From NCBI GenBank assembly GCA_026545225.1, contig CM048851.1, forward strand, positions 32,487,956 to 32,551,955: a stretch of DNA of 64,000 nucleotides, given 5' to 3'. Under the pieces are notes generated by a model. The model was not told the DNA's origin and made no database searches. It saw only the letters and a list, made by a program, of their open reading frames with translations. The stretch comes from Cornus controversa (Eukaryota > Streptophyta > Magnoliopsida > Cornales > Cornaceae). Positions within the stretch are counted from its first letter, which is position 1. Every line of letters starts with the position of its first letter. This document shows, one piece after another, positions 1-64,000 of the stretch. The translations under genes and the position numbers were made by a program.

Positions 1-1727
1 AGAGAGAAAATATTATTGTAATTTAATTAATGTTTTAAACTTAATTTAATAAATGACCCAAACTTTCCGTATTGTAGATAAATATTATTGTTACGTCTTA
101 TACAAACAAAAGATAGCGATGGAGTGGTGGTAAGAGTTCTAATTAATGTTGAAGTGTGTGCTCAAAGGATGAGGTTTGATTCTTCATAGCAACATATTAT
201 TTTAATAGCCCAACCATTAAAAAAAAAAATGTTAGCGGGGCGAGTATAGTAAGACTACTAATAACCCATTTTGAGTTTTTAACGGAAATGTTAACGGGGC
301 GGAGTAGGGTTTAGGCGAACCCGCCCTGTCAGAGCTATCAAAAGGATGTAATTAACTATTTTTGTGTAATTACGCTTCTATCCTTACAACATCACACAAA
401 TGAATGATTTTTGTGTAAACGTTGATCACACTGACTCTTAATGGTCATTAAAGAAAGAAAATACGGTGTTACAAAAATACAAACTTTAAGAAAGGTTAGT
501 GTAATTTTGCAAACAAGAGGAATGATCAATGTTACAAAAATAAAAATCTCAAAGGAGGTCAATGAAATTTTGCAAACAAGAGGGGAGGTAAGTGTATATT
601 AACGAAACCTCAAGGGAGGTTAGTTTAATTTACCTTTTTTAATTATACTACAAGGGCATTTTTGGCATTTTAGTTTTCAATTTAAAGAAATGTCTTTATT
701 TGCACAATTTCAAAAATGTAAGGAGGTAATTGAATTTCAAGAAAATTTTTGCACATTCTGTATATAATAGAGGGGCGTTTTTGCACTTTACCCTTACTGA
801 AAAAATATAATATGTTTTTTTCGTTGTTTATAGGTCATGTAATAAGACAAACAATTTGAGGTCATACAATCACAACTTTGTGAAACTAATATCGATAAGG
901 CACGACAGTTCGCATAGCATATACAAGATAAACATGTCACTAGATATGACAATTTAAGACACGACAGTTCGCATAGCATATACAAGATAAACATGTCACT
1001 AGATATGACAATTTAACCCATCTCAGAGAGAAACTATTTTGTCTCATCCCGTTTAAACCGGTTATGAAGGAGGGTAAATGGTTTTGGGACTGTTATGGGG
1101 TTAAGAGGAAAAAACTCGCGAAGTTGCGGGGCAAGAATAGGGATAGGCACACCCGCCCTGCCCTTTCACACTCCGTCCAGTCTCATTTATATTTTATATT
1201 TACTATATTATCCTTATATATATATATATGATTTATTAATTCAAATTTTATTAGCAGTACACATGTAAATTATTAAAGATCTTATCACATAAAAATATAA
1301 ATACTAAAAATAGTACAATTATAAAAGTAATCCATTAAAATAAAATTCTTAAAAAAATAATAAAATTTGTTTTATCCCGTTTACATCTCCTCCCGCCTCA
1401 TCACCTCGCCTAACAGTCAAATAATTGAAACGTGAGCTTGTTTCACCCGAAATTCATTCTTGTTGGGGGTTGAAATATGAGCCTGACTGTTGGATGGATG
1501 GTTCGTATAACAAGCATTGAAGACCTGCCTTGGGCCATGAGGACCATCCCTCTCTGAACGTGGAACATGAGGAAACAATGGCTCATTTATTGCTTCCATG
1601 TGGGGGTCCACCAACTTGACTAAAAAAACAAAAATGATTGTGTGTGTGAGGCGATCTATACTGCCGACGTGAATTGGTGCCAATGTGATAGTTTGTTTTG
1701 GTTTTACAATTCACATTGGATACCTTA
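1..1727. other. Gene-free flank with repeat fragments
   Basis: No credible coding region is visible. The stretch holds pieces of dispersed repeats. About 480-640 and about 680-795 resemble one arm each of fold-back/MULE-type MITEs: phrases such as gaggtaagtgta, and an end reading tttttgcactttaccctt. The same arm recurs inverted near 53046. GC-rich CCCGCCC phrases near 290-330 and 1110-1160 recall plant hAT-type MITEs, but I cannot define ends. Confidence 0.4.
901..1016. repeat. Perfect 59-bp tandem duplication
   Basis: The sequence starting cacgacagttcgcatagc at 901 recurs at 960. The two copies run through aatttaa with no visible mismatch apart from the junction. Such identity points to a recent duplication. 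Confidence 0.85.
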
Positions 1728-1745
1728 GGGGGCGTTTGGCAACCG
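1728..1745 (+). repeat. Left terminal inverted repeat of the Harbinger element
   Basis: GGGGGCGTTTGGCAACCG is preceded by the TTA target duplication at 1725-1727. The inner motif GTTTGGTAAC recurs near 1809 and, inverted, several times at the right end. Confidence 0.85.
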
Positions 1746-1777
1746 CTTTTGTTTTTGATTTTTTGTTTTTGCAAGAT

Positions 1778-1973
1778 CACTGTAGCACTACAGTGTTCCG
1801 CAATATGTTTGGTAACATATGTTTTGCTTCCAACAGTAGTCTTGTTACTTCAGATTTTCGGGCTCAAAGTCGAAACAAAAAAATGGTGTTTTTGGTTGTT
1901 TCAACACTGTAGCAAAAGCACTGTAGCGGAGATTAATAAACACTGTAGCGCTATATCAGATGGATACTGTAGC
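1778..1973 (+). repeat. Left subterminal CACTGTAGC motif cluster
   Basis: CACTGTAGC occurs at 1778, 1904, 1919 and 1941, with a variant TACTGTAGC at 1965. An inverted partial copy (ctacagtg) lies at about 1788. Repeated subterminal words are typical binding sites for the element's own Myb-like or transposase protein; binding here is inference. Confidence 0.6.
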
Positions 1974-2339
1974 AGAGTTTATATCCGAAAAGCCAAAAAT
2001 GTTTTTGCCCAACCCATTATCAACTCCAGAGCTCTATACAGAAGACGATTTGGGAGAACTCGATCTGCAGTCCCTACCGATCTCGAAAGCTGTCATTGTA
2101 ACGCCCGTTCACCATCCATTCACCTCTGCAAACTCATTCAGGTCTGTTCACCATCCATTTCGTTTTCTCTATCTTTAACTTTTCTTGATTTCTGGGTTTA
2201 GAGTTCCAATTATTCTATCACAAACGTAGATCAGAACCTATCTTTTGTGTCTTCTATGTAATAAATATTATAGATCTACCAATTTCACCTTTTGCTGTCA
2301 TCTGAAACCCTAGTTTCTCAAAAATCCTAATTTTCTTCT

Positions 2340-3050
2340 TTCCTAAATCGTAGATCTGATCATATATGTTGATATATTATACATTACCTTCAAATTTGAC
2401 CCATGTTTATTATTTTTTTTGTATTTTTCAAATTTTATTCTTTGCTAAACCGTAGATCCGATCATATATGTTGATTTATTATACAAAAATACATCAAATT
2501 TGACCCATTTTTATTATTTTTTTTTGTATTTTTCAAATTTTCTTGCTTGTTAAACCGTAGATCTGATCATATATGTTGATCTATTATACATTATGTTCAA
2601 ATTTGACCCATTTTCATTATTTTTTTTGTATTTTTCAAATTTTCTTCTTTGCTAAATCATAGATCTGATCATATATGTTGATATATTATACATTACCTTC
2701 AAATTTGACCCATGTTTATTATTTTTTTTGTATTTTTTAAATTTTATTCTTTGCTAAACCGTAGATCTGATCATATATGTTGATATATTATACATTATCT
2801 TCAAATTTGACCCTTTTTCATTATTATTTTTTGTATTTTTCAAATTTTCTTCTTTGCTAAACCGTAGATATGATCATATATGTTGATCTATTATACATTA
2901 TCTTCAAATTTGACCCATTTTCATTATTTTGTTTGTATTTTTCAAATTTTCTTCTTTGCTAAACTGTAGATTTGATCATATATGTTGATCTATTATACAT
3001 TATCTTCAAATTTGACCCATTTTTATTATGTTTTTTGTATTTTTCATGAA
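2340..3050 (+). repeat. About seven tandem copies of a 102-bp unit in the Harbinger 5' region
   Basis: The block with cgtagatctgatcatatatg, then ttcaaatttgaccca, then a T-run and tttttcaaatttt repeats with a period near 102 bp. Copies begin near 2350, 2453, 2556, 2657, 2759, 2862 and 2964. Copies differ at scattered bases, so the array is not brand new. It lies between the left end and ORF1, and could be a promoter/leader array or a protein-binding region. Confidence 0.85.
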
Positions 3051-3960
3051 GAAAAGACTCGTGACTCTCTGTTTTATTTTCGGTTTTCTTTCAACTTGAA
3101 CTTCAACACTGCTCCACTACGCTTCAGAGGTACGCATAGTGTTTATATTATTTACATAACATTTTGATAACATATAAAGCATTTTTTGAAAGTTTAATAC
3201 AATTTTTTAGTTTTATTTTGATCGTTGTTTATTTTTGTAAAATTATTATATTCATTGGTGCATTGTAATTCTGAATTAAGTTATGTTATGTCAAATCTCT
3301 CAGTTTAAAGAATAATAATTCGAGTTAATCTATTCATTTCATATAAAGCAAGTATGTATTTATCAGTGAAATTGTGAATTAGATATATTTTACATATGAA
3401 TCATGATTTAGACCCTCCTAGTTGAGAATATAACAAAAGTAAACTAAAAGTTTATTAGGATTCTTCATATACATTTTTTTTGTCTTCTTAAGGTGTTATT
3501 GGTATTCATGTTTACTATTTTATTATTATTATTTTTTAACAATGATGTATAGTTACTTTATATTTCTTAAGATTGAATTGTCATAATTAGAACTCTAAAC
3601 TTGGTCCTAGATATATTCTGTCATCTTATACATATGCATGAGGTATTTAGGTCAACTCTGTTAAACTAGTTATTTAGGTATTTTTTACTAGTTGACAATC
3701 CTCATTTGATATTTTTCCAAACTTTTTCAAAATATCATGTACATATAGGCTTTTCTCTTCAAATCAGACTATGTATATGTGTATATATATTATATGCAAT
3801 AGGATTCTAAATTGGCAAACTGTTACTGCACAAATGACTTACTCACCTATCATACTTCACCATGGTGGCTGAATTATTTCATTATATTATTTACTTCACT
3901 TCGGCTAGAACACAAGTACCATATTAATGTATTTTTTATTGGATGTGCGTTTGAAATTAG

Positions 3961-5049
3961 ATGGATATCAACTCCCAGAATATGTACGAATTTGCTGATG
4001 ACATAACTTTGAATGACACTGAGGAAGTAGGGGAGGTGACTGAGGATGGGAAAGTTCTATGGGATGATGCCCTTGAAGAGAAGTTTATATTATTGATGGA
4101 GGAAGAAGTGAGACTTGGTAATCGTACCACTTCAACTTTTTCCACCATTGGGTGGAGACATTTGGAGGAGGGGATGAAGGCTGAAACTGGTAGGGAATAC
4201 AAAAGACACCAACTTAGGAATAAGTTCAACTCTTTAAGGTCTTATCACAAAGATTTTAAAAAACTCTTACAAGAGACTGGGGTGGGATACAATCCTGAGA
4301 CTGGCATGGTTGTCGTAGAGGATGAGAGATGGGAGAGGTTGGTTAAGGTTAGTTATAAAATATTATTAAATAAATTTTTTTTCATTAAGTTAAATATTTA
4401 TTTATCTTACTGTTGTTTGGAGTTAACAACATATTAATATTAACATTATAACTTGTAGGTTTTTAAGAATGCAAAAAAGTTGAAAAGGAAGGGATGCAAA
4501 CATTATTACAAGTTGAATACAATATTTGGGGACACACATGCCACAGGTAACCTTGTTCATCCATCCACTAGAGCTCCCACATCCATTCCAGTGGTTCCAA
4601 ACACTGGTGGCTTGAACACCATGGATGACCTTTTGATTGAGGAGGTAGCTGAGGGGGGAGGTCGTGAGAGGAGTCTCTCACCACAACCTCGTCCTAGGAA
4701 AGTGCAGAAAGAAAGTTTTGCATCCACAATGTCTCAAGTTATGGCAACCATGACTGAGAACTCGAAGAGGAAAGCCGATGCCATAGAAAAGGTGGCTTTG
4801 GCAGCAGCTTCCTCTTCGACCCACATAAATGCATCTCACGATACACGTGAAGATGCTCTTTCTCCCTCCCAAAAAGAAAAGGAACTAGCACAGTGTGATT
4901 TATGCATTAGGATTTTAAACCAATTGCAGGGGGTTGATGATATCCATTATACTAAGGCCCTAGGGATGCTTCATGATGATGCATTGTGGAGGGATTTCTT
5001 TCTGCGCATTCCTGATGAGAGGAAGGTTGGATGGGTGATGAATCTTTGA
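3961..5049 (+). CDS. Harbinger ORF1: Myb/SANT-like DNA-binding protein
   Basis: This is the DNA-binding partner protein of a PIF/Harbinger transposon. In this superfamily ORF1 binds the element ends and helps the transposase act in the nucleus. Two exons fit: 3961-4347 (donor AAG|GTTAG) and 4459-5049 (acceptor TTGTAG|GTT), giving 325 residues in one frame. An acidic N-terminus (about 1-30) is followed by a Myb/SANT-like domain at about 33-150: LWDDALEEKF, then a WRHLEEGM helix, then YKRHQLRNKFNSLR and ERW. A basic patch (KKLKRKGCKHYYKL) follows. A low-complexity linker with a possible nuclear signal (RPRKVQK) comes next, and a C-terminal helical part ends WRDFFLRIPDERKVGWVMNL. The start is the first Met after a likely acceptor-like AG. 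It lies 390 bp upstream of the transposase on the same strand. No stop or frameshift interrupts it. Confidence 0.88.
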
Positions 5050-5438
5050 TAGTGATGTTCATGATATGGACTTGTTTTATATGACTATATTTCTTATGTT
5101 GTTTTTTCGAACTGATCTTTTTTTTATTTGGATGACTGTAATAACCTCTATAATTACTTCTACCTGGATGACTGTAATAACTTAATTTACTTTTTTAATT
5201 AGCTAGATGACTATATTAACTATATGTGTATCTGCTTATACTATTATATGACTTTAGAACTTATTGTGTGTGAAGTACTTTGATATGATTTAAAGCTTAT
5301 TGTGTTAAATACTTTGAAATGACTTTAGAACTTATTGTGTTATATATTTTAGTACCTATTGTGGGAAGTAGTTATATAATTAGTACTTAGTTGCTTACTA
5401 CTACAATTGTTGTTTTCTTTTAAATTAGGGTACTTTAA

Positions 5439-6832
5439 ATGGATTTATGGAGTCTCGTTCAGTTGTTAGATGATGATGATGATGAGGAAGAAGAGTGTAT
5501 AGTTATTACATGTATGATGCTTGAATACGAAAGACAGTTTTATTCCAAACGACCCTGTAGGACTTCAATGTTACAAGGTCAAGATTACATAGTTGAAGTA
5601 TTGAGCGGTAACGAGGATAGATGTTATGAAAATTTTAGGATGCACCCACCTGTATTCATTGCACTGTGTGAGCGATTGAAATCATTAGGTCTGGAACATT
5701 CAAGGTACTTAAGTGTACAAGAACAAGTAGCAATTTTCCTACTTATCATATCTCACAATGAAAGGATGAGGGTTGTCGCCGAAAGATTCCAGCATTCAAC
5801 ATGGACAATTTCTCAATACTTTCACATTGTCTTAAACAAAGTTTGTGAACTAGGCATGACAGTTATTGCTCCTCCAGATTTGAGTGTCACCCCTCCAGAA
5901 ATTCGATTCAATCCTAAGTTCTATCCATTCTTTAAGGTTAGTTGACAATCATTTACAGATTCTTTAGATCCCTATTATTCTCAGTAATTTAACAAGTCTT
6001 CATATGTCTTTATAGAATTGTATCGGAGCGATTGATGGAACCCATATACATGCACAAGTGCCAGCTGATATGCAAATTCCATATCGTGGCAGAAAACAAG
6101 ATACAACTCAAAATATCATGTGCGTGTGTTCCTTTGATATGCGGTTCACATATGTCCTAACGGGGTGGGAAGGGTCAGCAAATGATTCCAGAATTTTAAA
6201 TGAATGCTATAACAATCCCACACTTGGATTCCCACGAGCACCTACAGGTACTTATTATTTGGACAATACTATGACAATACATGTATTTTACAAAAATTAT
6301 TTGCATAATTATGCCATTGCTAAAAGGTATATTATAATTTACAGATAAGTTTTACTTGGTTGATTCTGGTTATGCCAACCAGCCAGGCTTCTTGGCCCCA
6401 TATCGTGGTCAACGATATCACATGCAAGAATATCGTAGGGGTAGGAGAGCACCTCGGGGTCGGGAAGAAGTTTTTAACCATAGGCATTCATCTTTGAGAA
6501 ATGTAATAGAGCGGTGTTTTGGTATGTTAAAGGGTCGATTTGCAATTATAAGAGAGATGCCTCCTATGAGCATGCGTGCTCAAAGACTCATTGTCATTGC
6601 TTGTTGCACGCTACACAATTTTCTTAGAATGCAGGGTCATACTGATAGAATTTTTCAGGAATTTGAACCCCAGAACATGGTACCTCCTGAATCAAGTTCG
6701 GAGGGTACAAGTCAAACTGGAACTGAACCTACTGTAAGTGTCAACATAACACAGAGTCAAGTACGACAAATGGATCGCGTTCGTGATACAATTGCTGACA
6801 GTATCTGGCAAACTGTGCGTAGACCATCATAA
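5439..6832 (+). CDS. PIF/Harbinger DDE transposase
   Basis: It cuts and rejoins the element ends at TWA targets (family knowledge, DDE superfamily, nuclease domain DDE_Tnp_4). Three exons fit with clean GT-AG borders: 5439-5936, 6016-6247 and 6345-6832, giving 405 residues, a normal family length. An N-terminal helix-turn-helix-like part (RYLSVQEQVAIFLLIISHNE ... ERFQHSTWTISQYFH) precedes the catalytic core. The core shows the first Asp in GAIDGTH, the second Asp in GWEGSANDSRIL, the conserved YLVDSGYA ... GFLAPYRG block, and the Glu in NVIERCFGMLKGRF. The second intron removes an in-frame alternative (GTYYLDNT) and restores KFYLVDSG across the join. No inactivating change is visible. The start Met has an acidic Asp/Glu-rich run just after it; a somewhat different N-terminus is possible. 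Confidence 0.92.
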
Positions 6833-7003
6833 ATTCATGGATGACTGTAATCTTTAACTTGTTGGATAACTGTACTAACTAATCTTGAACTTGTTGGATG
6901 ACTGTAGTAACTAATAACTAATAACTTATTAGTACTTGTAATAACTAATTAATTTTCATAACTCTTATTAGTACTTGTAACTATATGACATGCATATGCA
7001 GTA

Positions 7004-7433
7004 ATGTTCAAAGTAGAGGGTGAGGGACCACCATGTGCTTGTGGGAGAGGTCCCATGAATCTTTTTATGGCAAGGACTACCAAAAATTATGGGCGCTACT
7101 TCTATAGATGCCCAGCATGGCAGGTATTAAGCGTAATGATACGCAGTTTATTATTATGGTGTACCATATATATGCTTTCAATTCATAGTGATTTTACATG
7201 TGTAAATTTTGTAGTCACACGTTAATGCCTTTCAATGGTTGGATGCCTTGCACGAAGGTGCACATGTTGAGGGTAATGTGGATGATGACTTGGAGAATGT
7301 CATTGCAGTGATGAAAGCTGAACAAACTAGACACAAGTTATTTATAATTGCTGGTTGTGGTTGTGCTGCTATCAGTATAATATTCATGATGATTATTGTG
7401 TTCTTCTTGCTCATTGTTGTTCTTGAGAAATGA
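7004..7433 (+). CDS. GRF-type zinc finger protein with C-terminal membrane anchor (element cargo)
   Basis: Two exons, 7004-7123 (donor CAG|GTATT) and 7215-7433 (acceptor TTGTAG|TCA), encode 112 residues. Residues about 9-37 form a GRF zinc finger: CACG ... TTKNYGRYFYRCP, with the GR-FY-CP signature; known GRF fingers bind single-stranded nucleic acid. Residues about 41-85 are polar and helical (FQWLDALHEGAHVEGNVDDD). The last about 28 residues are a strong hydrophobic segment (IIAGCGCAAISIIFMMIIVF) ending LEK, i.e. a tail anchor. This GRF plus tail-anchor layout is common as small plant genes of unknown role. It lies 170 bp after the transposase in the same orientation, inside the element ends. 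It may be a regular third gene of this Harbinger lineage or a captured host gene. Confidence 0.75.
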
Positions 7434-8700
7434 TGTTTGGAAAATTTAGATTAAAACTTCGTTGCTTGTATTATATGCTAGTTTATGAACTTGTTGACTA
7501 TTGCATTATTTATTTCGTTGTATGATATGGAATAGAACTGTTTGTATAAATGTCCTTATGTCATATGTGACGACTTTGAGAATGGGGAACGGGAAAGTGG
7601 CAATGATTCAATTCCATTACTTTTGCATCATTTGAACTTTGAGATTTGGAGACTCTAACGAAATCTGAAAAAAGGTATATTTTAATTACTTTGACTTTTC
7701 ATTTCAAAAACTTTATACCTAATCTGAATAATCTAATATATATTATTGTGTCTGAATGCACTTGCTCTGTATGTGGGAGAATCTACAGACATTGATACGG
7801 ATAACAATAAAGTATGAAAAAAAGGTATATTTTCTTTTGTATATGTGGTTGATTTTGCTGATGATGAGTGTTATTCTTTAGTTTAGATAGTTACTTTGTT
7901 GCATTTTTAATATCACTTTACTCTTCTAATATCAAGCATTTTATTTTCTTTTTTTATTGGTGCTGCCTTTGATGAGTTTGGTGGGATTACACTAAGTTTG
8001 AAGTTGGTGGTTCTGAAGCAGGACTATTAAAAAGTCATGGGCCTCTCAATTTTCTCAAGGTCTCTCTCACTCTATCTCTCTCTATATATATATATAGAAT
8101 TTTAAATTTCAGAAGCTTATGCATTTATTTTTCTTATATAAATCTTTTCAATTATTGTTCTGGGTCCTAATGTGAATATGCTTAGTAACCATATAATTTA
8201 AATTCTTAACTGACCTGTTTTTAAAAGAACTTTAGAGTTGTTTATTTGGACAAGGCTGTATGGCAGTTTGTACAAAAGTGGAATATGTCATCTCAATAAG
8301 GTTCTGCCACTACAACTGATCTTTACTGTATTTTTGACTACCAGTAGCATGTAATATCAATTTTATCTTTGCTTCATAGCATTTCACATGTTGTGTGACA
8401 GTTAATTAGAAATAAGATCAGTACTAATCACTTGGTTGATCCATGTTGTCGGAAGCTGTGGTGATTTATTGATTTGTGCTAACCTGTAGAGCAAACTGAT
8501 TTTAGTTGCACTTCTATGGAGCTATTTAATGGGGCTAGGACTTTTCAGTTTGGAGAGACTATTCATGCAAGGAGATATCTTAAACATTTTTTTTTCTTTT
8601 TTTTTCTCAGGCCTGTCAGTCCTTTGAAACCATTATGCACAATTATTTGTTAAACATTGAAAGGTGGGTTGAAAAAAATATATATGTATATGTTTAAAAT
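7434..8700 (+). other. Non-coding or decayed cargo inside the Harbinger element
   Basis: No complete gene is visible. Short open stretches with exon-like texture occur at about 7560-7660, 7960-8060, 8225-8290 and 8490-8580 (for example VVYLDKAVWQFVQKWNM read at about 8232-8285). They cannot be joined confidently. They may be further exons of the same captured gene seen at 8711-9626. Confidence 0.35.
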
Positions 8701-8710
8701 TTATTTCAGT

Positions 8711-9626
8711 TGTAGAAAAGGTCAAGAACAATGTATTTTGAGCAAATTTCTGGTATCAAAATATAAGTGGGATATTTTGACATGGAATATTCAACAGGTG
8801 GATACTTCTGAAACTTGGGAGCCGGCAACTCTCATTTTGAGACAATCAAACTATCAAATTAAGGTCAATAGAACACAAGCTGTTTTAAAGGCAGAGAAAT
8901 TTTCGAAGGACTTGGTGGTATGCTCATGAATTCTTTTTTTGTTGCATTCCTTTAAAAAGAAAAGGAGAAACTCTGAATGCTTTGTTGAGATATATTGATT
9001 TAATAAGTTAGGAGGCAAAATAATTATGATTTAAAATGCAGTGATAATTTAGGAATTCATACAGGTCAACTCACACAGACTAGTCTAGAGCTTGATAGAA
9101 GCCATATTTATATGTTTAGTACTATACAATTGTATTCATGGTTTTGAATTGCCAAACAATTGTCACATTGTGGATGTTTTTTAATGTTTGAATTTTATCA
9201 TTATGAATATATCTACCTATTAACAGTTTTTTTTATCCATCCTTTCACGGGCAAGATCTCTAAAATTATCATTACACGTGATATAATTGAATCAGAATGA
9301 ATACCTATAGAGTTGGCCAATTAGTTTGACTAGTTAAAAAAGATAGTTTAATTATGAAACTCGTGACAGCCAACTTATTGCATTCATCACAGCTTATGTG
9401 GTTGAGTTGTTTATGGGATTCAATCCATTGACATACTCATAGGATTGCTAAACAATTGGTAAAAAATATTTCCAGAAAATGCCCCACCACCAAATACAAG
9501 AAATTTTGTATTGTTCTCTGATATGTTTTTCTTGCAGATCAAAATTCCTTCTGGGCTCTCATCTCAATTTGGATTAACATGTTCAGATGGTTCTTCGCAT
9601 CCTTTTAGCACAAATACAGATGTCCG
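8711..9626 (+). pseudogene. Spliced fragment of an unidentified captured host gene
   Basis: Three exon-like blocks join in one frame with good splice borders. The first runs from about 8711 (after tttcag) to 8799, ending CAACAG. It is contiguous with or spliced to the second, whose end reads TTGGTG|GTATGC near 8919. The third is 9538-9626 (acceptor CTTGCAG, donor CCG|GTAATA). The joined reading includes KYKWDILTWNIQQVDTSETW, TLILRQSNYQIKVNRTQAVL and IKIPSGLSSQFGLTCSDGSS. About 110 residues lack a stop, and codons look like a real gene. I do not recognise the family. There is no start, and it does not join in frame to the ATP-citrate lyase exons downstream. It is most likely transduplicated host sequence. 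Confidence 0.45.
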
Positions 9627-10339
9627 GTAATATATTGATTTCATGTATTTGTTTTTTAACATTTATTCTTGCGTATTATGTTGTTTGTTGACTAGCTGTG
9701 AAGTTAAACTTTCCCATTATCTCTGAAATTTAAATCTTGTGTTAGAGATCTATCAAGAACTTATTATCATCACTAGCAATACACTCAATGTATAAGAATG
9801 TGCATGTCCTCTGAAGAAATAAAAGAATTTTCTTTTATTGTGTTTGCCTTGTCCCCTTTATATGCCTTGATTGTGGGAGTACAGATGCAATACATTTACA
9901 AGTCCATTAGTTTTGTCAGTTGGAAAGAACAGAAACACGAAAATAAGTGCTGAAAAATATAGGAGGAAAAGGATTTTTCTCAATTTCATTTCTTAGCATT
10001 GGGGTAATTGCATGGTGTAGTAAAAGATCAGGTTGTCGAGCTCGATAATGCATTTTCAGTTTGAAGGCAAATGCCAAAAGGCCCAAAAGTTAATACTGTA
10101 CTAGGCCATCGCTCCCAACATATTTGACTAATGGGGACCTCACACAGGGAATGCAGCAAATGCAGAGTGTAATAATTAAGTTGCAGCAATCTGAAATAAG
10201 GAAAGAAAGAGGGTCCACTCAGACCAGAATTGCTCTAAATACTATCTTCGCCTAGATTTGTAAGAAATCTGGGAAAAGCGTGAGAAATAGTTATCGAAGT
10301 TATAACATACTGAAATTATATTGAAGAAAATTTTCTGGG

Positions 10340-10342
<3 letters not shown>

Positions 10343-10378
<36 letters not shown>
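10343..10378. repeat. (AT)n microsatellite
   Basis: About 18 AT units inside the Harbinger cargo, between the two captured-gene fragments. Confidence 0.9.
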
Positions 10379-10380
<2 letters not shown>

Positions 10381-10650
10381 AAAAAGACTTCTTACAGTAG
10401 ATAAATAATAGTAATGAACTAAGGGCAAAACTATTTGCTTATAGTGTTCCTTAAATTGGCTTAATGATGATATTCTCGGAAGTATAATCCTTAATGTTCA
10501 GTTTAGAGCCTTAAAATTTTATTAATGGTTGGGCAAGAGCCAAGAGGCTACATGTTTTCCAAATTAAAACAGTGTCCTTTTAAATTATATAAACTGCCAT
10601 TCAATAATTTGGTCTTTTTTTTTATATAATTTGCATTACTTATTCGACAG

Positions 10651-11678
10651 GAATCCAAGTTAAAAGCATCAAGAATGCACATCTATGTTCGAAGAGGTGG
10701 TCCCAACTATCAGATTGGTCTGGCAAAGATGCGTGCCTTGGGAGAGGAACTGGGAGTTCCCCTTGAGGTATGAGATAGCAGCCTATTTTCAGGATACTTT
10801 TAGTTGGTTTTAGGCATTTGATTATCTTGGGGCATTTGATGTCTTTAGCTTATGATAAACTAGAAGCACCTCTACCACTTACTACATGTGGAAAGCAACT
10901 ACTAGATTGCCACCTGCAATTCAGAAAATTTTGGGACCTTCTATCATTATATGAAAGTGTATCCAAAATAAAATTAAAAAATAGACGAGGTAGATTCTAT
11001 AGGGTAAACTCCATGCAACCCCAAAAAAAAAAATGAAAAAAGAATCATTAGATTGAAACTATATTGGGTGTTCAATTTATTATGCTCTTGTTTATATTGA
11101 GATTGAATGACTTACACCATTCAAATTAATATATATATATATATATATGCTATTGGACTTGAGTATCTGCATGAATTGTCAACTATATACATGTCTGTTT
11201 GTGTGTGTGTAAGAACATATATATCTATATGATATAGATTTAAAGGTTGAATGACTCACACTCATACATGCTAATATCTTATTAGATTTGGTTTTCTATC
11301 TACAAAGGTCTACTATAAGACTTCTCAGAATAGTCAAACTTGTAATCCAATCCTTTTCCTACCCAAATTTTAAAATACAAAATAACACACACGTACATAT
11401 ATATATGATTGAATGTTTTAAAAATTATATATGAATGCAGGCCACTGTATATAATTTTGATTGTTAATGTCACTTCTGTAGTTCTGTTTTCATATATGGT
11501 TTCTCTAAATCAGGCTTTCTCCTTCTGCATGTTACTACTGGAAAGCCTTTTTTAGTTCTTTAGATTGAACTTAATGTATTGTGTCATTTTTCTCTTCTGG
11601 TTGCAGGTTTATGGACCTGAGGCTACAATGACCAAAATTTGTGAGCAAGCCATTGATTGCGTCATGTCTGCAGCATAA
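10651..11678 (+). pseudogene. ACLA (fragment): Captured last two exons of ATP-citrate lyase subunit A
   Basis: Two exons match the C-terminus of plant ATP-citrate synthase alpha (A) subunit, the cytosolic enzyme that makes acetyl-CoA from citrate. Exon 10651-10767 (after CGACAG, donor GAG|GTATGA) reads [20 protein letters not shown] ... [17 protein letters not shown]. Exon 11607-11678 (after TTGCAG) reads [18 protein letters not shown], then VMSAA and a stop. Splice sites, frame and stop are intact, so capture looks fairly recent or under constraint. The preceding exons of the gene (about 360 residues, including the ATP-grasp part) are absent, and the sequence sits inside the Harbinger ends. 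It cannot make an active enzyme alone. Splicing from an upstream element exon could yield a chimeric transcript or small RNAs against the parent gene; that is inference. Confidence 0.85.
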
Positions 11679-12840
11679 TCTCGCCCTTTGTTCATATGTC
11701 TTTCGATGTGCTGAGAACGTAATGCTCGGCTTCCTTGATGGCACAAACTTAATAGTACTATTTTTACACTTTCCAAAGTTTTTATTTTTTCATTTTTTTA
11801 ATTTAAATTTTCTCAAATTTTAAACAAATTTCTGCAATACGGATGTCACAGTTGCACCATGCTCATTGACATTGTCAAGGCTTGTGAATTTTGATGACAG
11901 TACACTGATCCTTTGTGGTCTATTTCACAATTATGTAGTTCTTAAAATTGTTGGTAAACCAACTTGGCGTGATATGAAAGTAAATGTGTTTCTAATGAAT
12001 ACATAAAAGATAACTGATTTAAAATTTTAATCAGCAATTCAATTACTTGTAGCACTAGCTACTAGTTTACATTTAGAAATGTCCACTATTGCGTTGTTGC
12101 TAGCATTTGGTATTGAGCAAGATGGCCTTGAATATGCATAAATATTCATGCTGCCAATTGGACCTTATGTGTTAAATGCTTTATTATGCATTACATGGTC
12201 TGAGAGGGGCGTGGGTTGATTGATATGCACAAATCCATGCATTTGTTTGCCATGTTTGAATGGACATGAACTTCTCAGAACATTTTAATTTGATAATGGA
12301 ATATTTCTTCATTTCAAGTGATCAAAAACTCGGATGCAAATGAGTCGAGTTCAGTTATTACTCCCGTGCATCAAAACTCTTTCCTTTTCAGGGAATGCTC
12401 TAGGAGATTTTTCATATGAACTGATGGGAACGTATGAACGTTTATTATGATAATCAAATTTCACATAAAAAGCAAATACTATGGCTCACAAAAAGTTTTG
12501 GAAATTAAGGTCATAAATATACCAAAGGTATAGTAGCTGCTGATGCATATCTTTCACTTTAGAGTCTATACACGATTGTATTATGGTGACATCCACTTTA
12601 GAAATCATCCAAGTATTTTGGTTTTCTTTTTGAATTTTAGGATCTTCCAATGATAAGTGAAATTAAAAGAATTAAAATTCAAAAATTGCTTTAGAAAAAT
12701 ACATCATTTTTTAGTGTTAGAAAAAAAAAAAAAAGGCGTGTACAATTTTTTAAAAGTCATTACAATGACGATTATTAATCTAAAAATTAATCATATATAA
12801 AAGATTAAAGTAAATTTTAAAACAAAATTAAAAACATTCA
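11679..12840 (+). other. Non-coding right part of the Harbinger cargo
   Basis: No ORF with family features. The first part may be the captured 3' UTR and downstream DNA of the ATP-citrate lyase A gene. A poly-A run of about 15 lies near 12721-12735. Confidence 0.4.
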
Positions 12841-13092
12841 TTACCAAACATGTTTTTTATTTTTGTTACCAAAATTTTGGCAACATTTAGAGTTACCAAA
12901 CATGTTTTCACTGTTTTGCTTTCAAAAATTTTGCAACAATTTGATGTTACCAAACATGTTTTCATGTTTTTGTTTTCGAATTTCAAACAACAAATTTTAC
13001 GTTACCAAACACGTTTCCAATCACTATTAAAAACACAACACAACAAAAACATTGTTTCTGTTTTGGATAAAATCAAAAGCATAAAACGTTTT
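12841..13092 (+). repeat. Right subterminal GTTACCAAACATG repeat array
   Basis: Units starting TTACCAAACATGTTTT recur near 12841, 12893 and 12947, with a diverged TTACCAAACACGTTTCC near 13002. The period is about 53-55 bp. A last TTACCAAACGG is part of the terminal repeat itself. The inverse word (GTTTGGTAACATATG) lies near the left end at 1809. The array is well suited as a protein-binding site for transposition. Confidence 0.75.
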
Positions 13093-13110
13093 CGGTTACC
13101 AAACGGCCCC
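13093..13110 (-). repeat. Right terminal inverted repeat of the Harbinger element
   Basis: On the minus strand it reads GGGGCCGTTTGGTAACCG. It is followed on the plus strand by the TTA target duplication at 13111-13113. Confidence 0.85.
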
Positions 13111-13197
13111 TTAGAGAGGCGTGTAAATTAAACAAGGAAATAAAAGGTCCGATTATATTACAAATTTATAAATTTACAAATTCACCCTTTTAAATAT

Positions 13198-13841
13198 GGG
13201 ATAATTACATTTACCTCCCTTCTAATTTGGTTTTATAACACTTACCTCTCCTGTGTTTTGGAATATAACACTTACCCCCTCTAGTTTGCACATTGGTAAC
13301 AAATACCCCCTTTTGTCAATCAAACTAACGGTTATTGCTAATATCATCAAAATTTAATCTTAAAAGGACAATTATACACTCAAAAATGTTGCAACTGAAG
13401 TTAGCGGGTCTCGATTTCAATGACAGCTCCGACATTGGGATAGTAGTAGCTAGTGGTTTGGTCGGAGCTGGGTCTTCTCAGCAATGGGATGGCATTGGGA
13501 TGGTAGTGGCTAGTGGTTTGGCTAGAGCTGGGTCTTCTCGGCAGTGGTTTCAATGGTGATTGTTGATGGTGCAGGTGGTGGGTGCTGACTCTTCTGGAGG
13601 TGATGTTGCTATGGTTGAAGGTCCGAAGTGGGTCTGCTCAAAATGGTGGCTCATAGTGGGGTATAATTGTCTTTTTAAGATTAAATTTTGATGATATTAG
13701 CAATAACCGTTAGTTTGATTGACAAAAGGGGGTATTTGTTACCAATGTGCAAACTAGAAGGGGGTAAGTGTTATATTCCAAAACACAGGGGAGGTAAGTG
13801 TTATAAAACCAAACTAAAAGGGAGGTAAGTGTAATTATCCC
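13198..13841. mobile_element. MULE-type MITE with long inverted arms and perfect 9-bp duplication
   Basis: Arms of about 180 bp (13198-13376 and 13657-13841) are near-perfect inverted copies: gggataattacatttacctc at the left, gaggtaagtgtaattatccc at the right. The 9-bp word tttaaatat lies directly outside both ends (13189-13197 and 13842-13850), the length expected for Mutator-like elements. The middle carries no transposase, so it is non-autonomous. It sits about 85 bp from the Harbinger right end. Confidence 0.85.
13433..13548. repeat. 60-bp tandem duplication inside the MULE-type MITE
   Basis: The unit starting cattgggatagtag at 13433 recurs at 13493 (cattgggatggtag) with a few substitutions. 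The GC-richer middle of the MITE (13377-13656) may be captured DNA; I cannot name a source. Confidence 0.7.
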
Positions 13842-14230
13842 TTTAAATATAACCCTTAAAAATCCTACCCTAATCTCCACAACTCAATCGTTCAGATCAA
13901 CCATTTCCCTTTAGTCGTACACCCTTACCCATCACCCTCACTGTCAGTCTCGCCAATTACCGTAAGCTTTCTCGACCACTGTTGCTGACCAGTGAGTTTT
14001 TTAACTTGATTGTGGAAGTGCAAACCTTCAAGAGATTTAAATGATGATTATAAATCCAGTGTAATCAAATATGTGGTAGTTTTTTAAACTCACAAACGAC
14101 GTTAACGGTCTTAACGACAAGAGTGTGCTTATCCACTTTTAAAATTACAGCATTTATTTATTAAAAAAATTATATGAAAATTTTATTGTAAAATTGTTTT
14201 TATAGATCTAGAGTGAAAGAGATGGGGGTA

Positions 14231-14232
<2 letters not shown>

Positions 14233-14269
<37 letters not shown>

Positions 14270-14290
14270 AGAGAGAGAGAGAGAGAGAGG
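14233..14290. repeat. (TA)n followed by (GA)n microsatellite
   Basis: About 17 TA units run into about 11 GA units. Confidence 0.9.
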
Positions 14291-14904
14291 GGATAGATAG
14301 AGAAAGTAGTTCATTTACGCCAACTGATTCGTCGTTATTATTTAGTATAGATTTGAGGCCCGCGTTGTGGTCTATTATTAGTATAGATTTGACAAGACTA
14401 GAATGCCAGTATTTATTTGTCGTGACATAGTTGTGGAAACCAACTCCATGAGTATCCTCACACACACACACACACACGTACACACACACAAACGGAGAGA
14501 TGTCAGAGAAGCCTCACGCAGTTTGTATACCATGCCCGCTTCAAGGCCACGTAACTCCCATGCTAAAATTAGCAAAACTCCTCCATTTCAAAGGCTAGAG
14601 CAAGAAACAATTTTAGAAAGAGAGAATCTCGTTGAGAGAAAGACTAAGTGCACGTGGGTTAGAAAACTAAAAAGGAGAATTTTTGTCACTCAGAGAGTAA
14701 TTTTGGATTTTAAAAAGTCTGACATCATGCACAGCTATTTTATGCAAGGAGAGATATCAAAATTTAAAATTATAGGAATTTATATACGTATGTCAAATAG
14801 GAGATATTTTTTGCACATTTTTTATATAGTTGGAGAGTTTTTTGCACTTTACTATTTTTTTAATAATATATAAATATTATATATAATAGCATTAGAAAAT
14901 ATAT

Positions 14905-15095
14905 TTATAACATATTATATATTATATAATATCAGATCGCACTATTATTGTACCAAATCAACTATAATTTATTTTTTCTTTGTTTAGTTAATGAGTTATT
15001 GGATTCGAATCACTAACAAATTATTAAATTAAATGTTCTAATTCATATTTGAATTATTGAATCAAATTTAGATCAAAATCCAATCCATTAATAGA
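14905..15095. repeat. Copy of a dispersed AT-rich repeat (also at 37660-37850)
   Basis: Phrases such as accaaatc-aactataattta, tttagttaatgagttattgg and ccaatccattaatag line up in the same order with 37660-37850. An apparent third partial copy lies at 37387-37500. No ends or duplication could be set. Confidence 0.55.
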
Positions 15096-15329
15096 TCTAA
15101 TTTTATCCAAGATTTTATAATTTGACAAATATTTTCTATTGAATTTCTTTATAGCCAATAGTTTTCTAATTTCTTAATTCCTCTTGTCCAATGCAGAATT
15201 TAATGTATCAATTTACAATGTGATTAATCAAAGATTTTTCATTCATCTCATTCCGTCTTTCTCATATAAAAAGTGCTAAATTATTCAAACTTGTTCTATT
15301 AAAAATGAGTTATGATCTAAAAAACATGG

Positions 15330-15333
<4 letters not shown>

Positions 15334-15369
<36 letters not shown>
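15334..15369. repeat. (AT)n microsatellite
   Basis: About 18 AT units. Confidence 0.9.
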
Positions 15370-15372
<3 letters not shown>

Positions 15373-17294
15373 ACAATATAGATACCACAATATATGAAAA
15401 AAAACTTAAAAAAACATAATATGGGTACGGCAAGATACAACAATATAGAAATAATAAATTAAATTTTTATATATACACAAAAATTATTTTATGTTATACA
15501 TATTGTTATTAATATTTATTTATAAACTATTATGGTTAACGAACAAAATAAGAATTAAGAGTCATATTGCATAACTTGTATGATAAATTTTGTACTAAAT
15601 CGTGATATATATCTCAATACTTCTTTTTTTAGAAAAAAAATTTAACTTTTCTTAATAATTATACAATGAAATTATTGTTGGGAAAACTACATTTCAATAT
15701 TCAATTTTAAAACTTGTTAAAAGTGTGTCAAGAAAAGTATCTAAGAAACATCGGATACGTAGTCCAACTATCTGTCGAATACGTGTTAGAACTAATAATA
15801 TATATTTTAAAATTATAAATACATTTAGAAAGTATCAAACACGTATGTGTGAGTATTTCACGATGCGGATACATCACTCTTGTAGAAACATCCGTACTTC
15901 CTACACTATGATACATTGAACAACATCGATGCTCTCGAGAGTGTTAGGTGTTGCCGTCTTTAGAGTTTTTTTTTTATATATTAAAAATGGAGTGATGAAA
16001 ATGGGCATGAACTGAAGTGGAGCTGACAGTATTCTGTGAGCAGTGTCAAATGGCGAGAGGATGCATTTGGATTCAACATTTGATTGAGAGGATGCATTTG
16101 GATTCGACATCTGATTGTTTGGGGTGACCACTTATGAGATCAAATTAGGCATTAATCCTGATTTGATTCGTGGTATATTAATTGATGAAAATAAAATCCG
16201 ATCCAATCTGTGGTAAGAGTTAATCCGATTCGATTTGTGAAACATCATATTGGACTTGTTGTAAATAGTCCAGTATTATTATTTTTTAACAAAAGCCCAA
16301 TATTTATTTTTTAACCTATGACCCAATCTATAATTTAGAATGATAATTTAATATAACCAATTTCAAATTCTTAGCCACCGCGAAAATAAAAACTAAAATG
16401 ATCATTAACCAATAACATTATTTATTAGAATGTCAAACTAGTGAACAAAATAATGATATATTTTAATGAATCGGATCAAATTCACAAATAGAATCAAATT
16501 TCTAAGAACCTAATCTATAATCCGATTCATGAAATACTAAATCTTATCTTATAAATTCGCCATTAAATTTTATCTGTACAGATGGAACTGGACGGGATTG
16601 ATGAATTAATTGAAATGCACTGCCCTGATTGTGATATTATAATATTGATGGGTCAGACCGTGACATTAGCAATTAATGCTTGGACGGTTTTCTTATACAG
16701 TTGGACGTTTTAGAAAAGTTAGAAAATCTTATCAGTTCTCTAACCTGATTTTGTAAATCTAAATAAACTCTCTACTGATTTTGCAAATCTACGTAATCTT
16801 AGGGACAATAATGATATCTTATAAAGGTGGCTTTCCAGTTTCCACATTTTGTTACTTAAAAAAATAATTAGCCCTACACGTCTTCTTCTTTTTTTTCGAT
16901 TCCTTCCGGGTGGGGCAAATATCTTAATCAAGATTTGCACATCAAGCTTGCTGCTCCATCTTTGATGTGTTATATATATATATATATATACACACACACA
17001 TAAAAGAAAAAATATCATACTGCTGCTTTTATTTTTAAATGAAAAAAAAAAAGTCGTTCTTAATAAGCATTCTCACAGTCAACAATTATCTAAAAAATAT
17101 TCAGGATAATTGTGTTATTTTGATACCAAAAAAGAAAAAGGTCAAATTGAATATCAGAGTAATTTTGTGGGTTACAATATCAAATTCTTTGGATGCAGAA
17201 CAATGTAACCCTACACAAAAATTATTATATCAATTTTATTATATTTTATAAAATATATACTAAGAGAAATTAAATAGGAATTGTAATTTGAGAG

Positions 17295-17775
17295 TAGGGA
17301 TGTCAATGGGCTGGTCCGGGATAGGGCATTCCTTTTCCAAACATGCCCACAAATAAAAAGAATTTCAAACGACCCGTCCTGCTCCGCTTCACATTGAAGT
17401 TGGGGTGGGTTCGGGTGCCCCAATATACATACTTTTGAAGAAAAACAATTCAAAATTTTGAAAAACTGAAGATAAATTTTATAAAAACAAAAAGTAGTAT
17501 AGTTAAGTATTTAACCATCATTATAACAAAGGTGTTAAATTTTAAAATTATCATAAGGAATAAAGAACAAAAAATTATAGCTAATAAAAGAATATTTATA
17601 TATATATTTATTTTACTTGGAATAGGTTCGGAACTTGACAGGTTTTAAACTCTTTTTTTAAATTTGTTCCTAAATCTATTAGAATGATCTCAAATTCATT
17701 CCTACAAAGACGAAATAGAGTGGGGGGCAGAATGAAGTAAGAATCCCACAATACGGGGTTAAATTAACATCCATA
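17295..17775. mobile_element. hAT-type MITE, 481 bp
   Basis: The left end tagggatgtcaatgggctgg resembles the common plant hAT end TAGGGATGNCAA. The right end, read inverted, is tatggatgttaatttaaccc. The flanking 8-bp words tttgagag (17287-17294) and tttaagag (17776-17783) match at 7 of 8, the duplication length of hAT elements. No transposase inside. Confidence 0.75.
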
Positions 17776-17783
17776 TTTAAGAG

Positions 17784-18699
17784 AGACAGAAGAAAATAAA
17801 ATGTAGCGAGATTAGTACGGCCGACACCGATTCTACTTGGGTTGACTAGAAACAAAAAAAGTTGTGGGCTTACGACTCGTTCTGCGTGGAATCGGGCACT
17901 GTCATTTTTTCTTGTAAAAAATAAAAATTAAAGAATGTTTAAGGAAACAAAAAGTAAAGCTTAAAGAATCTCCTCTCTAAAAGCCTGGCCAAAACTGTAA
18001 GAAGCCACACTTTATAGAAGAAGAAAAAAACCAAAAAAAGAAAAAGGAAAAAAAAAAGAAGCCCAGTTAGTTGTCGAAGCCTTGCATGCTGGGGTAAAAA
18101 AGGGAAGTCCTTACTCCTTAGCATGGGCAGAAAGTCTATGGGTCCAATTTACTGAATTTTTTTTTTTTTTTTTGAACTTAAATAACAATAGATATATTTT
18201 GTGATTAGCACATGTTTGGTATAATAGGAGGGGAGGGGGAAAGAGAGAGCGAGAAAGGATAAGAATAGTTATGAGCAAAAAAAGAAAGAGAGAATAATGT
18301 AAAACAAAAGAAAAATAGTATTAATGTTAAATCATGTTTGGAAAAGACAGTGGAGTGAAAAGAAAGAAAATGATGTTTTATTTTGTGAGTGATAAAGGTG
18401 AAGTTGTAGTTCATTTGTTATTATAAAATAGGGACAAAACAGGTAATTACTATCTCACTTGACAATTTTTCCGTTTATTTTTTTTATGTGGAACATGTTC
18501 ACAAAAATGTGGAGGCATTGGAATAAAATTAATGAGCTGTCAAGGGAAAAACCCAGATAAAATTTCAAAAGAACAACTACCAATAGGCCAATTGATCAAA
18601 CTATGATATGCACACTCCACAATAAATAACAACTCCCAAATGTCAAGGTGCATTATTAAAAAATAACTAACCACTTTATTAGACTTTGGTTAACAATCT
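17784..18699. other. Gene-free stretch with purine-rich tracts
   Basis: No gene supported. Poly-T/A tracts (18150-18172) and an AG-rich block (18228-18300) occur. The AG-rich block starts after a gtttggtataatagg phrase and may be one end of a Tourist-like MITE whose partner I could not find. Confidence 0.35.
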
Positions 18700-20030
18700 C
18701 AAAAAAAAAATTCAATTTGAAGTCAATATGCGAAGGAAATTTTCAAATTGGTGTCCAAAGATGTCCGGTGTATTTCAATTTGGAGTCAATATGCAAAGGA
18801 AATTTTCAAAATGGTGCTCAAAGATGTCCAATGTTTTTCAAATTTGACTTTTGTACTTAACATCCTTTTTGACACAATGGAAGAATTATTTCTAATGAAA
18901 TGTTTCTTTAAAGACCTAATTATTTGTTGTGCATGTTCAACACACTCCCTAGGATGATGTGGCATCTTAAGTTCAGATGGTGTAGAATTAGACACATCTT
19001 CAGATGCAACATGGAAAACTTCTTTTGCCAGGATTTTGTTAACACAAGGTTGATTAGAAGGCATATGTAGTGTTTTAGAACCCTATATTGATAGGTCCAT
19101 AGGATTTTGCATGATCATTTTATTATAGTACTTGAAACTATAGTGATTATTTGTGATGTGGTGAGTTACATTTAAAGCATGGATCTAAGGGTAACCAAGT
19201 GGTACGTAGTAGTCAAGGGTAAAATATCACACCAAATCTCATCGAAGTATTCACCCATTTAAATAGAAACTAAACACCTTTCCCTCACAGACAAGAAAGT
19301 TTCATCAACCCAAACCATCCTATATGGTTGTGGGTGAGATTCAAGATTTAGTTTCATTCTTGCAATACCCGATTTTGACACTGCATTTATTAACCTATTT
19401 CCATTGATAATGATCTTGATTACTTTTTTTTTCACATTTGAGAAATGTGTGAAAAATGTTGGTGCGTGTCCAATTATCTTTTTTCATGAAGGCATGTGAC
19501 ATTAAATCATTATAGCAAGTCTCATGTCCATTTGATTTTTTATATAGTCAAGGAATGGTCCAATCTTATTTACGTCATCTAAATCCTTAGGTAGATATCT
19601 ATGTTCAGAAGAACTTGACATGGTTGGACAACTAGAGGGCTAAAAGGTGTATGATTATTCCTGCGATCATCCATATGCAATTGTTCAAACTCATTTAAGT
19701 CCTCAAAGTCTTCGTGTGGAAACGTATGACTTGTGACTCGATGGTGAACATGTGATAGAGACTGTATAGAATGTGAAACTCGGCTCTATCTAAAGTAGGT
19801 TTGTCTCATGTAAAGGTCTCAAAATGGCCGACCTTAGGCTAACAAAAATGTTACAATAGTGATATGCAGACTCGTCATAATAATAACCGTATGCGTTTCT
19901 AGTGTTCAACATAAACCTTGAGAGACAAATGTTTCACTATGTTGTAAGCTAAGTCATGGGTGGTCATAGTGGTCTCAAAGGAAAAGTACAATCATGAGTA
20001 TAGTTAAGGACAAAATGTCAATATATGATT
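18700..20030 (-). mobile_element. Decayed Ty3/gypsy remnant (gag-protease region)
   Basis: On the minus strand, about 19480 down to 19200, broken frames read IIINGNRLINAVSKSGIARM, LNLESHPQPYRM, WVDETFLSVRERCLVSI and MGEYFDEIWCDILP. This order matches the plant Ty3/gypsy retropepsin: IIDGGS...NVVS...L, HP.PYK..W, CLVSFSIG.Y.DE..CDV.PM. The catalytic Asp-Gly is replaced by Asn-Gly, and stops and a frame change interrupt it. Upstream on the minus strand (about 19660) HMDDRRNNHTPF resembles the gag C-terminal linker. No reverse transcriptase or LTRs were found, so it is a fragment. Confidence 0.65.
18713..18838. repeat. Tandem duplication of about 63 bp
   Basis: The phrase gtcaatatgcgaaggaaatt near 18724 recurs with small changes near 18786, followed in both cases by a tcaaagatgtcc-type block. 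Confidence 0.75.
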
Positions 20031-21047
20031 CAAATTTATTCAATTAACTCAAAATTATAAATTAACACAATGCACAGTAAAGAAATTGAATGCAATGGAA
20101 GTGATTATGCCAAATGCATGCATTGGGTTACAATTGTTTAGGTGCTAATTCAAGAGGAAATAGTGAGAGCCAAAAGAGAATTTCGTTTTCATAAGTAAAA
20201 ATAAAAATAAAAATAGTGATAGCAAGACAAAATATAATAAACAACGAAAAGAAATAAAGGTGCAATGAAAGCAAATAATGGGTTTAACGAAGGATTTCAA
20301 ACAAATAAAAGTATTAATTTCAAATCTCAAATGAAGTACATGTACCTTTACTGAAGTCCAGCGTAGATAACTGAACAAAGAAGGCTTCAAAAGCTGAAGT
20401 AGGTCAATCACATTTTGAAATAATTTTCTAAATTTGTTTTTCCTATTACTAAACACTGTTGAAGAAGTTCCGGAAAGATTCTCCTTTGTTCTGGTTCTGA
20501 AACTGGGCTGTTTGGAGTGAACTTGGGCTGGGCCAAGAAAAAGAATCAGTCTAGATCCAAAGCTAGCCCGCTTTTTTTAGCTTATCGCTTTGTTGGTCGG
20601 GTTAATTTTGGGTATATAAAACAAGAGCCCAACTAATTGCCTTTACAAATCGATGGCGAAGAAGACGCAGGATTTATATATATATTTGGCATTAAATGAT
20701 GCTTATTTGTCTGATCTTTTATCAATTTGTGAAGCAATATTTTATTTTTTTTGGCGTGACAACTCCCTTAGATGGTAATGCAAGTTGGTGCAGTAGCATC
20801 CCTCTTGTCTTTGAATTTGGTAGTGTCAATTGATGATCGATAGATACATGATGGAGTTTACATACATGGGGCTCCGATACTAAACTTGATGGCAGCCCAA
20901 TTCTTTAATGTGGTCTTCTAAGTAAAAAAAATTGTGGGCCAAGCTAGGCGGAAACTTAGCCGACTTTAATAAGCAACACCGTTAGGCTTTAGCCCACATT
21001 GCTAATACTATTACAAATGGCCCACCTCAATGTATGCTCATACACCT
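20031..21047. other. Gene-free stretch
   Basis: No coding region supported. The 103-residue minus-strand ORF at 20145-20456 has no family features and sits in AT-rich DNA. GGGCTGGGCC and AGCCCA phrases near 20510-20640 resemble short plant repeat debris. Confidence 0.35.
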
Positions 21048-21050
21048 TTA

Positions 21051-21480
21051 GGCTCCGTTTGTATATACACAATAAAAAAAAAAAAGATAACATTAATAAT
21101 GAGAGAAAAAAAGAGAAGAAAGGATATCAATAAACTTCATTTATGTTTTGATAAATAAAAAAGAAAAGAAAATAATTGATACTATTCTTATTTAGAAAAG
21201 ATAGGAGAGAGAAAAGATAACGATCAAAATACTATCATATCCTTTTATAGTTATGGAACACGGGTGCAATAACAATTTTCTCTTTTAAGTTATTGAAGAT
21301 AGTTTCGGAATTATTACTTAAACACAACCCTTTCCCTCCCAATCTTCCTAAACATTACCCTTTCCCTCCCAATCTTCCCTTTCCCTCCTTTTCCTTTATT
21401 TTCTTTTAATGAAGACTATCCAAACACAACAAGGCCAATTCTTTCCTTATCCTTTCAAATCCTTCAATTCAAATGGAGCC
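21051..21480. mobile_element. Tourist-like (PIF/Harbinger) MITE, 430 bp
   Basis: The left end GGCTCCGTTTG and the inverted right end GGCTCCATTTG match at 10 of 11. TTA flanks both sides (21048-21050 and 21481-21483). The interior is AT-rich with purine- and pyrimidine-rich halves and no ORF. Confidence 0.78.
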
Positions 21481-21483
21481 TTA

Positions 21484-22328
21484 GGATTTATTAAAGGAAT
21501 GCCTATGATGTCCAGCTAATACAAGACGACATAAATGTTTAAATTAATATATTCTAGTATTTTTTTTCTTTTGGTCATACCAAATATTGCACGCACCTAT
21601 GTTGTCCCTGTGGAAAAATTGTTGTCATGAGAAAATTGAGTAATGTCAATCTAAGTTGTCCATTGAAGGAACAAATATTGAATGCGCCAGACCATTACAG
21701 TCCTATGTGTACAACACGCGCTGTGTGTCACACCACGCGTGTTGTGCACGTAATGTTGTGATGCGTCGGGTGTATCGAATATCTTCTTCCATTAAAGGGA
21801 CAATATGTAGCAACTTTAACAAATTTAGTGTTATATCTGGTCTTTTTTTAACGCCATCAAACTGAAATTTTCAAATAAAAAGGGTTGTAATATAGTGGTA
21901 TTTTTTCATCTTTAAAAAAAAAAACAGTTGGGCCGGACAAAGACTAATAGGTGTGTGAGTTTTCCTGTCCAGGTAATTTTCAGGTGCCTTGGAATATGTG
22001 AGAAGACAATTTCTAACTCTTAGCTGGTATCTTTTAGAAATTGCCAACGTACATATTTAGTGTTAAATGTTATCAAACATGAGACTGATTATAACAAGTC
22101 AGTGATATGAGCTCTCTTAGAGGCTTGAAAAGTCAAAACACTACAAAACCTGTCTAAATCCTTGACCATAATGATAAAAACGAAAAATAGATGAATACAT
22201 TGTTTGACAGTCATTCAATTGATAAATATTTTCTCGTGAGACTAAGATAATCCATCTAGATGTGGGGATATATATATATATATATATATATATGCTAGGC
22301 AGCTGGGGCACATTATAAGGGGACAACC
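21484..22328. other. Downstream flank of the WIP gene
   Basis: No gene seen. The palindromic-looking phrase cgcgctgtgtgtcacaccac lies near 21717. A (TA)n run lies at 22268-22293. The 3' UTR of the minus-strand WIP gene is expected here. Confidence 0.4.
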
Positions 22329-23288
22329 TTAAACAAAAAGGGAATGCATGGTGGCCCCGTGTACCTCAACTCCATCAAGCGAAGGAGGAAAAGGGGCATG
22401 ACCAGAGCCAAATGACCTCATGTGGTCTTTGAGAGACCTCTTGTGCTTGAAGTCGGAACCACAAACACACAGCCAACGCTTGCCACAGTTCTTCTCGTGG
22501 GTTCGCCAGTCGCCTTTCACGGCCAAGCACTTGCCGCACTTGCGACACGCGAACCGCTTTATCCCATGCTTCCTCTTGTAATGTGTTTGCAGTGTTCTGA
22601 AATCTTTCAGCGGCTTCGCTCTCGGGTGTTTTATGTTGTTCTTGCACCCTTCTTCACAGCAGTAGCATGGTATGCCTAACATGGCTCGTGGCTGCGTCCC
22701 CTTCAGTGATTCCGGTCCTTTCCTGTACTGTGACCCATGTCCCCACATGTGCATCTACAAAAATATATATGCATATATGTATGTATGTATGTATGTATAT
22801 ATATCAAAGGAAGGACTAATGGAAAACAAGAACTAATTAATGTGCATATATATATAGTATGTTATACAATGTAATTGCACCTGAAGATTGTTGTAGCGAT
22901 TGAAGGTTTTGTGGCAGACTTGGCAAGAAAAATGTGTGAAGCCGACGAGGATTTGTGCAGGAGTTGGAATCCAGTATTGGGTAGTTGATAGATTTATATT
23001 ATCTGTCATCACACTTGGATTGATGGAGTGATCAACATTGGTGCAATTAGGTAGGCCAATGTGTAAGGCCACGGTGACATCTTCCTTATCTTCATGGCAA
23101 GCTTTAGGGTTTTCCTCCGGTGGTGGTGGCGTTTCGGGTGAGCAAAGCAAGCTTAGCAAGGGAAGGGGTTCAAGAGAAGTTTGGGTTTTATTTGGGAAGA
23201 GATCAAATGGCTTGGTAACATGATGATCAGTATGAACACCTAAAGAAGATGACAAATGACTAAATGGGATAATATCTGAGGGTTTCAT
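22329..23288 (-). CDS. WIP-family C2H2 zinc finger transcription factor (TT1/WIP1-like)
   Basis: A nuclear DNA-binding protein of the plant WIP family. Members act in seed-coat flavonoid development (TT1), transmitting tract and root-tip fate, but which role applies here is unknown. Exon 1 is 23288-22881 and exon 2 is 22754-22329, with donor CAG|GTGCAA and acceptor TTGTAG|ATG, giving 277 residues. The N-terminus (1-100) is variable, with a Pro run ([10 protein letters not shown]) and an LPLLSLL stretch. The signature starts at about 105: [17 protein letters not shown]. Finger 1 (CQVC...HMWGH) spans the intron, as in the family. Then come [16 protein letters not shown], finger 2 ending THYKRKH, finger 3 ([21 protein letters not shown]) and finger 4 ([16 protein letters not shown]...H). 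The start is the first ATG in frame; the open frame extends seven codons upstream only from a GTG. The closest family member appears to be TT1, based on the domain sequence. Confidence 0.93.
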
Positions 23289-23350
23289 GCTGTGAGTGCA
23301 AACAAACACATAGAGTACAAAGGGTGTTGTTTGTGGGATTCAATAGGTTG

Positions 23351-23360
23351 TTATATATAG
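23351..23360 (-). promoter_or_regulatory. Candidate TATA box of the WIP gene
   Basis: Minus strand CTATATATAA lies about 65 bp upstream of the start codon, which would give a short 5' UTR. It is sequence-based only, and TA-rich words are common here. Confidence 0.4.
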
Positions 23361-24879
23361 TGAGATTGTAGCCTTGGTTGAAGGGTTATATGATGACAAT
23401 TTGGATTTGAAGTTTATGGTAAAAAGGTAAAATGGGAGATATTTGTATTATATACATATATGTGAGCATATATATGTATATATGTAGAGGGAGGGTGGCT
23501 GGAGAGAATATGTCGGTTGAATGATAACTACCTTTGTTGAGAGGCTCATTAATCTCTTCTGTTCGTTTTCTTTATCTGTTTTTGGAATTGAAAGCAAATA
23601 GCTTAATTACTGTGGCCCATGGTCTCCAGATTTTGCAACAATTCTACTACAGAGGGTTTAAAATATATGGCAATGTATTATAAAGTCTGATTGCAATTGA
23701 ATTCATTCTCAAACCACCTTAGCAATATACTCGATCTGTGTGCGTGTGAGATTGAGAGCGACTTCAGGGTGAAAGATAGATTAATTTCAGAGAAATGACT
23801 GCAGTACGAAACGAGTGGTTGACTTTGAATGGACGCGGTATTTAGTTATTTACTGTTTGCATGGACGCGGTATTTACTGTTCAGCCATGTAAAAGCTTGG
23901 AAAGTATTACCGGGCGAATGGTGAATTCTTATTCCTTATTTAAAAGAAAAACGGAGTTAATTCAGCGCTGTGCTATCTTGAATATTTTTTCTGCCTGACC
24001 ATATGGAAACTGATCAATGAATTATTGACCACATGAGAAGAATTTTTTTTCTACTCTTTAATTTACTATAGCTGAAAAGTAAATTTGTCCTATATGCCAT
24101 ATTTTATGTTTGCTAAGTACCATCTAAAAATTTTCAATATATACGTGTGTGTGTGTGTTGAACACTTGAGAGACTCACAATAGATGCCGGGTGCAATTGA
24201 ACTCAATAAGAGCACCCTCCTCACAGCGTTTCCTTTTTAATTTTGATGGCTGGTCGCACCACAACAGCTAATTCTTTCTTCCTCTGTTCATATCTGCACA
24301 AGGTTATATTCTTTTTTTTTTTTTTTTTTGTGGTTAACATACTTTCACAGTTGTAACTTCACCATATTTTTTTTTTTTTTTGGAGAAAAGTACATTAAAC
24401 CCCTTAAACTTTGATATTTAACTCCTTAATTTATCGCGATTGTTGCAGAAAACCCAAATCGTTAGCCAGCCGTTTGGATAATTCTGTTAGTGTAAGGCCC
24501 GTGAGGCATGTGTCATTGCAAAAAAATTATAATTTCCGTCCTATTATTTTGGCACCGATCTCACTTAGCCTGTTCCAAATAGAAAAAAAATTTGACAAAA
24601 ATTCTGATTCTTATTGGATTTGAAACTTCTAGGAGAGTTCTATTTTGATATTTAACTTCTTTTCCAAGTAGAATTAGGACTCCTTTGCATAAATATATGT
24701 ATCTATATTTTCTCTATGAAATAAGAAAAGAAAATCCTGGAATATTATTTTTTAGAGAGAAAGTATATACAACATAATTAGGGCTATATATTTTTAAAAA
24801 CACACATCTATATTTCACGAGTGATCTTTAGGATAGTGTTCTTCTTCTATTGATTAGCTGTTCAGAGACTGAATCAAAT
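23361..24879. other. Upstream region of the WIP gene and repeat debris
   Basis: The WIP promoter is expected in the first kilobase; no specific site is supported. A ggacgcggtatttactgtt-type phrase is duplicated at about 23831 and 23863. Poly-T runs lie at 24310-24329 and 24367-24380. From 24385 the phrase gtacattaaaccccttaaac resembles one arm of a MULE-type MITE, with no partner found. Confidence 0.35.
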
Positions 24880-25400
24880 CATTCGTTGATCAGAGCATTG
24901 GATTGAAGGTTCTTCTCTTGCTCACTGAGGAAAAAAGGTGATTATATCGCACTACGAAGGTAACGAGATACTTGCTGAGTGTTTTTATTATTCCAGCAAC
25001 CTTTCTGTAAGGATCGTGACATTATCCGAAAGTCTGCAGCAGTTGGATGTGTTATCGCAATCATAAGCCTGAGGTGTTCCGCATCAGATTCTTGACAGAG
25101 TGAAGAAGGGTATGAGTCTGAGACAGAGTCTGTTGTACTTTGCTTCATTATAGTAGATTAGTTTCCTGAGACTTTCCGCCTCCCTCCGTAGTTTTTTTTC
25201 CCACCTTGGATTTTTCACGTATATCTGATGCATTCTTTTCTTTACTTGCACTTTAAATTATTTTATTGCTTTAATTGTTTGGTTAATTATTAATTGAACT
25301 TAAAATTAAATTAATTTGAAAAATTAAGAAAACGAGCAAGTGATCCTATTCACCCCCTCTAAGTTTTAAAGTACTTTTCGCAACTGCTTCTGCACTACGC
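24880..25400 (+). mobile_element. Possible Ty1/copia LTR and leader remnant
   Basis: The stretch ends with gtgatcctattcaccccctc, close to the phrase that ends many plant copia LTRs or leaders (CTATTCACCCCCCTCTAG). It lies directly upstream of the gag remnant. The start of the LTR is not identified. Confidence 0.4.
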
Positions 25401-25953
25401 AACTAACAAAAAACATGATTAATGTTGGAAAGCCTCTAGGAGATAAGACTGAACTAGGTTTTGTTGAGTCATCATCTAATAGTCAAACTGTTTTTGTTCA
25501 ACCTAAGCATTTGAATTTGTCTACTGTAATACTCCGTAAATTTGAGGTTATTTAATTTTAGTATTTCTTATTTATTTAAATTGTTTATTGTGTGTTTTAA
25601 CTGCTAAATGCTCTATTTGTTTAAATTATTATTTTTTTAAATGCTAAATGCCTTAGGTAAATTTTGTCAATGTTTGTTCTTGTATGTTTAATGTAGAGGT
25701 TTGATTTATATGATGCTAAGTGATTGCTTACCTGTAACAAGTGTGCAGTGTTTGTTTTAAATATTTTTTATTTAAAATAAAAGATGTGGGTATTTTTATT
25801 ATTTTTGCGGTTGGACCATAATATGTATTTCTTTTATTTTTATTAAATTTTATTTCAAAATTGGGCTAGGAGGAGTTGGGCTAGATTATTGAGTTGGGCT
25901 GGATGATTGGATCATTGCTATGCAGGTTGTTTTATGATTATTTAGGTGTTGGG

Positions 25954-25954
<1 letters not shown>

Positions 25955-26010
<56 letters not shown>
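25955..26010. repeat. (TA)n microsatellite in the solo LTR
   Basis: About 28 TA units. Confidence 0.9.
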
Positions 26011-26012
<2 letters not shown>

Positions 26013-27592
26013 TGTGGGCTAAATATATTTATAATTATTTTTTTCTCTATTAATTCGTTTAGTAATTATATTGGTAATTCTAAAAGAAAGAAAAATAAAG
26101 AGAAAAAGAAATAAGTTTCTGTCGCTTTTACGCACAGAGATGGAGAGAACAGTAGATGCCATAAAGGAGGGAGAGAATGAGTGATTTTGTTCAAAATCAA
26201 AAGGCAAGTTTAATCTCTACACTTCCCCTTTGTACTCATAAACAGAGTTAAATAATACTGTGCTCTTATAAATGTTCTTGATGATTTGAACCTAAATTGA
26301 TAAAAAATTCTTTTTGTTTATGTTCTGATTTTTGAATTTACATACATAGATTCTCGGTTGTACTACTGTATATTTGTATGTGCTTGTGTTACTGTGTGTA
26401 ATTATATGTATAAATAAATATATACATGCACACACATTTATGTTCTATATAACATATAGAAGTTGTATGAACAGATGATTCAGAGTTTTTGAAGGATTCT
26501 AATCCGATTAAGTGTTTAGCTTGGTCTCTTAAATAATCCTTAATCATTGGGTTGTGATTTGTTGAGTAATTTGACAGAAATCTGAATTTTAAAAGAAGAA
26601 CCCTAGAAATTTTGATTTGGGAATTTTCAATTTGAAAAGTTTTTTGTGGCTATTTTTATGCCAGAATGTAATTGAGGTGAAATGGAGTTGAATGATATGA
26701 ATTTTAGGACAGTTTGAGGCTATTAGGTGGCTGGAAAGCGCCCGGGAAGTCAACGGTGAGGGGCTGGCGCACTGCTGATGTATTAGCGAACAAGGGTGGC
26801 TGAATGAAGGAGTAGCGGAGCGCATCGCAACGCCCACGAGCGCTACCAATGCATGGGGCGCGTGCGCCCTGCTCCGGCAACCAGCCAGGATCGAAAAATG
26901 ATGGTCCAGTCCCACTCGTCGAGCACAACCTCTGGTCCCAGTTTAGGCCCAGTCCATTTTGTAAAAGTATTTTTTTATTTTTGAAATGTTTTTAAAGTGT
27001 AGAAAATAGGAAAAATATTTTTTTAGAATATCCCTTTTTATTAGAAAACTTCTGAAAATCAACTTTATCCTTTTAGAACAAAATATGCATGGGACTTTAA
27101 TTTTGAGATAAAATTAGTCACATTAGTTTTAGATTTAGCACAAAAAGTATGCTTTTAAGGTTGTGATTTTGTATTCCTTCTATTTTGGCTTTTATTTACA
27201 TATATGGTTGATTATGTTGTCTTATTTTTGGTTTGGGTATTATCATTATGTAGTGATTGTTGATGCAGCTGTTTTATAATTGTTTTTATTATTATTGCGG
27301 ATAGAGGGAAGAGGACAATTATGTTTCGGATAATTTTTATTTTATCCTTGTGGATTGGTATAATATCATTTTATATTATCTCTAAGGCTTTTAAGTAGAT
27401 GTTATGTTTTTGGAAAGGCATGTCAGGATTGTCTAATACCTAATAAGGTATTTGTAAATTATATGTGGAGACATGTTAGGATTGCTTCTAGTTTGAACTT
27501 AGAAAACTTGTTCTATATTTATTGTGACAACGGATGGGTTGGTACAATACACAGTTCTCTTTCTTTTGAGACAGAAATTGAAATGATAAAAT

Positions 27593-27594
<2 letters not shown>

Positions 27595-27647
<53 letters not shown>
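27595..27647. repeat. Second (TA)n microsatellite in the solo LTR
   Basis: About 26 TA units. Confidence 0.9.
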
Positions 27648-27650
<3 letters not shown>

Positions 27651-28560
27651 TTATTGTCCTCATATAGGGGGTATATTTATCAATTCTCTGTTGGGTGGTA
27701 GTAGATGAAACTTGTTCATGGGTTTAACCCACTTTGTTGATATTTCATGTCCCAGGCAGTTTACACCTCAAGATTAGAGGGTCAAATTCGTAGAGCGTGG
27801 CAGTCATCTTTCCTTACCAAACTTCAGTGTAGGGACTTTATATTATTTATGTTTGAGTTGTGGATTATTTTGGGATGTTATTTTAGATTCATTAATATTT
27901 AGTATTTATGTTTGGGTTGAGGGGTCATTGAGTTACTGGACTTTGAAGTTGTATTCTTCGGACTCGTAAATTTTATTAAACATTGTTTATCCTTTCAGTT
28001 AAAGTTTTCTTTCGCAATTATTTATTTCCTTTTGTCATTTTCATTCTGTGCTTGTATGTTATCAGTTATAGGTATTCCTTATGTTTTGTGTGTAAAATTA
28101 GCTACCTCATGCGTGAAATTGTAGGAGTATTTCATCTACACCCAAATGTAAGCTTCAAGTTGAGTTTTTGCATGCTAATGTTGTGTCCAACGTGCTTTAT
28201 TGTACTTTTGTGGTAAGAATGTACATAATTAACACTATTGTTATAAAAGAGAAAACATTCTAAATCTGATTTTCATGTGTAAAATTCTTTTGCTAAGAAT
28301 AGAGTTCATGTTAAAAAGTCATATAATTGGAACAAACCCAAAAAATCTCAAGCTAAAAAGAATTCAAATAAAAAAAAGAATGTTTTTGGTTCTTCATCTT
28401 ATTTTCCTGATAGGTTGCATGTTAAAACAATTTGGATACAAAATGAATATTTGGAGAAGGTTGTACTTGTTGATACTATGAGATTTCTTCCTAATAGGTC
28501 TTTGGAAACCCCCTAACTAAGGTCATTAAGACTTCTATGGTCATGGATTGAGCTTATATT

Positions 28561-30008
28561 CATTATTTGTTTTTCATTAGACCATACATTGTACGTAGTG
28601 TAGATCAGGATTTGATTATTTTTATATGATAATCATGTGAATGTGAAAATCATATTTTTCTATAAAATAATGTGAATTCTATATATTTCTGTTTAAGTTC
28701 ACTTTGATTTGTGAATTATATAACTGGGACACTTATTTTATCAATGGATGAATTACTTAAGTTTATGATCTAAGCATTGATAACTAATGTGTTATATTTA
28801 TTTCTTTTAGTGGTGAATCTTTTGAATTCATACAATTTATGCATTAGTCCAACTCTGAGAGAGTTAATTGAAAACTGATGTGAAGCTGACTACAGTATAT
28901 TATATAAGTAACATTGAAGGCTTAAATGATCAATGAAAAAAAATAAAAAGAAAGGATTATATTTTTATTTAGCATAAAAAGAAAAAGAGAAAATTATGAA
29001 AAGAATTGCTGAAAATCTAAAACAAAAAGGAAAAGGCTACCTTTGGAATTTGTTCGAAGCTACCTGTATGACATAAATTTTCAATGAGATATCTTTTAAA
29101 GACGTTGTTTTGAGAAAATAGTTGGTTGCCCGTAAGAGTGAAAACAACTGTCTTAGAAATAAAATAAAATAAAATTCAATGAAAAATATTTGATCATGTG
29201 TGGTTTTATTTGTTTACATCTAATGTGTTTTAGGAAAAGAATCAAAGAAATTTGATTAAATTTTGATGATGTTGAATAACACACATACACATAGATTTGT
29301 TAGATGAATTTCTAAATTTTATAAATATTTGTGTATTGAAAATTGTGTCATGGTTTTGAAATTACGTATGAATTTTTTTGAAAAATTTATGGGTTTTAAA
29401 ATTGTGCAAGTGTGAATTTTCTTTAATTTTTTTGAAAATTTAAGAACTTATTATTTTATGTGAAAAAATGGTTTTAATGATTATATGATTATTATATTTT
29501 TTTATTTTCACATAAATAAAAATCTAAAAATATTTTTTATTTTCAAATTATTAGGAGTTTATTTTTATTTTTTGGGCATTTTTAGGCTTTTTTTTTTGTG
29601 AAAAATTGCAACAATAATCAAAGTTGATTAAACTTGTCAACAAACCAATTGAACCACGCTAGATCGGTCGAAGGGATAAGCTGGACTGATCCCCAAAGGC
29701 TCAGCCAAGGGTATATTAAGAGCAAGTGTGCATTGTGTCTTCATTTGTTGCTTACTCCTTCTTATATGCACTTTTTCTCTCTTTTTTCTCATTTTGTCTC
29801 AACTTTTAACATACTTTTAGTTAATATTTGTGTTTGATTTTAAGTTGAATTGATGGAAGAGATTAAATTTTGAAGGATTTGTGTTAGTTTTAGGAGTTTT
29901 TACTAACAAAATTTCATTCAAGCTTGTGTTTTCAAATGTTGCACTTCAAGTGTTTGTGTAAATTTCTCAATGGCTTTCACATTGTTATTTTACATTTCTT
30001 TTATTGTG
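28561..30008. other. Gene-free AT-rich stretch
   Basis: No gene supported. It may be the leader of the retroelement-like remnant that starts at 30009. Long A/T-rich runs dominate 29160-29620. Confidence 0.35.
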
Positions 30009-30690
30009 GCAATGGCCAGTGGATCAAGGAGATAAAGAGTCAATGTTTCTCTCACATCGAAAAGTAATATAATCTTCACTTTGAATCATTTTGATGATGA
30101 TGATATCTTTGAGAATTTTAGGAAAGTGATTGGTTGTAGACCAATGAAATGTGAAACAAGCTTTGATTAGAAAGCATTTGACCAGGTTATCATTTGGAGT
30201 TTGTGTATTACTTTAGAAATAATAGTTGAAATTTCTTAGCTAATATAGGCAAAGATTGTGTTCCCGACATGGTTCACTACTTATATAAAAATGTGCTTAC
30301 TTATAATGAGAAGGAATTATGAATGACTGTGAAGTGTTTTGGGACTGAGATCAAGGTGACAACCCAATTAATTAATTTTTGAGGTTATTGGTGTTCCAGA
30401 AGTAGAAGATGGTATAATTTTTTCATATGAGGGTACTGAGGAGAACATACCAAACATGGAAACAATCATTCGTATGTTATCTGAACCTAATGATCCATTG
30501 CTTGAGAATAAAATTCTTAGTCCTTACATCACTGACAATATCTTTGCATTGAACTTGATTGTGTCTTATACTTTTAATCCTCATGATCATAAGGGAGATT
30601 TGCCAAGGCATCTAGGTGAAATTTTATATCACATTGATCGAGGTGAGAGAAGAAAAAAGTATTTTTTTTATACATGGACAAATTGGTAAT
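30009..30690 (+). pseudogene. Broken plant transposon-type protein (putative plant transposon protein domain)
   Basis: From ATGGCCAGTGGATCAAGGAG at 30009, interrupted frames read NHFDDDDIFENFRKVIGCRP, then KCETSFD and a stop. Near 30307 comes NEKELWMTVKCFGTEIKVTT (with stops between), then EVIGVPEVEDGIIFSYEGTE. The last open block (30387-30689) includes NIFALNLIVSYTFNPHDHKG and LPRHLGEILYHIDRGER. This order resembles the 'putative plant transposon protein' family found in many plant LTR elements: R.i..Er.fd, then V.G..i..t...I...LGIP..G, then L...i.y...P..h. It is not functional. Confidence 0.5.
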
Positions 30691-31534
30691 TTCATATATT
30701 CAAATAATTTATCAATTTTAACAACAAAAATGGGGTAAAACAGTAAAATCACTCTGTTTTTAACGTCTATTTTGCCAAATCCGTTAGAGGGGAGGTGAGT
30801 ACAACAAAATACATTACTTTAATGCTACGTGTAATTATGTCAAACTTGAGGAGAAGTCAGTGTAATTTATCCAAAAACTTTTAAAATGCCCAACCCACTA
30901 AGCATATCTTATGTGCAAATAATAATAATAATAATAATATGAGAGGGGGAGAGAGAAAAAAAAAAAAAAAAAGAGTATTAACACAACTAAGCGTAGATCT
31001 CATTTTGAAATTTAAACCACTTGAAGAATAATAAAATTTTGACAAAGAAATTCATTTATCATTTATGTTCCCAATAAAAGAGGGGAAATTTTATGGAACC
31101 TACATGATTTATCAAAATTCTTTATCAAGGGAATACACTTCCCTAATTTTGTTCATACAATGATCGAGAAAAAAAAAATGTTAAGCTGTTATATATATTT
31201 GAACATATGTAAGGCGAACGAAATAGAAATAGAAAAGAAAAAATAATAAGTAATGCAAGAATATTTTATTTGAGGAAAAAGTTTTGCAAAAGGTGCATGG
31301 TTGATCAATAGTCCATCTTCACCTGCCATAGCTAGCTGTTGATCAGAATTTGAGATCACAAGTAGTAGTCTCTTGAAGCAGTACGTAAGCACCTATAGCT
31401 ACAGGTTTGGACCCAAAAAAAATGATGAATAATTGAAGAAATAAATAGAGATAGATGAATTAAGAATATTAGTTTGTCAAAGGTTGTACAACGAACACTT
31501 GTTGGCCAAGCCATGCATGCATATATAATCTCTC
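30691..31534. other. 3' flank of the RRM gene with repeat pieces
   Basis: The stretch 30740-30880 holds one arm-like piece of the MULE-type MITE family (aggggaggtgagtac, aagtcagtgtaatttatcc). An (AAT)n run lies at 30921-30939. The RRM gene's 3' UTR should start just below 31534 on the minus strand. Confidence 0.4.
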
Positions 31535-34019
31535 TTAGGGGTTTGGACTTTCTGAAGTAATGGCCCCAACTTCTGTTTCTGTTGAGGTATTCTGTGGAGT
31601 TTGTGAATCTGAGATTAACAATCATATAAATTAAGATTAAGCTTAGCTCTGCATGTACATACATGAATTCTAAGCAATATATATATATATAACACATGCA
31701 TATGCACATTGTGTACAAATTATATTCGAAACCTGGAAAAGAAAAATACAAGTTAATTATATTCTCTGAATTTTACAATATATAACATCACACTCATAGT
31801 TAATTATGTTTAATTTCTTGTTTACTTGGTTACTTTACATTTTATTAATATAGTTGGTAAGTGACTAAACGCCTTCAAAGCTAGCTGTCAGAGCAATATA
31901 TGGTATATATCTAATTAATATTCATTGCTTCCATGAGAAGATTACTAAATACCAACTAAAATGTTGTAGTGTTCATTTTAAGAAATGACAGCTTAGACAC
32001 ACCATAACTTGGGTTTTAAAAGGAAGAAAAAGCTACATTATCAAAATGAATACTTTTATCACAATTAACAATCCGTGGTCTTATATAGTAAGTATTAGTT
32101 CATGCCAGATTTTGTTAACTGTCATGATTGTTGGGGTCATTCTTGGCATGAGGTTTAGAAAAGGGTTATAACCCATTGCCAAATCTAATTTAGGTGGTTG
32201 ACTATTAAATTTTTTTTTGGGTGAACCATTAAATGAATTGCTGTTAATTGTTTAAATGCAACAACTCTAACAATATAACCCAATTTCATGTTATAGATGC
32301 CTTAAATATATATATATATATAAGTGACATTATCTAACGTGCGCCGGGCCTTTTCTACATAGGACCCCAACTGATCACTGCTGCAGCTTGAGAACCACTC
32401 AAACATCTAAATTATATTGCATTCACATGTAGTCGCTATTAGTTTACAGTCTGCCTCACTGGCATGACTTCCATTGACCCATGATGGGTCACAGCATAAT
32501 TTGGACAAATCGATCATGTCACATGGTATCCATAGGCCATGTGACCCCTTGTCAGCACCAAGAGGTGTTGGCACGGCCAAGACATAGTGACAGACAGCCT
32601 CATATCATGCCAGGGACAAGCTGGGTTGCAGTGCACCCCTGTCATGGCTGCACCATTATATTATATATGACACAACTCACTCTAGGAAGCACCATCAACT
32701 TCCAATTATCTGTTTAATTATATGGTTGTTTTCTTAAAGGTAATTGGTTTTATACAAACCAGTTAGAGACACTGTTTTATATTTATCAGTTCTCTAAAAT
32801 TAGAAAATTTGAAAAGGGTTCTATAAGTCGAAAGAGGATCCCTTTTGTGCCGAGGGGATCTGTTCACCAAAACGATCCGGGTTTGACGCACATCATGCAC
32901 GGAACGCAATGCAGATCTAGTGTTAAACTCGGTGTATCAAAACTGCACTGTTTTGCTGTACCAAACTAACAGAACCAAAACCCGGCACAAGAGGGGATTC
33001 GGATCCTATAAGCCTATATTGACTAAGATTAAGTTTTACCGTTAGTACTATCGATTTGGTGAAATTTTTGACCATGAGACACGCCATGACCCACGTAACA
33101 TCAACCCAATATAGTTCAGATAGTATAACATCTCCTCCCTTAAAAAGAAGATAGAGGTTTGAACCTTATTATAGACATTTGTGGTTGAGTGTGAGAGTAT
33201 TTATCTAACCAAATAAATAAACATCAATCAAATGTAATTGACACACATGATGCATGCATTACATAATAGACACACAAGTATATTACTATATATATAAGTG
33301 GCGTATTTTGTTTCAGATAATGCTATTCAGGCAGAATTCGTACGCAGAAACATTTATATTCATTGGATGCATGTGGTGAGTGTATGTGGTGGCCGGGGTC
33401 TACCACATGCATCTAATAGATCTAAAAATTTCTGCATGTGAATTCTGTCTAAAAATTCTGCCCAGTAGCATTACCCTTTTGTTTCTATAATGTATGAGAA
33501 TTGTCAAATAATATAAAGAATTATGGAAAGAACAGTTACCGGTTGAAGAAGGAAAGGGATGCCTTGTTGTTGGTTGTAAAGGTAAAGAAGGAGGTGTTGG
33601 AGGAGGATAGGTGGAGAATGACCCCTCCATCTGCGCAGGATAGTAAAGATAAGATGGTCCTTGGATGCGCTGCGCCTGGGATGCAGGATATGTTCCCCTT
33701 GAAGCTTGCATGGGATATCCGTAATAATACGGAGAGCCAATGGTTGAAGATGACGTTCCATACAGTTGATGATAGTACTGTGGTTGCTGAAATTGTGGGT
33801 TATATATGGCCTGCATGCCCAATTGATAAAATCATTAAATTATTATATTTAATAGTAATGTTACATTCACCGATCAAGTTTTTTGTACGACTGTAATTCA
33901 AGTCTCACTCCTTGTAGGGTGTTTATTTCAATGATTACTATATTAGTTGGTCCGTAAAACGGTATCAAAAACTGAGCGATAATTTTATGTTTTCTGATAT
34001 CTAATCATAACTATTATTT

Positions 34020-34058
<39 letters not shown>

Positions 34059-34301
34059 GAATCTAAATTTTTTCACTGAACACCACCGAGAAGGGTGTAA
34101 ATCACTCTTAAACACTCTCTTTTGTGCACAAATTAATCTAAATAATCAAACAAAAGAAATTGACCAAATATGTACCGATGATATCACATTAGGCGAGACT
34201 CGTATGAAAGTATTTAGAGAATGCTAACGTCCAATATATATAGATGTACCGATTGTAAAATATTTCATTCATGTTATTTAGCCAGATTATCCTTCTTGCG
34301 T

Positions 34302-34348
<47 letters not shown>

Positions 34349-34987
34349 GTGACTAACTTGGTGGTAACCATATTCAGGTGGGTAGCTTGCATAGCTGCAA
34401 AAATGAGATGCATTAAAATTATTTAGCAAATTAAAAGATGTATTGCACTGAGGTAGAATAAGAAATAATTTTACATGTTACATAAATTTTCTACCCGTGA
34501 AAAGATATTGCTCAGAGTAACATCTTTATCAAATTGATGTGGAATATATAATAATATGAACTCAATATGACACGACCTGTGTGTCCTACATATATCAAAA
34601 GCAACTGACACCAACCACATTGTTAGTTATGGTGGTTTCTGAAATTAAATACAGAGAATATATATAGTGATATATCTTATATATACAAGTAAAGCAAAAA
34701 TATGCAGACTTACACACGCAGACAAAATAGAGTTCAATTTAGATCTTAGTGACAGCTTTAGTTACAGCGAACAGGTGAAATCATATAAATCCAATGTCAC
34801 CGAAATTTTCAATGTTGCTACATTTTCAATGTTAGTATATACCATGTCTGTATAGGCATATTTGTTTCATAAAATAATAAAACATATGCCCGTCCACGTA
34901 GCCGGCAATAAATAGACACTTACAAAGAAATAAAACTCCATTGAACATGGTGTCAATACCAAAATGAAATTTCAAGCTTCGAATATG

Positions 34988-35018
<31 letters not shown>

Positions 35019-36441
35019 TCACATTCCACGTATAATATGTTAGTCTATGCTTTGGTAAGCGTGGTCACAACTATCTAGTCAATGAAAGATGAGTACATTA
35101 ATTTATTGGAAGAGAGAGTGGGATTATTTCAATGTATCTAGAAAAGTTCAACATCACAAAATCTTTGTAAGCCAAATATTAAACTCATAACAAATGGAAT
35201 AAATGTGTGGTTGTGTATATATATATATAAATGAATTGAGTATAAATATACGGTGATTTTGACCACTTATATGATAGAGGTAAATATAATTTGGATACTA
35301 CAGAAAAGAAGGTCGTTGGATACAAATGAATCCTTCAGAGGAGAATACAGGCCAGGAAGAATGCTATATATATATATATGTTATGAGAATGAAACCACCC
35401 ATTTTTCCATTACATGATTAATGATTCGACCTCTAATATCAATAATGTACCAACAATCATATGTGAGATTCTATAATGTTATGCACATGTAAGCTTAGAC
35501 GTGTCACAAGTGCATTGCACATCCTTCCAATTGCCAACTCATTTGTCATTGACTCACCAATACCAATAGTATTGAAAACAAAAATAGTTAGAAGAAATAA
35601 AGAAAAGACAATAATATATACTATATATCAAAGCCTTTTTTTCTGCCATATAATCATATGTATAAACAATTATATCTATCGATCAGTGGTATAGAATAGA
35701 CCACTATTGACCTTAGTATATGGAAAAAGCACTCACCCATAAGGTGGATAAATGACTGGAGGTTGTGGTGGCGGTGGTTGTGGAGGCAGTGGTCCTTGGA
35801 CTCCACTATATGGTGATTGTGACGATGATGATGATGATGCAGTACCCTGTGGTACACTACCTCCATGATAAGGATTACCACCTTGATTTCTACCTACATT
35901 AATCAGAAGAAAAAAACACATCCAAATAATAATTTATATTTCTCATCCTAATTAATCAATCCTTCATATGCAAATAATGCAATCATATAATTATACAACA
36001 CTTGAATAATTCATCATATATATATATATATATGAACCTCGAGGCGGTGATGGTTTAGGCCTTCCAAATGAAGCAATATTACAATTTGCTCTTCTCCCAT
36101 CGATCACAGGGTTTGGATCAGTACATGCCCTTCTTGCCGAATCAGGATCACGAAAAGTCACCTATTTAATATTTTTATATAAATAAATAAAAAAGAAATC
36201 AATAATATGTACAAAATTAATTAAACCTTGATCATATATATATATATATATAACTTACAAATCCATATCCTTTAGACTTTCCAGTGTTCTTATCGGTGAT
36301 GATAACAGCTTCAAGAATGTCTCCGAACTGCTCAAAATACGTGCGCATTACATCGGTGGGTGTCTCCCAAGCTAGTCCTCCGACGAACACTTTGGTAAAG
36401 GTGGTGTCGCCGAACGGTGATCGATAATGCTGAGATGCCAT
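31535..36441 (-). CDS. RRM RNA-binding protein, plant RBM24/38-like (ARP1-like)
   Basis: A single-RRM RNA-binding protein; plant relatives include ABA-regulated ARP1. Its exact targets are unknown. Six exons on the minus strand fit with GT-AG borders and consistent phase: 36441-36259, 36161-36038, 35893-35737, 34394-34358, 33810-33540 and 31608-31535 (281 residues). The RRM spans about residues 16-92. RNP2 is [12 protein letters not shown]1 (across the first intron) is KGYGFVTF, and [20 protein letters not shown] with [17 protein letters not shown] completes the domain. The rest is Ser/Pro/Gln/Tyr-rich ([43 protein letters not shown]), a disordered tail that ends [15 protein letters not shown]. 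The start has a good context (GCCATGGCA). The last intron is 1.9 kb. Reading through the exon 5 donor would give a different C-terminus, so an alternative isoform is possible. Confidence 0.92.
32475..32571. repeat. Cluster of short perfect palindromes in the last intron of the RRM gene
   Basis: Three hairpin-forming words follow each other: tgaccca-tga-tgggtca (32475-32491), arms gtcacatgg/ccatgtgac (32518-32545), and arms gtcagcacc/ggtgttggc (32551-32571). The block 32470-32660 is more GC-rich than the rest of the intron. Confidence 0.55.
34302..34348. repeat. (TA)n-(GA)n microsatellite in an intron of the RRM gene
   Basis: TA units followed by about 14 GA units lie within 10 bp of the exon 4 donor on the minus strand, so the intron starts with a C/T-rich tract. 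Confidence 0.85.
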
Positions 36442-36561
36442 GGCATCTAATTCATCAAAATGAGATGTGGGTTACGCATAAATTCTTCATAAATCACTCA
36501 TATATGCATCTAAGTTGAACAAAATAAATATTGGATGAGTTGGGTATGACTTAATTCTCAT

Positions 36562-36592
<31 letters not shown>

Positions 36593-37076
36593 CTTCTCTC
36601 TCTCCTTTCACTTCTATAGTTCTATCCCCATTGAGAGGGAGAAATAAAAAGAGATAGAGATCGGTGAGTGATATTTGTTGCTGTTGTTGTAGAGAGAGAG
36701 AGAGAGAGATCCGACAGGTTCAAACTCTTATTTGCTGTCGATGAGAGGAGATGAGAGAAGGGTTGGGGGTTGTGTGGCTTTGTTATATCGAATGACAGCT
36801 GCGTGAGGGGGCACTTGAGTCTGTCCTCACTGTCTCTGCATTAATAAACCCTCCCACCCTCCAATCAATAGTCATTTCCCATCTCTTCTCTGGTTGTCTA
36901 TGTGTTCTCTTCTCCATGTTTTCTTATGCCTTTGGCCTCATCACTACTCATGTGTGTTCTCTTAAACCTTAAAATATATCTATATCTATATATGTCATCT
37001 TTTCCATACAAATACTTACTTTTTCTTCCTCTATCAATTACTATAATTTTATATTAATGTGTTCGTTACACACACA

Positions 37077-37111
<35 letters not shown>

Positions 37112-37659
37112 GTTATATACTATTTAGTTAGTTATAATATACTTACATATGGTTGATCCCCACATCTTTACCCATTGTGGTCTCTGCATAAAGGTCGTTA
37201 TGGACCCCTGATCATCACAAGGTCGCCACTTGCAACCACAATATGTAATCATATATCACTGTCTGGATAATCAGGAGTGTGAATTACAGTATTTGCTGTT
37301 GCTTATTAGTGAACCAAATATATGTGATAATATATTGCTATATACATTTAGGCCTAAATGGAATTCGGACGGGTGGATCATAAGTTTTTTTAACTAATGA
37401 ATTATTGGATTTGAATTGTTAACGAGTTATCGAAATATTTCAAATAATATTTTAATTTGTAATTATCAGATCGAATTCGAATCATATAAACCTCTAACTG
37501 CCTTCATAAAATATGATTTGAAAACTTGAACGTCTAATTGGTCACTGAGAAAGTAGGTCTTTGACTTTTTTTTAAAGAAGAAAACAATAAAAAAAGATAA
37601 AATAGAGAGAAGAACAAAATAATAATAAGTAAATATTATATTTAAGTATTAAATAATCT

Positions 37660-37850
37660 ATTTATAGTATATTATATCGGATCGGATTATTATCGAACCA
37701 TATCGACCATAATTTATATCTGGTTTGTTTAATTAATGGATTATCATATTCGAATCAATAACGAATTATCGATTAAATGTTTCAATCAATATCTTAATTA
37801 TCGACTCGAATTCAGGTTAAAATTCGATCCATTGACAAATATGCTGATAA
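37660..37850. repeat. Second copy of the dispersed AT-rich repeat
   Basis: It aligns in order with 14905-15095: tcggattattatcgaaccat, then taatttatatctggtttg, then ttaatggattatcatattcg, then attcgatccattgac. A partial copy precedes it at 37387-37500. Confidence 0.55.
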
Positions 37851-39136
37851 AAAGTCTGATAGTCAGACAACTCCAACTGCTTTTATATGAGTGGAGCATG
37901 GGTCTCATTATTGACATCACCATGGCTTCAATTGTGGAGCTCACCCCGACTTACTTAAAAATATGCTTATGAAAGTTGTCTCAATCAGAATTGTTTGACC
38001 GTCAAATAATTGATATATAAGTTGATTCGGCTCTAACTTGATTACCACATTCGTGTGTAGTATTTGGCTGCAACTCAATCTTACATTAAATTTATAATTT
38101 TGTTTTGGTGTGACATTTTTGGTTCACCTGGATTAGTTTTCCTCAATTGGTGGGTCTTAGGTACTATCATTTTCTGTAGATCAAACGAACAGCTAATTTA
38201 GAACAGATTGTCTTTATGTTTTTACTCCTTTCTATTTGTTGGGACATGTATGCTATATATATATATATATATATAGATCACTACCTACCAACTTAATTCA
38301 GTAAATAATATTTCTCTAGACCCTAATCAAACATTCCCCACATGACCCCACGTTCCTATCCTTCCAATCATAAGCTGTTATAAACCAACTTCCCAACAAA
38401 GGTAAAATAAATTTATGCAACAGTTGTGATCACCTTTTTTTTCTTTTTTGAAAAGTTTGATGATTTAATTAATTTAAATATCCTTTAATTTCTAATTAAT
38501 AAATGCCAATCAGATCATGAATTTGCATCAAATGGTCAATGGGCGGCTGATAATAAGACCAAAATTTTGAACTGTAGTCTTGTTTCATCAGATAAATTCT
38601 TGTCCAAGCATGTTAAAGCTAATCTAAGTATTAATTTATGTTTAAATGGAAGACCATTATATTGTCTACACTCCATTAGAGCTCCCATATGATGACTTTG
38701 ATGGATTCTTCCACGCATCCTTTGGAGTTGTACAGGTTTGTCATTTCGCTTTTGTAAAGCTGACTTGATTTCAGTTTTATATCATATAACTAATATTAAC
38801 TTCCCAAGAAAAAGCCCATGAAAGGTATCGATATGATCTTACAAAAATGTGAAAATTATGTCAAAATCTATACAAATTGATTGATATTAAACTCAATTTA
38901 TATTTCATTTTTTTTAAAAATCAAAAAATTAAAAGATACTCTTGTCATTGCATAATTTGGAGGAGTTAATATGAAGGCAATGTTGATTTATCACTCCACC
39001 AGATATTAGTTGTTATAATACACCTTTTTATACATTTTTTGTTTTTGAGGCCACAAGAACACACACTGCACAGACATACAGTAGTGTGTTTAATTTATAA
39101 CATTGTATGTATTATATATACATATATATTTATACT

Positions 39137-39351
39137 GAGAGAGTGAGAGAGAGAGAGAGAGAGGGGGGGGGGGGTGTCATTTTCCAGCTTGATGCCAGCA
39201 TTAGGGACGTGGAGACAGCTATGGGGACCTCTAGTTTTATGAATGTTACTGTAGTCCGTGATCTGACAGTCCTCTCCACGTGCGGTCGTGACAATGTTTG
39301 AGTACAATGAGCTGGATTTCATCTACTACTTTTTACACTATAGGAGATTTT

Positions 39352-39386
<35 letters not shown>

Positions 39387-39388
39387 AT
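39137..39388. repeat. (GA)n plus G-run facing a (CT)n tract
   Basis: GA units with a run of G end at about 39173, and CT units follow at 39353-39386. They are about 180 bp apart and inverted to each other. The spacer is not coding. Confidence 0.6.
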
Positions 39389-39699
39389 ACATATATATAT
39401 ATTATGGTATGGGTGACCCACCCACTACCTCCATCTACAAATACCAACCAATGAATGGGAGGCAAAGTCCATTTGCAGGATACCAACTTGGTTTGGGCAA
39501 ATAAAGCAACCTAGCACCTTAAGTAAAATATTCTTCCTCAAAGTCTAATCCTTTCATATATATACACACTATTTTTCATTTTATTCCCACGTCAAAAGAA
39601 TACCCTTTTTTCTGAATTGTGACTTGTGAGGGTCCTCTTCATTGCAATGATTCAAAAGCTGATGTTCTTCATTTTCTCAGGATCTTTGCTTGCTGGCAC

Positions 39700-39736
<37 letters not shown>

Positions 39737-40632
39737 GGACTTCTTAAGACCATCTAATAATTGCACACTTAATTAATTAGTAGAACTCACTTTGATAATT
39801 TTACTAATTTCCCAATGTTTGGTGATGATGGTGACTTACCCCATTCCACCATAATTCTTATCTCATCTCGATTAATGATTTTTCAAAAAATTAGTCAAAA
39901 AATCTTATCATTATCCACTGCATCCATTCGATAGATAAAACACAACTAAAATTTTAGACTATTAGACATGAATAACATTAGTGTTGTAACAAAAAAAAAG
40001 ATGATGTCATATCTAATCTTTTATTTATTTTTATTTTTTATAAAAGTGGTTGTTCTAACATTCAAAAGCATGACTAACATTAATCTCAACAAATTAAAAT
40101 AGTAGGGGTTGTAATGCCCTGAGGGCCACACCCAAAAAGAGTAATCTTTGTTGATGTCCAGGACAGCATCCTGAATGTGGAAAGGGGCCTACAATTCCAA
40201 AGCCCTAATACTGACATTGAACAGCATTATATATGGCAGGGATTAATGAGCTGTCCAGTCCCATTCAAAGTTCCCCATCTGCTGTGCTGTGGTATATATT
40301 CAAGGACACATTTGTCATTCCACATCATAAAATTTGATTTAGTACCATTTTAAGGGCCAATGATAAAAGTTAGGAAAGACAACCATAATGCTTTTTTTCT
40401 TTTTTTCTTTTTTCTTTTTTCTTTTTCTTTTTTTTTACAAAGGCACCTTACCCATTTTAAACAACTTCCAACATAAAGGTTCTCATGTCCTCGTCAACTA
40501 CAAATTATGAATAACATTGAGAGCTAAATTGTGTATTGATTCCGAGTGTAGTTTTTTTTACATTAAATAATGTTAAAAATTAAGTTTATTTTCAGTCTTT
40601 TCTTTCTAACAAAGAAATTTGGACATCCTGAG

Positions 40633-41007
40633 TAGGGATAACAACAGGGATGATTTGGGCGGGAGTACTCTTTCGCATTCCCTCTCCCGTTTAACTATTC
40701 ATGTTCTGCCCTGCTTGAAACTGTTTAAAAAAACCCCTTTCTACTCCATCCCATCCTATCCTGTTTAAATTCTAACTCAATTTTTTTCCTAATTTTTTCA
40801 CTCAAATTTAAAAACTCATATCTAAAAATAAAAATTTTAAAAATATTCATTCAAAATCTATATAATTGTACAAAATAAACATTAACACTTTAAAATAAGA
40901 GTAATTTTGTATATAAGGATAAAATAGTAAATTTTTAATATAAACAATGTAGCTTTAGAGGACCCCAAAACCATTTTAAACTTATTTGGAGTGTTTTGTC
41001 ATCCCTA
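40633..41007. mobile_element. hAT-type MITE, 375 bp
   Basis: The left end tagggataacaac and the inverted right end tagggatgacaaaac match well, and both fit the plant hAT end. The flanking 8-mers atcctgag and gtcccaag match at 5 of 8, with only transitions between them, so the duplication is old or uncertain. The interior has the CCCGTTT/CCCTGC phrases common in this family. Confidence 0.65.
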
Positions 41008-41732
41008 GTCCCAAGGACATCACTGTAGTATGTCATATTTATGTCTATGTTGATAATTAATAAAAACTTTAACCTACTATTTTTGTTACCTTCATTCTCT
41101 CCTCTAACTTAGTAAATGTTTTTTAACCACCACAGTTGTCACAATTGATATATTTTTTTCATTTAACTCCATAGTTAGGACTTAGGAGGTACACCCATCA
41201 ATTGTATGTAGTCAACCATCTTGCAAGGACATGGCCTAAAACCACCATAGGCCTATCTGTCCTTCTATACATCAATGCTTTCTACTACTGAAGGTGATTT
41301 TTGCCTCATAAAAGCATAGAATTACAACTCCCACGTCAAGGAGAGTCAAATTTTGAATTTTTTATGAAAATGTCAGGAAGTATCACTCGATTCGATGGTG
41401 AATAAGAATAAATTCTCTTTATTAAAATCATTCTAAAAAGTTTTATGCTTGTACAACGTTTTTAGTGAAATAAAATGAGTAGCATAGAAAGTTTATAGTT
41501 TTTCTTTTTAATTTTTCCTATTTCCAAGTGAAAAAGAAAACATCAGAAAAATAAACATATATATTTCAACAGTGTTTGTTGTTCATGAAATTTAATCATC
41601 CCACCGTGAGCTATAAAACAAAAACTCTTTGATGCAATTTAGTTCAATTTTTTACTTTTCCTTTTTGGGAAAAAGAAAAAGGAAAGAAAAAAGCTTTACT
41701 TCCCCTTTTACTTTAGAAAGAATAATGAGTAA
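41008..41732. other. Gene-free stretch
   Basis: No coding region or clear repeat end is seen. Confidence 0.35.
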
Positions 41733-42075
41733 TTACCCTTATAACCCCTTAGTTTAGACAATATTCCTATCAGATTTTCTATGGTTTCAATATTCCCTAC
41801 TACACTCTCTATTAGTAACACTCATCGAGTCTACTAACTTTTTTTTAATGATTTTACGATTTTACTCATGAGATCAAAGATGTCATTTCATGCATGAGAA
41901 GGGCAAAATTGATCATTTCTACATTTTTCTGTTGCTAATGTCAGCAGATTTTATTTGTCTGTTGACATTGCACTAATAGAGGGGAGAAATCAATACATAA
42001 ACTCAAAATTCATGGGATGTAATCGAAAATAATGAAACCTAAGGGAATCAAATTGGAATATTGACTAAACTGAGA
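41733..42075. mobile_element. Fold-back / MULE-like MITE
   Basis: The left arm contains taattacccttataacccc and tagtttagacaatattcc. The right arm inverted contains cagtttagtcaatattccaa and tacatcccatgaattttg. The arms are diverged; boundaries are approximate and no target duplication was found. Confidence 0.45.
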
Positions 42076-42483
42076 CAAAGAAATGGTGTTTTATGTGATA
42101 AAAGAATATAAAATAAACTAATTAAAAGTGAAATTTTGTAGGATTATTATTAGGTCAACTATATATATTATGTCGATCAGAATGTTGGATTTTTAAAAAT
42201 GAAACAAGAACAACACATTCATGTAACTAAAATGAAAATATAAGATATGTGATAGGAGTGAATAGAAGCTACATGATTACTAATCAAAGTATGAGAAAAA
42301 TTATGAGTGATGTCTTTGAGCCATAAAACAAGAGAAAATAGGCTAAAAGGTAGTACGACATATACAATGAATAGCCATAGATGCACCAAAAAAACTAAGA
42401 ATATTTAATTTGAATAAAAAATGAGAGACAAAGGACGACGAAAAACTAATATGGGATGAAGTTATTTGAAATAATTTTAAAAA

Positions 42484-42921
42484 GGCTAAATTACTTAGAC
42501 CCCCCTTGAGGTTTCGCCAAATTACCTTCGGATTAAAATTTTTAAAATATATTGTCCAATCTCTCCTAAGGTTTTGTTGACTTTATTTCAGGTATCTCTG
42601 TCGCTAATTGATAGTTAGCTTCGTTAAAGTCAATTACCATAAAAAAATTAAAATACCAAAACTACCCTTGATATCAGTAATATTGATGTGACATTGATGG
42701 AGAAAATATATTTATATAATATGTTAATCTTAGTCAAATGATTATTGATGTTATTTTTGCACAAAATTATTATAACTTGAGAGTACTTTTGTAATTATAT
42801 ATTAGAAGTGATTTTGTTTAACGGATCGTTAGTTTGACAGGGGTGTCAAAGTAATTTTGTAAAATCTTTAATCTGAGGGTAATTAAGTCAAACCTCAGGA
42901 AAAGTCAGAGTAATTTACCCT
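42484..42921. mobile_element. MULE-type MITE, 438 bp, with perfect 9-bp duplication
   Basis: Ends are ggctaaattacttagacccc and, inverted from the right, gggtaaattactctgacttt. Arms continue with tgaggttt..ccaaattacc / tgaggtttgacttaattacc. The 9-bp word ttttaaaaa lies directly outside both ends (42475-42483 and 42922-42930). It belongs to the same broad family as 13198-13841, with different arm sequence. Confidence 0.78.
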
Positions 42922-43050
42922 TTTAAAAAACTAAGTATAATAGGGCAAAGGACTTGTAATAGAAAAAAAAAAAAAAAAGAGTATTCGATGACATGGCTAT
43001 ATATAGAATTAAAGCAAATGATAACAATATATATATATATATAAGTACTA

Positions 43051-43177
43051 GTCTTATGAAGTAAGATATGAACCTAAGACACAAATTCGACTCAACAATA
43101 ACATGTTATAAAAGTATTAGTCTTATGAAGTAAAATACGAACACGAGATACAAATACGACTCAACAAAAATAACAGC
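43051..43177. repeat. Tandem duplication, period 69 bp
   Basis: The phrase gtcttatgaagtaagatatg at 43051 recurs at 43120 as gtcttatgaagtaaaatacg. It is followed in both by gacacaaattcgactcaaca-like sequence. Confidence 0.75.
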
Positions 43178-44940
43178 GATATGGAATCTCAAAAAATTAA
43201 GACACAGATACAGAAAGATACATAAAAATGCATACAAGTGTCTACATTGTCACGAATGTAATCACTAATTTACAACTTTTAGAGTTGAACTTGTGTTGTT
43301 TTTGTTTTCTAGTAAACTAGTACTTTATACTATTTTTCTAATTATTCCATAATATTTTTAAAATTACATTCTAACTTTATTTTATTTTTTAAAAAATAAT
43401 AATTTCAAAACTACTATGTTGTTTCTAAAAGTGTTCGAGATGTATTCTGTCATGTCCGGACACTGTCTCAAATATGTTCCATCATATCCAAAACCATGTC
43501 TACCTGGAGTCATTGCCTTGTGCCATGGTAAATACTTGGATTGAGGATAAAAAAAACTAGTTGGGCTTTAGGTAATTTCTCAGATTCCGAGGTACTCAAA
43601 TCTTCCTAGCCCAAACCGAGATCTGAAGTTCTGGAGTGCCATTACTCTCAGCCTCTAGATGGTCCATCAAATATTGTACATAGCTATTAGTTAAGCCCAT
43701 TTATAATAGCCCATCACACGACGCCACACATCCAATTTAGGCCCATAATCTAGTTAGGATTCTCCCCTCAGATACTAATCCGAAGAGCCCTAGCCCACAT
43801 CAATTTTTTGGGCCCATAACAAACTCCAGTCCAGCTTTACCATAAAATAAAAAGAAAATGTTAACAAATAATTTTCTCGTACACGAGGATTATTGATTAT
43901 GTGTACTCATAATATGCCTTTATTCTCTTTAACGGGGAAGAAATGCAATACGTCGGTGTAGTTGTACTAGCGCAATCTCAATGATGTGTGTACAATATGT
44001 ATCGTGGATTTCAATGCACGTGTTATATATGCACGATTGAGATTTACCCTGTGCACTGAGTGCATTGTAATTTTTCTCGCAAATAGGGCTCGAACTCTTA
44101 ACTTTTTTTTTGAAAATAAGAGATCATATCATTCGAACTAAAAGCCCGCGGTAAAAGTTAGCTTTCAATGGCCCTCATATCCTACAAACTCTTTGAAACA
44201 TTGCGGAAGAAAAAGTTGGGTTTATGCAAGTCTTTTTAGCCTCGCATGTTAGCATTTGTTTGATGATTCCGGTTAGCAACATGGGCCCAAATTGGGCTGG
44301 TTTGAGGGATTATGTAGTCAACCTGTGGGCAATACAAAGTATATAATCTAAAGCACAATTCGAACCTCACCTCCAACCCAAACTTAGTTTTCTAAATTTT
44401 GGTTAAGTTGGGCTTGTGATCGAATTGGACACAGATAATGCTAGGGTCGGGGTGGACCATGCTTGCCTTCGAACCAATCACCTTGAAACCATTAATGTGG
44501 CACAGTATAGATTGATACGTGTCTTTTCTGAATTTTAAATATATAAAAATAAATTTAAAATTTATTTCATTCTTTACAAATATTTATTAACCAGAACAAT
44601 TATCAAACTATTATTATAATGCACTAGTGGTATGGAAATGGTTTATAATTCTCACGGAGGTAAGTATTGTGTTCGGTGGTGGGTTGTGGAATGTTCTAAA
44701 ACAAACTCGGCACCACCATCCACAAAAAAATAAAAATACGAAGAAAAAAAAAAAGGGGGTCTCAAAGCATGTTAGACTTGAGTTGAATTCAGACTGACGA
44801 ATCAAATTTATACCTATAGGAATGAATTGTGAAAGCCAATAACTTATAATGGCATGCATCCCAAGGAGGAGCAACTCTGGGCCGGATATACTAAGAGGGC
44901 CTAACAATTTTTTTATGCTCGACATGATAACTTGTATGCA

Positions 44941-44942
<2 letters not shown>

Positions 44943-45008
<66 letters not shown>
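44943..45008. repeat. (CT)n-(TA)n compound microsatellite
   Basis: About 18 CT units then about 15 TA units. Confidence 0.9.
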
Positions 45009-45015
<7 letters not shown>

Positions 45016-45185
45016 CATCGATAAGTAAGAAATTGTTGCACACCATAAATATTAATCATCGGATATAATTGTTGTGTTTTTTGTAATTACCTTTTTTTAC
45101 ATTTAGATTATATTCCATGGTTATTATACTTGATATGTAAAAATTTCTTATTTACTAGTGAGCAAGAGATCATTACTGTGAGTCA

Positions 45186-45224
<39 letters not shown>

Positions 45225-45607
45225 CGAGTGGTAGGATTAAACATAGAGGTAGGGGTCATTAATTCTTTCTCTTTTGTTTTATTTTAATTTATTTTATTGA
45301 TTGGGAAGGTGAATTGATCTGTGTTTCAAATCAAATTAATACAAGGAGTTGTTTGAAGTTGGTCTGTAATGTGGGGATCAATTAATTGTTTAGAATAAGC
45401 TTCTAGAATATGAATCTGATCATCTAATTATGTATTGCAAATAACTATGTTAATTTGTGGATGAGTTACATGTGTGCTCGTCCCTGTTAGGGCCACAATT
45501 CTTCCAAAGAAGTGTGAAATGGATACACATATTATGAATGATGAAAAAATAGGAAGGTACTCGTTAATTTGGTGGATCAGGCTGTGCTTTAATTCATGGA
45601 GAAGAGA

Positions 45608-45609
<2 letters not shown>

Positions 45610-45670
<61 letters not shown>
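45610..45670. repeat. (TA)n microsatellite, the longest in the window
   Basis: About 30 TA units without interruption. Confidence 0.9.
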
Positions 45671-45672
<2 letters not shown>

Positions 45673-46354
45673 TGGTGGTCCTTTATTCTTCTTTCTTATC
45701 TAGTTATCTTTAATTTCTTCTAATGTTGCATGTGGTTGGTGCACTACTTAATAATCCAGTTGCATTCATACTTATGATCCTCCAACTCAACTTTCTTAAT
45801 AATCCCAGTCGCATTCATATTTATTTACTTACCATCAGTTTGAATGAAAAAATAATTTTTTACCACATGTACATCATTAGAGATAATACCAAATTCATAT
45901 AGCCGCGAAAAATTGCATATTATTGATCACGATCAAAAACTGAACTAATTTTTGATTATTGGTTCTCAACGAGATAGAATTTTTAGAAGGACAATTCGAA
46001 AAAGAAACAGTGTTTTTTTTATGTTCATCTCAACTTTTAGATCAAATACATTATTTTTAAAAATCGTTCACTTTGACTACATGAATTTGTAATTTGTGAT
46101 TGAAAGTACATGTGTTCATAATTTTCCTTATAGATAATACAATATCTTGGGTGAGGATTGATGCTTGATCAGACAAATGCTTTGCAAAATGTGGCCACCA
46201 GAGACACACATATTGTGGTACTCCTGATAGAGTACATAACCCTTTTTGTTTTTTCAATTCAAGGAGCAGCATCCTCACACCCCTTGGTATAGCAAGTTGT
46301 CTCACATGGTGAATAATTTCCACACCTTCCTCACCATGTGGGCACGCGTGTGTC

Positions 46355-46356
<2 letters not shown>

Positions 46357-46408
<52 letters not shown>
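46357..46408. repeat. (AT)n microsatellite
   Basis: About 26 AT units. Confidence 0.9.
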
Positions 46409-46410
<2 letters not shown>

Positions 46411-46552
46411 ACGAGGGAAAGGGTTGGTCTTCTGGAATTTGAACATTAATTAAGCCTAGATGAATATTAAAGTTAACAAGTTACACTCTCTCCAATGACT
46501 TAACTTTTAGAACATACATGGAAAGTAAACAAACTCATGCTTGATAACTTGA

Positions 46553-46957
46553 ACTTAAGAATTATTATAAATACATGAATTTTTGGAGTGTTATTTACCA
46601 TTTCATGAAGAGTTCTCAAAGTTGTGAAGTTTTGAAAAAATGGACATGTAGACATGAAAATTTCATGTTCTACAATTTTTCATGTCTAAATTGTTATTTT
46701 TAGTGAAATGGCCTGCACAAATAGTAGTACATAAAATAATTGCACAAAATATTATACTTTTCTACAAAAGTGGTACCTACATGCACAAAAATTATTCTTA
46801 AACATTAACTGGTGTAAACTTTTTTTTTTCCCGAAATTGTAAAACATGTCCACAATCAGCATTTTAGTCAAACCCATTTTTTCAAAACTTCAGGACTTTG
46901 ACACCATGAAATGGTAAATAGCACTCTAAAAATCCATGTATTTGTAATAATCCCTTA
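46553..46957. mobile_element. Fold-back element with arms of about 95 bp
   Basis: The left arm (attattataaatacatgaat, gtgttatttaccatttcatg, agttttgaaaaaatgg) is matched inverted at the right (ccattttttcaaaacttcag, catgaaatggtaaatagcac, atccatgtatttgtaataat). The flanking 9-mers aacttgaac and agcttaaat agree at 6 of 9 with only transitions, so a MULE-type origin is possible but not shown. Ends are approximate. Confidence 0.6.
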
Positions 46958-47412
46958 AGCTTAAATTACTGCACCATGGTTATTATTAGAAGCACCTTGC
47001 TAAATGAAATACATTCAGTTTGTGTGTGTGTGTGTAGCTAGGTCACTCAATTAATTAGATCGTAATTTCCAAATAAAGGAGATAAAATGGGAGTTGCAAA
47101 AAAAACACATCTATACAATTACATATAGACATATATTGAATGGGAGTTGATGGGCTGTAAATGAAACTTTTGCAGCACCTCCGAATCATTGAAAGTTAGT
47201 TATGAATGAAGCTGAAGATCTAAGTTAGAGAGAGAGGATTTAAGAAAGTATTTTCATCAGAAAATTAATTAAAGTAGAGTAGCTATATAGGTCCTAGGTA
47301 TAACTTTATAAAGAGATTGCATGGCAGTGTATTTAATGAATCATATGGTGCCCATGCATTTTTTTCAGATGGATCACAGCATTCCATATGCCCTCCATAC
47401 CAACAGTACTAA

Positions 47413-47465
<53 letters not shown>

Positions 47466-49556
47466 GGTATTAAGCATTTAGTCCACTACATGCAATTTGA
47501 CTGAGACTTGACACCTTACTTAAAGACGTACCACCTATATACTTTAAGTAGAAATTTCCACTTCTAGTAATGGTTATGGGAAACCATACATGTTGTTATT
47601 GTGATAGCAACAATGGTAGGTAATCTGTAAATTCAAAAAGAAACGAGTATAGAAAATTTACAATTACACACTTTTAAGTGCTAACATGACTTTGATATAA
47701 CTGAAAATGACCCTGATTATGACCTCAGAGAGTACTTTACAGAAGGAAATTAAAAGGATATGTGCATTGTAATGGTCCATTACTCTACCAGTTGTTATGA
47801 TCACATTAGAAATTTGCAAGCACCCCTTTTTTTTCTTCGAAAGTTCAAGCAAACACACGCACACACTAATTTTTTTCATATTTGGGCTCGACCTCCCCCT
47901 TGGCATGCATGAGACTCCATTTGTTTCAATATAAAATATTTTCCGTGTAAAATATTTTTCCTTGCAAGACCAGTTACATGTAAAATAACTTCTTACTTAT
48001 ATATTCGATCTGGTGTTCGGCAGATTCCAAAAAATATATATATAAGAAAAAGAACGAATAATCGTGAGTTTACAAATTAACCATCACGTTTTGAATTCAC
48101 AATGCAATATGCAGAGACCAAAATCCAAAGCTCTACAAATTGTCGAAGTTCCAGCCAACTAAATTGAGTAGTTTTAAATTTTCATCTGCTTATACATAGA
48201 TACTCATGAGATACATACATGTGTGTGCATATATATATATATACACAGACACATATATAACTCAGTTTGCTCTAATATTCACGAGTGTCATTGCTCTATT
48301 ACACTATGAATTAAAGTTAATCACTGAGTTCACTGGTTGTCTTGATCGTCACAATAAGTGGTTTTTGGACATTTTTGATTGATCACATGACCGTTAGGGC
48401 ACATTGATCAATCTTTAAGGGGACCAATGTGACTAGTTGATGGGAGAGGTCACATGAAATGATAAATTATTGATTCCATAATATATATATATATATATAT
48501 ATATATTGAATGGAGAGTAATATTGTGGACTGCTTAAAAAGTATCTTAAGATAGGAATGAGAAGTGGCCTCATTTAAGCACACCACATGCAGTTTTTTGG
48601 GGCCCTGAGGCTACTGTGGGTGGGTGGCGTGGACCTCACACTCGCCATGCCGTGGCTCCAATTGAAGCCATTATTGTTGTATTTGAATTGATACAGATCG
48701 CACATGCTAACTTTTTATTATATTTAACCAAACTTTATAATACATAATGAGTGGTTATAATCAAACTTATATAACTCCATTGATGCTGCCAAAAACATCA
48801 CGGTCATAGAGTAATCAAATTTTCATACATCACAGGAATGATCAGTACCGGCCAATTTCGATCTCATCTAGTGAATTTGATGTGGCCTTGTGTAGTTTTC
48901 ATAGATCAGAGATTGGTATTGGTCACCATCCCTGTGATGGGTTCATACAAAACCATTGTTTCGTGTGACAGTTCTGAATCATATCGTCGATCAGTTTCTT
49001 ACTATTATCTATCAATCTGCAGTGAATTAATATATATATATACAACCATTTAGGTTCTTTTCGAGTGATAGAAAAACAATCTGACAAAAGTGTGACAATT
49101 TCATTGAACACTTTTTCTTTATATATATTGATTGAAAGCTGAATTTAGCCAAACTTTCATATCAAGAAAACGAAGGCGATGAAAAGAATCAGCCAAATTT
49201 TACCACTTTATGTCGTCAAAATATATATATTCTTAGTTGGTATGCACACTCAATCCCAAATTTGCATTCAAGAAGACTTGATGTTTATATATACATATAT
49301 ATATTATTTGCTGGCGATTGAACTGGCATGATGGACTGAATCACAAAATCACATTAATTCAAATTTAGTTTAGATAATTAAATAAAGTTATCAGTTTTTG
49401 TAAGTCCCTGTCCATGTTAAATATGTGAGCAAATATGTCTTGGCCTCTATTCGTAAGGTCCTAATCATCGAATAAATGATGATATATATAATATATGTAT
49501 AGATTACAACAAGAGAAAAAAAACAAAGCAAAAGAATTTTTTATTACTCCTGCTAC
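46958..49556. other. Gene-free stretch
   Basis: No gene supported. It includes a (TA)n tract at 47417-47462 and shorter ones at 48231-48242 and 48481-48506. Small ORFs here lack any recognisable domain. Confidence 0.4.
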
Positions 49557-49606
49557 CAAGTTGTACATGCAAAATGGCCTACTATTGTTTGGTTTTGTTC
49601 CCCCCC

Positions 49607-49655
<49 letters not shown>

Positions 49656-49741
49656 ATAATTTGATTTGGACCATTATATGGGTTATTGTGGGGGGTGGAA
49701 CAAACCCAAACAATAGTAGGCCATTTTGCATGTACAACTTG
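49557..49741. repeat. Near-perfect inverted repeat with a (TA)n loop
   Basis: Arms of about 56 bp (49557-49612 and 49684-49741) pair almost perfectly: caagttgtacatgcaaaatg ... tactattgtttggttttgtt at the left, and the inverse at the right. The differences are one G/T change and a few bases in the C/G run. The roughly 70-bp loop contains about 20 TA units. It could be a small MITE, or a transcript folding into a long hairpin. No convincing target duplication was found. Confidence 0.8.
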
Positions 49742-50311
49742 ATGACCTACCATTATTAGTTCATTCATGAAATTTTTAATTTTATTTTTTCAGCATTAAT
49801 GAAACGAGTGAAACCCAGGAACTAATAATAAGAATCAAGCAATCAATAGATGTCTCTCGTACCAAATTGGTAAATGGTAATAATGAACATTTAACATTAG
49901 GTGTAACCAACTAGAAATTAAATTCTGGAGTACATTTTTAGATGCAAGTCAACATTTACCGAACCCTAAGTGGATCTTGGCCCTCTTAGTTTGACTTCAT
50001 AGTGGCAAATCTTCAAAGGACATTGAACTGATAACAACAAAATATTAATTGCAAGAGATTGATTTGAGGATGGGCTTTTCTGGGTAGGTCAAAACTCTAC
50101 ACCATACACGTGGATTTTCGGTCCAAATGCATTAATCACTTAATTGACCTCGAAACTTTTCCTTAATTAATCATAATTAATTATGCATCAAGTCATATGT
50201 ACCAAAAGTTAATAGTCATACTCTAAAAAATCGGGTCCAAACAAGAGCACGGCGTGGTTTGCGCCTAATTGATGTTTGGACGTCTTTGAACATAGGTCTT
50301 CATGTTAATAG

Positions 50312-50314
<3 letters not shown>

Positions 50315-50365
<51 letters not shown>
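50315..50365. repeat. (AT)n microsatellite
   Basis: About 25 AT units. Confidence 0.9.
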
Positions 50366-50366
<1 letters not shown>

Positions 50367-50791
50367 GCACATATATATACATATATATATCTGACCCCTG
50401 CAAATTAGAAAAACATTTTTTTCTAATTTCATGTTGAGAAATGTCTCCTTTCTGAATACAATTCACTTACCTATGACCAAAACATGGATCTTGTCAGACT
50501 TCTTCCGATTAACTAGTCAATGAAGCCGGATTAATGACACACAAAAGCTACCTAATACATACTTGCACTATTTCGTTTAGTGTACTCCTACTAAGAAATA
50601 GGGTGCAACTTTCACGTGCTAACTTTAGTACAGAGCAATCACAAGTTTGACTAATCATTTTTCTAATTGGAATTGGAATTGGAATTGAATCTGACTTAAA
50701 AATTATCAACTCAAATTTAATTAGAATTAAAACTTGAATTAAGCTACAAATAACTCGAATTCAAATTCAAATTTATTAATTATTTTTTGTT

Positions 50792-50840
<49 letters not shown>

Positions 50841-51465
50841 CAAATTATGGTTAAGCTAGTCTCACGAGTGATTCATTTGTTATTATATCATAAAATGTAC
50901 GAATCGATATCTTCAATTATATATTTCATTGCTAAAAAAGTTAAGATTGTTTCAAACATCTTTTAGTTTTTACAGTAATTATGTCTAGTGTGGTATAGAA
51001 TATTTATATTGATAAAGTTAGTGTGACAATTTGAAATCTCATCTCAAGTTGCAGGTATGAAGTCAACCCAAGCTAAAAAATTTAAGAATTGATTAAGCTT
51101 GGGTTGGTTAAATCGAGTTGAAGGTTTGGTTAAAATTAAGTTATGATCTCATATGTCAAGATTGAGTTGGAGTTGTACTTTTAACTCATCCAAGTTACTC
51201 TCTTACAAGAGAGCTCTCGTAACAAGGACACGAACTCTCTATTTATTAACCACTGTATTGAGAAATTTATTAAAAGATTTTTTTCGCTTTTCATTAATTT
51301 TAAAAACTGTCTCAATCTAATGATTAATAAATAGAGAATTATCTTTGTATTAAGACTTATTATTTTCTTGTGAAGCTTACACAAGCATAGATGCATGTCA
51401 TCTCTTTTAGTGAAAAAAATCATCCCAGAGTCACCTATACAGCACGAACACTTCACTGAGGGTGT

Positions 51466-51640
51466 TGTATCTGTGTCAGACACTTGGATACCGTGTCGAA
51501 TACTTGGACACTTCTCGAACACGTGTCAAACACTTTATAGAAGTGTCCTAATATTTTTCTTTTGAGAACACTTCTCGAACACTCCTTGGACACTTCTCGA
51601 ACACTCCTTGAACTCCTCGAACACATGTCGGACACTTCGT
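51466..51640. repeat. Dispersed GTGTC/GACAC repeat with a 22-bp internal duplication
   Basis: Words like cgaacacttgg, ggacacttctcgaacac and acatgtcggacac recur in both orientations. The 22-bp unit containing cacttctcgaacactccttg occurs at about 51569 and 51591. Related stretches lie near 15720-15910, 43425-43500 and 63830-63920, so it is a dispersed family. Confidence 0.6.
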
Positions 51641-52466
51641 AACAGTAATGTATATTCAAGTGTTCTGAAAAAAAATTATATGCGACTAAATTATGATTAA
51701 AAATCTAAACTTAATATATGTAGAAGACTTAATAAGTTTGGTTCTTTAATTTATTTTATTTTATTTGTCTATTTTTGTTTATAAGTTTGTTTGGTTCTTA
51801 ATTGCTTGATAATGAATTAAAATATTTCTGTAAAATAATTTTTTTTCTTGAATAATTAATATATATTAATATATTATATTATTATTTTATAACCGTATCT
51901 CCTTACATCCTGAAAAAAATTCTTTCATCTTCTATCATTTTGAATTATTAGTACACAAAACATAGAGATAACAGGCAAATAAATTAAAGTAACATTAAAG
52001 TGTGAATCGAATCAATCATTTTTTTTTCTTTTTTTCTTTTAACACTTCTATTTCCTTTTTTTTTTATTTTTTTATTTCAAGATATATAAAGAGATGGGAG
52101 ATCTGTTTCATTGATGTCAACAAAGGCATGATAACATTGGAATCATCGAAAATGCTTCAACGCGTATTCATAACAAGTTGCATCATCATTTTCATTTAGT
52201 ATATATTGTCGTGTTACTTCTTGTGTGTGTATATATATTATATATAATATATTATATAATTGTATGCTTATCAGTTAAGATATTGGTTCGTCACCTTTCT
52301 ATCTGTCCTGCACTAAGCCCAGCTGTTTTTCTTTGATGGTGCATCTGATCTGACTTAAAACCACAAGTGGTAAGTCTGAGTCTAACTTAAAACCACAAAT
52401 AGTAAGTCTGAGTTTACATCTCTATCTCGATCTCGATCTCCATCATTTATATACTTGTAATTACTA

Positions 52467-52503
<37 letters not shown>

Positions 52504-53045
52504 GTCTCACTAAAACAAATGAGTGACATGCACTAAAGCAAGTAAATCAATGGATGCTTGAAAATTCTGAAACCTCTATTCACATATAAAATATATAACA
52601 AGTGCCCTACCTCTTGTTAGAATTTCTTTTCAAAAAAGAAATTGTGTAAATTAGTAGTTAAAGAATTTTATTTAATCTTCGTTAGTTATAAGGAATGTCC
52701 GGTTGAATGTGACGAGTTTGTTTTCTAAACCTTCTTTTTAAACCAAAATAATTGAGACACGCTATCATATTTTTATATTGTATTCAACTATACTGTCTCA
52801 TGTGACTATAGTTGATCACTCAACTACAAAAATATAATCCCTAAGTAATAACACACAATATTTAATTGATCTATCTCAACATAAATATTCATTTCGAGTT
52901 TCTATCGTTGTAGCAGAATATTGAAGATTCAAAATTGACCTTCCAAGACTTAAAATTTTAGATTGTTAATTTAATTTTTTTTGTAAAACTTGAGCACCAT
53001 TTATCATTTATATTAAACTTAAATTATATAGATTAATATTTTAAA

Positions 53046-53170
53046 GGGTAAAGTGCAAAAAAAATTCTACTATATAAAAAACGTGCAAAGACTATTTGTT
53101 GTTCGCAAAATCCGTTACATTTTTCAATTTGTGCAAATAAAGACAAATCTTTAATTATGTAGAAATTAAT
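53046..53170. repeat. Arm of the gggtaaagtgcaaaa MITE family
   Basis: It starts with gggtaaagtgcaaaaaaaat, then acgtgcaaag, and ends aatttgtgcaaataaagaca. The reverse complement of about 680-795 shows the same order. Only one arm is evident here. Confidence 0.5.
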
Positions 53171-53499
53171 CAATGAATTGACTAAATTACCCTTATTTTA
53201 TAAAAAAAAATTCAAAAAAAGCCAGCGTGAAATAATAAAAATAGTACTTTTGGATTTTTTTTTTTTTTAATTCTGACATCATCGTATGCCATCAAGGATA
53301 ATTTGTTCTAAAATTTAAAATTATAAAGATTTATATGCAGATACCATTTTCTATATAGCGAAACTTTTTTTTCTTTACATTTTATCGGAGTTGAAAAAAT
53401 ATTTAATAGAAGAAAACAAAATTCTTCTCATTCTGAAATCGAATCTAAAAATTGATCGATTTTAATACCAATTGTAACGAGTAAGTTGTCACCGACTTC

Positions 53500-53765
53500 C
53501 AAAAAAAACCTAAACAATTGTACGGGGCCGTCGAGCTCAGTTACCATGAGATTCCATGCCAACCCGTGAAGTTGTTCAATTGCTTTCATGTGAACCTGAG
53601 ACAGTAATAGTACGCGACGCGCCCACAGTAACTGGTCCGTTTCAAAGCGACACGTCACCGAAAGAAGGCTTCACCGACACAGAAGGCGGTCAAGTGAACC
53701 CCACATCCCGATACGGAAAAAGACAATTTTGGTCGCAACAGTTGACACAACGTCGCATGTGACTC
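53500..53765. other. GC-richer unique-looking island
   Basis: It is clearly less AT-rich than its surroundings, with acgcgacgcgcccac and cgacacgtcaccg. A 68-residue plus-strand ORF (53556-53762) runs through it but shows no domain or exon borders. It may be a captured gene piece or an orphan promoter-like fragment (ACGT-core words); I cannot identify it. Confidence 0.35.
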
Positions 53766-54370
53766 CTCTTTTCACGTTCACATCGTATCATTCTCAATCT
53801 CAATCCTTTGTTTAAAATATTTTTATTTATCGATCTACCATGAAATTAAATGGGATTATTTTAATTTTTTCTTTTTTTTTTTACGCTTTCCAATCAAATA
53901 AAATGCTTTCTTTCTCGAAATAAACATTGTATATTTTTCAGTATTTGTTGAGTGTACCGAGTACATTCGTTTTCTGACCAATCACATCTTTAAGTTCAAC
54001 AAGTCATGCATTCTGGATCTTTTGTTTATTGAGATTCGTGATATATAAATGTAACAGCTGTTTAGTTCTTGCACTTTGTTTCATGAATGACTAAAAATTC
54101 TCTGCACTGATATTTTCCAGAACTCTAAATTATGAAATTTGCAATTATTGTAACTCACCATACTGTTAGTGTAATTTTAAATTAAGTGTAACCCTAAAAT
54201 AAGTTATATAATATTATATAATCTTACACATTTTAATAACATAAGTTACTAATGATTGATAAGCTGCTAGTGATTGATATCAACCAAAATCGTTGTTATT
54301 GGAGAAACTAGAAGGCAACTCTCACGAAAGAGATAATGCTCATGGATGAAATGAATCATATTATCTTTTA

Positions 54371-54405
<35 letters not shown>

Positions 54406-55776
54406 ATTTTGTGTAGAATTTAAAATAGGAAAAATTACAAACCTCCAGACACTTTGAGAGAGAGAGAGAAATCGAGATTCATTGAATGAGTTGGAAGAGA
54501 AAGGATAGGGTTTCCTGTTCATCTCATGAATGGTACAATCTCTAAATTTTGATATTTGATAAATCTCTTATAGCTAGGTTTGGCCAATACTTAATGATAT
54601 AATAAACAACATAAAACTTTTTCAATTTTTTTTTTTTTTGTACTTAATTCCTAAAAACTTGAAAATGGTTCATGATTCTCTCATGTTTTCAATGTAATGC
54701 GTTGGATGGATTGCTTGTTTTAATATATGGGTTTGTTATTTCAAGCATTTGAGTTGGCATGAATGTTGGGGAAAATATCTATCTCGTGTTTTTCATTATA
54801 TTATATTGAAAGCGGAACACATTACATCAATAATAGATTACGTACTCGTGAAATAAATTAGATGTGATAATGCAACTTTATTTAAAAAAATGTAACATAT
54901 TTGCATTAGTGTTGTATCATCGATGAAATAGTATTGTAACTTTAATTGTAATGGTATTGAGTTTTTGGTGTAAATGTACAACAAAGTACTAGATAAAGCT
55001 TTGTATTAAAATAAAAAAATAAAAAGAATTCTAAGTCTTGAAGGGACATTTTATGACTAAGAAAGTATGGTTGTGAATTATACAAGTTCCATAAGATGAC
55101 AAAAATAATAAAATAAATAATAATAGACATTATCCATGTATCCCTATGGATGACAAGGAGAACAATGAATGAGTTGTGTCTCTTTCAATCTTGGCTAGCA
55201 AGCAACAAGTCATGACATTCATGTCTTAGACACCAAAAAAGAAGAAGAAGAAGAAGAAGAAAAAAGAAAAATGTTCAATGGCTCATCACATCTTGGTCCG
55301 ACATGAGATCATGGCAATAAATGTGGGTAGGAAAGTTAGGGCTTAGTTCACAATTTGAAGTTGATTGACTGAATCGTGAGAGAGAGAGATATTTGGTAGT
55401 ATGAAAATCATGTCTTATAATTAGATTTACAGAAGAAAAAAAACTAATTAAAATTTGATGAGACATATGGTCTTCATTCTAATTTCAATATACAAATTTC
55501 ATACCACCAAACATAATGTAACTGAATTTTATCAAAAGAATGAATGGATGATGTTATTGATGTAGTTCTAAAGTTTTTTTTTTTTTTTAGTGAATTAATG
55601 CTGCTTATTGGTTTGTAACTAATTAATTTTCCTATAATGTTTGCAATAAATGGCAAAAAAACGAAAAATTACCTCTCAGCTCTGTTGGGTAATTTACATT
55701 GAGACCACCAAAGACTTAATTCAAAGTGTGTCTTCTTTGTCTTTTAAATAAAAGGCTGAATGTTTTTCTATAGAAC
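53766..55776. other. Gene-free AT-rich stretch
   Basis: No gene supported. It contains (AT)n at 54373-54402 and (GAA)n at 55240-55262. Confidence 0.4.
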
Positions 55777-55779
55777 TAA

Positions 55780-56178
55780 TGGTTCGTTTCGTAAGAATGA
55801 AGAAAGAGGGGGTGAAGAAAATATAGGAAAGAAAAGATAATTTTCTTTCGTATGGTACGGAGGAAACAAGGAGAAAAAATTAAAGAAAATGGATGAATCA
55901 TTCTTCATGCTCTGTGAATTTTCATTCTTTCAAATATAAACACTTAAGAGAAAAGAAGAAAAGTAAGAATGTCATAGAAAATTTAAATTATAATACTATC
56001 TTTCATAATTTTTAAATAAACGCAATATTAACAATATTTTTCTTCTTTTTTCTCTTAACAAACAAAATAAGATATTATTTTCTTCTCTTTTCTTCGATCC
56101 AATTAAACAAAAAATATATTCTATCTATCTTTTCTTCTCTCTTAAGTTCAATTTTTTTCTTTACTAGCAAACGGAGGA
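55780..56178. mobile_element. Probable Tourist-like MITE, 399 bp
   Basis: TAA lies outside both ends (55777-55779 and 56179-56181). The ends, tggttcgtttcgtaag and inverted tcctccgtttgctagt, share the CGTTT core, but only about half the positions match. The interior has purine-rich left and pyrimidine-rich right halves, like the MITE at 21051. Confidence 0.5.
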
Positions 56179-56181
56179 TAA

Positions 56182-56821
56182 GTGTGTATGATTTATGTAA
56201 ATAAAAAAATCTAGATTGTACATGGAGCAAAGTCACCAAACCGACTTAGATGAACCAATCAGGTGCCATTACAATTTACAGCCACATGACCCTAATTCCT
56301 TGACACGTCCTTCTCTGACTGATCACCGCAAGAATCCTAGATGAATGCACCGTATATACTTAAATCATATGCATCAGCAAATCTTCAATGCCTCGAACGT
56401 TAAGAAATTTAGAATCTTTCATGGTGGGCCTATGTATATCTTTATTTATTTATATTCTCAAGGATAAATTAGGTTCACCATTGTTGAGGCATAGAGTAAT
56501 TGTATGAATCTTTTTTGTTAATTTAAAAATTACACCAACTCTTTGGTTGTATGTTTTTGTTAACGAGTGTGATTTTAGTTTTTGCCCTTAACAATTAGTA
56601 TATTATTTTAGTTGAAAAGTAGAGTTAAAATAAAAATATGAGAAAAATCTTGTATTTTGAAATTATATTTAAATTTGCCTATGTTTGGCAATAAAATTAG
56701 ACACGTGTGGTCGTCCAAGGTCACTTGTTCGTGAGGCTCGGATTCTCTTTTTATTTTGATAGTTTGCAAGCGTGTCAGAACAGTTATGTCCAAATCTACT
56801 GAATGTGTGCAAAGACACTAA
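56182..56821. other. Gene-free stretch
   Basis: Nothing supported beyond AT-rich sequence. Confidence 0.35.
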
Positions 56822-56912
56822 TGATGTGTTCGACTACGTGAAATTGGATTTGGTGGAATTGGAGCCTTGGAATTACAAAAAAAAAATCAATTACACGCAG
56901 CCAAACACACCC
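56822..56912. mobile_element. Very short Tourist-like MITE, 91 bp
   Basis: The left end has gtgttcgactacgtgaaatt and the inverted right end gtgtttggctgcgtgtaatt. TAA lies outside both ends (56819-56821 and 56913-56915). Confidence 0.55.
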
Positions 56913-57085
56913 TAAGTCTGAATTTGTTGGTTATTAATAAACTGAGCAAACTCGGATGTCAAGTAAATATTTCTAATGCTATAGTTGAGGTGGCTTGTAG
57001 ACTTTATGTAAGTTGACTTCATGTGATTGTGGAGAGTAGAAAATGACCATCTCACTGGTAACTTACTTCTGTCTCGAACAACACT

Positions 57086-57169
57086 ACGGGTTTCTTGAAG
57101 TATTAGCGTGTGTGTTTCTAGTTTGAAACGGGTTTCTTGAAGTATTAGCGTGTGTGTTTCTAGTTTGAA
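57086..57169. repeat. Perfect 42-bp tandem duplication
   Basis: The unit from acgggtttcttgaagtatta to tctagtttgaa at 57086 repeats exactly at 57128. Confidence 0.9.
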
Positions 57170-57490
57170 TTAAAAGAGAGCTAAAAAGTATTGATCGAAT
57201 AGCATTTAACAAGAGAACTGTAATACTATCATTAACATTGATTGTCGAATAAAAATTTATTACAACCTCTTTAATGTTACATCATCTTGATCCTAAGTAC
57301 ACTGAAACAAACTGAATGCAACCAAAAGTAGAGTTCTAAAAACTACTTGAATTTTAAGAGACTAGGAGTGCTAAGAAACTACTTGAGTTGGAAGAAAGGA
57401 TGCTAAGAAACCACTTGAGTTGAGAGAAAGAGAAACAAGCAGTAAATATGAGCAAAAACATTAAATGAGAATATAGTTCTAAAAAACTAA

Positions 57491-57897
57491 GTGTCTGTTT
57501 GGAGAGCTTCTTGGGAGATTGAAATGGGATTCTAAGCCCAAGAAGTCATTTTAAAAAAAATATTAGTGTTTGGTGAAATAAAAAAAATAGACTTCTAATG
57601 AAAGTCGAAGTCCTAAAGTTGAGAAAACTTGCTTTCGGAAGGGAGCCAGAATTATTTTAAGTAACAAATTTTATAGACAATTATTTTACCTCTTTTTATT
57701 TTGTAAAATTTGCCTATTGAGAGTAATTATTTAGGATAAATTTATCAAGTAAAAATTGTATTAATTGCGGAAGAAATTTCAAAAAATGTATCCACCAAAC
57801 AATTTTTTTCTTTTAAATTTCTTTTATTGGAGGTATTCTTTAAAGACCTTTTAAAAGGAAGGAATTTTAGAATCAGGAAGCTCCTCCAAACGGGACC
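57491..57897. mobile_element. Tourist-like MITE, 407 bp
   Basis: The left end gtgtctgtttggagagcttc and the inverted right end ggtcccgtttggaggagctt match with small offsets. TAA flanks both sides (57488-57490 and 57898-57900). The interior is AT-rich with no ORF. It interrupts an older minisatellite-like stretch: aactacttgagttt and related words occur on both sides (57340-57425 and 57900-57945). Confidence 0.72.
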
Positions 57898-58614
57898 TAA
57901 GAGTTTTAAGAAGGAACTACTTGAGTTTTAAGAAGGAACTAAGACATTTAAGTGATAGGTAATGTGAGACATTGGGTTATAATTGCTCGAAAGTAAGGGA
58001 TACCCGTTGGAGATGAGTTTATTTTTGTTTGTGGTGTTGAACCTCTTTCTTGTTGGAGGAAGTCCTTTATTTATAGATAGAGTCTTGCATGGATTCTTGA
58101 CTTTGGAAAGTATCATTTGTCGAATTGAACTCCACGTGGTTGGCTGTGATTTATTCTCTTAGTTATATTGGCACATGACTAATTATATGTATGTGGATTT
58201 GATGGTGATAATGAATCATCTAGTTAGGATAACTAAACTTGATCAAGATGAAACATCATTTTAGTTGGATGCTTGACTTACCTAATTGATGTCATCTACT
58301 AAAATGATCTTTCGGAAAAATTTCTTGTATCAGAACATTAAATGCGCTGCGCTGATCTCCGTATATATTAATATGTGAAATAAAAAAATATTAGGGACCA
58401 ACAAGAAAGTCGGTCGAGATTTTATTTGCTTCATCAGATTTGATCCTAACATCTTCTATAGGTGAATCTAATGCCGATATTTGTCTTGATCGAGTGAGTT
58501 CATAACCAAGTTTTCTGATCGGCTGTGGATCGAATTTTACTTCAATAACATTTTTTCTTGAATAACAATGCCTAGTCTTGGTTGACCGACCAAATGATCA
58601 ATTTGGGTGCAAAC

Positions 58615-58967
58615 TAGGAGTGCGCACGGTTCGGTTTGATTTGTTCTACAAAAATTAGAACCAAATTGAACTGTGAGGATTATGGGAAAACGGTTTAATT
58701 TGGTTCGATTTTACGGTTCTAGACTTGAAAATTAAAAATATATATATATAATATAGTGTATATAAAATAAATAATATAATATTAAAATATTTATAATATA
58801 ATATAAAAAATATATTATATATATAATAAATGGTTCGGTTTGGTTCCGCATAACTCCAAACCATAACCGATCCATTATTTAACGATTCTATAATTTTGAA
58901 ACTAAAACCGAATCGAACCATCGATTCAGTTTGATTTTTCAATTTCTTTGATTTTTTGTGGACTCTT
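58615..58967. mobile_element. hAT-type MITE, 353 bp
   Basis: The left end taggagtgcgcacggttcgg is a familiar plant hAT MITE start. The inverted right end aagagtccac agrees loosely. Flanking 8-mers gtgcaaac and atacaatc match at 5 of 8. Inverted GGTTCGGTTT / AACCGAATCGAACC phrases occur inside. Confidence 0.55.
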
Positions 58968-58975
58968 ATACAATC

Positions 58976-60445
58976 AGTTTATTAATAATTTTGAGAATAA
59001 TATTGAAAAATAATATAAAATATTAATTTCAATGGAAGTCACAGGTAAGTGAAAATATTTTAATGGATGTGAGTACCGAGTATACCTAGGGTGAAATTTG
59101 AGTGGACCAACTCAAACCTAGGAATTAATTTCTTGATAATTTTCGTACATTTTCTTATACATATTTACATTTGGAAAAAGCTAACTTCTTACTTCCGCGT
59201 AAAAGTTTAAATTGTACCCACACAAAATAAATCAAACATAAATTTACTGCTTACATTAATTTTGTCCCATGAGACTTAAATTTCTAACCTTTTATTTTGG
59301 AAAGGGTGATAATAATTTATTCGTTTTAGTGGCTTAATTTGATACCAACTCCATTTTCAATCTAATTTTTGTAATTCAAGTTCAAAATTCTCAACACAGG
59401 CAGAGCTCAGTTTGAGAGTTTGAACTCAAAATTGGGTTAAATTAAGCTTAGATTAAATATTTTATACCTCTCTATTTACTTTTAATTTTTACTGTATCAT
59501 GCTACATTAGTAGACTATTGTCTTTTTATTTTTTCTTACAAAATTGCTTTAATTCTCCTATCAAAATTTCTATGGCATGTTTCAATGTATTATTGTATAA
59601 GGAACATCTACTTCACATAAATCATCAACCTCACATGAGTTGTAGGGTTATAAACGCATTGCCAATCATATATATATATATATATTATTCTTGTAATATA
59701 AAAAGAGTCAGAGTCAAAGTGCCTTTGATGTTTCTGGATCGTTGTCGGTTTTCAAAAGAATTAAAGATTTTATTAAAAAATTAAATAAATAAAGATTCAA
59801 TTAAACAAAGGGCAAAGAATAGTGAAATCACTCATTAACCCCCAAAAGAAGGGAATTAACTTTTAAATAATCACTGTCTGTAATTTTATAGTAGAAAATC
59901 TATCTTAGATTAATCCACTTATTCTTTCAAATTTTCAATAACTACAGAGACAGAGACAGACAGAGACTTTGAGCAAGACTTGTCAAAACAAAAAGTGAGA
60001 ATTTGAGCAAGGAGATTGTGATATATATATATATATACATACACACATATAGTGTGTTTTGTGTGTTAAAGTGTCGATTTCGTAGAACATTTGAGAGCTG
60101 GGGCTTAAGATTTTGTATTTTACTACGCGGGACTAAGGGTTTGTTTTCTTTTCTATCACTATGTGTATGTGTCGGTGTATTTATACATTGATTGGTGTCC
60201 GGCAATTACGGCGAAAGATGGTATTTTTTGTCAAATTCTTTTTAACTATTTTATCAATTTTGGTGTCTACTGTCTTCTTCTCATAGATCTACATGCATGT
60301 TGCTGGGAAGTAAATGTAATTTCCACGGTTAGAGAGAGAAAGTAGAGAGAGAGAGGGGTCGTAATTATAAGCCAGATTTATGGCTATGAAGTCGAGCTTG
60401 GGAGGTGTCTCTATCGTAGTAACTTCACGCTTTTATTTCTCTCTC
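58976..60445. other. Gene-free stretch upstream of the methyltransferase gene
   Basis: No gene supported. Short GA, CA and TA tracts occur at 59946-60050. The distal promoter of the gene at 61470 may begin here. Confidence 0.35.
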
Positions 60446-60487
60446 TAAACACCCCTCTCTCTCTCTCTCTCTCTCTAGGGGTGTTTA
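60446..60487. repeat. Perfect 11-bp palindrome arms around a (CT)n core
   Basis: taaacacccct (60446-60456) and aggggtgttta (60477-60487) are exact inverse complements flanking about ten CT units. Confidence 0.8.
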
Positions 60488-60789
60488 ATGAGTGGTTAAT
60501 TGGACGGTGTTCATATTAAGTAATTAAAAATTATACTAGTTAGAATCGACTCTACTAATAAGCGCAAGTGTTTAATGCAGAGCTAAAAATATATATTTTC
60601 ATTATCAATATAGTATATATTGAATTGTATCTCATGTATGCCGATGAGAGGATAGTCATTCACGGGTGAGCTCTGTCGTGATTGGATCCATACAGAACCC
60701 CTTCCCCTTCCTATCTCTCTCTCTCTCTAAAATCAGGAGCCGCGTAGCTAAAGCTAGAGAGAGAAAGTGGGGGTGTGAGAGTTAAGAGC

Positions 60790-60885
60790 AGACAAAACTG
60801 AGGTTGTGCCGTGACAACTCATGTAAACCGCATCATAATACGCTGAATTTCGGGGTTTTGCTCTGGGTTTCTCTCTATATCTCAG
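60790..60885 (+). other. Probable 5' UTR exon of the methyltransferase gene
   Basis: A CT-rich stretch with a donor-like CTCAG|GTAGTG at 60885/60886 precedes the coding start. An acceptor ACCCAG at 61456-61461 lies eight bases before the ATG. This gives a leader intron of about 0.58 kb. The transcription start is a guess; CT/GA tracts at 60715-60770 are typical of plant core promoters. Confidence 0.45.
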
Positions 60886-61469
60886 GTAGTGTTTTCTTCT
60901 TTAACTACTTGCTCTGTTTTTTCTGTTCTTTGTTGGATTTTTTTGTGGTCAAGATGCCCTTTTTTTCAGTTGCATATTCGCTTAATTCAAATGGGTTTTT
61001 GCTAATTTATTTGTTTGGTTTGAGGTAATTTGACTGGAACTGAATTTGATTTGAAAATTGCCGTGTATTCTTGGAGTTCAAAGGGACTTATCCAATGATA
61101 GAACGTGTCATGGTCTCTCTAAATTAATGCATATGGTTTAGCTGTCCCTGTTCTTTGAATCTTAATTTTACAGTCTTGGTTTTATTCTTACAAGTACTTG
61201 GGAATTTTTTACTATTTTTTTCGGAAGTTAAGCACTTGGAAAGTTTTGTCTTCTGATTGATATGTGATATGATTGTTCTCTAAATCAACAGAATATGATA
61301 TGTTCCTTTATAGTTTGTGGATCTGGAATACGATTGTTCACTGTTTTCCTTCAATTTTTTTACACTAGTGGTTATTTCTTCTCATGTTTCAGCTGGTTTT
61401 CACTGAAGAACCTTCCTGGGTTTCTCATTCTTTCTTCAACTTGTTTGTGTGGACTACCCAGGTTGAAAA

Positions 61470-63471
61470 ATGGCAAGGCCATTCCATCGAGGTATATCCA
61501 TTGGGGGGCGATTCTCAGAGAACACTCCTGATTTCTGGAAAGACTCTCAGATGAAAGACAAAACAGACAAGGAAGATGTTGATAGAACTCGCTCATCTTC
61601 TGATCACACATATTTATCCTTCAAATTCCCTATTGGGTTACTTTTCCAGGATAATTCATCCTCCAAACATGGCATTAGTGGGAATGGTTTTGCATCCGAT
61701 CCCTTAATTAGCACAGGAACTTTGAGAAGTCGCCATAAATTAACTTTGCTTTTTCTCAAGTTCAGTTTAGTTGTAATTGTAATTCTTGCTCTTACTGGAT
61801 CCTTTTGGTGGACAATATCAATCACGGCCTCATCAAGAGTTGGTCACGTATTTCGTGGATATAGGCGGCTCAATGAGCAACTTGTATCAGACTTGAGGGA
61901 GATTGGAGAGATCTCTCTTAGTTCTGCAAGATTGAAAGAATTGGAATTATGTTCTACAGAGTCTGAGAATTATGTTCGCTGCTTTAATGTTTCAGAGAAT
62001 CTTGCTTTGGGTTTTTCAGAAGGTGAAGAATTTGATCGCCATTGTGAGCATGGGTCAAGAGAAAACTGCTTGGTTCTTCCACCTGTCAACTACAAGATTC
62101 CTCTTAGGTGGCCTACTGGAAGAGATGTCATCTGGGTTTCAAATGTTAAAATTACTGCAGAGGAGGTACTTTCCTCAGGAAGCTTGACCAAGAGGTGGGG
62201 GAGACTGCTGCTTTTCTTTAATTAAGAAACTCTTGCGTCAGGTCTTGAACTTAATCTGTTATTCATTCCATGGGCTGCAGGATGATGATGTTGGAGGAAG
62301 AGCAGATCTCTTTTCGTTCAGCATCTCTCATGTTCGATGGTGTTGAAGACTACTCACATCAAATTGCAGAAATGATTGGACTACGAAACGAATCTAACTT
62401 TATACAAGCTGGAGTAAGTTGATATATATATATTTTTTCGGGATCATCATTGTTGATGCCCTTCCCCATTTCTAGTCTGTTTTTATTTTACTGCAGCTCT
62501 TAAGTTTAGTGTTGACCTTACATTACAAGTAAAAATTCTAAGTTGTTATCATCTTTGCAACTTCTGAGAGCAGTCACTCTGTACAAATAATGCCAAAGGT
62601 TAGATTTGTATCCCAATCCAACCCTTTTATCAGATTTACAAGTCTGGATTGGACCAAGTAAATGCCTCATTTTATGGTTGTCTCTAATTTCAAGAGAAAT
62701 GATTCCAGTTTGTCCTTTATTTTATTTTATTTTATTTTATTTGCAAATGCTTTGTTAATATATAGTTGTGGAGGTTGGCAAAGTGTGGTGCTGGTAATGT
62801 ACTCTTTGCTATCTATGTGACCTTCAGTTTGGGCATCTAGTAATTAGTTATGTTTGTTTGATCAGGCTTATGTGAAAGTAATTTGTACGTCCAATGATAT
62901 ATATATATGTATGTATTTTCTGATAAGTATTTGCATGTCAAATGATATAACTGTGCTCATGTTGAGTTTGGACCTAGTTTTGAAAAGTTTTTATTTAAAC
63001 ATCTACTTGCTGTTTAATAAAAAGATATATGTGCTCTATCAAACACTTTGAACTCCTCAAACCAGATGTAAAATTTGGGCAGTTAATGGTCTGTAATTTA
63101 TGTCATGTCTGCAATGATTAGCAATTACTGGTTTGGGAAATCACAGGTGCATTTAATGTGTATTTGAAGTAGATCCTTCTGATGGATGCAAAAGATCTCA
63201 CAGGTTGATACTGTTACGTCAATTTTTCAGGTTAGAACCATTTTGGACATCGGATGTGGTTTTGGTAGCTTTGGAGCACATCTTTTCTCAAAGCAACTGT
63301 TAACTATGTGTATCGCAAACTATGAGGCTTCAGGCAGTCAAGTTCAACTAACTCTTGAAAGAGGTCTTCCTGCAATGATTGGTTCTTTTACTTCGAAACA
63401 GTTGCCATATCCATCTCTTTCCTTTGATATGTTGCACTGTGCACGATGTGGTGTTGACTGGGATCGGAAAG
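61470..63471 (+). CDS. QUA2-like Golgi methyltransferase (PMT4/PMT5 type), 5' part
   Basis: A plant DUF248/Methyltransf_29 protein, a type II Golgi membrane enzyme; family members act in pectin (homogalacturonan) methyl-esterification and cell adhesion. Three coding exons fit: 61470-62194, 62281-62413 and 63231-63471, in continuous phase (donors AG|GTGGGG, GGA|GTAAGT, AAAG|GTATCA). The 241-codon first exon holds a cytosolic N-terminus, one membrane helix at about 91-115 (LTLLFLKFSLVVIVILALTG) and a stem. Exon 2 has LEEEQISFRSASLMFDGVED and YSHQIAEMIGL. Exon 3 starts the SAM-binding motif I, TILDIGCGFGSFGAHL (about 289-304), then GLPAMIGSFTSKQLPYPSLS and HCARCGVDW. QUA2-like proteins are about 600 residues or more, so the second half lies beyond the window. 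The N-terminal RPFHRG..IGGRF pattern suggests the QUL1/QUL2 (PMT4/PMT5) branch rather than QUA2 itself. Confidence 0.9.
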
Positions 63472-63552
63472 GTATCATTCTTAAGCTATTCGTGAAAGAA
63501 AGCAATACTTCCATATATCTGCATTGGCAAACATATTGCATTGGAAAATGCT

Positions 63553-63586
63553 TCCCCCCCACCCCCCCCGCCCCGCCCCCGGCCGC
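63553..63586. repeat. C-rich tract in an intron
   Basis: A run of C with single A and G interruptions lies about 80 bp after the exon 3 donor. It is very unlike the AT-rich surroundings. Confidence 0.8.
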
Positions 63587-64000
63587 TCTTTCCTTTCTTC
63601 TTTTTTCGCACTTGTGTTTGTGAAGTGCGGCACTTGAGGGAAGATAATACTGTTAATACTACAAAAATAAATTGAGAGAGACTTGTACTATTAGTAATAC
63701 AAATATTGAGTAACATATATCATCTTCAATTATTACAATTTGTAAGTATTTTTATTACAATGAAATACGCCTTGCAGCGAAACTATCATGTATGATCTAT
63801 GTTACAAGGACTTTTCAAAAGTAGGTGTAGTACCCCTGTTGGACACACAATACTCAGACATGGGTATGGGATATGTACCTTGACACTTTTGGTTAGACAT
63901 ATACTTAAAAAACATGTCCAATGATTCAATTCTAATATATTATTCAAAATGAGTGAAATGCATACTAAACACTATGTTATCTAAAGATATTTTACTCTAG
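63587..64000. other. Intron of the methyltransferase gene to the window edge
   Basis: No further exon is found before the edge. The phrases ttggacacacaatactcaga and ccttgacacttttggttaga at about 63838-63900 belong to the dispersed GTGTC/GACAC family. Confidence 0.45.

Follow-up and report, generated by a model that had tools for sequence, protein, structure and literature searches.

Does this locus in Cornus controversa hold a single transposable element that carries both the genes for its own movement and pieces of host genes? The window, which is the whole stretch of DNA analysed here, comprises 64,000 nt (GCA_026545225.1, contig CM048851.1, positions 32,487,956-32,551,955, forward strand), and coordinates without a prefix are window positions. 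Positions 1728-13110 were confirmed as a single PIF/Harbinger element of 11,383 bp, with the following boundary features.

1725-1727: left target-site duplication (TSD), TTA
1728-1745, plus strand: left terminal inverted repeat (TIR), GGGGGCGTTTGGCAACCG, matching the right end at 16/18 bases
2329-3046, plus strand: seven 102-bp tandem repeats, upstream of ORF1
12343-13110: right end common to the whole family
13093-13110, minus strand: right TIR, GGGGCCGTTTGGTAACCG (reverse-complemented), matching the left end at 16/18 bases
13111-13113: right TSD, TTA

A scan of the 64 kb on both strands for 18-mers with ≤4 substitutions to either end identified the element's two ends as the sole places. Within the right end, the TIR-core motif GTTTGGTAAC occurs at 12892, 12946, 13001, and 13095 on the minus strand. 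We used BLASTN to look for further copies with identical ends, as the first-pass annotation had proposed; this analysis identified three others, giving four full-length copies in the genome (two on C7, including that in the window, one on C2, and one on C3). The C2 copy (C2:60,780,309-60,768,927) is co-terminal with the window element at 100.000% identity, with 0 differences over the element and TTA as its TSD. The second C7 copy (C7:55,054,514-55,065,894; TSD TAA) is co-terminal at 99.956% identity, with 0 substitutions and one AT step, and the C3 copy (C3:67,609,127-67,620,493; TSD TTA) is co-terminal at 99.798% identity, with 3 substitutions (at 1941, 2738, and 12144) and length changes in two AT stretches. 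Over the left 323 bases, three copies are identical and the fourth has one difference.

BLASTN comparison of the flanks (about 1 kb on the left and 2 kb on the right) detected no similarity from one copy to another, and segmental duplication was rejected as the origin of the four copies because the flanks are unrelated. Two stretches of C7, 70 and 136 kb away, each have a single TTA and represent the empty target site of the window element. Short TIRs and a 3-bp TTA/TAA TSD, as in PIF/Harbinger elements, are therefore seen in four copies and against an empty site. The element has moved recently.

Gene models of the element

Upstream of the cargo, the element contains three genes, all on the plus strand.

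3961-5049, plus strand: ORF1, open, Myb/SANT-like protein of 325 aa, modelled exons 3961-4347 and 4459-5049 (PF12776, 7e-18)
5439-6835, plus strand: DDE transposase, open, 405 aa, modelled exons 5439-5936, 6016-6247, and 6345-6835 (PF13359, 5.2e-27)
7004-7433, plus strand: GRF zinc finger with a C-terminal hydrophobic helix, 112 aa, modelled exons 7004-7123 and 7215-7433 (PF06839, 4e-8)

The DDE_Tnp_4-type transposase and the Myb/SANT ORF1 protein are both characteristic of PIF/Harbinger. Based on the modelled splice sites, the element is predicted to have open genes for its own transposition, as expected of an autonomous element, and the coding exons of all three genes are letter-identical across the four copies. 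The earlier claim that ORF1 and the transposase are open is thus borne out. The same claim, worded as an element that keeps both of its own genes, stands for these two genes but gives too low a number, as the element's own genes number three when the GRF gene is included. Searches of the transposase against plasmids and PDB returned no useful match. A search of 5.8 billion proteins with the GRF protein returned 4 candidates, none significant.

Among open-licence PMC papers, we found no description of a GRF third gene in PIF/Harbinger. In the available text of PMC10359422, GRF-type fingers beside transposon domains appear among expanded Asteraceae domains, with no Harbinger link drawn there, and the “third open reading frame” in the available text of PMC3212995 is a retrotransposon env.

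Composition and order of the cargo

The first-pass annotation had placed the cargo at 7434-12840; we place it instead at about 7998-12343, because the element DNA shared across the family extends to about 7998 and begins again at about 12343. Judging from sequence matches, the cargo is a mosaic of DNA from at least three plant genes, among them those for HMG-CoA synthase (HMGS), DUF7046, and ATP-citrate lyase-alpha (ACLA), introns included.

7998-8095, plus strand: cargo start, no source assigned
8096-8527, plus strand: HMGS gene DNA, a degenerate exon part and introns, internally deleted, 90% identity to a C3 locus
8551-10407, plus strand: DUF7046-gene DNA, exons 8798-8917 and 9538-9626 plus introns (PF23080, 2.4e-9)
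10410-11050, plus strand: ACLA gene DNA, exon 10651-10767, 92-94% identity to the C9 gene L052 (PF16114)
11474-11990, plus strand: ACLA last exon 11607-11678 and downstream DNA, 91-95% identity to L052
11991-12342: stretch common to some relatives, no source assigned

The presence of host-derived exons inside the element is upheld by these matches, and within this genome the cargo was not seen as ordinary unique DNA at the locus; it matches gene DNA elsewhere. The HMGS piece aligned with 90% identity to two pieces within C3:60091478-60092311, where the exon matches PF01154 and PDB 2f82; its identity is read from this C3 locus, and the window's own 20-residue remnant had no Pfam match. The sequence nearest to the DUF7046 piece is C7:50784258-50786098 (96% identity); however, a PF23080 search of the genome matched C8:32.27-32.29 and C6:44.67 Mb and not this C7 locus, which may therefore be a second copy and not the gene that was sampled. 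Similarly, the ACLA DNA could come from a copy other than the C9 gene, which is 5-9% divergent and lacks 70 bp present in the cargo. Inside the ACLA piece at 10410-11050, 0.8 kb with three source exons is missing.

Since the captured pieces follow the GRF gene in the sense direction, read-through transcripts could include them. The two ACLA exons read open by themselves, and joined they match PDB 6hxi. A long chimeric cargo protein was rejected, as a splice from DUF7046 exon 2 to the ACLA exon is out of frame and meets a stop after four codons.

A search for copies with and without the cargo, also proposed earlier, identified relatives in the same genome that share the backbone and hold none, one, or two of the cargo pieces. 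In the available stretch of the relative at C4:58576, the sequence corresponding to 7998 continues at 12343 and lacks the cargo of the window element, and the relative at C5:10411 has the HMGS part but nothing that matches the ACLA or DUF7046 loci. In the relative at C1:33784, HMGS-region DNA is joined to ACLA DNA where the window copy has DUF7046 DNA, and the left junction in this comparison has an 11-bp shared word, GACTATTCATG. These few relatives with fewer pieces suggest that capture proceeded in the order HMGS, ACLA, DUF7046. In one subgroup (c2_25631, L043, L044, and L045), different portions of the same DUF7046 locus are joined at 8105, which does not fit one simple history.

Movement of the element and rival readings

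We conclude that this is very probably a PIF/Harbinger DNA transposon of autonomous type in which host gene DNA has accumulated serially, and we infer that its own transposase moved it. Since the element combines apparently intact movement genes with host gene pieces, it probably copies these pieces around the genome by itself. Its ORF1 and transposase proteins would excise the element and reinsert it at TTA, and copy number would rise through repair of the donor gap or through host replication. Gap repair that switched template at short homologies and resumed in the element would gain a gene piece and replace the intervening DNA. With moderate confidence, we favor a fuller explanation, in which a plant PIF/Harbinger lineage has three genes (ORF1, transposase, and a small GRF-zinc-finger protein whose C-terminal membrane helix and finger are kept by selection for transposition or anti-silencing) and one member actively collects host genes without outside help, working stepwise by such template switching.

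GRF zinc fingers are found in cellular proteins too, and the GRF gene, instead of being machinery, could have been captured as cargo or could be hitchhiking with one element lineage. Of the 150 listed transposases, 91 have no listed GRF downstream, including 28 of the 70 best-scoring and all of ranks 22-31, and the available text of PMC6327408 describes an autonomous PIF element with two ORFs. Against this reading, at 52 of the 92 GRF exon-2 loci listed, a listed transposase sits upstream on the same strand, with a spacing of 501-609 bp in 50 cases, and no GRF locus within 6 kb of a listed transposase showed a different arrangement; 0.05 was expected. GRF exon-1 matches, examined separately, had a listed transposase upstream in 9/12 cases, 2 of the 9 coming from loci already counted. 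In the deep comparison within the genome, dN/dS was 0.24-0.30 at dS of about 1, which suggests purifying selection on the GRF gene, whereas dN/dS within the close family (0.50-2.14) was uninformative. The deep comparison used 9 of 14 divergent GRF loci, leaving out L054, L061, and L066 (no full frame) and L062 and L063 (a 109-aa frame, open only if a different splice donor is used); the values cover 15 of 45 possible pairs, and the GRF genes in the comparison number eight. Because the gene adjoins transposases at many loci and has this deep dN/dS, it reads as element machinery, and a cargo or hitchhiker origin is quite unlikely.

A different doubt concerns whether, in practice, the four 11.4-kb copies act non-autonomously, with transposase supplied in trans by another family member and their own genes silent or unneeded. 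The related family is large (at least 40 left-end and at least 41 right-end matches; the best 150 of 681 candidates for transposase exon 3), and stop-free exon-3 frames occur at high identity elsewhere in the genome (e.g., C2:70217190, 94%). Yet all four copies keep three open genes, and the part of the transposase examined has at least one stop in 9/9 close relatives (5/9 covered only in part), which makes supply in trans unlikely. Still another reading, that two ends from different Harbingers enclose ordinary DNA, could draw on the unlike sequences of the left and right subterminal regions and on some left-end matches, among those listed, with no right-end match nearby; however, four co-terminal copies with their own TSDs and two empty sites make it extremely improbable, and the refutation foreseen by the first-pass annotation, ends belonging to two elements, was not seen.

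Under the single, self-moving element that we prefer, self-driven transduplication can be tested directly, because open genes and cargo occur together in nearly identical copies, and the partially filled relatives in the same genome resemble intermediate steps of capture. If selection does maintain the third gene, with its membrane helix, this well-known superfamily of plant transposons would gain an unexplained component.

Comparison with known systems

Grapevine PIF elements that combine ORF1 and transposase with transduplicated exons were described in 2008 (Pifvine-3; Benjak et al., PMC2528002), so the class of element is already known. What is new here is the three-gene lineage, the recent movement, and the stepwise capture. 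Like the element described here, Pifvine-3 combines ORF1 and transposase with host exons and introns, sometimes common to several copies; however, based on the available text of that paper, its cargo lies in a 5′ region of up to 3.5 kb, whereas the cargo here measures about 4.3 kb and consists of ordered pieces on the 3′ side of the genes. That text mentions no third gene for Pifvine-3.

The Pack-TYPE PIF elements of rice and maize (Gisby and Catoni 2022, PMC8903248) share PIF ends, a mostly TTA/TAA TSD, and captured coding DNA, and the window element likewise has captured host coding DNA between its TIRs. In the available text, however, Pack-TYPE elements are non-autonomous by definition and lack transposase, whereas the transposase here is open and identical in four copies; the earlier label “Pack-type” therefore applies in the transduplication sense only. 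According to the same text, packFinder places an element with a transposase match in an “autonomous” class, and surveys that separate any transposase-bearing element in this way would miss elements such as this one. The combination of machinery and cargo, which had been described as rarer, is real here, but with the grapevine cases published and packFinder filing such elements elsewhere, the class may be commoner than it seems.

As given in the available text of PMC6327408, Phalaenopsis PePIF1 resembles the element in its two-exon Myb/SANT ORF1, three-exon transposase, GGG...GTTTGG TIR, and TTA TSD, and differs in its size of 5,053 bp and its two genes. MULE and CACTA elements that carry ULP1 (KAONASHI and others) also hold transposase and host-derived sequence together; however, in the available text of PMC2528002, they belong to other superfamilies, and what they carry is a ULP protease domain rather than a mosaic of gene pieces.

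A recently moved element and its target site

The interval at window 1728-13110 (11,383 bp) is one PIF/Harbinger element that has moved recently. As the first-pass annotation had reported, 16 of 18 bases agree between the left end (1728-1745) and the reverse-complemented right end (13093-13110), and TTA is present on both sides; no further site fitting either terminal 18-mer at ≤4 substitutions occurs elsewhere in the 64-kb window. We used BLASTN to look for further copies with the same ends in the genome (772 Mb, 61 contigs, probably of a plant judging from its genes; the window lies on C7) and identified four co-terminal copies: that of the window, C2:60,780,309-60,768,927, C7:55,054,514-55,065,894 (C7:55.05 Mb) and C3:67,609,127-67,620,493. 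The right end (270 bases) is identical at all four loci, and the left end (323 bases) is identical at three and one base off at C3. As genome queries, the left end gave at least 40 matches and the right end at least 41; these family counts are lower bounds because only 40 of 55 (left) and 40 of 730 (right) candidates were scored.

Over the element's 11,383 bp, the C2 copy agrees with that of the window at every position. The C7:55.05 Mb copy differs from it by one AT step in an AT repeat at 10343, with 0 substitutions, and the C3 copy by three substitutions (1941, 2738, 12144) and by AT-stretch length changes. The target-site duplication is TTA for the window, C2 and C3 copies and TAA for C7:55.05 Mb, and blastn found no similarity between the flanks of different copies. 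Assuming a rate of 7e-9 substitutions per site per year, the zero differences between the window and C2 copies give a 95% upper bound of ~19,000 years for their split (~130,000 at 1e-9).

When the window's two flanks were joined through one TTA and searched against the genome, the query aligned, besides the flanks themselves, across the junction at C7:32419440 (91%) and C7:32353762 (93%). The alignment reads GGATACC-TTA-GAGAGGCGTG, with the element absent and one difference in one of the two sites; these are empty copies of a locally repeated target sequence. A segment of ~200 bp that includes the target site is found repeatedly on C7, spaced ~66-70 kb apart, with the transposon in the window's copy only. 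Just right of the insertion, a 0.65-kb stretch (13188-13842) looks like a MITE; its inverted arms are long, with 98% complementarity over 103 nt and 95% over 83 nt, and the genome locus L028 has a 94% match. At C8:17660271-17660543, only three bases separate a family right end from the left end that follows it, which may represent two tandem elements.

Transposition genes and a third gene

Both ORF1 (325 aa, PF12776) and the transposase (405 aa, PF13359) proved open, as proposed, and the modelled coding exons of these and of the GRF gene are letter-identical across the four copies. In the part of the transposase compared, all nine close relatives examined (five of them partial sequences) carry at least one stop codon. 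Against close relatives, dN/dS is 0.34-0.73 for the transposase and 0.47-1.06 for ORF1 (four relatives). Upstream of ORF1 are seven 102-bp tandem repeats (2329-3046); in the relative C5:10411, the alignment jumps from 2430 to 2945, which corresponds to about five fewer repeat units.

The GRF gene (7004-7433) is open, with two exons encoding 112 aa: a GRF zinc finger (PF06839) and, C-terminal to it, a hydrophobic helix. We consider the combined GRF finger and membrane helix most likely to be a third gene that selection maintains in this PIF/Harbinger lineage. A protein search identified at least 210 GRF matches genome-wide, many retaining the two-exon layout. For neighbourhood counts, part of transposase exon 3 served as query, and 150 matches of 681 candidates were scored. 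Among the matches listed, 52 of 92 GRF exon-2 loci have a transposase upstream on the same strand (0.05 such adjacencies expected by chance), and none of the 92 is placed in any other way relative to a listed transposase ≤6 kb away. In 50 of the 52, 501-609 bp separate the matched transposase stretch from the start of the GRF exon (outliers 370 and 1313). A listed transposase lies upstream of 28/33 loci at GRF identity ≥70% and 24/59 below 60%. Against a third gene of the lineage, a GRF is listed downstream of only 59 of the 150 transposases; 28 of the 70 best-scoring have none listed, including all of ranks 22-31, and some transposase lineages may be without the GRF gene.

In a codon comparison using nine of 14 fetched loci, the window's GRF gene and eight genes of a divergent clade gave dS 0.88-1.14 and dN/dS 0.24-0.30; the eight are closely similar, which makes this effectively a single deep comparison. 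On few changes, dN/dS is 0.95 against one close relative and 0.12-2.46 in five within-clade pairs; the 0.50-2.14 obtained against the element's close relatives is uninformative. GRF fingers in other proteins bind single-stranded DNA. Speculatively, and by analogy with these, the GRF protein might tether transposition intermediates to a membrane or protect the element against the host.

Candidate sources of the cargo

Family-wide DNA extends to ~7998 and resumes from ~12343. The relative C4:58576 links these points via 1.17 kb of other DNA with none of the window's cargo within the stretch compared; a cargo-free core would therefore be ~7.0 kb. The host-derived exons described earlier are borne out by matches elsewhere in the genome.

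Captured pieces (window coordinates; all identified pieces in sense relative to the transposase)
8096-8527: HMG-CoA synthase (HMGS) piece, 90% to two pieces within C3:60091478-60092311
8551-10407: DUF7046 piece, two exons, 96% to C7:50784258-50786098
10410-11050 and 11474-11990: ATP-citrate lyase alpha (ACLA) pieces, 91-95% to a C9 gene with ACLA exons

The exon at C3:60091478-60092311 reads as HMG-CoA synthase (PF01154, 1.2e-8; PDB 2f82, 4e-17). Because introns are kept, the pieces originate from genomic DNA, not mRNA. The cargo is without ~0.8 kb of the C9 gene, including three exons. For 7998-8095 and 11991-12342, no source was identified. The C7 DUF7046 locus may itself be a copy, since the five matches in a PF23080 genome search fall, among those listed, only at C8:32.27-32.29 Mb and C6:44.67 Mb.

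At the stop codon, ~70 bp are present in the captured copy and absent from the C9 gene (C9:47246001-47249600 vs window 11650-11760), and the ACLA C-terminus is MSQT in the C9 gene vs MSAA in the cargo. The transposon's ACLA piece may represent an older state or derive from another gene copy. On C2:51.2-54.0 Mb, eleven places have ACLA exon fragments with nearly equal scores, perhaps another amplified carrier.

A splice from DUF7046 exon 2 into the ACLA exon loses the reading frame and then reaches a stop; the two ACLA exons on their own read open. These exon-joining readings of DUF7046 and ACLA gave no evidence of a new protein.

Probable stepwise capture and known systems

Relatives differ in their cargo. 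C5:10411 has the HMGS part but matches neither the ACLA nor the DUF7046 locus; in C1:33784 the HMGS part adjoins ACLA and DUF7046 is absent; all three pieces are present in the window's group. In what would be the last step, 0.73 kb found at the HMGS/ACLA boundary of C1:33784 is replaced in the window's copy by 1.84 kb of DUF7046 DNA. The left junction of this piece shows GACTATTCATG, common to resident and incoming DNA, and the right junction has two bases (AT) from neither. This pattern fits gap repair with template switching, which would have captured the gene DNA. Aberrant excision of tandem elements is another possible route here, as described for Pack-CACTA elements in the sections available of a 2026 gene-capture review (PMC13317346). 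In a second subgroup (c2_25631, L043, L044, L045; also given as L015, L043, L044, L045), other pieces of the C7 DUF7046 locus are joined at 8105, and these junctions are not explained by one simple capture history.

An autonomous PIF has been described with two ORFs (PMC6327408, excerpts). Among open-licence PMC papers, we found none on a Harbinger with GRF, and a third Harbinger gene is not described in the accessible portions of those found by a wider search. The first-pass annotation considered machinery and cargo in one element to be rarer, which is fair but not new: judging from the portions available of PMC2528002, grapevine Pifvine-3 elements are of this very kind. They combine ORF1 and a transposase with exons and introns acquired by transduplication, which in some cases are common to several copies.
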